From assembly GCA_963682055.1 (NCBI GenBank), contig OY821740.1:43358795-43422794 (forward strand): a DNA stretch of 64,000 bases. Direction: 5' to 3'. Position 1 is the first letter of the stretch. Each line of letters opens with the position of its first letter. Shown here piece after piece: positions 1-64,000 of the stretch. The notes under the pieces were generated by a model. The model was not told the origin of the DNA. It saw only the letters and a list, made by a program, of their open reading frames with translations, and did no database searches. A program made the position numbers and the translations under genes. This DNA is from Primula veris (taxonomy: Eukaryota; Streptophyta; Magnoliopsida; Ericales; Primulaceae).

Positions 1-1085
1 AATAAGATTTGAAAGTTTATATGTTTTTGTTAATTTTCCTTTAAAAAATTTGGAGTATGCCCTAACTTGGATCCGCCGCTAGTTAGAATAATAATGAAAC
101 GGTCTATTCAGGTATTTTGAAATAATATTTTGAACGATATAGTCTATATATTAACCTTGTTTTGATGAGTTATATATAAAGCCTTTTAATGTGATACTTC
201 AATAGAAAACTGTCTCTTCAAATAAATATTCCGGTATACGGCCGGTTTGGAATACATAACCTTCCTTTTCATAGATTAATTATGAATTATATTATGACCG
301 TACAATTGACTAGGATACGTGTATTGTTGTGCGATTTTCAATTTCGATGAGTGAATTAGAAAGTAATGTGTATTGATGGTGTGTCTTGCAATGCATAGGT
401 GAATTTGAAGGGATTAATTAGACATAACAATTCAAAAGTTTTTTTAATTTTTTTTTAAAAAATTCATTACTCATGTACTACCCAAAGAAATTAGTTTTTG
501 GTGGCTTAAAGTAGCTAAGGTCACCCAAATTGATATGATACAAGAGTTATATATACACTCTATATTGAGTCCAACAGGCAACATGCAGGTACATCGTAAT
601 TAAAGGGTCTTAATACATAAATTACTAATTTATTTAAACAATTCATAATATGTTAGATTTTTTGAGAGATCTGAAATACACAAATGAAAAAAATTCTTTT
701 GAGAGAGGTTCGGGTAAATTTAATGTGCAACAATCATTTTTAAGATAGTATATATATATTTTAATCATTTCTAAGATATTATTCTCTTGAGTATTTCTCT
801 TATTGAAAAATAATTTTGATAGCAACTAAATAATGCATAGAGTCCCCAGCAGCCAGCCTACCCCATTCGAAGAAATAGAGTATGATGTATATTGGAAAAT
901 TTTCATCCAAAAAAGTTTCTACAATCATCTACTGTTGATTTGATTTTGTTCCCACTTACATTAAATTGAACGATGCAAATGAAAATGAAATCGCACATAC
1001 TCATGCTAATTGGTAAATTACCCTATTGTTAAAACCTATAAAAAAAATATATATATATATATATAAAAAAATAATTCATTTAACA

Positions 1086-1218
1086 TCATAAAAAAATTGT
1101 TATGCTGTTAAAGTGACTGTAGTTAAATTTTAGTAACAAATTAAGTTGTTATTGTTACTAAACTGTTGTTAAAATTTAACCGCAACCACTTTATCAATAT
1201 AACTAAAATTTTTTTATG
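1086..1218. repeat. Hairpin MITE-like inverted repeat
   Basis: The stretch folds on itself. It begins CATAAAAAAATT and ends with its near complement, and the inner arms read AAAGTGACTGTAGTTAAATT on one side and the reverse complement of AAAGTGGTTGCGGTTAAATT on the other. Arms are about 60 bp with few mismatches and almost no loop. There is no coding capacity. A short non-autonomous fold-back DNA element is the simplest reading; the superfamily is not clear. Confidence 0.55.
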
Positions 1219-3336
1219 ATTTTTTGTTTTTTGTTTTTTTTTTAGCTTAGAAGGAAAGCAAAGGAATCACTTTCATAGAGCACCATGATTGGGTAACAAA
1301 AAACCACGATCCACAATGTAGATAATCATCACTTGTATTTATCTAAATTATTTTTAATAAAGAAGAATATTTATATGCATGAGAAACGAACAATGTTGTG
1401 TAAACAATGTTGTCACATCAATTCCTTTTTGGGAAAAGTCCTAAGAGACATCTGATTAATGGTTTTATTTTTTATACGCTATATTATTAAATTGCAGCTG
1501 TCGATACTTTGTCCTTATTTACATAAAAGTAGTGATGTTGATATTATAAAACCATTATACTTGCTCTCTTTTATTCGTCCATTTACTTTTAATTTTTTTA
1601 AATTAAAGATATAAACATTCATTTCCCACTGAGCTTGGAAAAAGGTTCATGTAAACTTCTTCGTCTTTACCCAAAATTCGATGCCTATTCAGAAAGTTTT
1701 GATAGTATATTCTTTTGTACGTTATATTTAGCAAAATAACAAAAAAAAAACTACGGTTAAAGGCCGAGGGTTAGTTTTCTAACCAAAACACTTCCAATAA
1801 CAAATTAGAATATCTGGAGAGATTAAAATATTAAAAGAAGAAAATTAGAGCTCGCCAAGTCTCCAAATTAAATACCCTATCTTAAATTTTTTTTAAAAGA
1901 AGCTATTAAAGGAATATTTAGAGAGTAAATTTTGGAGTAAGCTTTTCGGTATGAATTATCATAATATATAATCACATTTTCAGGAAAGTAGGAAACCTTC
2001 GTACAGAATGGACCTGCACGTATTTTGGTAATTCTAACTAAATGGTTTTTCGTTACTAAATGAGTAGTGTGTTTATACAAATACATTATAAATGCGTTTG
2101 TTCTCAGGGTACTCTTAAGCATCTCTCTAAATTTAAGGAGCATTTTTCTAATAAAAACAAGGAAACATACTAAAACTATTTGGTCACATAACCCTCCAAA
2201 TTCCAATGATCGATAGATAGGGCTGGGTGACCAAACTGTCATGAAAAATATTATTGAGAAAACGATGAAAAATTACATATAAATGATACTTAATTATAAA
2301 AAACCCGTATCATAAAACACTATTAAAGATTAGTACATACTATTTTATTTATTCCTATTATACTATTAAAATAAATGGCACATCATCGTAGTTCTCCTCT
2401 CCCTATCATGTATTCAATAAAACTTAAACCACATGGGTGATTTAAAACTTAACATAATTATGTATTAATTAAATTATTTTTATGAGTTGAGAATAGTACT
2501 TGTCAAACTTACTATCTTTTATATGAGATGAGTATTTGAGTTTTTGGCAAATTAAGTATGTTTTTATGTGCTAATTATTGATAACTAAGAAATGGTACAT
2601 GATGTTACTAAATATGATATATGATTATACTTATTTTTACTATTTGTTATTAAATATGATGCTATTTATTTTGATATTTTATTATTAAACTTGATGTTAC
2701 ATGATGCTACTACATATTACACGATGTTAATATATATGATACACGATACTAATACAAATGCTACATGATGCTAGAATGATACATATGCGGCTTATTTTTA
2801 CTATTTATTTTAATTTTGATACTACATTATATCTATCAAATGTTAAATAAGAGCTACGAATAATCGCTACATTATTTTTCCAAACATGTTGTAGATATTG
2901 ATTTTTAATTTGTGGGAGTGGTTTATGGAGAGAGAGTAAAAATGGTAATATTAGGGAATGATTTATGGAGAATTTGAGTGAATATTTATGAGATGATTTT
3001 TAATGAAATTTAATGGTATTTTTGTCTTATAAATTTACATATGTATCAAACCTTAAAAAAGAGATTTAAGAATTCGTGTTTTTAGAGATTATGTTTATTT
3101 TTATGTACTAATTGGCTAATCTTCCAAAAATATTATACGTAATAAAAGTATTCTGCGTTTCACCTAATTCTAATATAATTTTTTTAGGAAAATCTATGAA
3201 AAATTGGATCTCTTAGATAAAGAAAGTTCAATGAAATGCATGCTATGTTTGAAAATCTCTTAGATAATGCATACTCTTAAACATACTTTCTTAAATAATT
3301 GTCATTCTTTATGTATACCTATATATGCATGAGTAG

Positions 3337-3520
3337 CAGGGGCGAAGCCAGGATGTGTAAATGGGGGGTGCCAAAATATATGTACAAGTAACATATTTTT
3401 ATGGGGGTGCCAAATCTACACCTAAAAAGAAATTGTACTAAAAAAAAATTACGTCACTTGGAATTTTTAAAATTATGGGGGGTGCCGTGGCACCCGATCG
3501 TCCCCACTTAGCTTCCCCTG
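3337..3520. mobile_element. Short hAT-like non-autonomous element
   Basis: The left end reads CAGGGGCGAAGCCAGG and the right end is the reverse complement of CAGGGGAAGCTAAG. The 184-bp interior has GGGGGTGCC words near both ends and no reading frame. The CAGGGGCGGAGCCAG type of end is common in plant genomes and has the general form of hAT termini. I did not find a clean 8-bp target duplication, so the superfamily is tentative. Confidence 0.55.
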
Positions 3521-4814
3521 ATAAAAGGATGAACAAGCAAACCCAAATGACTTAATTTCTACGGATTATTGGTGCGGGTATGCATATGTTTTCTAAAAGA
3601 AATGTTAAACCTAAAAGTTTTGGTACGTTTCCATTGAAGCATTATCTAATTACTAATAGAGCAAAATGCAAATTTCCAAAATTTATATTTTCCTTTGTTT
3701 TAAAATAAGGAGAGACCAAAATGCAATTCCTTAAATCATATAGTTTGTATCAGTACTAATGGTGGCTATCAGCCTAATGTAGAACGATGACTTACATGAA
3801 CATTATTTACACAAATGCAATAAAACTCATGTGGTTCACTGGTTCTCTATATTGCGCATTTGAATCTTCGACGTCATAAAAAAGAATTAATGTGACATTT
3901 CCCATGTTCAGATAAACATTTCTTGTGGATTATCTTTTAATACTTTTTTTAGAAAGATTTTATACGTGCAGGCACAAAAAGTGAGACAGTGGAAATGAAG
4001 AAGATAAAATATTCGAAACCAACAACAAGGGTATGTAGCTTTTATGAGCTTAGAGCTCAACTATGGTAGCTTTTTTTGGCCTTTCTTCTTATCACCATAT
4101 TAAACATTGACATCAAATAGGAAAAGATCCTTTCCATTATTAGACTGATCGATGAAAAGAAAGTGAAAGAAAATAGAAGAATATTTCAAGAAGAATTCTA
4201 CTTTTTCCCCACCAAAAAAAAAAGAAAGCGACGAATGATGGCATGACACGTATCAACCGAGCAATCACCCATACCGTGTCGAGCAATGGTTTGCGTTAGG
4301 GGCTATTATTTATATTTTTTGTTGTGGTCCAAATATATAGCATATATGATGTTGAAATCAGCGGTGGGCAATTGGGCATGCATGGTCTTGGCTGGCTAGT
4401 TCAATCATGCATCAAAGTTTGAAAATTCACATATGTATTGCTAGCCACCTTTGCAGAATAATTGTATTGTATAATTGAATATTGGGGTTTCAGTATGTGT
4501 ATAAATTATAATATCTCATGTACAAGGATGAGTAATTGAGTATTGATAGTACGTAGTCCTCCTTTTAATTTTTTTGGGCCAAAGATTGCTATATATATTC
4601 TAGACTTTTACTATATATTTTTATCGTGCAATCATTTCGGCTATTTCATGTTAATCTATGAAGATGAGGTGCCAGTGCAACCCCTTCAAGTTATTGATAT
4701 TAAAGAGTGAAAAAGCTCGTCACTTGTGTGATAAAACAAAAAAACTCATTACGCAAAAAGTTGATAGCGGTAAACCATATATACACGAATTTTAAAATTA
4801 AAACAAAAGCATTA

Positions 4815-5006
4815 CTAGAACTTAAATGAGACTGAACCAACATATGTAATTCTAATCCCGGGTAGGAATTCTGGAGGTGTGGTGCGGCGGGAAACGATGT
4901 TAGAGGCAGTGAATTTTAATTCGGTGATGCTAAAGGGAGATCGATCGTACGTTGTACTTGAAGCAAGAATTTCTTTTATTTCACGAGACTCGAGAATGTT
5001 TTTCAT
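4815..5006 (-). CDS. Possible small hypothetical protein (63 aa)
   Basis: A 63-codon frame with richer GC and more mixed codons than the surrounding DNA. It is hydrophilic, with Ser, Thr, Arg and Pro spread through it, and has no signal peptide, membrane segment or domain I recognise. It lies about 400 bp beyond the 3' end of the U-box gene, on the same strand. It could be a real micro-ORF, a fragment of an unrecognised gene, or chance. Only its composition speaks for it. Confidence 0.2.
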   Translation of the reverse strand: MKNILESREIKEILASSTTYDRSPFSITELKFTASNIVSRRTTPPEFLPGIRITYVGSVSFKF

Positions 5007-5400
5007 AAGCTTGGTAGAAATAGAATTTTTTTACCATGATACGTATGTGTCTATGCGATTGTCTAGCTAATTACGTATGATAATATTTGAGTCGTGTACA
5101 ATTCTGGTATGATTGGCTCTAGCTTTATTGGCAAAAAACAAACTGTTAAAACTTTTTTTTCCACTATTTTTTCTGATTTCTATATACAGAACTCTTCACT
5201 GAGGGTGTAAGGACTTGTTTTCCTTTTAACTTGAATAATCGTGATCCGGAACAATTCAAGAAATTTGGAAAATTGAAGAATTTCATAATGAACCGGACTG
5301 TGCAATCTCAGACCCTCTTAGATTTGTTACAGACCCTTGGTCTGTATTATCATGTCCGGCTTGCGTACATAACTATCCGGTCTATACAAACACACAAAGT

Positions 5401-6618
5401 TTACCTTGGGTCTTTTGTTTGTAAATATACAGCTAAACAAGATGAATTATTCCACACATTGGAGTGCAACTTAAGTACCTCTCTCGCTTTATCTTTTAGA
5501 CTTTTTGTGCAATTCGCTTGAAGAACCATACAAAGCTTGGACACAGCTCCTAAACTCAACATCTCCTTGAGAGTTTCTTTAGTTGCTGAAAATCTAGCAA
5601 TTAGGGTTAGTATATGTATTGCTCTATCATCCGTCGCGCATGAAACCCTCAAAATCCGTTTAGCTACCATAGCAATGCCACCCCCGTGCTTAAGAAGCTG
5701 AGCTCTACCATCGGCACAAGAACACAAATGAGCTAAAAGACAAAACGTTAGCTCAGTCATATTCTTTTGGGTGTCATTATTTAGCTCGAGGTCAATCAGA
5801 TTGAAAACGGCTCCTAATTCTATCATCTTCATTCGATTTCTTCCCCAAGGGCACACGTCTATAAGGATTTGCAAAGCTGTTTTCGCATTTTTTTTGAGAT
5901 TTCCAATTTCAATCATTTTCAAAATTTCTTGATGAAAATCTAGTTCAAGCCTGTCGAGCAAAGCCGAACTTGCAACCCCAATGATCAATTTAATGACCAA
6001 TAAAGCTTGTGTTTTGACACTAATTTCCGAGTGAAATCGTAAAACCCACAATAGAGATTGTAATATTTTGTTACCATCCTTGATCACCATTTGCTTTACA
6101 TCATTTGTTGGGCTCCATATTAGATTAATAATTGACAGTGCTTCTTCAAGACCATTTATCCTTCCCTCGTCAGAAATTCTAGTTACAAACAAAAACATGG
6201 ATTTTATAACTCCGGCTTCAGTCATACAAGCCTTGTTTTTCTCATTGTCCTTTGCAAGTTCCATCAATTTGTTCAATGCTTTTACACATACGAGATGATT
6301 GTGGACTTCTCGGATTAGTTTTAGAACAATTGGTTTTTCAAGGGGACATTTTGGAGTTGGGATCCGATCCACTCCAAATTTAGCATTTGCGACACACCAT
6401 GCTTGGATAAGACGCCTAAGTGTGTGGTTAGGAGTTAGGTCTGAGTCGGATGTCATAGGTTGCTTTGTGATTGGACATGTGGCATCATTGGTTGTTGATA
6501 GCCAATGCTCAATGCTTTTTCGGTCGTATGTCATGCCCGAGACAGTTATAACCGGGTCGTTCATTATTTGGAGAGAAATTGGGCATATGAAGTAATGAGG
6601 TATGTCGATCTCTTCCAT
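5401..6618 (-). CDS. U-box E3 ubiquitin ligase, PUB22/23/24 type (405 aa)
   Basis: Plant U-box/ARM E3 ubiquitin ligase, intact and intronless, as PUB22/23/24-class genes are. The U-box spans about residues 6-80: IPHYFICPISLQIM opens it, followed by DPV, TYDRKSIEHWL, TCPITKQ and the hallmark LTPNHTLRRLIQAWC. A short linker with RIPTPKCP follows, as in PUB22-24. Residues about 100-390 are helical ARM-like repeats. The family uses the U-box to bind E2 enzymes and the ARM part to bind substrates; members dampen pattern-triggered immunity and drought responses, acting in the cytoplasm. The start is the only Met before the U-box and gives the family's usual length (about 400-450 aa). Fold and assignment are firm; whether it is the counterpart of PUB22, 23 or 24 is not. 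Confidence 0.93.
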   Translation of the reverse strand: MEEIDIPHYFICPISLQIMNDPVITVSGMTYDRKSIEHWLSTTNDATCPITKQPMTSDSDLTPNHTLRRLIQAWCVANAKFGVDRIPTPKCPLEKPIVLKLIREVHNHLVCVKALNKLMELAKDNEKNKACMTEAGVIKSMFLFVTRISDEGRINGLEEALSIINLIWSPTNDVKQMVIKDGNKILQSLLWVLRFHSEISVKTQALLVIKLIIGVASSALLDRLELDFHQEILKMIEIGNLKKNAKTALQILIDVCPWGRNRMKMIELGAVFNLIDLELNNDTQKNMTELTFCLLAHLCSCADGRAQLLKHGGGIAMVAKRILRVSCATDDRAIHILTLIARFSATKETLKEMLSLGAVSKLCMVLQANCTKSLKDKAREVLKLHSNVWNNSSCLAVYLQTKDPR

Positions 6619-7604
6619 TTATGCCAAGGAAAAAGTTTGAAAAGAGAGAGGAAGGAGAAGGAAAAGAGCTTCAATGTAGATATATGAAAAATGTAACATA
6701 TTTAAAGAGGTACATCTCATTCTCAATTTCATCCATGTTGGTGAACTAAAATGTTGAAATCTTCAAACCAAATAATACAGACTTAGAAAGCAAAGCTAGG
6801 AAGGTAGGATAGTATGAGAGAACGGCTGCTTTTTTATTCTCAGGGTTTGAATTGAAAAGTTGAATTTCTAGAAAAGTAAACGGTGTTTACACTAGTAATT
6901 AGCCTTTTTTGCCTCATACGATATCTTTTGCCGGTCAAACTTATTGTTTTAACCAATTACTACCAAGATAAAGTTATTATGCTGGAATATTTATAAGGTA
7001 CTTTTTTATTTTTTTATTTATTAATAAGAGTTAAAGTGTCATGATTGCTATATCTTTTGACGCCAAACTGAAGAAGATAAAATCTTTGTAATAAAAACTT
7101 GAAATTAATTATTTGTATCAAACTGGTCTTTTTTGTGAGCTCCCTTGAGGCAACAACATGTGCTGTTCCAAGTTTTTTCTTTGTTCTTTTAATATAATTC
7201 TTAATTACCAAAAACAAAATTAAGAGTTAAACTAAATTTTCATATTAGCAAAAACAATAGAAACAGTGCATTTGATAATAACAGCCAATTACACTACGTC
7301 CATGCATCATAATTTGCGGTCAACTCCAGCCACTTAAAACATTTTTTTTCAAATACACACTGTTTTTGACTTTTTTTTTTTTAATGACAACTTGGCCACG
7401 GAGTAGCTCTTGTATAGTATACCGACTTAATTTGTCCATGTGATAAAAGTCCAGCATTGGAAAATTGGAATGCTTCCTTATTTTTGAACGACTAGGCAAA
7501 CAGTGTGGGCGATTCCAGATTATTTCATGTGGCCATTATTATTAAGGTATTAAATAATGTATGCTTTAAAGCCAACCCGATTATATATTCATATAAACAA
7601 CACT

Positions 7605-7860
7605 AGTCCGATCACGACACCAATTTTTAATACCTCAATTTAAAAATTAAAACTAGGCAAAACGACCAACAGTCTGTTACTTTGAGTTGGATTTACGAAT
7701 TGCTTCTTTAATTTTGAATATATACAAGAGTCGGATACTCGGATCGTGACACACCAATTTTTAATACCTCAATTAAAATTAGACAAAACAATTAACTAAC
7801 AGTCTGTTACTTTGAGTTGCATATAAAAACTGCTTCTTTACTTTTTCTGGCCAAATTATT
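7605..7860. repeat. Diverged direct duplication (~130 bp)
   Basis: Two adjacent copies share the words CCAATTTTTAATACCTCAAT and CAGTCTGTTACTTTGAGTTG in the same order, followed by a TGCTTCTTTA block. The second copy has small indels. This is a tandem duplication in non-coding DNA. Confidence 0.7.
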
Positions 7861-8049
7861 TGTTGACTTATATATGCATGCATTTGCATAATTACGTAAT
7901 TGACAATTTTCTAATTCGAGCGTGTTTTGCTCAATTGCTCTTTATAATCTTCATTTAGAAAATACCTCACGCTATAATATCAGTAACGTTATAGAGCTGA
8001 CTCAACCAGACTGATTGTCAGACAGTCCTTTATGTAATTTTTAGAATTC

Positions 8050-8290
8050 TTTTGACACCCCAAACAAAACAAAACTAAAAACTCAAATATAATACTTATG
8101 CAACCCTAGTTGAGACTACCCTAAACTTAAATATTAATTAAAAATATTAAAATTTTTTAATGATTTTAATATATTTTATTTGACGGTTCAACAAAATAAA
8201 AAACCAAATATAATATTATATAACCCTATTTGAGACTAGCATAACGTTAAATATTAATTAAAAATATTAAATATATGGTCGAATATCAGA
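8050..8290. repeat. Diverged direct duplication (~120 bp)
   Basis: Two copies share AAATATAATA, then AACCCTA-TTGAGACTA, then TTAAATATTAATTAAAAATA in order. It is AT-rich and non-coding. Confidence 0.6.
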
Positions 8291-8877
8291 CTATTAAATT
8301 TCGGGGTGAAAATGAAATTTTAAATTTACATTGAGTACTGGTGTGTTGAGAGTCTGATTTGAGTGTATCTGGCTCATTAACATGATTAGTGTTTGCCCTT
8401 AAAGTTAAATAACTCCCTTAAATCTCCACGGATTGCTGTTGAAGCTCGCATATGGAGGTCCAGAAATCGCCAGACATTGGCGAGCGGTCGAAGATTACCG
8501 CTACTCTTCAGCTCATGATGGCATAAACCACCAGTCTTAAGATTCAGCGGCTAACGACCATGAGAAACCATTGTTTTAGCAGTGACCCATTTCATTAACT
8601 ATACCGTTTACAAATTATTTGTTCATATATAATAAGATGATCGCAATAATCATTGTATTAGTTATATTTGCACGATGAATCTAAATGATAGGGAAAAGGC
8701 TACAAATTGGCTCATCATCTTCTGCATAGTTGTACACATAAAGATGAAACGATAGAATTACAACTCTTGACATTGAAAATTCTTCCTTATCTCTTCATCT
8801 ATATGTATATATATGGCTGTAGAGAGATCATTAATCAACATCAATTATATAATGATAAAGCAGACAGATGAAAAACA

Positions 8878-9102
8878 TACTTCTTCCGTCCTAATAAAAT
8901 ATTGTGGCACTTGAACTTTTATCGGCACTCATGCTTAAATTGTTGAAATATAAATTTTTAAAATTTATTCATATAGTTTAACATTTAAACTATGTGATTA
9001 ACTTTTAAAAATTTCGATTTCAACAAGTTAGATATGAGTTATTTGTCGATCAAAATTGCACGTATTTTCACATAGCCCTCACAATTTGGGACGGAGGGAG
9101 TA
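8878..9102. mobile_element. Stowaway-type MITE
   Basis: Left end TACTTCTTCCGTCCTAAT and right end GGGACGGAGGGAGTA are inverted, with TA at both borders. About 225 bp, no coding capacity. Subterminal words are shared with the elements at 16284, 24261, 36222 and 44143. Stowaway elements are Tc1/mariner derivatives that insert at TA. Confidence 0.85.
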
Positions 9103-9484
9103 GCGGTCACTTTTGGCTTTTTGAGATTCATCCTAAGCCACTTTTACTTTCCTTTACATTTTAAATAAAAGATCAAATATATTGTATACCAGTACCAAAT
9201 TCAAATTACCCCAAAGAAGGACATGTTATTTAGTGAACCAGCCAATTTAACATCAAAGTGATCGCTGCTAGTATAAATAGGTTAGGCACTCGGATTCTCT
9301 GTCTACCATATTTTTGGATATTCAATCACATTTGTCATAGTACAGCAGTCATGTTCTTCAGCTAATATACTTTCTTCCAATTTTAGGGTAATTACCCAAC
9401 AATTACGTACTATTTTCTACATTTTCAAAATATGATATGGGGATGGTTACTTATAAAATACTTCTGCAAATATTAAAAATTTAA

Positions 9485-12400
9485 TCACACATCATCACCC
9501 CAAGCATCATCCCTCATATTTTGTCTTGAAACTATACGATCCCGTCGAGCCTGTTCTTGTTTCTTTAACTCTTTAGAACCAAACCCTTTAGTGGGCAACT
9601 TTATTCCCATTCCTTGAGCAATCAGCCTTGTAGCAGCACTTGTCGAGGTTTTAGGTCTTTCACGAGGAGGGTCAAGATCTATGAAAATTTAGAGTAACAA
9701 ACACGAGACATGTAATTTACCGAATTGAATGGAAAATACAGTGTATCATAAAGAGGTTTTATATATACATGGACCAACAAGGTTGAGCAAACACTGAAGT
9801 TCTAAAAGAAAATAAATAAAAAGTCGGAAAAAAAAAGATAGTACAAGTCCAAAACCTTATTTTTGTTTACCTCCAATATTTCTAGTTTTCTCTTCATTAT
9901 CATTCCTTTCTCGGAAACAAAATCAACCTTTCAGGCAAATTTTCAAATATACTTTCTTTATACAAACTGATTTCTTATCATAGCTATCAGAAAATTTACT
10001 TCACAGTTAAATAGAGAAAGAAGAGGGAGTAGTGAAATCACTCCTTATTTCCTATCCAAACATGAAAAATAAATTAAAAAAATAAAGAGTAAATACATAT
10101 CCCTATACCTATTGAAGGGTTTGACTTTAAGACTGGGTCATTTTCATCAAGCACTCGCACTGTAAATGGACATTGAATCCGATTGCATACTTCAAGTGCT
10201 GCATTATCATAGCAGGGATAGAACGATTTCAGAGTAAATCCAATACCAATATTGACTGCATAAATGATAATGAAACAAAGAATCCAAAACTGGACAGTAG
10301 GTAGAACATGCGTTTACTAGACTTGTGCAAATTTGGAGTATTTGTCTATGCAAGCCTACAGGGGATGGAAAAAAATAATAAGAATTGTGTGAGTAAAAGC
10401 GAAACAACAGAAATTTGCTTTCAATACTTATAGCTGGTTCCCAAGTTGATTTTAAAAAAAAATCACATGAAGCAAAATCATCTTCCATTATCGGCACTCA
10501 TAAAATTTACCTCTTATTGGACAAAGGTCGGTGCTACTAACTCAAAGTCACAATTGCATGTAAAACCCTGCCTTACAGCACACTATCAGTGAATCATTGC
10601 ACGGATTTATTCAGTTTAAAACAGCATACTTAAAGGCATTATAACATATGCTGTAAATACCCCTTTGTAGAGGTAGGAACATGATTACATGGAAAGGGGG
10701 AAAGGGAGATAATTTGGTAACACTTAAATAAATTGTAAAAACAAATTTATATACTACACCAATTATATAGAAATTACTTCAAATTACTTTAGCATTCTTA
10801 TTTTGTCAATTATCATATTGTTCCACATTCCAAAGCAAACCACAAACCCAAAATAGCATTCTACATAAGCATAACCCCAAGGCACTGTGTGCGTAGATAG
10901 ACAAGTAGCGTACTCAATTTCCGTAATACCCCAGCAATTACAAATTATGGCAACGACAATAGTCCACCAGCCTACCAGGATTTTAACAAATTTGTAGAGC
11001 GTACTATAAACACTAACAATTTGAATACCAATCCATACGTGTTTTACCAAATTGTTAATTCCAATGCCCTAATGCAGTGCATATATGGATTTCGGATAAT
11101 GGCAGTCATCTAGTAATCACCTATATATAAACATGTATAAATGACAAAGGATATCAAATCGGCCGACGATTCCCCGGTGCAATAAGAGACTGTGTTCCAA
11201 AAAGAGAAGTACAGTGAAGAGCTCTGCCATAAACCCCAACTTCTAAATATTTTACATGTATAGAAGTTACCAAATTTTGAATTTGCATAAGAAAACAAAC
11301 ACTCATGATTTAAGAAAGTAAATAACCAGAACTGTTCAGAGATCAACTAAAACCTTAATGCCCAAGCCACAATGACACATCACGCACAGAAAAAAAAAAC
11401 TGGAACTTTAAAAAATATGCAATGATATAAATTAGTACGTATAATCTAAGGAAAGAAAATTTACCAATTGTTGGTGACTTAAAAACTGCAAGTGCAACAG
11501 TATCACTGACCCAGCGGATCACAACCCCATGATCTTTAAAATTCTTTAGAAGCTTCTCTAGGTCAGTTGTTGTAGTGCTTGGAGGAAAATCAGCCAGAAC
11601 AATAACATGACGTGTACCATAACTAACTAAAACAAACAAAACAAAACCAAAGATATATTTACTTACCACAATGAATACGATAAGGATCGTTGATTAAAAC
11701 ACGTGAGGACCTGATAAACAATAATTATTTACATAGCTTGATAATTATTAAAAATGCCCAAAACAGTTGAAATGAAGTCAATAAAACATGTTTGGAGAAT
11801 AAATAAGTATAAGTAACCTCCTTACTTGTTGAAATTAAAGCACTAAGGTTACATAAGTATGATGGTAACATACCAGTGGTTGCTGTAGTATCTATTTCAG
11901 CATTATGGCCTGCAATTTTATTTTCCGAATTATTAACAGGACCATCAGACTGCTGATTATTTTGCAATCCCTGTGCTGTATACGAGAATGTTCCCCTTCC
12001 ACGCCGCTTAGGAGCTCCAGTTTCCACAATTTTTTTTTTAACCAAAGGTTTCGAAACATCAGACAAGCTCTGTTGAGGGAGTAATTTTTCTGGAGCAAGA
12101 TCTGCTATAGCTTCCCAATCTGCCAATCCGTGAAAATGCTTGTTAATCATAATCAGCAACCTAAGATATCTTTCCATTTTTCCTTTTTTTTTTTCAATAG
12201 GTGAGGTAATGTATACAAAAGCGACCTCTAAAAACAGTAAAAAGAGTATTAATATCATAAATTCATAATCAACAAAACAGCGTTTAATAATCCCTACAAA
12301 TGCTCTAAATGTGTGTCGATTCAAGTTTATAATCCCTCGATCAATAAATAATAGTCCTGTTTTGAAAATCCAACTTTTTTTTATCAAGATGTGATAATTG

Positions 12401-13122
12401 CACTTAAATATTACTTAAACATCCCCCAATTTAATTAAATCGCAAATTGTTTCATCTGTTTTAACTTACCATTGTGGTGTAGAAGGGAGGGGGGAAGAAA
12501 AGAAAATAGAAGTTGAATACAAAACTGTAACTATGGACTATTAAATAGGTGTGGATGATGGAGTATAAAGTATCAATCAAAGAGATATCAAGACTAAATG
12601 CGCTTAATTCAAGTTAAATACTGAAAAAATCAGCCCACGTCTAAAAGGTTTCACTAACAGAAGTATGATAAAGAACATTGAAGAAACGAAAAGAAAATAG
12701 AAGTTGAAAGTACCATCTTCCGGAAGTTCTTCGCCAGGCAAATCAATTTTGGACGATTCTGATGACTTATTCGCATGGCCTTCACAAAAACAATAATGTC
12801 CAACCGTTAATATCTAATATGTAAATAGAAAACGATTAACACAGTGGTATAATATCATTAGGATATTCTGATGCGCAATATGACTTGCGACAATGTAACC
12901 ACACTATTATCCAATATTAGAAACTAGGTCCTTACAAAAGCACAAGCATCATTTTGACAATCAGTGCCAAGGAGAGAGATAATGTAGCATATCATAGACT
13001 AAGAAAAAACAATTACACCGTATATAGCTTGTATAAAGGAATAGACAATACCATCTGTGTGTGGCATAGCTTCTAATGGTGCGGAATTTTTTTGACCGGA
13101 GTCCAATGCAATCTTTATATTC
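9485..13122 (-). CDS. R3HCC1L-like RNA-binding protein, 3' exons (5' part not found)
   Basis: Spliced gene. Exons from the 3' end: 9485-9678, 10109-10198, 11465-11626, 11667-11710, about 11874-12119, 12714-12779 and 13052-13122. The RRM-like core is formed by exons reading RVLINDPYRIHC, YGTRHVIVLADFPPSTTTTD and IRWVSDTVALAVF. The last exon gives DLDPPRERP, then RLIAQGMGIKLP, KELKKQEQARRDRI and an acidic end DDAWGDDV, all hallmarks of plant proteins annotated as coiled-coil domain-containing R3HCC1L. The middle exons encode DDWEAIADLAP and a KRRGRGTFSY patch. Junction phases agree at all borders except 11874/11710: the strong G|GTATG donor breaks frame, whereas a weaker AT|GTTACC donor ending the exon at 11870 keeps it. 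The N-terminal exons of the family were not recognised upstream. The molecular role is poorly known; nucleic acid binding is inferred. Confidence 0.75.
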
Positions 13123-13437
13123 CTGAATTTGGGGGGAAAGGTAGAAACAATAGTAATTACAAGATAAACACCATAAAGAAAAATAAATAGAAATGCAAAT
13201 ATTTTCATCAAAATAAAATGAAACAGATGCAACCCAAGATTCTTTAGCTCGCACTACCATGCTAAATGCATTATCCAGCACATGGTACTTCAATCAGAAA
13301 AGGGAAATATTGTTTCAAACATCTTTCAAATAGGCATTAATCTTAAAAAAGAGATGCTTATGGAAACACATTCTCGGGAGGAATCTAGTCTGCATAATCA
13401 ATGTGTATTCAACAATACACCAAGTGTTAATTCATAC

Positions 13438-13513
13438 CTTTTCACTGTGCTCACGTGATAAACGAGGAAAAACAAATCCAATTGATTTTTTGGTTTACTA
13501 GAAAATGGAAACA
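13438..13513 (-). other. Possible further exon of the R3HCC1L-like gene
   Basis: A 76-nt open stretch bounded by TTGCAG and AAAAG|GTATGA. Its end phase (AG) fits the start phase of the exon at 13122 (G). The peptide, about 25 residues with SSKPKNQLDLFF, has no recognised match, so phase fit is the only support. Confidence 0.3.
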
Positions 13514-14439
13514 CTGCAAATGGCAAGAGATAAGAAAAAGGCGACATTAACGAACAACCACTTAGTACTTAGTGAAGCACTGGAGCTCAAATAGTTGAAT
13601 AAAAAGAATTCCCCCATATCTTACAATAAACTAAACAAATAAATGAAGCCTCCCTAGAAACACCTAAGAATTATTCAACTATAGTCCCTCGATTGTTCCA
13701 AGTGGAATTGGATTTATTATTGCTCCTCTCAATTAGTCCCTTAATCAGGAAATTTAAACAATATTTGTACACATAAATTGTTCCCTTATACTTTTTTCCT
13801 ACAAATCTGCAATGTTCTCTTCTTCAAGTTAAATAATGTCTCTACCGCAATCTGTAGAACACATAATGACAAGGGTCCTTGATTTCTTGTTGTTACACGT
13901 TCGGAAAGGACAAAACATTGATACACATATCACATGGATCAAAAGTTCAAAGCATATAATACTAGTAGCATTTGTCAGGTTTAAGACATTTGCAAACGAT
14001 CCCTAAATGCATTAAATTGGGCACTAAAACAAAAACTGCCACGACTTTACCTTAATTATACGGTAAACAAATGGTTATAACACTAGTGCTTCTCATGAAC
14101 TGAATGAGACGATCAGACTAACGTATCTATTTTGTGTTCGGTTCTTTTAGTCAGGAAATTTGTGATCACTTGTTAAAAGTAAATATTATCATCGTCTTCG
14201 GTATTTTAGTAAAAATAAAGAACTCAGAACAAACATAGAAAAAAAAAACTCCACTCGGCTTGTTCAATAGGGTTTGCGTTCGTGTTAGATGTTAATATCC
14301 TATCCCTAAGTACATATTCAACACTTATTTACCAGTTTCCTAAAAACACCATGTTAATTACAAGTGCAAACACTTTTACCCCTCAAATATAAATACACAC
14401 ACTCATAAACCAGAAGCGTCTAGTTTACCAGACGTATAA

Positions 14440-14446
14440 TATATAA

Positions 14447-14491
<45 letters not shown>
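14440..14491. repeat. AT microsatellite
   Basis: An (AT)n run of about 35-50 bp, directly next to the Stowaway-type MITE that starts at about 14493. Confidence 0.9.
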
Positions 14492-14492
<1 letters not shown>

Positions 14493-14494
<2 letters not shown>

Positions 14495-14675
14495 CTCCAT
14501 CCGTCCCTAGATAATGAGTGTCCTGCTTCAAAAACGATTTCTTAGTTAATATATGAGGCTATAAATGTAAAATTGATATGATTAAACAACCAAAAAGAGA
14601 TATTTCAAAAACATAAAAACAAAAAATTTACTAAAAAAAGGAAAGCCGACACTTATTTTGGGACGTAGGTAAGTA
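14493..14675. mobile_element. Stowaway-type MITE
   Basis: Ends read TACTCCATCCGTCCC on the left and GGGACGTAGGTAAGTA on the right, inverted with a few mismatches. The subterminal GAGTGTC / GACACTTATT also pair. About 180 bp, non-coding. Its interior differs from that of the five-copy family in this window. Confidence 0.75.
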
Positions 14676-15645
14676 TATGTTATGTGGCATTATTTGTAGT
14701 CTTACTTAAAAGCCAGCTATAGCTGCTATACACAAGTCACCAAATTATCTAATTTTCGATAGAATAGAATTAATTGAACCCGTGTAATTGCATTTAATGC
14801 GAATTAGAAATATTAAATCTGTAGAAACTCAAGCTAATTACAATCTAACAGTTCATATCAAGTTATCAACCCCGTACCAAGTAAGTAAAAAAAAAAAAGG
14901 AGTTATTAAATAAAACCTAAAGCGAGAGTTGGCCTTTTCGATTTCACCGTCTGCCACGTGTTCGCTCCACTTTCTCTCTCCTCTCTCTCTCTCCATCGCT
15001 ACTCGCGCATTAACTCCTTTTATTTTTTCCAGTAAACCTTTTTTTCCGTAATTTATTATACTTCTGCTATATTTAAAGTTATTTTGCAAATAAACCCCAA
15101 AAACTATGGATGTTTTGCAAATAGCTCCCATGAACGTTAATTTTGTTCTTTTAAGTTTTAATTAACCCCATAGGCTATCCATGTTTGATGTTTCACAGCC
15201 TTATTTACGGAACCCCGTGCGAGTCAAGTGATTAGTCTAGGGATCGAGCCTCGAATCTTTCGAATATGCAATAAAAATTTGTACTAAGTTTTAATTCTCC
15301 ATATGCATAAGTTACTTTTATTTATTCTCCATATGAGTTAGTGTTTTATAACAATTCTAACTTACAATATTTTTTTTTATGTAAAAGTGTTATTTAAATG
15401 TTTAAACTATTTTTGTTTTAGAAAATAATAATATATACGTTACTTTCTTATGTAAGTTACTTTCCCGTATGATATGATTTCACTTAAAATACGTTAAACT
15501 TTTAACTATCCAAAAAGTCCAAATTTACTTGTTTTTTATGAGTTTTCATTTATAAGTTACTTTTTAAGGTGTAGTCGTTGTTTGTAATTTACTTGTTTTT
15601 TATAAGTACTTCTAGCTTAACGTAAGGATTACTTTCAAGTTATAC

Positions 15646-16070
15646 GAGCATCTACAATAGTGTTGTTATCTCTATCATTAACTAAAATATTTAGCTAATA
15701 ATGTATTTTTTTGTCTCCATTAGTTATGTTAAATCATGTGTTATCTTTATATATGTTAAAAAAATTATTAAAGATAACAATGTTTGTAATGTTGTTAATT
15801 GATTATGTGGCAAAATACAATTAATTAAAACATGAAATCTATTTTAACTGTTCATATTTTAGTTCCTGTATTAGTGTGGGTTTACAAAATGACTAATTAA
15901 TGAGATTTCAATTAATAATTAATTTTAATTAAAATTAGATAATTTTGTTAAGTTAATACACTAATGTGAATGTTAAATTTAAGTTGCATATGTGTCATTT
16001 AACATGCAATTAAATGATGATGTGTCAAAGTTAATATTGTTAAAATTAACACAATTATTATAGATGCTCT
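15646..16070. mobile_element. Inverted-repeat element, ends GAGCATCTACAATAG
   Basis: The left end GAGCATCTACAATAG is mirrored by the right end ATTATAGATGCTC. The flanks AAGTTATAC and AAGTTATTT agree in seven of nine bases, consistent with a 9-bp target duplication as made by Mutator-like elements. The 425-bp interior is AT-rich and non-coding. Confidence 0.6.
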
Positions 16071-16283
16071 AAGTTATTTTCGAATTAACATACTTTTAAC
16101 TTGTAAATTATTTTTAATTATTATTAGTTAGATTTAACATTATTAATTATTTTTAATCATAAGCTATCTTTTATTATGATCAGACATTAGTAAAAGAATA
16201 CATATGAGCACTAATTTAGCTGAACAACATATATTGTTTTTGATGGGTTTGCTAATAAATGACCAATAAAATGATATCGTGTG

Positions 16284-16515
16284 ACACTCCATTCTTTACC
16301 AATTAATTGTCAATTACGAAACTATGTGTAATTTTGATCGGTCAATAACTTGTATCAAAATTGTCGGAATGAAAATTTTCAAAAATTAATCATATAATTC
16401 AAATATTAAATTATACGATTTAGTTTTAAAATTTATCATTTCAACAATTTTGATACATATTATAAACCGATTAAAATTGTACATAATTTCATATTTCATA
16501 AATGGAATGAAGTGT
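16284..16515. mobile_element. Stowaway-family MITE (diverged)
   Basis: The ends ACACTCCATTC and GAATGAAGTGT are inverted. The interior carries ACGAAACTATGTG and ACTTGTATCAAAATTGTCGG, shared with the copies at 8878, 24261 and 36222. It ends about 50 bp before the start codon of the broken PPR gene, so it lies in that gene's former promoter. Confidence 0.7.
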
Positions 16516-16567
16516 AATCGGATAATATAACCGGTTAGTCGAACCAAAACAAGTCGTTTGAGCAAAT

Positions 16568-18994
16568 ATGAGTTTCCTGCTAAACATATCAACCTTAACC
16601 CCTCTTTCATACCCACTCTCTCCTCAACCTTCTATCTCTAACAATCCTCTCCCAAACCGCAACATCCCTCTAGAAAACACCGCCGCCGCAACCGACCCAA
16701 CAGTCTCATGGACCTATTCCATTTCCCGTCACTGCCGCAACGGTGCAATAAACAAAGCAGTTTCCCATTTTACCCTCATGAGGCTCGAAAACATCGAGCC
16801 TAACCACGTAGCCATCGTCTCTCTCATCTCTGCTTGCGCTCATTGCCCCTCTCTTCACACCCTCTCCCTCGGTTTCTCCCTCCATGCCTACGTATGTAAA
16901 CTGGGTCTCGAACGGAGTAACGTGAAAGTAGGCACCACCATCGTTGGGTTTTACTCGAAACATGGTTTAGTTGATTTAGCTAGGAGAGGTTTTAATGGGA
17001 TTTGTTTAAAGAATAAAGTGAGTTGGAATAATATGCTAGATGGGTATATGAGGAATGGTGATTTTGAGTCGGCGGAGAAACTGTTCGATGAAATGACTTA
17101 CAGAGATGAGGTTTCTTGGACCGCTATGATTAACGGGTTTTTGAAAAAAAGGGGAGTTTGAGAATTCTTTGGCTGGCGGAGCCAGAACTTTAAAACAAAG
17201 GGTCGAAATATTGACAAAAAAAAAATAAAAAAAAATTAAGAAAAACGAAACTCCAAAACATCAAACATTGTTACTTAATTTACAATCGACTCATACGGTC
17301 ACACGTATGTTGAAAGCGATGCATAATAACATCGTTCGACAAACTTTCAAATATATCATTTTCAATATAAACTACTAAATCATATCAACAATAAAAAACC
17401 CAATGAAGTTAACTAGTTAAATAAGTTATAAATTGAAATAACAATTTTATTCTAAATAAACTAAAATAAGTCAAACAGTAAATTTACCCAACTTAATTAA
17501 TACGTGTAAATAACAAGTAGACATTCTGTAAACAAACTACTAAACAACTAAATAATTTAAAAGTCACATTTGATTTATAAATGTTCCATTAAGAATTTAT
17601 CTTAATAAAAAACTAACTAAAATTTCTCCAAATTTATACATTACCTAGCTTTTTCTAATAAAAATCTATTAAAAATTATCCTAATTTTTTTAAGTAATTA
17701 ACAATTGTTAAGCAAATAATGATAGAATTAATAAATTACATTAGATTATTAATTTTACGTACTAGTTAACTAGTTAGGATAAAAAAAAACTAAGAAAGAG
17801 AAGAAAAAAAAATTGTGCCTCCAACCTATCTTGTTTTGGAATAACAGGTATGACTAGTTATCGTAAAATAAAGTGAGTTTGGGCTTTGTTAGTGTTAAAG
17901 TCATCACTTATATATAGAGAGAATTTTGTATATGCATAATACAAACTCTCTATTTAAATAAAATGTTAATTTTGTAATTAACTTAATATCACATGTCTAT
18001 TTTGATAAATTTTATATAAAAATCAGGGGGGTCAGCTGACCCCTCTAGCACCATACTGATTCCGCCAATGTTGGTTTATACAAATGCAGGTTTCGGGAGT
18101 GAAGCCTGATTATGTAACCATTGTATCGGTTTTATCTGCTTGTGCTGGTTTGGGCGCATTGGGTTTAGGCTTATTGGTTCATAAATTCGCCTTGGATAAT
18201 AATTTGGGTGGTAATTTAAGAATTTGTAACGCGCTCATCGACATGTACTCTAGATGCGGGTGCATCGGGTTTGCTTCTCATGTTTTCGAGAATATGAGGT
18301 TTAGAAATGTGGTTTCGTGGAATTCGATGATTGTTGGGTTTTCTATGAACGGTTATGCTAATGAAGCTATTGAGCTTTTCAGTGTATGCGAAAACAAGGG
18401 TTTGAACCGGATGGGGTGAGCTTTACCGGGCTCTCACTGCTTTAGCCATTCTGGTTTAGTTATCGAGGGTTTGGATATCTTTGATAGACTGACAAAAGAT
18501 TATAAGTTATCACCGAAAATAGAGCATTACGTTTGTATCATTGATCTATATAGCCGTGCAGGGAGACTAAAAGATGCATCAAGTGTGATATTACATGCCA
18601 ATAAAGCGGAACAAGGTTATATTAGGGTCTCTGCCAGCTGCATGTGTGACTCATGGTGATGTTATTTTTAGCAGAAAGTTTGATGGATTATTTGCAGAAG
18701 CTGGACTCTGAACTTGATTCGAATTATGTGCTTTTATCGAATATATATGCAGCGGTTGGGAGTTGGGATGGGGCAAATAGTGTGAGGAAAAAGTTGAAAG
18801 ATATGGGAATAAAGAAAAAACCAGGAATTAGTTCGATAGAAGTACATTGCAGTATGCATGAATTTGTGGCTGGTGATAAATCTCACGCTGATACAGAACG
18901 TATTTACGGTATGCTAGATCTTCTTCGTGTTGGGGATGAGATACACGGTTCTTTTCTTGCAAGTAATGTAGGAGAACTATACGACTATGATTGA
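16568..18994 (+). pseudogene. CLB19-like PPR-E pseudogene, interrupted
   Basis: Remnant of a PLS-class pentatricopeptide gene most like Arabidopsis CLB19 (PDE247, At1g05750), a plastid RNA-editing factor. The 5' part (16568-17173) has a plastid-transit-like Ser/Pro/Asn start and PPR repeats, for example VSWNNMLDGYMRNG, SAEKLFDEM and VSWTAMINGFLKK. An extra A in the run near 17147 shifts the frame to a stop at 17161. An ~0.9 kb element (17174-18067) then splits the gene, after which the reading resumes at about 18068 with MQVSGVKPDYVTIVSVLSAC. Further shifts occur near 18405, 18430-18450 and 18620-18660. The PPR and E/E+ parts end at 18994 with SIEVHCSMHEFVAGDKSHAD. Since the family member is normally essential for plastid editing, a working copy probably exists elsewhere. 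Confidence 0.88.
17174..18067. mobile_element. Non-autonomous DNA element inserted in the PPR gene
   Basis: The left end TGGCGGAGCCAG and right end CTGATTCCGCCA are inverted repeats, 10 of 12 matching; the next bases, GGGTCGAAATATTGAC and the GGGGGGTCAGCTGACCCC block, follow on either side. The interior is AT-rich with no reading frame. The flanks TTCTTTGGC and AATGTTGG leave only a few filler bases. No clear target duplication remains. The ends resemble those of the element at 3337. Confidence 0.7.
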
Positions 18995-20279
18995 TTAGAT
19001 TTCATCTGTACAGAAGAAAAGGGAAAGTAACTTTGTTGAGTTTTGAGTACCTGGTTCTCTTCAGGAAATTAGGTAGGCAAACTTGTAAAAAGTATTCATT
19101 TAAGTACAAAAAATTTGCTATGATTTTTTTTCCTACTAAGATTACACTTCTATAAGTATGTTATACTACAAACTGAAATCGATATTCATTAGGACACCCT
19201 TTTATAGCAGTATATACCAAAAATGCAATAAATGATAGTAGTATGTTTATGATTTCTGTACAAAACCACAGCCAGAGTTTTTATATTCCTAAACACTAAA
19301 AACTTGTCTGTTAATTAAGCCTTATCTATAACAATACAAAAAATTAGGTTAACACTTAACACTGCATAAAGTTGGGACTAAAACAAGAGAAAATGAACTA
19401 CTGTGACTGCCAAGAAACAAAGTCCCTTTGTTCGTAAGGCTTGCCTGGAAGACTGAAAATAACAGCCAAGTGCAAAAAAAAGTTTGAAATAACTTTGGAG
19501 GGGAATATCAACCTAGACACTATGTTTTTCATGAAACTACAGTTACCCAGCAGTTAAAAGAACACCAATAAGAAAATGACCGGTCAAATGGAAATGCAAG
19601 AAGAATTAATAGATATGATAGTATGATACCATGCGTAACTTTCAATGTGATCCTACATAATCCAAGTACTTTCTCGAGGGAAATAATCATGACAACTACG
19701 CAGAATCCAAACTGATACTTTTGACAAATCCTCAAGTGAAATGTTAAAGAACTGACGTGTCAAGGTACCAGTTTAGATATCTAACAGTCAGATTATTGCA
19801 AAACTAGAACAAGAGAAAATGGCAGGAAGAAAAGAAATTTTTTAAAAGTGCTCTTGAGCTTGAAGATCTTAATCATGTACCGGCCATAATCTTTGAATAT
19901 ACTTCATTACCAGATAGCAATTTAGATTTGCCAGACTAAGAATTTTTTTCTAATAACTACCTAGACGTACACCGGTTACGTTTGAGAACTTTTGGTTTTG
20001 CCATGTAGCCTACTATTGACCTGTTTTATAGTAATTAAGAATGCAAAACACCAAAAAAGTCGCAATCCAGAACTTCTAAAGACCGGGAAGGTTCGTCTAT
20101 TTACAGCCTTTCAGTATCTGAAATTCCAGCATAATTTCATTCAAATTTGTGCGATAAACAAAACTTGTTGCAACACCGTAAAACCTGTTTAGCTACATTT
20201 CGTTGCATAATAGCGAGAAACTGCTTGGATAAGTAGACCGACTGTACAAAGATCCTGCAACTCCTCATCCTTGGTTAAA
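18995..20279. other. Intergenic DNA and probable 3' UTR of fusion gene A
   Basis: No gene recognised. The right-hand part, about 20190-20280, probably belongs to the 3' untranslated region of the minus-strand gene that follows, since AATAAA-like and T-rich motifs lie further downstream on that strand. No repeats stand out. Confidence 0.4.
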
Positions 20280-20357
20280 CTATGAGCTGGCTTCCTGTCC
20301 ACTGTCATTAGAGGATAACATGTCAGTGGATGACGTGCCAGATTCCCCAGTTGGCTT

Positions 20358-23300
20358 CTAATTGTAAGCTGTTGTTGAAACGAGCTTGTGCCTTTTTGTG
20401 CTGATTTAGAGAAATAAAAAAAATCAATTATACTAATAGAGGATCGAAATGATATAACAAGGAATTTGATGAAAACTTTAAACTCTTGACTTACAAACAA
20501 ATCTGTCAACGTAGTTTTACCAACATCCGTAATAATAACGTCAATGTTTTACTCAAATAACGTCGACAGAGGTTTTTCCCAATAGCTTACTTATTCGCAA
20601 TTTCCAGTGTTATACCGAGAGTCTGAGACTGGTATGTGAGTTGGTTTTCGAACTTCGTGAGACAATCAGAGCTGGTTTAGAACCTATGTAAGACGGAAAA
20701 CTACGAGAAGGCAACCCAATTATAGTTCTAGCTAGCTAGAAGGGTCTTTGCCAAGCACGAATGAATGAATATCACTCGATATAAATTTTGATATCATACT
20801 TCTGTTCAAAACTGTTAGATTGCAAAATCAATTTTGATGAGAATCCAGATTTTTGGATGGAATACAATGAGATGGAATTGCAAAACTGGTTAGTTGAAAG
20901 GTTGTTTTAGGACATCGGTTTGAGTTAAACTATGTGTTTGGAATAGTCCAGATGACGAACTTAAAAGAGCAACTTCATTTGATTCAACATGATAAAACAC
21001 TAACATCTCGTTTAAACCACCGACAACATCCCAACAAATTATTCAGAAAACTTACACAGTATGTTCCAAAAGATAAAGTGTAGTGATTTCCATCCAATAA
21101 AATGGTTCAATACCTATGCATAACACCAAGAGAGTCCTAGTAAGTTCTGTACTGGCACATAGTCTGCCATTTCTTTTAACTAAATCTGCTAAACATTGAA
21201 AACCATCATAACTCACCTTGTATTAATAAGCTCAGGTTGTTCACGATACTTCCATATCAAGAGTAGCAGCTTAATTGTTAGTGAAGATTGATTACGTGGA
21301 ACGATTAGAGACTCGGTGAGATCTACGGGCTCGTCTGTGGGCAACCCTTGGACAATTTTGGTGGTAGACCTCAGTCGAAAACCGCTTCCATGAGGTGATG
21401 TTAGTGCAGTAATGTCATAAGAAAACCCTACTTTAACATGGGGAGTCCCAATACAGCTTACACTGACTGCGTTTCCATTAGGTTGACTAATATTCCGGAT
21501 GATAAAAATAGTGCCCTCTTTCCTTTCTTGGTAAATTAGATATTCTTGAGAAAGATTTATGGTCACATTGGTCCTCTCGTCGTACATCAGGTGTCCAATA
21601 CAGGAATGGCTCCTACAGTGCTTAGCTAAATCAGCCTGAGACCCAGAAAAGTTGCAAGTGACTAGAGGACAGGAGCATGGTAAATAGTTACACATCTTCT
21701 CATGTTCAAGTTTATCGCTATGGGAGAAAATCTCCTTGCAACCGTAAGCAGTGTTCTGGCACGGCATTTTGAGTGATTCAAGAACTTTCTCAATGGGACG
21801 ACATCTGGTGTACTCAGTTTGGGTACGGCAAGATGGACACTTGTTACTAAGCTTGAGGTAGCACGTGGAGCATAACAGATGCCCATTCTCACACTGAAAC
21901 AACAAAACAAAGATGTATGTAGAGAAGAAAGAAATAACATATTTTCAGATTCTACACAAAATTGACTTTTTGGTGCGAGACGACAGGAAACGTCTTTTTG
22001 CAGTCAATCAAATGTAAATCCAACCTCAATGCGCACATACAAAGTCAATGTCACACATTGGAAGCACGACATTGACCGTTTGTTTTTTTAGAAATTTTTT
22101 ATCTCATGCAGTAGAAGCGCACTTCACAGTTTTTTGAGGTAAATTATTCGGTACTGGAACTGACTGTTAGTAAGAAACATAATTTAACTACTAACCAAAT
22201 CTGTTGTACATACACTTTTTTGGATGTAAAGAAAGTGTGTACAAGTTCCTAACATAGATTCTGAGTTCTTTACAGTTCCCAAAAAACAGATAGAGAAACT
22301 TCGAAAGTCGCAAAGATGAAATAAAATACTTACGGCGGAGAATTTCTCCTTTTAGCAACGCAAGAAATTTGAAGCTTATATTCTTTTCTAGAACAATAAT
22401 ACTGAACTTCATATTAGAGCTTTTCAAAACCTAAGCACATTAATTGTCAATATTAAGTGAATACACACATTGATGAAGACAGCTAAAAAGCTTTATGAAC
22501 TGTGGATATAAAGACTAATCTACGAACTAAAGCAATGAACTACGGATTCAAAAGATATCCCAACCTATAAGAAAGGGGTTTCATAAACAATTAGACACAG
22601 CAACACAGACAGTTTCAACAAAGCCTCCATTTCGACAAATGTGGAGCTCACTCGGCAAAACATTGAAGAATTATTTCCTAGTTTACTTAAAGTTTCATCA
22701 AATTTGCATGTACAAAAAAAACTCAATCACTGGTTGGCAGCCCTCAGAATATAACCAAATATTATAGTAAAAAACTATGCTTCAAAAATTTAAATACATT
22801 TACTCTTGAGGAGCCTAAATCGCCATCGGCTGAATGATACAACAACCTGCCCAGACGTCAGCCACCCAAGCCAACCAATTACTTGATGACACGTGTGGCG
22901 TGTCACTAGATAATTGTTGCATATATGATATAAATAGCCAAGCTAAATGAAGTGAATGGGAATCCATTATCCAATAACATCAATTGAAAGTTGTAACATT
23001 AGAAAAGAGAGCAAAAGGAAAAGTAGTAACTATACTTTGTAAAGCAGCATATATTCTTCTTTGTTAATTAAACACTAATAACGTTTAATAAGCTAAAAAC
23101 TTAACACACACACCACATACACTAAATGCTACAAATATTCAAAAGTCACAAATATGAAATAAAATACCTACTGCGGAGAATTTCTCCTTTTAGCAACGCA
23201 AGAAATTTGAAGCTTATATTCTTTTCTAGAACAATATTAATTCTGAACTGCATATTAGAGCTTTTCCAAAACCTCAGCACATTAACTGTCAATATTAAGT

Positions 23301-24988
23301 GAATACACACATTGATGAAGACAACTAAAAAGATTTATGAACTGTGGATATAAAGATTAACATACGAACTAGAGCATTAAACTACCGATTCAAAAGATAT
23401 CCAGACCTATAAGAGAAGGGTTTCATAAACAATTAGACAGCAACACAAACTGTTTCGACAAAACCTCCATTTCGACAAATGTGGGGCTCACTCGGCAAAA
23501 CATTGAAGTTTACTTAAAGTTTCATTGAATTTGCAAGTACAAAAAAACTCAATCACTGGTTGGCGGGACTCAGAAAATAACCAAATTTTATAGAAGAAAA
23601 ACAGGCAAACAAAATTAAAATATGTTTACGCTTGACAGGCCTAGATCGCCATCAGCTGAAAGGTACAGCAAACTACCCAAATGTCATCCGCCCAAGCCAA
23701 CCAATTACCTGATGACACGTGTCACAATTAATTGTTACATATTTACTAGAAATAGCCATGCTAAATGAAGTGAATGGGAATCCATTATTCAATAACATCA
23801 CTTGAAAGTTGTACCATTAGGAAAGAGAGTAAGAGCAAAAGTAGAAACTATACTTTGTATATATAGCAGCCTATATTCTCCTTTGTTTATAAACACTAAT
23901 AACGTTTAATAAGCTAAAAACTTAACATTTAGCATTTAAATACTTCGAGATTCTTTTGCATTCCCTGTAACCAAACAATTCAACAAGCCCTATTTTCCCA
24001 TGATCGAACCATAAATACATTTGTATATCATCAACGTTATTACTTTTTTTTTTACTTATAAAATTATATTGTTAAATTAAAGGTATATGTATGAAACACG
24101 AACTACTAAATTAATTCGAATCTATTTCTTTTCAATACCCTGCTATAAGTCTATAACTATGCCGTAGTCTCATCTTATAATTTAAGACTACTATAATACC
24201 TGACAAATCAGGGCTAAGATCTGTGATGTAGCGGTTCATACACGCCATAATCCTAAATACTACTTCATCCGTTTCCAATTAATTGTCTTTTACGAAATTA
24301 CGTGCAATTTTGACCGGTTTATAACATGTATCAAAATTGTCAAAATGAAAATTTTCAAAACTAAATTATATAATTTAATGTTTGAACTATATGATTAACT
24401 TTTGATCATTCCGACAATTTTAATACAAGTTATTGGCTGGTCAAAACTGCACGTAGTTTTGTAATGAACAATTAATTGGGAACGGAGGGAGTAGTAACAC
24501 ACACACACATAGGGCAATGGAGCAAATCCGGATCAGTATTGTACTTGATAAACAGGATTAGATAGAAACACGGCGCAAATAGAGCAATGAAGCAAATCCA
24601 GATCAATAAAATTCGGCTCTAATAAGCCACCATCCATCCTCGAGGGCGCCTCGGAATTTTTAACACAATCCTTGTTATGCATCGCATTCAAGTCGATGAC
24701 GATAATTATCATACGATTAGAAACCTTAGTACAATTGAACTCGGCGAGCCGAATAACAGACCCTGTTTGCAAAGCCATTGACCCGACGAGAAAGTTGTTC
24801 TTCCCAGCGAGCATTCCTATGAGGGTTTGTTTTCCATCCGATAGCTCCATTGCGTACCTTTCTTTGCCCTGTCCTGATGATGTGTTTATGAGCCTCAGAT
24901 TGGTCACTTTCAGCACCGGTTTAGTATCGAAAAGGCCTTCTCCGTTCGTCAGCTTCGCTATTGCACCTTCCGTCAGCTCGATCGTCAT
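20358..24988 (-). CDS. RPA1N-SINA fusion E3 ligase, copy A (387 aa, early stop)
   Basis: Three exons: 24545-24988, 21217-21893 and 20358-20400; introns in phase 0 and phase 2. Residues 1-105 match the RPA1 (RPA70) N-terminal OB-fold: MTIELTEGAIAKL, KPVLKVTNLRLIN, YAMELSDGKQTL, LQTGSVIRLAEF, IIIVIDLNAM. After a short linker a complete C3HC4 RING follows (C135, C138, C149, H153, C156, C159, then CPSC), split by intron 1 as in SINA-like genes. A SINA zinc-finger block (GCKEIFSHSDKLEHEKMC, then CPLVTC and KHCRSH) and a short substrate-binding-like region come next. The frame ends at TAG 20358-20360 (AAT TAG), although an open, copy-B-like sequence ending in TDMLSSNDSGQEASS continues in frame to 20280; copy A is thus about 26 residues shorter. 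Expected role: ubiquitin ligase guided by RPA70N-type interactions, inferred. Confidence 0.85.
22316..23950. repeat. Tandem duplication inside intron 1 of copy A (period ~838 bp)
   Basis: The words GCGGAGAATTTCTCCTTTTA, GAAGCTTATATTCTTTTCTA and GTGAATACACACATTGATGA recur in order, first from about 22335 and again from about 23173. Copy B's intron 1 carries the block only once (from about 27945), so the duplication arose in copy A after the genes separated. Confidence 0.85.
24261..24493. mobile_element. Stowaway-type MITE in intron 1 of copy A
   Basis: The left end TACTTCATCCGTTTCC and right end GGGAACGGAGGGAGTA are inverted, with TA borders. In copy B the matching position reads CTAAATACTAGTAACACAC with no insert, which gives an empty site and dates the insertion after the gene duplication. 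It lies about 50 bp inside the intron from exon 1. Confidence 0.9.
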
Positions 24989-25047
24989 CTTAGTGAGGGA
25001 GAGGGAGACGCTTGTTGGTTCGGATGTCGTTGTGGGTAATGGGTATA

Positions 25048-25472
25048 TCTATACTATTAATATTAATATACGTACAGAGGGTCTTAGGAAGCCTTGAAAC
25101 ACTTTTCTTTCAAAAAAGCCCCAATAAATAGAAAAATTACAAAACAAGAAAAAAGAAGTTACACCATAAATAAATAAAAAACTGCCGTTCCATTAAATAA
25201 AACTGCCCCAATAAAACTGCCGTTCCATTAAATAGAACTGTCCCAAGAAAAAAGAAATTACACCAGCAAAAAAACTCTTTCTACAAAAAAACCAGAAAAG
25301 CATTGAAAATACAGGTAAATATCATTTCTCTTCATTTATTCTACTTTTTACTTCAATCTTTATCCCATTTATTATTCAAATTAAAATATAGAATCCAGCG
25401 TATTTTGTTATTACACGTATGTATGCATATATTTTTTTGAATTCACACCCATCGGATGGACAGGTCCACTAG
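25048..25472 (+). mobile_element. Short non-autonomous Helitron in copy A 5' region
   Basis: It starts TCTATACTATTAATATT after an A and ends CCACTAG before a T, the A/T host borders and CTAG end expected of Helitrons. A small hairpin (CCATC-G-GATGG) precedes the CTAG end. Copies B and C have the flanking TATATATA/GAGAGA leader uninterrupted, so this is an insertion. It separates the start codon of copy A from its TATA-like and E2F-like sequences. The 425-bp interior has short repeats (AAACTGCCGTTCCATTAAAT twice) and no coding capacity. Confidence 0.75.
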
Positions 25473-25507
<35 letters not shown>

Positions 25508-25543
25508 GAAAGTGACTTTGAGCCCTAATTTGATTCAATAGAT

Positions 25544-25557
25544 AAAAGCGCGGGAGG
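25544..25557 (-). promoter_or_regulatory. E2F-like site, copy A (imperfect)
   Basis: On the gene's strand this reads CCTCCCGCGCTTTT, keeping the CCCGCGC core but with CTC where the consensus TTTCCCGC has TTT. The same position in copy B is a perfect match. In copy A it is displaced to about 560 bp upstream of the ATG by the Helitron. Confidence 0.45.
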
Positions 25558-25899
25558 AAGCACCACGGAATTATTTATTTAATTAAAAATAGGCGCATAT
25601 AATTACTCTATTTTAAACTAGCGAAATTTATGTACCCAAAAAGAAAAAGTGAAAATTAAGTGATATACAGATTTGGGGACTTAGACATCAGTATATTCTA
25701 TGAATTTTAGGTAAGAGTCATTATTTAATATATTATAACACAATTACCATATCAATCATTCTATCATAAAACTTTATATTCATATCATTTTTACAAAACA
25801 GTCTTGTTTCAAAAATAAAACTTTATATTCTTGTTTGACTTTATTCTGCTAATCCAGCTTTTTTTATTGCGGCCTTACATACAACACGTTAAAAAAAAA

Positions 25900-28800
25900 C
25901 TATGAGATGGCCTCATGTCCACTATCATCAGATGATAACATGTCAGATTCCTTGAACTTCAAATTCCCTAGTTGGCCTCCTGTAGCGAACTTGCGTCTCT
26001 TTGTGCTGTTTAGAGAAATAAAAAGAATCAATTATATATACTTAGTAGAGGATCGAAATGATATATAACAAGGAATTTAATAAAAACTTTAAATTCTGAC
26101 TTAAAAAGACATCTGTCAACATATTTTTACCAACATCCGTATTAAATAACACTGATAAAGTCATACAGGTTTTTCCCAATAGTTTACAGCTTATTCGCAA
26201 TTTCAAGTTTTATACTGAGACTGGTATGTGAGTTGGGTTTCAAACTTCGTGAGACAATCAGAGCTGGTAATTATCTAGAATCTATGTTAGACGGAAAACT
26301 ACGAGAAGGCAACCGAATTATAGTTCTAGTGAGCTAGAAAGGTCACTAGAGGAGCTAGAAGGGTCAAGCATGAATGAACAAATATCACTCGATATAAATT
26401 TTGATATTATGTTTCTGTTCAAAACTGTTAGATTGGAAAATCAATTTCGATGAGAATGCAGATGTTATTTAAGTTGGAAAAACTTTTGGATGGTATACAA
26501 AGAGATGGAATTGCAAAACTGGTTACTTGGAAAGTTGTTTTAGGACAACGGTTTGAATTAAACTACGTTTTCGGTATGGTCCACACGACGAACATAAAAA
26601 GAGTGACTTCATTTGATTCAACATGCTAAAGTGCTATCATCTTGTTTAAACCACTGACAACATCTCAACAAATTATTGAGAAAAATTATATGTTCCAAAA
26701 GATCAAGTCCAGTTTCGTCCTATCAATAACATGGTTCAATACGCACAACACCAATATTCCTAGTAAGTTTCGTACTGCCACATAGCCTGCCATTTTTTAA
26801 GTACATCTGCTAAACATTGAAAAACATCATAACTCACCTTGTATTAACAAGCTCGGGTTGTTCATGATACTTCCATATCGAGAGTAGAAGCTTAATTGTC
26901 TGTGAAGACGGATTATGTGGAATGAAGAGAGAATCGGTGAGATTTACAAGTTTGCCTGTGGGCAACCCTTGGACAACTTTGGTGGTAGACCTCAGCCGTA
27001 AACCGCTTCCTATTGCAGTAATATCATAATAAAACCCAACTTTAACATGATGATTCCCAATACAGCTTACACTTACTGCGTTTCCATAAGTTGGATCACT
27101 AATATTCCGGATGATGAAAACAGTGCCTTCTATCCGTTCTTGGTAAATTAGATAGTCTTGAGATACATCCATGCTTACATTGGTCCTCTCGTCATACAAA
27201 AGATGTCCAATACTGGAATGGCTCCTACAGTGCTTAGCTAAATCAGCCTGAGACCCGGAAAAGCTGCAAGTGACTAGAGGACAGGAGCATGGTAAATAGC
27301 TACACATCTTCTCATGTTCAAGTTTATCACTATGGGATAAAATCTCCTTGCAACCGTAAGCAGTGTTCTGGCACGGCATTTTCAGTGATTCAATAACTTT
27401 TTCAATTGGACGACATCTGGTGTACTGAGTTTGGGTACGGCAAGATGGACACTTCTTTCTAAGCTTGAGGTAGCATGTGGAGCATAACATATGACCATTC
27501 TCACACTGAAACAACAAAACAAAGATGTATGTAATATTAGAGAAGAAAGAAAAAACATATTTTCAGATTCTACACAAAATTGGCTTTTTTGCGCGAGAAG
27601 ACTGAAAGCATCTTTTTGCAGTCAATGAAATGTAAATCCAACCTTAATTCGCAGATCCAGAATCAGTGTCACACATTGAAAGCACGACATTGACCATTTT
27701 TTTTTTGAATTTTTTATCTAGTGCATTAGAAGCACACTTAGCAATTTTTTGAGGTAAATTATTCGGTACCCTGGAACTGACTGTTAGTAAGAAACGTAAT
27801 CTAACTACTAACCCAATCTGTTGTACATACACTTTTTTTGGATGTAAAGACAAAAGTGTACAAGTTCCTAATATAGATTCTGAGTTCTTCACAATTTCCA
27901 AAAAACAGATAGAGAAACAGTTGAACAAGCTTCAAAAGTCGCAAAGATAAAATTTCTCCTTTTCGCAGCGCAAGTAATGTGGAGCTTATATTCTTTTATA
28001 GAACAATAATACTGAACTGCATATTAATGCTTTTTCAAAACCTCAGCACATTAATTGTCAATATTAAGCGAATACACACATTGATGAAGACAACTAAAAA
28101 GCTTCATGAATTGTGGATATAAAGACTACCATATGACCTAAAGCATTAAACTGCCGATTCAAAAGATATTCTGACCTATATATTATTGTTTTAAAAGAGC
28201 GTTATATTGCGCTATAGTTCACGAAATAGCGTTTTTCGGCCGAAAAACGCTATGATAAACTTCTATTTGGATGGAAAAACGCTAAATTCGCGCTATAGGA
28301 ACGCTATTTACGCTATAGCGGGTGCAGTCTAAATTTTTTTTATATTTTTGATCAAAATTTTAATGAAATTATTGGAGGCTAAAGATAATCAAACCCCAAA
28401 ACTCTTACAAACAAAGTAAATGCTCTGACATCTCAACTACAATCATTTTGTGATTATTAGTTACAACTTTTTATATATATATTTAGTTAATTTTTATTAG
28501 ATATTCTGAATTTAATGTTATATTTATATGTATTTAGGCAAAAAAAATTACACCGCAAAGCGATATGTAGCAACGCTATTTGTGCTTTTAGCGTTTCTCT
28601 CGAAAAAACGCTACACTAGCAATAACGCTTTTTAAAACATTGCTATATAAATATAAGAGAAGAGTTTCATAAAAAAACTAGACAGCAACACAGACAGTTT
28701 CAACAAAGCCTCCATTTCGTCGAATGTGGAGCTCACTCGGCAAAACATTGCAGAATTATTTCGTAGTTTACTTAAAGATTCATTAAATTTGCATGTACAA

Positions 28801-30357
28801 AAAAAAAACTCAATCGCTGGTTGACGACCTTAAGAATATAACCAAATCTTATAGTAGAAAACTATTCTTCAAAAATTTAAGACATTTACTCTTGAGGAGC
28901 CTAAATCGCCATCGGCTGAATGATACATCAACCTGCCCAAACGTCAGCCGCCCAAGCCAACCAATTACTTGATGACACGTGACACTGTTAATTGTTACAT
29001 ATTTGCTAGAACCATGCTAAATGAAGTGAATGGTAATCCATTATTCAATAACATCACTTGAAAGTTGCAGCATTAGGAAAGAGAGTAAAAGCAAAAGTAG
29101 AAACTATACAGCAGCCTATATCCACCTTTGTTTATTAAACACTAATAGCGTTTAATTAATTAAATACTTCGAGTTTTTCTGATGCTCACTATTTTGCATT
29201 CCCTGTAACCAAACAAGTCAACAAGCCCTAATTTCCCATGATTAAACCATAAATACATTGGCATATAATCCACATGTTTTTTTTTTTTTACTTTTAGGCT
29301 TTAAAATTAAAAGCATATGCGTGAAAAACAATCTACTAAATTAATTCGAATCCATTTCTTCCCAAAACCTTACTATAACTATATTGTAGCTTAATCTTAT
29401 ATTTTATGACTATTATACTACCTGACAAATTAGAGCTAAGATATGCAATGTAGCGGCATGGGAGAAACTAGATACATGTTAAAAGAGGCTACAACACTCC
29501 ATATTAATAAAATTGCGAAAATTTCCCATGTATTTTAAATGAAATTTGACGATTATATCATTTCATCACACCCATAATTACAAAAAAAATACTATATAAA
29601 CATGCAATTCACTAATTCAGCCTCATCCAGCCATTGTCAGTAGCGGTTCATATACACCATATGCCTAAATACTAGTAACACACACACACAGACAAATACA
29701 CTACATGCTACAAATAGTGTGATACATAAACAATCAAAAGAACAGCCCAACAATGTTGTATAATTTTAATTTGATATAAATGAATTGGCCTTTTGATTAA
29801 ACAACAAAAGGAACAGCACAACTGTATTGTATATTTTTCATTTGATATAAAATTAATTGGCTTTTTAATTAAACAACAAAAGAAACAGCACAACAAAATT
29901 GTACCTGATAAACTGGAACAGATAGAAACTCGGCACAAATAGGGCAATGAAACAAATCCAGATCAACAAAAGTCGGCGCTAATAAGCCACCATCCATTCT
30001 CGAGGGCGCCTCAGAACTATTTTCACACTCGTTGTTATGCATCACATTCAACTCGAAGACGATAATTATCAAAGGACCACGAATGTCTTCGCAAATAAAC
30101 TGAACTAGCTGAATAACAGACCCCTTTTGCAAGGCTTTTGATTCGGCGAGAAAGTTAATTTCCATAGAGAGCACGCCTGGGAGGGTTTGTATTCCGTCCG
30201 ATAGATCTATTTCGTAAACGTCTTGGGCCTCTTGGCCCTCAGTTGATGGTATGTTTACCAGCCTCAGATCGGTCACTTTCAGCACAGGGTAAGTGTCGGG
30301 AATGCTTTCTCCGTTTATCAGCCTCGCTATCGCACCTTCCGTCAGCTCGATCGCCAT
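25900..30357 (-). CDS. RPA1N-SINA fusion E3 ligase, copy B (408 aa, intact)
   Basis: Three exons: 29905-30357, 26838-27505 and 25900-26005; phases 0 and 2 as in copy A; the frame is intact (1227 nt). Residues 1-107 form an RPA70N-type OB-fold: MAIELTEGAIARL, YPVLKVTDLRLVN, YEIDLSDGIQTL, LQKGSVIQLVQFIC, LIIIVFELNVM. The RING is C138-x2-C141-x10-C152-x3-H156-x2-C159-x2-C162-x7-C170-x2-C173, all eight ligands present. SINA zinc fingers follow (GCKEILSHSDKLEHEKMC, CPLVTC, KHCRSH), then a shortened SINA substrate/dimer region. Exon 3 gives a basic patch STKRRK and an acidic Ser-rich tail ending DDSGHEAIS. The start is chosen by agreement with copy A and with RPA1, although an in-frame ATG lies further upstream in the leader. 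Single-exon continuity of OB-fold, linker and first RING half rules out a splicing artefact in joining the domains. Function as a replication/repair-linked E3 ligase is inference. Confidence 0.9.
28184..28642. mobile_element. hAT-like non-autonomous element in intron 1 of copy B
   Basis: It starts TATTGTTTTAAAA and ends TTTTAAAACATTG, inverted with 11 of 13 matching. The flanks CTATATAT and CTATATAA give a near-perfect 8-bp target duplication. The interior has many GCGCTATAGCG and AAAACGCTA words in both orientations. A sister copy lies at 49966-50416. Copy A lacks it. Confidence 0.85.
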
Positions 30358-30361
30358 CTTA

Positions 30362-30369
<8 letters not shown>

Positions 30370-30392
<23 letters not shown>

Positions 30393-30420
30393 GATGAATT
30401 GTTCGGGTGTGGGTGTGGGT
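30370..30420 (-). repeat. (CT)n and (CCCACA)n leader of copy B
   Basis: On the gene's strand the leader carries CACACCC repeats followed by a (CT)13-like run ending about 10 nt before the ATG. CT-rich leaders are common in plant 5' UTRs; a TATATATATA stretch lies further upstream near 30450. Confidence 0.7.
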
Positions 30421-30510
30421 GTGGGTATGGCTATAAATATCTATTATGCATATATATATATAGAGAGAGAGAGAGTTGGTGGTTTGGAGCCCTAATTGGA
30501 TTAAATCGAT

Positions 30511-30526
30511 AAAAGCGCGGGAAAAA
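30511..30526 (-). promoter_or_regulatory. E2F-type site upstream of copy B
   Basis: On the gene's strand the sequence reads TTTTTCCCGCGCTTTT, which contains TTTCCCGC, a perfect match to the E2F consensus TTTSSCGC. It lies about 155 bp before the ATG. E2F sites mark S-phase genes, including RPA subunits in plants, so it fits the RPA1 domain of the product. Confidence 0.7.
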
Positions 30527-31946
30527 TTGTACAAGAAATAAACGCGTTTGTTATTTGAATAAGGAATCTTAATTTACTCTATTTAGATCGATACAAATTA
30601 AGTGTATCATGTATACACCACCTATTAGGGACTTATTCGATCTAGGGGTTCACTGTACATGATAAACTTTACTTCTAAAATATATAATAAATTATTTAGT
30701 TATTTTGAAAAAAAGATGGAGACATGGTAATTTACACCCTATTATATGTCACACGTGTACAGTTGATCAATTCATTAAATAAAAACATCTTTTTCTTTTC
30801 CATATGAACCAAAATGCATTAAATAAGCATAAAAAGTAACACTCCATTAAAAAAACATATAGATGGAGAACAATTGAGCATTTATTTACACAACTACATA
30901 TATTATTTTTTCCTTTCATTTTGTCACACATTTATTAAATATTAGACAATAATTATTTATTATTGAAAAAAGAAAAGGTAATATCATTTTCCAAATTTTT
31001 ATTTTTATTTTTTTCTTTTAAATAAATAATCAAATTAGCCAAGCTTAAAGAAAGAAAAATAAGACACGTCATATATAACAAAATTAATTGTGACATAAAA
31101 AGGTTAAATAAAAAAAGGGTAAAAACTAAAAGTTATAAACAAAGAATCTGTAAAAAGTTGATATCGTGCGTTTTTTGCAAGGTACAAATATTTTATATGA
31201 GTTGAGTACTTTTTACCTTTTTAATGAGAATTTGCAAGTACTTAGGTTTAATTAAATACTGTATTACTATTTTTGACTTTAATTACTATTTTTTAACTAT
31301 GATGATTTTAAATACTGTATTATTTTATTTAAATTAGTTAAGGTTAAGTAAAGAAAGGAAAATGATAACAAGTTTTTAATGATAATTTTTATCTAACCGA
31401 GTTAAGCAAAATAACACTGATAAAATGGTAAAATAGAATTTGAAACGAGTATTTTAACATAGAATTTTCGGATTTATATTATTTCTATCTCTACTGTTGA
31501 AACGGTTGTTAAAAAACTGTTGTCAGCGTTTTTCTAGTTTGGGCCTAATTTTTTTTTCCGCCACGAGCATAAAAAATCTCAAAGCCAAACTATATATGGA
31601 TTGTATTTTTTTTTAATCAAATATGTGTTGTATCTAATATTTGAACGATACTTTCTATAGTAGGGTGGTCCCACTCATAATAATAAATAAATGAGACTAT
31701 ATTTAATTATTTAGATGATTTAACTAAATAGAACACATGTATGTTAATATTTGGTGTAGAGGACAACATAAGTAAACAAAAAATAAAATGACTCAAATAG
31801 AATGAATGGGATAATGGACTGAATTGTAAGCAAGGAAACTACAAGAGTGAATTAAGATAAACTAAAATAAAATGACGGGCACGTTATAAATTGAAAAATA
31901 TGACAAAAATGAAACAATGGTAATTAAGTACCGAACTCATATGCAA

Positions 31947-32041
31947 TAATCAAATAATAAAAGAGTTGGATATGTATATATCCAAGTTTAGTGTTAGTCA
32001 AATAATAAAAGAGTTGGATATGTATATATCCAAGTTTGGTG
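31947..32041. repeat. ~51-bp tandem duplication
   Basis: The block TCAAATAATAAAAGAGTTGG, then ATATGTATATATCCAAGTTT, occurs twice in a row with one or two differences. It is a recent small tandem duplication. Confidence 0.9.
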
Positions 32042-32134
32042 TTTATGCACTTTATTGATCCTATGAATGTTTGTGCGAGTATGTGACCTTATCTGTTTTT
32101 GTATGTGTGTGATATTCATCGATCTAACTTGTTT

Positions 32135-32990
32135 TCGTTTTGAAGTTAGTGACACTTACATTGACACAAATGACAGTCAAATTAAAGATGTTGATAGGCA
32201 AATTGGGTTCAATGACAACTGGGACGAATAACAACCGAATTGGACAGTATGACACTCATATTATTGTGAATGATAACAAAATTAAGTTGAATGGCACTAT
32301 ATATACCAAATCAAATGTAATCCTAATTGAAGTGAATGATATTGCTCATATGGAATATAGTGACATGTTTTTTGCAACAAATTGCAACCAAAATTTAAGT
32401 GAATGTCGCTCGTATTGAATAAAATGACATTCAAATTGAGGCAAATGATACTTGTATTTGAGTGAATGACATGCCAAACGACAATCGAATGGCATCCATA
32501 TTAACGCAAACTTCAATCGAATTAAAGCAAATGACACTCAAAATGAACCGAATGCCACTCAAATCGAAACGAATGACACTCGTATTGAAGTAAACAATAT
32601 CAATATTGAAGCAATTGACAGTCAAAATGAAGTGAATGATAAGCTAAAAAATAATAGTATATATTTTCAAAATTAAACTTCACGAAAATAAAAATGAAAA
32701 GTATATATATAATCTACAAATAAATAAAAAAGTATCAAAGAATACTTCATATTGAAGCGAATGGCAACTTAATTGCGGTGAATGACACTCACACTAAATG
32801 AAATGATATTCATATTAAAGTGGATGACAACTAAATAGAAGTGAGTTGAAATGAATATTGAAGCATGACAACCAAATTGAAGGTGTTGACAATCAAATTG
32901 AACTGAATGAATAATGATATTAATATTGAATCGAATGACAACTAAACCATAGTGAATAACATCGATAATTAAGTGAATGAGAACTGAGTA
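32135..32990. repeat. Degraded minisatellite based on GAATGACA
   Basis: The word GAATGACA or close variants (GAATGATA, GAATGGCA) recurs roughly every 20-30 bp with linkers such as CTCAAATTGAAG and ACCAAATTGAAG. An AT-rich spacer of about 110 bp interrupts it near 32640-32750. Frames through it translate as repetitive Asn/Thr/Ile-rich strings and are unlikely to be genes. Confidence 0.75.
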
Positions 32991-32999
32991 TCACTTAAT

Positions 33000-34020
33000 T
33001 TTGATTTACTACACTAATTTAAGGTAGTCTTTTTGTCCGAACAGTTTGTTTCAATTTGTTCATTAAACCGAATGCTAAAACTTAGTTCAATGAATCATGG
33101 ACTGAAAAAATATATGGCGAACTGTAAGACGACTTAATTTTAAAGAAAATTTACGATGTCATCAAAAGTATTTTATTCGTCATAAAGGGTAGCATAGTAT
33201 TTATTTCAATTAAGTCGAGGGACAATTATACTTTTGTGCCCTAACCTTTACCAAAAAATTGATTATGTACCATAACCTTACATTCCATGTGTTTAGTATC
33301 GTAACCTCACGAAAATGTATACTATCTGAGACTTATAATAGCATAAATTAGTTAAATACTAAAAAACTATTAAAAAAGTACATGCATCTTAATTTTTTTT
33401 TACTCTATACTCTTTTATAAAAACTGTTTACTTTTAAACATGACATGCATGCTTTTTTAACGAAAAAATAATCTAAGTTGTATTGTATATTTTAAATAAT
33501 GAATTTGTATCTTATCTTTTTATATATATATCGTAGTATAATTTATAAATTATCTATTTATTTATTCGCCTTTTACTTGTTTTTTTTTCCTTTTCCCTTT
33601 TTTTTTATTGATGTTTTCATTTGTATATATTGTATATATACTTAATTTTAAAAAAAAGAAATGTATATTTTTAATAGTTTTTTTCGTATTAATTATTTTA
33701 TAATATATTCTATAAACAATCATCAAAACATAATATTGTCTATTTTCATTTTCATTTGGTATTTTGTTTTATTGAGAAAAGTTGTGATGAAACGGTGTAA
33801 AATAAGTGAAACAAGTAGGTGTATTTTGATCAAATTTTATTTATAAAAAAAAAAACGTTCATATACATTAAATTAGGGTATTAAATATGAAATATACATA
33901 GAAGGTTTGGGTACAAAATCTATTAATTTTTCTATAATTTAGTGTATGATCAAAGTGTAATTTATAAAAGGGTATTTGGGTATGATCCTATTTACCAACC
34001 ATCCGAGAAGATGACGCAAT
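33000..34020. other. AT-rich intergenic, no gene
   Basis: Long runs of A and T and stop codons in all frames. A 61-codon frame at 33661-33846 is composed of AT-rich codons and is not supported as a gene. Confidence 0.5.
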
Positions 34021-34091
34021 GTACAGTGACACAAACGAATTTGCGGTACATGTTAAGCTATAAACATGTAATTCAAATTGGATACATATTT

Positions 34092-34625
34092 GGTCGTGTT
34101 AAATAAGTCAATTTTGGTCATGTTAGTATTGTACCAATTAACTTTATCATGTGTATCCCACTTCTAACTAGTCTAGTTAAATCTTGACCACACTAATTAC
34201 TCACCCCTCTCATTTATTTACTCTTCAATCTTATAATTATAATTAATCTTTTTAATAATTTTCAAATTTTCATGAATACATTACTTCTTTCTGGTCCTTA
34301 ATAATTTTAATACAAACTATGAAAAAGAAAAGAAATAACAACAATTACATAGGTATTAATTAGTTTAGTAAAATTGGATTTTCAAAAAAAGAAATATAAG
34401 TTTTTTCCCTCAGGTTTTGCATTAAAATTATTATATTACAGACCAAAAATAAGTAATGTACTCATTACAACAATAAAAATATTAATTATAATTATAAAGA
34501 GTAAATGAAATAGAGAAGAGAGAAAATGATGTGGTTAAGATTTAACTAGGCTAGTTTTATGAGGGACACATGTTAAAAGTTAATTGGTACAACACTAATT
34601 AACATGACTAAAATCCACCCGACTC
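34092..34625. mobile_element. Long fold-back element (~530 bp)
   Basis: Two arms of about 220 bp are inverted: left arm words GTACCAATTAACTTT, CTAGTTAAATCTTGACCAC and TTATAATTATAATTAAT recur, in reverse complement and reverse order, in the right arm. A central part of roughly 80-100 bp remains. It is non-coding. The long arms fit a Mutator-like or fold-back MITE; I could not settle the target duplication. Confidence 0.75.
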
Positions 34626-35330
34626 AAATAGAAACTAACTTCTTTTCAAAAAAAATAAAATTATATATAAACTAATTTTTAACAATTATTCAGCAGTTTT
34701 GCTACTCTGTTTTTTTCCCTTCCCAAATCAACTCTTAATTAAAAAACTTAAGTTTAGAATAACCAGGAATATTTCTCCTGGAAATAAAATATAAATTAAC
34801 TAAATAAAATAGGCAAATGCGACTGTGTGCCCCGGGACATAGGTTAAAGATTCCATTTTATAATGCAAAATTATTATGTATTTATGACATTTAATGCAAA
34901 TTCTCTATTAGAAGTTAACTCATATTAATTATTGGCTCATTGAAGATTGAAATTACATTTAAAATGAAATTTGAATCTATTTATGATGTCTACAATTACT
35001 AACATACCATTAACAATTTAGTACTTCTCCGTGGAAGAACCATAAAGGTATGTTCATTAAAAAAAACAATAATATTTCAAAAGTATTAGACTTTCTATCT
35101 ATTTTTCTTTCAATTTTTTTATGTCTATACTTTTGAAAAAAATTAGTAACTTTATTTGTACTAAAGTTAATGAAAATAATTGGAGTGCATGTTACATCAA
35201 ATTAAAATTATTATATGTTTCTTTCCCATTAATTTTGATGTTTTAAATTTTTTTATGGACGCATAAGCATATTATTGTGTATCGTAATCTTAAGAAAAAA
35301 ATTAGATCATTCCCGTTTATATATATGCTA

Positions 35331-36081
35331 CAGTAGAACCTCTATAAATTAATACTTTTTAAAATATTTTTTTCTCCAGTCCCGACACAGGACAATGTAA
35401 AAAATCATCAATTTCGATAAATTAATAAAATAATAAATTTTTGTAGAATTCTTATAAAAATATTGATCCCCTCAAAATCATAAATTAATAATTTTTCAAA
35501 ATACCAAACATTACTATGACGACTTAGTGATCAAATATGACTCTATAATAGTTTTCTTATTTTTAAAATTTAAATCTACTTGGATCTTATTCCTAAATTT
35601 TCTAATTGCATCCAAAAGCTCTGTTGTACTCTTTTCAAACTGCATCAAAAAACTTTGAAAAGTTATAGACGCGATAACTGTTTCATTTCTATTGTATCAT
35701 CTTCAAATTCATTTTATTTACTGTTTTCAAAGACTGTATCCGTAATTTATTCTAAGGTCTGTCTATGGACATATACCAACTTTATAACCCAACAAGCCAT
35801 TAACATTCATCTTATTGCGATAACTGATACCATCAATCATTTTCTCAAGTTCGTAAATTTTTTCCTCAATAGTGATTTCATCTAAATTAATTGAAATTTC
35901 ATCGATCGAATAAATTTTACAGTGTCAAAAGCAAATTACTATTGTCATTTGTTGAACATTAATCGTTCAATTAATAAAAACCTCTTTAAAATAAAAATTA
36001 TTATTTTATCGATATTAATATCTCTTTAAATTAATAAATTTCTATTGCCCCAACATTATTAATTTATATAAGTTTTACTTG
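35331..36081 (-). mobile_element. Decayed pogo/Tigger-type DNA transposon
   Basis: The left end CAGTAGAACCTCTATAAATT and right end, reverse complement of CAAGTAAAACTTATATAAAT, are inverted; the TCCCGACA motif and TATAAATTAATA words near the end are typical of plant pogo-like elements. On the minus strand, pieces of the C-terminal end of a CENP-B/Tigger-type transposase survive, for example MIDGISYRNKMNVNGLLGY and LLDAIRKFRNKIQVDLNF, separated by stops and shifts. The DNA-binding and DDE parts are gone. A non-coding relative lies at about 54075-54689. Confidence 0.7.
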
Positions 36082-36394
36082 GATAGAAAGAAGTTAATTC
36101 TTCAAATAAGTAAATTAGTAACATTTACGGTATTAGTCTTCCACGTATTTCCGGATTCAAAAAGCATATTTTCAATAAACACATTAATTAGGCATAGATA
36201 ATAATGCTTAAAATATATATATACTCCTTCCGTCCTAAATTATTGTGGTTATACGAAACTATGTGCAATTTTGATTGACAAATAAGTCATATATAAGTTT
36301 TTCGAAATCGAATTTTTTAAAAGTTAATCAAATAGTTCAAATGTTAATCTATATAAACAAATATTTAAAATTTATATTTCAACAATTTAAACAC

Positions 36395-36621
36395 TGTTGT
36401 AGGATATTATTGGACCTATCTTGGGCTTCTACTTATTGGGCCCAGGTGGGCTTATAACCCTACCCCTCTATGTATATAAAGAGGGCTAGGGGTCTTGTAT
36501 TTGATCATTCATTCACAACATTCTGATTAATAAAGACTCTATTGTTGTCTCTCTCATATCTCTCTCTATATCTATACATATCTCTATATATATCTATAAC
36601 GAGCTAATATGTCACACAACA
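36395..36621 (+). repeat. 5' LTR of Copia-type element (227 bp)
   Basis: It starts TGTTGTAGGATATT and ends ACACAACA, giving TG...CA borders. It contains a TATATAAAGAGG promoter-like box and AATAAAGACTC as possible poly(A) signal. By eye it is identical to the 3' LTR over its full length. The next bases, CGTTATCGGCAC, occupy the primer-binding position but I could not assign the tRNA. Confidence 0.95.
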
Positions 36622-39600
36622 CGTTATCGGCACTTTGCTCGCGAAGAATAGAATATACGCTCACGGATATTGGAGATTTTTGGTAAACGGATGGATATTG
36701 GGTATTTATAAACCTTGAGGTTTATCCGGATTTTTAGGGTTTTGCTATATCGACCTTCATCAACATACCGTGCGTAAGGTACCGAATTCAAAACTTAATT
36801 TATTCCATATATGTGATCGCACGTATTATTTTATGAATAACTAAAACATGATAAATATCCCGTAGTATATAATCCATGTGTATTAGAGTTTGTTACTTGT
36901 ATGGATAACTATATATGATCGTAACACACATATTGTTGATTATAAAATCATATTTGTTGATAAGATCATACAAAATAACCCAAATCATGTAATTGTAAAA
37001 CATGTATTAATCTGTCGGATTAAATCTGCAAAAATCTGAAACGTATGTACTGATTTGTAATTCTCTGAAAGCTGTAAACTATTCTGGAAATTACTCAAGG
37101 ACTAAACTGAAACTTGTCTGAAATTATGGACTGAAGCAGTAATAATGCTGTAAATAGATATATAGTTTGCTGAAATTACACGGATAGTCCCTGTAGTATA
37201 TTATATGTATAAAAACAGTATATATGTGTTATAAAAGTCAATATTCAGTCTAAATATTCACCCACATGCATATATATATTTATTAAAAAGGCAAGTGAAT
37301 AAAAATTGCATGTTAATTGAATAAATTGATATGTTTCCATGTATATTTAACCACTTTGCATGTTAAAAATTACCATATATAGAATTAATTGGTAATTAAA
37401 AATATATTACTTGCTTGCATGTTAAAATTATCATGTATAGAATTACTTATATGGCAATAAACCGTAGATAATTGATTGATATCTTCTTAGCATAATCAAC
37501 ATATCTTTTTATATTACCATATATATAAATATACCATATGGCAGTTAATTGTTTGATTTGATTTGATTTGGTATGATATAATTTGTGTGATTGATAATCC
37601 TGAATTGATTTAGTTTATCACCAAATCTACTGCATGATTAGATATATATCATGAATATATTTTATACTGTCTTGTATATATATGTGGTTATCTAGAATAG
37701 ATATACCTGTTATTTATTGCCATGAATGGTAGAATTGCGAAATCATATATATTCACATTTAAGTTGGAAAAATTATGAATCTTCCCCAAATAGGCTCACC
37801 TATTTGGATACGATGTCTAGGAAAGATAAAGGCGGAAGTCGTTCTCCTAATGAGGTCGGTTTTTAAGAGGCATTCGTGCCCACCCCCCTCACCGTCTTTC
37901 CTGGTCGTGTTCAAATAGAGCTACCGAAAGGGGTTGACTAAATAATAATTTCCCCGAGTGTGTTTATATAGTGATGTATGTTTCGCCGAATTGGTATTTC
38001 AGTATCGACCCGTCGTTCGATCAATGAGAACCGATTCACATAAGAAGCAAAACTAATGTTTTCGAACCTGTCGTTTCGGAAAAAAAGTTTGTGCTTGTGC
38101 AAACCATAAACATATAAACCAGTCGTTTTATATGAAAAATAATCCAGAACTCCCAACACATGTTGGATGCCATCTATGATGAGAAAAATCGCAAAACATA
38201 CTTGCGAAATGACTGTTTAAACGTTGATGTTATTCCGTCACCACATGTTAGTCACCCTGATGTGTGAAAATATGATGCCCAAAATTTTTTTTGGATGCCA
38301 TCTTTGATGAGTAAAACACGAGTTTGTTGTTACCCTCGAGATGAATGCTAAGGCGTTGATTTTATTCCGCCGCCACATTTGAGACGTGATGACGTCTATG
38401 GTGAACAAATGTCTGAAATTGACATATTGAAGCTATCCTTCACCAAAATACTAGCTTGGAAATTGTATTCCATAAGCAGTATCGTGAATTTATATTCACC
38501 ATGTTCCTTTATCGCCCATCTGTTATTGGATAAGAAAATTACCCCGGTGAGTAGTTTTAATCCTATTGGGTCAATGGCGAATTGTTTGCCTGATATTAAT
38601 GCTCTTCGTGTACATTTTTTTTCACGAATCGAGAACCGAGACAAGTGTTATATGTCTTGAACTGTCGCGATCCCGATGAATCACCTAGCCAAGCGAGATT
38701 TTAGACAATCGTCAAAATCGAGAACCTGTGGCTCCAAGACAGTAATTGAAAGGAACAATATGACCCATTGTCACAAAGCAAGAGATAATGCTCAATGAGG
38801 CAACTCTATGCTATAAAGACAAAGGTCATGCACGGTTACTCCTTAAATAGTTCACAACTATTATAAAGGTGAAAAAAACCCGATGCTAATGTGGTTAAAG
38901 CTAACTGAAATGAAACTCTTGAGACCCCCGATTTTGTGGCTCAAATGAGTTTGATATCTTTCTTTATTGATTTTGATAAATCATTGAGCCATTTTTTCGC
39001 TCATCTGGATTATGTTTTTCCATTTGGATTATGATTTTTCCATTTGGACATACTTTTGGATTATGGTTTGCCTGTTTACGAAATTTCTCGAAATAATTTA
39101 AAGTGTTTTGAGCAAATTCCTTTGACAAATGTGACCAAACTTTAAATTATGAAATTTTAGGCAATACTTGTGGGATAGTTGATTTTTTTTGGAAATAGTG
39201 GGTAACAGTGTACCACATAATTTCACCAACTATTTGCCTAAAAGAGTACTCAGTGACAACGATTCTGGACCTGTCGTTCCAAATCGAAATCTTTGGTAAA
39301 GCCAAATTGATTTGTCAAATATGAGGCGTTATACTCCTATAGGTCCTGTCGTACCTTGTTGAGTTATAAAATATTCGAGAAAACCAGTGTTATCTGGTAA
39401 TAGCTCATGAAAAAATTAAAATTTCTTTACATAGCCTCCATTCAATACGACCAAAAGCGTATTTTAGAGGAGTTGAAATGTCTTTCAAGTGGTTGCTACC
39501 ACATTCTTTAAAGCATTTAAAGTTACCTTATCATTTCGCCTGTCGTCGAATGATAAATGATTTAGATGCTAAGACAAGATTGTCTGTACTATCATTCGCC

Positions 39601-40179
39601 TGTCGTCGATTGATAAGAGCATTTTGATATTGTGGCATTGACCGGATGAGATATTCCCGGATCAAAAGACGATGCTTGATTTATAATCGCATCGCATTTG
39701 GATTCTTTTTGAGGATATATTTCGTGATTAATCCGAAATTCATGCCAATAATGCTCACCTTGAAAGACTAGTATGTGTAAAGATCACGAAAAGTACTCGT
39801 AGAATTCTTATAAAGAATTGAAGGAGTTATTGTGGACTTATCCAACCATAAGACGGACCATAAATATAAATGGTTATGGTTGATGCATCGACAATAAGGT
39901 CACATGATTATTGTTGTCCACAGAAATGCAGCACTTTCCAAACTTTTAGCCCTATCATTAAGTTGATGGCTCATGATCCGGATTATCCTGAAAAGTCTAG
40001 TCGACTTGATAATTCCGAAGAGTAATAATCGAAATTTCGATTTGAATTACTTGAGTTTGGAAATTGAAATTGAACATCCTGTCGATTATGTTCAGACCCA
40101 AATGGACTCACGGAAAGTTTGATGATGCGACTGCAAATGATTGCACGCATTTCTTGGTCTTGCGCACCAAGATTTATAT

Positions 40180-40800
40180 TTCCATGTGGGGTTATGCTAT
40201 TTTGCTGCATTGGTCCGTTATGAGGCCCATAGACACTCAAACACCATATGCGTACCAGCTGGTTACTGGTTATGAGCCAGAAGTCTCATATTAACGCGTG
40301 TTTAGAGTGATTAATTAATATTTTGATTGAGCCGCTCTAGCGTTCAAAATATGGACCTCTGAAGGGGACATAAGTCGATTATGAATCTCCTGCCTATCAT
40401 TTGATAGAGTAACCTGGCAAGCGATCTCTTTACCGCATGATATGCGAAAGTGACATCGTTAAGACTATTCTCCCCGTCGTTAGGGGGAGATTTGCACGTT
40501 ACCGTTGATAAGGAACGACGTGAAGTAACGTGGCATAACCCACTCAGTCTTAGCTTGATCCCCAAAACTGCACTTAGTGATAAGTAAGTGCATAGACTCC
40601 CTCAAGTCTAACTAAATGCCAGACGCATTTAAAGACTTTATGAGATGTCACGAGATCATTTATACCTGCTGCAAAATGCTTGCAAGGAAAGACGTCCCTG
40701 TCGGACGCCGTGTTCCTGTCGTAACACGTTGCTTTGGCCGAACCCGCCAAGCAAAGGACGCTGCCGTCGGCCGTCAGTCTGTCGTCCTTCCCAAGATACA
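40180..40800 (+). pseudogene. Decayed Copia integrase C-terminal region
   Basis: Short matches survive to the part of Copia polyproteins that follows the integrase core, such as TPYAYQLVTGYEPEVSY at about 40236-40290 and MPDAFKDF with ARKDVPVG at about 40616-40710. Frames shift repeatedly between them. No catalytic core is left intact. Confidence 0.6.
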
Positions 40801-41169
40801 AGGAAGTTGACCGGTTCCAAATTCGTTCAGCCCCAGAGGTGGTGAACTGAAACTCGTTTGTCGCACGAGATTATTAAGGATCAAGGAGATGTGTGATTTT
40901 CTCCTCATCCTAAGAATCTCGAAATATCTGTCGATCATGATATCTTAGACGATATTGAAGCGAAACGAGACTGTCATTGATTACTTGTTCATATATTCGG
41001 TGACGACTGATAATATGAACAAATTATGACAGAGAACCATGTACCGTTGCCTGAAGTCAACGTAGAATAGACTGTACTAATGGAAACTTGCAATCCAAGT
41101 AGACTCCTTAGCGAAAGTGTGTTCGGACCTGTAGTTCCAACACCACCAATGTTAAACGAGTTCGTTTAT

Positions 41170-41650
41170 TTGGTTATTCGTAAGGAAAAGTGATGAGAAT
41201 AATGAGATTGTAGAATGCTCGCCTAGTAGCGCAAGGCTTCTCTCACACCTTGGAATTGATTACGAGATGGTTGATTTCCTCGTAATGGACATTATAACAG
41301 TCCCCTACTTTACCAGTTTAGTAGTTTCCGAAAAACTGAGTATGCAGCCATGAATGTGGTCACGGTTTTATCTCTATGGGGATTTAGACAAAGAGATATA
41401 GATGAAGGTCCCTGTGTGACTTCATGTGCTTAAATCAAGTAGTTTCTGACCACGGAACACGATCTCAATTGACTGAGACGTTCACTATATGGATTAATAT
41501 AATCCGAGCGGATGTGGTATACCGCCTAAGTGAGTACTTGATTAGCTTGGGATACTTGAACAAGTATTATGCCCTTGGGTGTTTTATTACGCGATCCATT
41601 TTTGGATTTGCCTTCGAGATGAAGGATTTTGGGAAGACACGGTAGTGACT
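41170..41650 (+). pseudogene. Decayed Copia reverse transcriptase
   Basis: Recognisable fragments in order and spread over several frames: an LVAQGF-like stretch near 41225, a MNVVT...LYGDLDKEI-like stretch near 41350-41410, and RLSEYLISLGYLNKYYALG at about 41520-41580. The catalytic YVDD motif was not found. Confidence 0.6.
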
Positions 41651-41999
41651 CAACCTGATGATTGAGTCCCGTAAATATTGAATCTAAGTCCATGATTCAG
41701 ACTACACCCAGAAGGTGTTATGACGTTTTAGTCATCATGACGCTAAGTCGTCAGATTCTCCCATGATCGTTCGATCACTAGACATTGATATAGACCCAGT
41801 CCGTCCCTGATGAGACGATGAAGAGATATTGAACCATAATGTTCATATCTAAGTACAATAAGCGCATCATTGTACTTGGTCTAATGTGCTAGGACGAACA
41901 TCTCGTCTGTTGTGAATGGTATAGCTCGACACAACATCGCGCTAACACGCTGCCATCGAAATGGCACTAAAGACACATTCCCTTACCTTATGGTAATTT

Positions 42000-42260
42000 T
42001 GAAAGTGGGCTAGTTTATCCCATTTGCGTCATCGAGTGTACCTACCCCCTTCGGTACTCGAATTAACGCAACCCTTTTTCGGTTATACCGATGCCGGTTA
42101 CTTATCAGACCCGCATAAGGGATATTCCTAACATGGTATGTCTTTACCATTAGGAATAAGGCGACATCTTGGAGGTCTTGGAATGACTCCAAGTGAATCA
42201 CTCTGATCTATTCGTGCTCTATGAGACGACTAGAGAGTGTATATGGCTTCGAGCTAGTAT
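42000..42260 (+). pseudogene. Decayed Copia RNase H
   Basis: The plus strand gives YTDAGYLSDPHKGYS at about 42085-42135 and a tract resembling the following TSWRS / ECVWL part to about 42250, with stops. This is the RNase H signature of Copia pol. Confidence 0.6.
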
Positions 42261-42409
42261 TAGTCATATTTGAATTACATATGTTCTGTCTCACGATCCA
42301 GATAAAACACTTGTCATAGAAGACAACTTGTTGTTATTGATCAAGAGAGACATGACTACATTATGCTATTTAGCATTTCTCGCCGAAATTAATCTTCACA
42401 AATGAAGTT

Positions 42410-42790
42410 TAAGAGCATCCAGTTGAATGCTCGTTCTATTCCACGTTAGATTTTCTTCCATCCAGTCGTATGTAAGTAAATGAGGCATCCAGTCGAATGC
42501 TCGTACTCTTTCTTGGAATATGAAATCTTTGCACCCAGTCGTGTACAAGTGAGGGGGAGCATCCAGGTGAATGCTTATTGCACTAATTACTACTTAGTCG
42601 AAATCTTCGCACCCTGTCGTGTGCAAGTGAGGGGGAGCATCCAGTCGCATGCTCGTGTACTCTTTTTGTCCTTAGACCAAGGTTTTTTCCCACTGGGTTT
42701 TCCTTGGCAAGGTTTTTAGCGAGACACGTTCCCATCATATCTCACTTAAGATTGCCGAAATTAGGGGGAGTATCCGGTTGTATACTTCTT
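42410..42790 (+). repeat. GCATCCAGTCGAATGCTCG repeats in Copia 3' region
   Basis: Five diverged copies of a GAGCATCCAGTCGAATGCT-like word start near 42413, 42481, 42556, 42634 and 42767. Three are preceded by GGGGGA(G). Each word is itself partly palindromic (GCAT...ATGC). Confidence 0.75.
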
Positions 42791-43085
42791 ACCACTGTGT
42801 ACTCTTTTGTCCTTCGACTAGAGGTTTTTCCCACTGGGTTTACTCTAGCAAGGTTTTGATGAGGCACCTGTTTTGTGGTTGATCCCCTACTACTACCACT
42901 GTTGCACTCTTTTTCCTTCGATCAGAGATTTTCCCATTGGGTTTGCTCTGGCAAGGTTTTGATGAGGCACACTGTTTTGTGGTTAGTTACTTACATGATA
43001 TTTCGGCCTATATCATTCGGCTACACAGTTTCTTCTAGGTACCGGTTTTGTCCCACACTGGGTTTTCCGTCCCTAAGGTTTTTAT
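42670..43085 (+). repeat. Four stem-loop units with TTCCCACTGGGTTT loop
   Basis: Four units share a CTTTTTGTCCTT lead, a loop with CCCACTGGGTTT (near 42689, 42830, 42932 and 43052) and a trailing GCAAGGTTTT. The bases flanking the loop pair and change together: CCAAGG/CCTTGG, CTAGAG/CTCTAG, TCAGAG/CTCTGG, and an imperfect TAGGTACCGG/CCGTCCCTA. This lies between the pol remnant and the 3' LTR. Confidence 0.7.
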
Positions 43086-43161
43086 GTGTTTAGCACTGCG
43101 AATGAACTCGACTCACATCGACAGCATGAAGACGAATAAATCAAGACGTCCAAAGGGGGAG

Positions 43162-43388
43162 TGTTGTAGGATATTATTGGACCTATCTTGGGCTTCTACT
43201 TATTGGGCCCAGGTGGGCTTATAACCCTACCCCTCTATGTATATAAAGAGGGCTAGGGGTCTTGTATTTGATCATTCATTCACAACATTCTGATTAATAA
43301 AGACTCTATTGTTGTCTCTCTCATATCTCTCTCTATATCTATACATATCTCTATATATATCTATAACGAGCTAATATGTCACACAACA
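43162..43388 (+). repeat. 3' LTR of Copia-type element (227 bp)
   Basis: Same 227 bp as the 5' LTR by eye, including the CTCTCTATATCTATACAT microsatellite-like part. It is followed by AACAC, which repeats the five bases before the 5' LTR. Confidence 0.95.
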
Positions 43389-43460
43389 AACACAATATAT
43401 TGTTTGTCAAAATTACATATACATAAAGAGAGTCTCAATATGTTGGGAAAGAAGTAGTAA

Positions 43461-44620
43461 CCGGGGAACTATTTTTGTTGGCTTGAATTTTTCAAGGCAA
43501 CCTGTCCTAATTGCTGTTGACCGCTAAATTTTACGGATACATTATATGTCTTTGATTTTGCTTTGAATGTTTTTGAATGTACACCGAACGATTAACACTA
43601 CGGTGAACATAGTTCATGATTATCTAGGGTGTATCACATGCTAAAAACCTAACGCGTATTAATAAACTCAAAAATATATATTCTAAAATTAATTAAAAAT
43701 AAAAAATAAAAAATACTAAAAATTTAACACATGTTAATGAATATAAAAATATTTATCCTAAAATTAATTCAAAATTAAAACTAAAAAATATTGTTATTTG
43801 AAACATCCTAAATAATAGTGTATCGAGTTCATATAATTGTTTTTTTATATGTTAAAGACAGTATATAAAAAATTTCAAAATTTTTATTAATTCTAAGAAT
43901 AAAATTTCATTTTATCTACTTAGTTTAACCAGACATGACAAGTTGATCCGAAAAATTAACCAATTCCAGACCTATATTAGAGCATCGGCATCTGGTTTAT
44001 CAAAACATATTTTCCCATAAAATTTGATGATTGTACTATAAAAAGTGACATGTATCAGGAACTATATAAATTTCCTAAATTTAAGAAAACGCAAAATTCA
44101 CTTCATATATGAGTAATGCATATGATTTACTAGATTAATACTTACTCCGTTCCTAAACAAATGTCTCATACGAAAATACGTCTAATTTTGACCGATAACT
44201 TTTTTATATTTAGATTGTCGGAAAAAATTATTTCAAAAGTTAATCACGTAGTTTATGGTTAGAACTATATGATAAAAATTTAATTTTTTTAATTCGGCAA
44301 TTTTGATATGAAAATTTTGATGGTAAAAGTTGCATGTATTTTCGTATAAGATATTTATTTATGGACGGATGGAGTATAATAAACTATCATGGTCCACGTT
44401 TTTATGGTTGTAATATTGTTATGATTATTAAAATATAATAAAAAAATAATATATGGTTATTATAAGAAAAGTAATAAAAAAGCTGAATTTTTGTGTAAAT
44501 GTAAATAATTTATTAAAATATATAAAGTGTGTTAATTTTGAGTAAATGGTTGGCATACATGGTATGTATGCTGTTAGTAAAAACCCAATAAAATATAGCT
44601 GTCACGAGATAACTACTAAC
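43461..44620. other. AT-rich intergenic DNA with one MITE
   Basis: No gene seen. It contains short AAATTAATTAAAAATAAAA-like direct repeats near 43685-43800 and the MITE at 44143-44376. Confidence 0.5.
44143..44376. mobile_element. Stowaway-type MITE
   Basis: The left end TACTCCGTTCCTAAACAAAT and right end TTTATGGACGGATGGAGTA are inverted with TA borders. It has the ATACGAAAATACGT / ATTTTCGTATAAG inner pair of the family. Non-coding. Confidence 0.8.
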
Positions 44621-44720
44621 GGCCACGCGCCCCACGCGTCTCACGTGCTCCACGTGGCTCTACAATTCAATATAATACTCAGCGATTTCACTCTCACTCT
44701 CTATCTCTCTATAAAATCCC
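44615..44720 (+). promoter_or_regulatory. Promoter-like segment with CACGTG and ACGCGT boxes
   Basis: A GC-rich island in AT-rich DNA. It holds CCACGCG, ACGCGT, CACGTG and CCACGTGG within 40 bp. About 60 bp on, the sequence turns to a CT-rich stretch and CTATAAAATCCC, a TATA-like box. G-box/ABRE clusters of this form are bound by bZIP and bHLH factors. What it drives is not clear: downstream DNA to 48.5 kb is intron-like with no convincing exons. Confidence 0.5.
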
Positions 44721-44879
44721 TAATCAATCAGACCGTTCCCTCTCCTTTTATTTATTTATTAAGTACTAAAATATTTATTTATTTCTCAGGGGTATGATAA
44801 ATCTTAGATCTTGTTTTTACTCTTTCATCTACTCTTATTTATCGTTCGTTTTATGGGACTGTTGTTTGTCTGTGTGGAT

Positions 44880-47300
44880 TACTTGGATCAATGGAAGTTT
44901 TATCTCTCTTTATCGAACTTCTCCTATTTAATTGGATCGATGGAAGTTTCATCTCTCTTTATCGAAAATTGTTGTACGCTTTGCCAGTTACATATGTAGA
45001 TAATTTACTCCTTTTATTTCATAGTTGTTTTTCTCTGTTGGTTAATTGTATCGAGGGAATTGGTTATTTCTGTATAATCTTTAAGGTGCCGTTTTTATAC
45101 GGTCATGATAATCTGAATCCAGTCTGAGACTTCTACTTCTGAGTACGACTTGTACTTCTGAAGTACGACTTGTACTTCTGAAGTACGAGACTCATTTAGA
45201 AAATCATGTTTTCCAACAGAAAAGTCAACCGTTTAAAAAAAAAGTTGTACTTCAGAACTACGACTCGTACTTCAAAACTACGAGTCTCAGACTGTATTCA
45301 GATTATGCTGACCGTATAAAGACACCATCAATCTTTAAATCTTGTATACCAACAGATATTAGTAATCATTGTTTATATTTTTTTTTGGAAATTATTGTAG
45401 TGTTTGCTATTTATATATGTAAACCAACTCTTTATATTTGATAATTGTTGTCTCTATTGCTTAATTGGATCCAATAAATTGGTCATTTCTGTATAATTTT
45501 TAAATCTTGTTGACCAACAGATATTAGTAATTATTGTTTATATTATTGTATTCTTTGCCAGCTATATGTTAAACCAACTCCTTTTAATGGATTAATGTTT
45601 GTCTCTGTTATTTGATCGATGAAATTATTGGACTATTTTCCAGTTATATATGTAGATTAACTCCTTTTATTTGAAATTGTCCGTCTCTATCGCTTAACTG
45701 GATCGATTAAATTGGTTATTTCTGTATAATCTTTAAATATTGTTGACCGACAGATATTAGTAATTATTGTTTATTGTCAATTTTTATGAAATCTGCTGTG
45801 TTGTTTGTCAGTTATGTGTAAACTAACTCCTTTCAATGTATTAATGTTTCTCTTTATTGCTTAATTTGATTGAGGGAATTGCATATATCTGTAGCAGCTT
45901 TTCAATACCAACAGATATTCCTTATCACTGTTTATTGTTGATTTATTACGGAATTTAATGTTTTCTTTGCAAGCTACCTGTTTATTTTGTTGTGATCTGT
46001 ACCTTTCAAATTTGTAGACCAACATATATTCCGAATTATTGTTGTACTATTGTTTTTATGGAAATTATTATAGTGTTTGCGTGTTGTTTCATGTTTGTGA
46101 GTTTCAGTTTTTCTTTCCAAGATTAGATGATATTAATCTAACAAGGTTTCAATTGTGTCGACCAACAGATACTCGTAATCACTAATTGTGGTGATCTTGT
46201 GTGTATTCCATTATTTCTGCTCCTTGTTACGATTGAGAATATAGTTTAACAATATTTAGACACAGTCACTCGTAAATGTTTATTGCTGATATCCTGAAAA
46301 TTAGTCATATGTGGATTCCTTTATTTTCAGTCGGTTGCTTAAGTTTATGCCTCAGTTTCGTATTATCTGAATATAATTTCTTGATTTCTGATTTTTTGTT
46401 GTGTTATATTGCAATTAAATATGGGGAAAACTGCAAATATTTTAGTCATAATTATCTCTTACTGAAACATTACAACATGTTGTTGCTCAATTGGATCGTG
46501 GGAATTGGTTCTTTCTGTAACAACCCTTCAATTCGTAGACCAACAGATTTTCGTAATCACTTTTGAACTATTGATTTTAGTGGAAATCATTGTACTGTTT
46601 GTTACTTATATGCATATATCTTTGTTATATAGCCTTGTAACGATTTAGAATAACTTGTTGTACTATTCTATTATCTTGCTCAGGTTAATGCCTTAGTACT
46701 GTTGAAGGTATCTGAATATGATTGTTTCTGATTTGTGGTCATATTATATTCCATGTTTATTCATGGTTAATCTGAGCATATTAGTCATAGTTGTTTTAAC
46801 TGGGTCAGAAGAGCTATATCTTACTTCGTACTGTTTTGTAGAGCAACTGATATTTGTAGGTTGTAACCAATGTTTATTGTTAATTTTGTAAAAATTACTC
46901 TACTGTTTGCCAGTCTACAAGTGTAATTCGTTTATTTCTGTCCTTGTTATGATTAAGAATAAATTATTCTAGCATCCGCTCATGTTCTTACCTTAGGGTT
47001 TATGTTATTTGAATATATTTGCATGGTTTGTGATTAGTTGTTGTCTTATATTACATGTTAAGTATGGTTAACCCGCAAATATTCTAGTCATAGTTGTATC
47101 TTAGTGTAACATTACATTAATTCATTTTGCTTAGCGGGGTCAGGGGATTATTTCTTTATGTAACAACCTTTTAATTTTGTAGACTAGCAGTGACAAACAC
47201 GAGTTACTGTTGATCTCTTGGAAATTATTGTTTTGTTTGCGAGTTTTACGTGTTACTCCATTGATTTCTGTCCTTTGTTATGATTGAGAATAATATATTG
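44880..47300 (+). repeat. Diverged repeat family with ACCAACAGATATTAGTAAT
   Basis: About nine irregularly spaced copies of a module: GGATCGA..GGAATTGGTTATTTCTGTATAA, CTTTAAATCTTG, ACCAACAGATATTAGTAAT, TTGTTTATTG, GGAAATTATTGTA and TTTGCCAGTTATATGT. The CAACAGATATT words lie near 45350, 45512, 45745, 45908, 46018, 46160, 46539, 46845 and 47180. The plus strand is T-rich as in plant introns. It codes for nothing recognisable. Confidence 0.7.
45085..45326. mobile_element. Fold-back MITE (~242 bp)
   Basis: The left end GGTGCCGTTTTTATACGGTC and right end, reverse complement of GGTGTCTTTATACGGTC, are inverted. The arms also carry CTGAATCCAGTCTGAGACT and several ACTTCTGAAGTACGA words in opposite orientation. 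AATCTTTAA occurs on both sides (right copy offset by three bases), suggesting a 9-bp duplication. It interrupts one unit of the surrounding repeat family. Confidence 0.8.
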
Positions 47301-48893
47301 AAAATACATGGTATCAGGGGAGTTATATTGTACAGTAACATCATAACAATTTGTGTTTCAAATGCCTAAGGTAATGCTTTAGTGAGTGAAATTTTATTGT
47401 TTTTAGTTGGGTTTTGAGATTACATTTTTATTTTATTTTGTAGTATTGTTAAGGAATATATTGGTTGACTTGTTATAATCTACCCGAGTCTCTCAACTGA
47501 AAGTCTGAAAGTTTCCAGTTATTTACCTTTTAGTACATGAAGGATAACTTGTTGAATTCTGTTTGCAAGGTCGGCAATTATTTAATAATGAAATTCTTTT
47601 GGCCTCCAGGTATTTATTCTATTCGAATGTTTGTAGCTAAAGTATCATTTCCTTTGCAATTGACACAATGACAGTATACCCCCTGGTTGCCCCAAACCTA
47701 ATAAAGTATACTTTTTGTTTTTATAGGGATTGATAAGTCTTATAACTCGAGTAACAGGTGTGACTTTTTTTCCTCATTATGTTTTTGCTAGAATCAACAG
47801 CATTATTTGTAGTAGAATATTTTCTTTATTGTATGTTGGTTCGAAAACAGAAACTTTCTTATTCAAATGCTATTGAACAAAAGATAAATTAACACAAGAA
47901 GACATTCTTTTAGTTTCCTTCTCTTAAAAGATCAGAAATAGGAGTATGTATTTCACTCCATTCTCTACATTAGTATTAATATGTTTTTTCTTCTTTACAT
48001 CTTGTTAACTATTAAGCCTTTATGGCACGGCGAGAAGAATCATAGATAGATTCTAATTGTCTTTGAGCAAATATGAAACTATAAACAGTTAAGACTGTAA
48101 ATTGTTATCATAAGATTTAGCTGGTGTATGCTTCTTTCTGAGGCTCCGGTCACTTTGTTCCTATTCCTATAAATCCGGAATTGGCCGACGCATACTTGAT
48201 TAATAATATATGTTGCTTAATGTTTTGACGATTGTGGACTTGTTATATTTCTTTAGGGGAATGTCAAAGATAACATTTAACGAGCTTAATGGACTTCCAT
48301 TAATATTTTGAAAAGAAAAGTAGCTTCATTCAATCTCAGCAGGATTAGGATTTTGTATTTGCAATGCTTTTGTTACTAGAAGTTATCGATATAATCAGCT
48401 ATTATTAGCATTGGGGGTGTAATCTATCTTTAATCGTCCCGTTTTGCTTATTCCAAATTGGAGAATCAAGGATTTTCTTGTTTACCTTATTGTGTGATTT
48501 TTTTCCCATTTTATTTAATCTTTTTAGTCGGTAAATGGTATTTATTCTTCTTCAATTGTTAAACTTGTTTGCTTTTCAGTTGTAGAGGTGGCCCTTGAAA
48601 TGGCTGTCCAGGTTTTGGTCCAATAAACAAAAGGGAATTAGAGGCTGTTCTCTAGTTTCCAACTGTGGAGTGAAAATGATATTGGGATACAATTAACTTT
48701 TAATCCATTGTCTCACAGAGCATCATTCATCATACATCTTCAGCTTCAAACTGCAGGTACAAAGTTTTGCGAAAAGAAGTCCCCAAAACATAATTTGTTT
48801 ACATGTGTATTATTCAAGATCGCAGATAACAGCAGAAAACAAATGGTAAGTGAACAACTACTTAGGATTTATTCCTGGTTTAAAAACATGAAG
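47300..48893 (+). other. T-rich, intron-like DNA, no gene identified
   Basis: The stretch has many T runs and GT/AG-like signals on the plus strand, but no frame with a recognisable domain. A less AT-rich piece at about 48575-48660 (GGTGGCCCTTGAAATGGCTG) could be an exon of a non-coding or unrecognised transcript starting at the promoter-like segment near 44.65 kb. Confidence 0.35.
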
Positions 48894-48965
48894 GCCCTTT
48901 TAGCTCAGTGGCAGAGTAACGCCATCACACGGTGTAAGTCATCGGTTCAAATCCGATAAGGGGCT
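48894..48965 (+). tRNA. tRNA gene, plastid trnT-like body, anticodon CAC (Val)
   Basis: A full cloverleaf is visible: acceptor GCCCTTT/AAGGGGC, D arm GCTC-AGTGGCA-GAGT, anticodon stem ACGCC/GGTGT with one G-U pair, loop ATCACAC (T33, anticodon CAC, A37), T arm ATCGG-TTCAAAT-CCGAT. The body closely matches plastid trnT-GGU, but the anticodon stem-loop differs and reads valine. There is no T-run directly after it and no clear A/B-box test was possible; A-like (TAGCTCAGTGG) and B-like (GGTTCAAATCC) boxes are both present. It could be a plastid-derived insert that has changed, or a functional nuclear tRNA. Confidence 0.7.
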
Positions 48966-49965
48966 TTAACAGAAAACAGTAACGTCCCTAGTTCTTTTTC
49001 TACCTCGTGGAATTCTCCAGCTTTTGTTTCAGACGAATTTTTTTATAGAACAGAATATCACTCAAGTTTTCTTAGTTTGGAAACATATGATTAATTTCTT
49101 TCTTTTTAAATTCCCAAAAGACTGCTTTATAAAGAAAAATGTTACATAACGGGCTTAAAGTTTCTTATGGTCTTTTGAGAAAGAAGCCTCAGTTTTTCGA
49201 CCGTCTTCTTTTGGGTTTGTTCACTAAACTTGGTTAAGTTTGTAACTTGTGATTGGGGTACTCATTTTACTTTCCTCACGTACGAAACAATGAGGAGGTT
49301 TATCTTCAAATCACTATGCCTCTTTCTGTTCTGACATTAGGCATACACACTTTTAAAATTGTTCATCATTTTAGGAGAAAACATAAATGAAATATGTTAC
49401 ACGTCATAATTGGTCTTTCTATTGTTAAGTTTTAGGTTTTAATAAACTTTAGATTTTCGTTCATCGTTTGTCTTTTTTTAAATGTAAATGGGATGTACAA
49501 AGAGCAGTTATCGATATTTCTCGTTTGATTGGATCGAACTTCATAAGATTATGCAATGGGTTTGCATACACCAAGGAACCAGAAGCTATTCACTTATTCA
49601 GTTATTTGTCAGTGAGGGAAGTTTCTAGTTTGTCTTAGCAACGATGTTTTAGTTTCTTTGTACGCACGTCAAAAAAAGCTTTTCTCCAATTTGATGGTCC
49701 AAACGCATGCTTTTTGTTGTGCTACAGTAGGGATTTATACTATTTTCGTAGTCCTTCTTGGCATTTTTTTCAAGGTAGAGCTAATCACATCACAACCTCC
49801 CCATTCCTTGTATGTAGGTCTGCATAATATATTTTGGCTTTAAGTAAATTTTGGAGCTGTTGCTACCTGCTCTTTGCTAGAAAGATGTTTTGCTTGCTCT
49901 TTGCTAGAAAGATGTTTTGCTTTTCTAGCGAGAGTTGAATGATTATCACGTTGCCGAATAATTAA
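48966..49965. other. Non-coding region with small duplication
   Basis: No gene recognised. At 49869-49920 the 27-bp word GCTCTTTGCTAGAAAGATGT plus TTTGCTT occurs twice in tandem. The part from about 49795 resembles 52915-53030, which points to a segmental copy. Confidence 0.5.
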
Positions 49966-50416
49966 TATTGTTTTAAATAACGCGTTATATTGCGTTATAA
50001 TTTGCGAAATAGTGTTTTTCGACCGAAAAACGCTATGATAAACCGTTATTTGGATGGAAAAACGCTAAATTCGCGCTATAGAGACGCTATAGCGTAAATA
50101 GCGCGCTATAGTGGAGGCTATTTACGCTGTAGCGGGTGTAGTCCAATTTTATTTTATTTTTTTAAAATTTTAATGAAATTATTAGAGGCCAAAGAGAATC
50201 AAACCCAAAAGATACAATCATTTTATGATTATTAGTTACAACTTTTTATATATATTTAATTAATTTTTATTGGATGTTCTGAATTTAATGCTATATTTAT
50301 ATGTATTTACAACAAAAAAAAATACACCGCAAAGCGCCATGTAGAAACGTTATTTGCGTTTTTAACGTTTCTATCGAAAAAATGCTACGCTAGCGATAAT
50401 ATTATTTAAAACATTG
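49966..50416. mobile_element. hAT-like non-autonomous element, second copy
   Basis: Starts TATTGTTTTAAATAACGCG and ends TTTAAAACATTG. The flanks ATAATTAA and ATAATTAC give an 8-bp duplication with one mismatch. The interior matches 28184-28642 with the same CGCTATAGCG words; this copy has an extra inverted GCTATAGCGTAAATAGCGCG piece near 50090. Confidence 0.85.
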
Positions 50417-50439
50417 ATAATTACCTGACTGTTGGATTT

Positions 50440-51122
50440 GGAACTCTTTTTTGTTAGGTTTATGAACGAATAATTGTTCAATATATGCTTTGTATCCAAT
50501 GGCAGCATTGGAACAATAATTACGGACCATCAATTAGCAAAAGTATCTTTCGTATTTCAGTTTTGCAAGGTTAGCGTGCCTCTCTTTTTTATTCTCATGT
50601 TCCGTTAGTTTTTGGAACTCTTTTTTGTTAGGTTTATGAACGAATAATTGTTCAATATATGGTTTGTATCCAATGGCAGCATTGGAACAATAATTACGGA
50701 CCATCAATTAGCAAAAGTATCTTTCTTATTTCAGTTTTGCAAGGTTAGCGTGCCTCTCTTTTTTATTCTCATGTTCCGTTAGTTTTTGGAACTCTTTTTT
50801 GTTAGGTTTATGAACGAATAATTGTTCAATATATGGTTTGTATCCAATGGCAGCATTGGAACAATAATTACGGGCCATCAATTAGCAAAAGTATCTTTCT
50901 TATTTCAGTTTTGCAAGGTTAGCGTGCCTCTCTTTTTTATTCTCATGTTCCGTTAGTTTTTGGAACTCTTTTTTGTTAGGTTTATGAACGAATAATTGTT
51001 CAATATATGCTTGTATCCAATGGCAGCATTGGAACAATAATTACGGACCATCAATTAGCAAAAGTATATTTCTTATTTCAGTTTTGCAAGGTTAGCGTGC
51101 CTCTCTTTTTTATTCTCATGTT
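50440..51122 (+). repeat. Four-copy tandem repeat, period 174 bp
   Basis: Units start with GGAACTCTTTTTTGTTAGG at about 50440, 50614, 50788 and 50962. Spacing is exactly 174 bp each time; the last unit is about 13 bp short and drifts into other sequence after TTCTCATGTTA. Copies differ at only a few bases. Each holds TTATTTCAGTTTTGCAAGGTT, that is, an acceptor-like and donor-like pair around nine bases, and a palindrome-like ATTGGAACAATAATT. Confidence 0.95.
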
Positions 51123-53131
51123 ATATGTTAGTTTCATAGTAAAAGTTTTATATAGAAAAAAAATTTTCATAAGAAAGTTTTATAATGAAATTTTTTATTT
51201 TTATTTCATTTATGGGCGGTTGGTGTATAAAAAGTTTTCCACCTAAAATTTTATAAAAAAATTAATTTCTTTTACCAATTATTTTTTAAACAAATAATTG
51301 GTAAAAATCGCAACATATATAAGAAAATTTAGTTAAATGCATATTTTCTTTCATATACCTCACTTGTAATAACTTATAATTTTTAACTTACAAACTCATA
51401 AAATTATAAGTATAGAAGATATTATTGACTATTTTTTACCTTTTTTTTAAAATTTTCTTGGGTTTTTTAATATTTTTTTGAATTTTTATATTTTCCACTT
51501 TTTATTATTATTTTTAGATTTTTTCCTATTTTTTATTTTCATTGGTTAATTAGATTTTAGATTTTTAAAATTTTCTTCGGTTTTTTTAGAAATTTCAGAT
51601 TATATTTTTTTTCCATTTTTTGTTATTTTTTAGAAAATTTCATTTTTTTTACTTTTTTTTATTGGTTAATTAGATGGAATTGGACTAAATATTAAATAAT
51701 TTTGAAAGAGTAACCTATAACTAATAATGGTTACAATACTAGTATTAGAAAGAATATAGAGAGAGTCTCCGTAAACCGTTTACGACTTTATTTGCGGGGT
51801 AACCGTTTTTCCTAATTTTATTGGATATGGGGAAAAAATTTTCCGAAAAAAATTGTTTTACTTTAAACCAATTAACTGAAAATTTTATTTTATATGTAAA
51901 TGTTCAATAATACATAGTTTTAGGAGGAAAGTATAATACCCAATCAATCAATGTTTTTCAACAAGTTGATAGCTTTGATGGTTTTTGTCGGTTGATTAAA
52001 GTTTTTAACCCCCTTTTTCAACGTGGATGGTTTAAGTATTTAAGGCGTGTTTTTGTCTTCTACTCACCTAATATCAGGAGAAGATATTCCAATATCTAAA
52101 AATACAGATACACAGTCCTCTAGGTGTGCCTTTGAGTAGTTAACTTTTGCCAAATTTGTAGGATTCTTTTTTCCGTCTAGTTTTAAGAGATCCTTGAACT
52201 CCATAATATTTCCTTTTGTTAACTTTGTATGACTTTTAAATTATAATTTAAATGTGTTTTATAGTTATCACATAAAATCTTGTTTGGTAGCATTATTTGT
52301 TTAATTAATAGCGCCTTGTAGACAAAAAAAATGATGTGTTTATCAACATATGTTGCCCCAGTTTATACGCAAAACGAGTGCATTTGTAATACCATGAGAG
52401 TGTGATATTAGATTTAGTTTAATTAGGATAGATTATGTATCCGACCTTCTCTAAACCCCCTCGTAATACAGACCGGATTATTAGCTCCGGGGATAATAGT
52501 ACAGCAACCAAACTAGTTTGATTGCCAGTCTACTTACTAGCCGCACTATCTCTGCATATCAAAATGATATGCATGGGGAAGTCTGAATGGAAACGGCCAT
52601 GGTCTAACTCTTATCCAATCATTGTTGTTATAATCGATCACCTATATGCCGGGTCCTTAAACATAACACATGTTACACATGTTTTGCTCATATAGTCGGT
52701 CGACGACATGACTCTGATTCATGCATTTTGTCAGCCCTTATACTTTGGCCACAAAACACACCAATTGGAATTTATTGTATATTTCATATTTGGTGTAAAA
52801 TGCCTCATACGTCTTTTTAACAAATTCCATTGCCATGTATCCTCTCTTTCTCCCTGTATGAAATTATTTTCTCTTCCTTTTTTCAAATAAAATAAAAGAA
52901 AATTGCTTGTTTTCATGCCCATAATTTGTAATGTAGGTCTGCATATTATGTTTTGTCTGTAAGGATAAGTTTATGTATAATGCTACCTGTTTTTTGCCGA
53001 AATGATGTTTCGCTTTTCTTACAATACTATATATATTGGTTACCAGGTCCCCAGAAAACTATATATAATGTTTGGATTTGAAACCTTTAATTTTTATCAG
53101 GTAAGTGAAGCATGAATTGTTAAACTTGGGT
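51123..53131. other. AT-rich intergenic DNA
   Basis: No gene seen. T-rich low-complexity sequence with TTTTTTATT words fills 51240-51700. The segment 52915-53030 resembles 49795-49930 (TGTAGGTCTGCATA, GCTACCTG, ATGTTTTGCTTTTCT). Directly after it comes the truncated fusion-gene fragment. Confidence 0.5.
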
Positions 53132-53260
53132 TTATTTTCCGTCCGATAGCTGCATTGCATACATATCTTGACCGGTCACTTTCAGCACAGGGTTAGTGTT
53201 GCAGAGGCTTTCTCCGTTTGTCAGCCTCGCTATCGCACCTTCCGTCAGCTTGATCGATAT
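53132..53260 (-). pseudogene. RPA1N-SINA fusion, dead 5' fragment (copy C)
   Basis: On the minus strand the copy has the leader CTCTCTCTCCCTCACTAAG as in copies A and B, but the start codon is ATA in place of ATG. It reads SIKLTEGAIARLTNGES, NPVLKVT, then, after an in-frame loss of about 15 residues relative to copy A, MYAMQLSDGK and a TAA stop. Nothing of the RING remains. The promoter region to about 53560, including the TATATATA and GATAAAAGCGCG words, is also copied. The E2F-like core has lost its CCC. Confidence 0.85.
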
Positions 53261-53799
53261 CTTAGTGAGGGAGAGAGAGACACTTATTGATTCAGATCCC
53301 GGTGTGGCCATATATATATATATAGAGAGAGAGGAAAGTGGTTTGGATCCCTAAATCAGATTCAATAGATAAAAGCGCGAGAAGAAGCACCACAGATTTT
53401 CTACTTATTTACTACTGTAATAAATAGGTGCATTGGGGGAATATTTACTCTATTTTAAATTATTAGTAAAAATTATGTACGTCAAAAAGTAAAAGTAAAA
53501 GTAAAAACGAAGTGTATACAAATTGGGGACTTATATAAGCGGAAATAACATTTATACAAACTACACATTTAATCAGTATGGGTTCATTAAATACAATAAG
53601 CTTTATTTCTAAAATATAGACTAAAAAGTAAATTCACATGACTCAAGTATATTAAACTGGGAATATTGGACTGAATCCTAAGCAATGAAATTGCAAGGGT
53701 GAATTAAGATAAACTAAAATAAGATGATTTTTTATTTTTATTTTGATAATAAGTAACACTCGTTTGGAGGTAAACCTGCTTTGTAGGCGTTAAGGTTCG

Positions 53800-54025
53800 A
53801 ATTAGAGCTGAGTTCGGTTCGGTTTTTAGCAAAACCGAAACCGGACATATTTTTCGGTTCGGTTTTTTTCGGTTTCGGGCTTTTTATTTTTTGGACCAAA
53901 CCGGACCGGTTTTTTCGGTCCGGTTTCGGGGTTTTTCGGTCTTTTTTGTTTTTTTCGGTTTCGTTCTTTTTCGGTTCGGTTATCGGTCCGATTCGGTTTT
54001 TCGTTCAGACCTAGTTCGAACCCTG
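53800..54025 (+). repeat. TTCGGTT-rich low-complexity tract
   Basis: Dense, irregular TTCGGTT, CCGGTTT and TTTTTCGG words over about 220 bp. Frames on both strands are open only because of this composition. Similar tracts are common in plant genomes. Confidence 0.85.
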
Positions 54026-54074
54026 ATGATGAGCGTGGAACGTTATAAAATGGAAAACATGACAAAATTAAATA

Positions 54075-54689
54075 ATAGTAAAACATTTATAAATTAATAC
54101 TGTTAATTGGGATCATAGATTTTTATTAATTTAGAGATGTATTATTTAATTGATAAATGAATAATTTATTATTTTAGAGAGATTTTTATCGATTCATTAA
54201 ATAGAATCGTTAATAATTATTTTAGAGAGATTTTTATCGATTCAATAAATAGAATTGTTAATAATTTAAAACTTATTATATATGACTAAAAATACTCGTT
54301 AAATTTGTTCGTAAAAGTAAATACACTACTTCACTTACTAATATATAAATTTTGCTAATTCTTAAACCATATATATAGCAAACTAAAATATACATTCAAT
54401 ACTTTAAACTAAGAATGACTAAAATAGATCTATATTTTACTAAGAATCAAATGACTAGTGTCGTATTTCACTAGATGATCCTAGTAATATTTGTCATATG
54501 TAAAAAATTATTAATTTATGATTTAGTGAGTAACAAATATTTTTATAATAATTTTTCAAAAATTCATTATATTATTATTTTATCGAAATTAGTGAATTTT
54601 TACATTGATTCAAGTCGGGACTCGTAAAAATATTATTTTAAAAAGTTTATTAACTTAATAATAATTAATTTATAAAGGTTCTATTGTAG
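54075..54689. mobile_element. Pogo/Tigger-related non-autonomous element
   Basis: The left end ATAGTAAAACATTTATAAAT and right end, reverse complement of CTACAATAGAACCTTTATAA, match the ends of the element at 35331-36081. The TCGGGACTCG motif near the right end corresponds to its TCCCGACAC. No transposase remnant is visible. It contains a direct duplication of TTTTAGAGAGATTTTTATCG. Confidence 0.65.
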
Positions 54690-56409
54690 TAATAATAAGT
54701 TGTAGGGAGTAATTATAATTCTTTTTATCCTAAATACTCCTAAGCAGTATAAACTAAAAATAAAAAGAATAAGAAACAACACAAGCCGTCAAAGTAGTGT
54801 CATGTTATGCACGTGGCTATAATTTGATAATGCATTCATGAGATGAAATGATTGCAAAAATGTATCGGAAAATGGAGTATGAACAGTAAAATGGCATGGG
54901 AAGAGTTGACTAGTAGGTCCTTGAGACCTGAGCTAGCTAACCCACTTTTTTATTCGACGTTTACTTATCACACTCCTAGGAACATTAGTCGGGTTAAATT
55001 AAAAACATTAGTCGGATTAAATTAAAATTGATTAAACATGAGTAGGTAAAAATAAAATAAAATAATGACGTGTAGGGTTTTTAAGGACAATTTAATTATT
55101 TACTCGGAAGTAACAAAATTAATAAATAAAAAAGTGCAAGATATAAATTACTTGAAAGTGTTAAATTGATATAATATTATTATTATAAAATATTTTAATT
55201 TTATATTTAGTTTGAGTGGAAAAAAAAAGCAGAAGAATGTATTAATTAATAGTGTGATAGAGTGGGTAAATTTATTTATTTTGTAGATAAATGAAGTGTA
55301 ATGAGATGTAATGAAGTGGTGTTAGATTTATTTATTTTGTAATGAAATTGAATAGAATGAATTGAAAAAATAAATAAAAATAATATGTGAGGCGGATTTA
55401 AAATCTAAATAGATCCTTAAAAAATTAATTTGCATCCTCGAAAAAGACTCTGTCCTACCATATACTCTTATTTTTCGTCTCCCTCTCTTTTCTCTCTTCA
55501 CATTTCACTTCATCCACTTTCTAATCTTATCTTTTTTTTCTTAAGAACTGGGAAGGTTTTTAGTTGAGATAATATCAATGTTTACTAAATTTTTTTAAAA
55601 TATGGCAATAAAACTATAAAAATCTCTAAAATGTGTGAGTTTTTTGCTTTTATCTTTTCTAGTTTTATTACTCCAAAATCTAGATTTAAACTAAAAAATA
55701 AAAAATACCAAACGTATTTGCCTTTTTAAAATCAAAAATATAAAAAAAAATAAGAAGAAGTTATATGCATATTCTTTTGCACTCACAGTGAATACATTAC
55801 ATATTTTAAGTGTGCAAAATTACTTTTGAACATACAATAAACACCTCAAAGAGGTTACTAATAAAACTAAGACTCGTTATAATGAGATTATCATCATCAT
55901 TTTTGGATATGACAATTGTAAATAGCCAATATTCTTTAAATTTTCCATCGTTAGCAGATACAATTCTTTTCGAATAACATATTTGTCAAATAACTCGAGC
56001 AATTACAACAAAATTACCACTATAATTGGTGTTTATAGTGCAACACCTTTCCTTTAACTTTATTTGTGCTTGTACGATTAAGGTGAAAATCAGTGTTTAT
56101 AGTGTAACACCTTTCCCTTAACTTTATTTCTGTTTGTACGATTAAGGTGAAAGTTCACTCTTTAAAGGGACCCAATTATACTTTATCACTTTATCAAACT
56201 TCTTATGCTCCTAAAATAAAAAAATATAAAAAATTGAGCATTGCCTCCTTTAAAGGGCACCCAGCTCTCTTGTTCCCCCAAGTGTATTTAACGCACCTAT
56301 ACTCCTATTATTTATTCATCTCTATCTCTTTTGTCTCTTCACATTTCACTTCATTTTCCACTTCTTAACCTTCTATTTGCTATTAAGAAAGAGAGAAATA
56401 ATATAAAAA
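54690..56409. other. Intergenic region and XRN promoter
   Basis: No gene identified. A short duplication (AGTGCAACACCTTTCC... and AGTGTAACACCTTTCC...) lies near 56035-56160, just before the XRN gene. The likely XRN leader contains CT-rich stretches and TTCACATTTCACTTCAT, a word also present about 850 bp upstream near 55497. Confidence 0.5.

Positions 56410-64000
<7,591 letters not shown>

Follow-up and report, generated by a model that had tools for sequence, protein, structure and literature searches.

The window analyzed here, a stretch of 64,000 nucleotides of Primula veris (C1:43358795-43422794; genome of 436.5 Mb in 34 contigs), contains a tandem array formed by two genes, copies A and B, and by a gene relic, copy C. 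Copy B has three exons which lie precisely where the original prediction had placed them and are separated by GT-AG introns (exon 1 donor, CAG/GTACAA; exon 2 acceptor, TTTCAG/TGT; exon 2 donor, AAG/GTGAGT). As had also been predicted, its frame of 408 codons is intact, without internal stop. Copy A (20358-24988) encodes 387 amino acids and has the complete architecture of copy B with identical intron positions. In copy C, part of exon 1 and the upstream flank have been kept (Table 1).

Table 1. Location of the fusion genes and of their parts, numbered from the first nucleotide of the window
Feature	Position	Strand	Description
Copy B, exon 1	29905..30357	-	RPA1-type OB domain, linker and first two RING ligands; 151 codons
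Copy B, Rep-A_N match	30037..30345	-	Residues 5-107; Pfam, 63.7 bits vs. a curated cut-off of 26.7
Copy B, intron 1	27506..29904	-	2399 bp; interrupts the RING in phase 0
Copy B, exon 2	26838..27505	-	Remaining RING, Sina zinc finger, SIAH-like substrate-binding domain
Copy B, intron 2	26006..26837	-	832 bp, phase 2
Copy B, exon 3	25900..26005	-	C-terminal tail, KRRK basic stretch, TAG stop
Copy A, exon 1	24545..24988	-	148 codons, same plan as copy B; Rep-A_N, 74 bits vs. a cut-off of 26.7
Copy A, exon 2	21217..21893	-	Same plan as copy B
Copy A, exon 3	20358..20400	-	Stops earlier than that of copy B
Copy C	53138..53260	-	Exon 1 relic only; ATA at the ATG position, stop after a partial OB

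Domain architecture of the array

Three Pfam domains were identified in copy B above their curated cut-offs: Rep-A_N (1.8e-17, profile positions 1-100 of 101), Sina_RING (residues 138-173, 47.3 bits vs. 29.3, 2.3e-12) and Sina_ZnF (residues 187-247, 54.4 bits vs. 32, 1.6e-14). The RING is of the C3HC4 type and, as claimed beforehand, has all eight of its ligands, which were located by eye: C138 and C141 are encoded by exon 1, and C152, H156, C159, C162, C170 and C173 by exon 2. Exon 1 had been described as encoding an OB-fold, a linker and the first half of a RING; these elements do stand in one exon, but the "half" amounts to only two of the eight ligands. The next exon, in agreement with its earlier description, completes the RING with the other six ligands and adds the SINA zinc finger, Sina_ZnF being above cut-off.

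The assignment of residues 1-110 to RPA70N, likewise proposed at the outset, was corroborated by the Rep-A_N score, by sequence matches of residues 1-106 to human RPA70N chains (best, 2.2e-6) and by the match of exon 1 to the RPA1 model TIGR00617 (residues 4-122, 46.6 bits), a score far lower than the full-length cut-off of 334.2, as expected of a fragment. AlphaFold2 modeling of exon 1, based on a two-row alignment of copies A and B which did not include the genome's own RPA1 exons, gave a pLDDT of 30, and the OB fold of the N-terminus is predicted here from the profile and sequence matches. The other RPA1 domains (DNA-binding OBs and C-terminal domain) gave no Pfam match in copy A or B; they are present in the RPA1 gene located on C7.

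In copy A, the Rep-A_N profile is covered from position 1 to 99 of 101. Intron 1 has the same position in both genes, the 15 bases preceding its acceptor being identical, and splice sites as well as all RING ligands are retained in the two copies. Because copy A repeats the architecture with the same intron positions, this architecture is not due to chance. Moreover, copies A and B can be aligned across their introns as well as their exons, and the duplication therefore took the whole gene. One could still suspect a gene-model error, exons 1 and 2 belonging to separate transcripts. This explanation is highly improbable, as both copies have their RING ligands distributed two plus six on either side of the junction, the RING of the paralogues is interrupted at the same place, and phase and splice sites fit. 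At the level of sequence, one continuous frame carries an RPA70N-type domain followed by a SINA-like RING E3, and the RING is completed across the predicted splice.

Relatives of the SINA part and of the OB part

In a tree of 25 SINA exon-2 sequences (11 of the 51 own-genome places listed and 14 of the 30 protein matches), copies A and B group together (100/100) within a set of nine genes of the same genome (100/100); the 14 other-plant proteins and two genes on C8 lie outside this set. The nearest paralogue, C6a, is 67% identical to copy A. C6a, C6b and C6c have their RING intron in the same place as the fusion and have different N-termini; Rep-A_N was not found in C6a, nor was the first exon of another paralogue, C6d, in the region searched (L013 2000-3500). 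As read from the genome, approximately the first 120 residues of RPA1 stand in the fusion where the SINA-like paralogues have their own N-terminus, and this arrangement was duplicated in tandem, giving copies A and B and the relic C.

Plant SINA-like E3s, such as P0018 from Arabidopsis, P0003 from Camellia and C6a, share with the fusion the Sina RING, the zinc finger and the SIAH-like substrate-binding domain. Where the fusion has an RPA1 OB, the matched proteins examined have no N-terminal OB (7/7) and mostly a low-complexity acidic N-terminus. The structural model of copy B exon 2 (27 sequences) reached a pLDDT of 83.5, with low values for the first seven residues, at the start of the RING. 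Using Foldseek, 17 structures matched this model at E 0.001 or better, all of which are SIAH structures, among them the SIAH substrate-binding domain 4c9z (1.9e-11, TMq 0.54). The model thus assigns a SIAH-type substrate-binding fold to exon 2. In addition, sequence comparison of the region from the RING to the first zinc finger gave a match to SIAH1 (9g0l, 2.6e-18). The fusion is therefore like SIAH1 and SIAH2, the animal SINA homologues, in RING-ZnF1 sequence and substrate-binding fold; unlike the fusion, the matched SIAH chains have no OB domain.

Additional SINA-like loci were observed in the genome. At C9:18.82-19.09 Mb, there is a large array of SINA-like matches, four of which have identical scores. 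The SINA-like genes at C4:31.10-31.14 Mb (L019, L020) have their RING in one open frame devoid of intron, unlike the C6 genes and the fusion. Finally, C7:32.43 Mb (L017 3751-4083) carries a SINA fragment which closely resembles copy A (82% over 93 amino acids, followed by a stop) and has no OB match within its 10 kb.

Regarding the OB part, the fusion shares the whole Rep-A_N profile with the N-terminal domain of RPA1 (RPA70N, DBD-F). Its nearest relative is the C7 RPA1 gene, which also encodes zinc knuckles and the further domains of RPA1: identity is 43-46% to the first and third of its first exons, vs. 26-29% to the gene on C5. All three RPA1 genes found in the genome have a phase-2 intron which interrupts the OB domain at one shared position (after QGR in C7, QQR in C5 and KNE in the gene at C1:2.70 Mb). 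Exon 1 of the fusion crosses this site uninterrupted in both copies, and its similarity to RPA1 extends into the next RPA1 exon, up to residue 122. As this intron is present in the RPA1 genes and missing in the fusion, the simplest inference is that the OB piece probably derives from a spliced RPA1 message, plain intron loss being a possible alternative. No further marks of retroposition were found at the fusion. A search for a common 5' flank returned only two short weak matches to RPA1 (39 and 20 bases) and none to the C6 loci.

The synonymous divergence (dS) of the OB part from C7 RPA1 (1.2-1.5) exceeds that of the SINA part between copy A and the OB-less C6a (0.55), so that the C7 gene cannot simply be a recent donor. 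The donor may have been another RPA1 gene which has since been lost; alternatively, the fusion may be of greater age, with C6a having lost its OB, or these near-saturated dS values may be misleading. The C7 RPA1 gene itself (C7:25.717 Mb; L014 ~5684-7530) has three tandem first exons before one body, the middle one of which looks frame-shifted; they are possibly alternative first exons.

Occurrence of the same architecture

A Rep-A_N profile search of the Primula genome identified at least eight places (nine candidates scored), all of which are RPA1 genes or copies A and B: the three tandem first exons of the C7 RPA1 gene, an additional piece of the middle exon which matches weakly and below the cut-off, one RPA1 gene on C5, one at C1:2.70 Mb, and the two fusion copies. 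The same search returned no match in 14 control genomes. As far as this genome search can see, the fusion appears confined to the present array.

A full-length protein search gave 30 matches among 1979 candidates, none of which (0/30) had Rep-A_N in the precomputed Pfam list; as this search finds only relatives with exact shared words, the absence is suggestive but not a proof. Searches with residues 1-130 returned no match at E 0.01 (0/219 candidates) or at E 1 (0/54), but their poor sensitivity, since not even RPA1 was recovered, gives little weight to this absence. In the literature, no RPA1-SINA fusion was found in the titles and abstract openings of the papers listed. Passages of the SINA gene surveys in apple (PMC7393226), Uncaria (PMC11277444) and wheat (PMC10734943) describe the proteins by their RING and SINA domains, and the wheat paper contains none of the words fusion, additional domain, architecture, atypical and replication. 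Within the limited sensitivity of these approaches, the earlier claim that no described protein joins RPA70N to SINA holds, both among the 30 protein matches and in the papers listed. As a feature of the genome sequence, this architecture is real, and it is new relative to the searches made.

A SINA-family ligase with an interaction domain of a replication protein as its front module was thus not seen elsewhere in these searches, and it would represent a lineage-specific case in which an intron-less copy provided a ligase with a docking domain. With their different grooves, copies A and B form a natural pair for probing the role of this domain. If the OB docks partners, ubiquitination would be linked to the RPA interaction network or to pathogens which use RPA.

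Partner-binding cleft, selection and possible function

Passages of a study on human RPA70N report that mutation of R31, R41, R43 and R91 reduces or disrupts the binding of HelB, BLM, RMI1, WRN, RAD9 and ETAA1 peptides, and describe contacts of R41, R43 and R91 with ATRIP (PMC10479964). At the four aligned positions, the C7 RPA1 has R, R, R, R (the arginine at 91 being adjacent to a serine) and the C5 protein K, R, T, R. Copy A has R, R, A, R and copy B R, V, E, P; one cleft arginine is thus missing from copy A and three out of four (R41, R43 and R91) from copy B, which has an extra arginine at the position of human K88. The net charge of the OB is 0 in the human protein, +3 and +1 in C7, +3 in C5 (83 residues only), +2 in copy A and -10 in copy B. 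Copy B therefore lacks most of the basic cleft of an RPA70N-type OB, and the loss of three cleft arginines makes docking of ATRIP- or RAD9-type acidic peptides, as envisaged in the original prediction, unlikely for this copy. Judged by its groove, copy A is a fair candidate for such docking. According to passages of a plant study (PMC4731521), RPA1A and RPA1C as a rule retain the basic cleft, which is lost in RPA1B proteins; cleft loss therefore happens in true RPA1 too.

Selection was estimated between copies A and B (Nei-Gojobori, 383 codons, 300 bootstraps). The dN/dS ratio is 0.36 (interval, 0.20-0.61) for the SINA part (residues 134-373) and 0.87 (0.48-1.55), indistinguishable from neutral, for the OB part (residues 1-107); the two intervals overlap, and p is 0.056 for the difference in substitution counts. 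Between two of the C7 RPA1 first exons, each taken together with one shared second exon (which adds sites but no changes), the same OB domain has a dN/dS of 0.12 at similar dS, and its contrast with the fusion OB reaches p 0.0004 with counts rounded by hand. Judged from these substitutions, the ligase part is constrained, and the OB part has experienced either relaxation or mixed pressure. In the OB, the relative rates of copies A and B do not differ (out of 49 changes, 10 were assigned to A, 11 to B and 28 remained unplaced). Selection on the OB core as compared with the rest was also considered and was dropped, RPA1-conserved columns showing only slightly fewer differences between A and B (16/46) than variable columns (26/49; Fisher p 0.10).

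The mechanism regarded as most likely, and proposed here tentatively, with a little less than even confidence, is that of a lineage-specific chimeric SINA-like E3 which uses its OB as a second docking module of shifting specificity. A piece of a spliced RPA1 message, or a piece that underwent intron loss, would have been placed 5' to a SINA-like RING exon. The resulting protein, a probably nuclear E3 of the SIAH type, would bind an E2 through its RING and substrates through its TRAF-like domain, while the OB would deliver partners of its own to the ligase. Copy A, with its basic groove mostly kept, may still dock acidic RPA70N-type peptides; in copy B, the acidic, arginine-poor groove would have changed or lost its specificity. 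This mechanism is supported by the presence, in one frame and in two copies, of three domains above their cut-offs and by the constraint on the SINA part. Against it, the OB ratio is indistinguishable from neutral, and a kept OB function would thus be hypothetical.

This near-neutral ratio is also what would be expected if the OB were a passenger. In that case, the RPA1 piece would have contributed no more than the start codon and an N-terminus tolerated by an otherwise ordinary SINA-like E3, and the OB would be drifting. This is a serious rival, although a rather unlikely one. It would account for the contrast of the OB with both the SINA part and the OB of RPA1, and for the three cleft arginines gone in copy B. 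The open OB frame is weak evidence against it, because neutral substitution would keep both OB frames open with a probability of 0.10-0.13 and translation of the SINA part needs the frame to be open anyway. However, both copies still score above the Rep-A_N cut-off across the whole profile, the OB interval goes down to 0.48 and the OB-SINA contrast falls at p 0.056.

Alternatively, copies A and B could be decaying duplicates, i.e., recent chimeric pseudogenes which are still unbroken. Copy C being a relic, the near-neutral OB and the earlier end of copy A exon 3 fit such decay. Nevertheless, we consider it improbable, given the upper bound of 0.61 for the SINA part and the splice sites and RING ligands retained in both copies.

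A last scenario, the boldest, is that of a decoy. TRIM5-CypA fusions (TRIMCyp) arose by retrotransposition. In them, a host-protein domain is joined to a RING E3, as in the RPA1-SINA fusion; the E3 and the captured domain are both unrelated to those found here. By analogy, the captured RPA1 domain would bait a pathogen protein targeting RPA1, for instance a geminivirus Rep, and the ligase would destroy the binder. The likeness includes a host domain on a RING E3, tandem copies, a fast-evolving bait and a constrained ligase. Furthermore, Rep was reported to bind RPA1A by yeast two-hybrid and co-IP, and rpa1a mutants to be geminivirus-resistant, the passages concerned assigning this binding to no particular part of RPA1 (PMC10657422). 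As dN/dS is not significantly above 1, a plant counterpart of TRIMCyp seems doubtful at best. Were it to exist, a spliced RPA1 message would have provided the bait, and copies with diverging baits would destroy RPA1 binders, either viral Rep or host repair factors, bait A being near-neutral in charge with its groove mostly kept, and bait B strongly acidic.

Outside their coding parts, copies A and B also differ within intron 1. In copy B, this intron contains a MITE-like insert (window 28198-28629) which is missing from copy A; a relative of 75% identity lies ~22 kb from it (window 50005-50419). In copy A, it contains an internal tandem duplication of ~0.83 kb (window 22300-23923) and an element (window 24258-24493) which matches, in both orientations and at 78-80%, the RING intron of paralogue C6c (L009 4908-5135). 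Elsewhere in the window, a 405-codon open frame (5401-6618) was recognized by eye as a putative U-box (PUB-like) E3.
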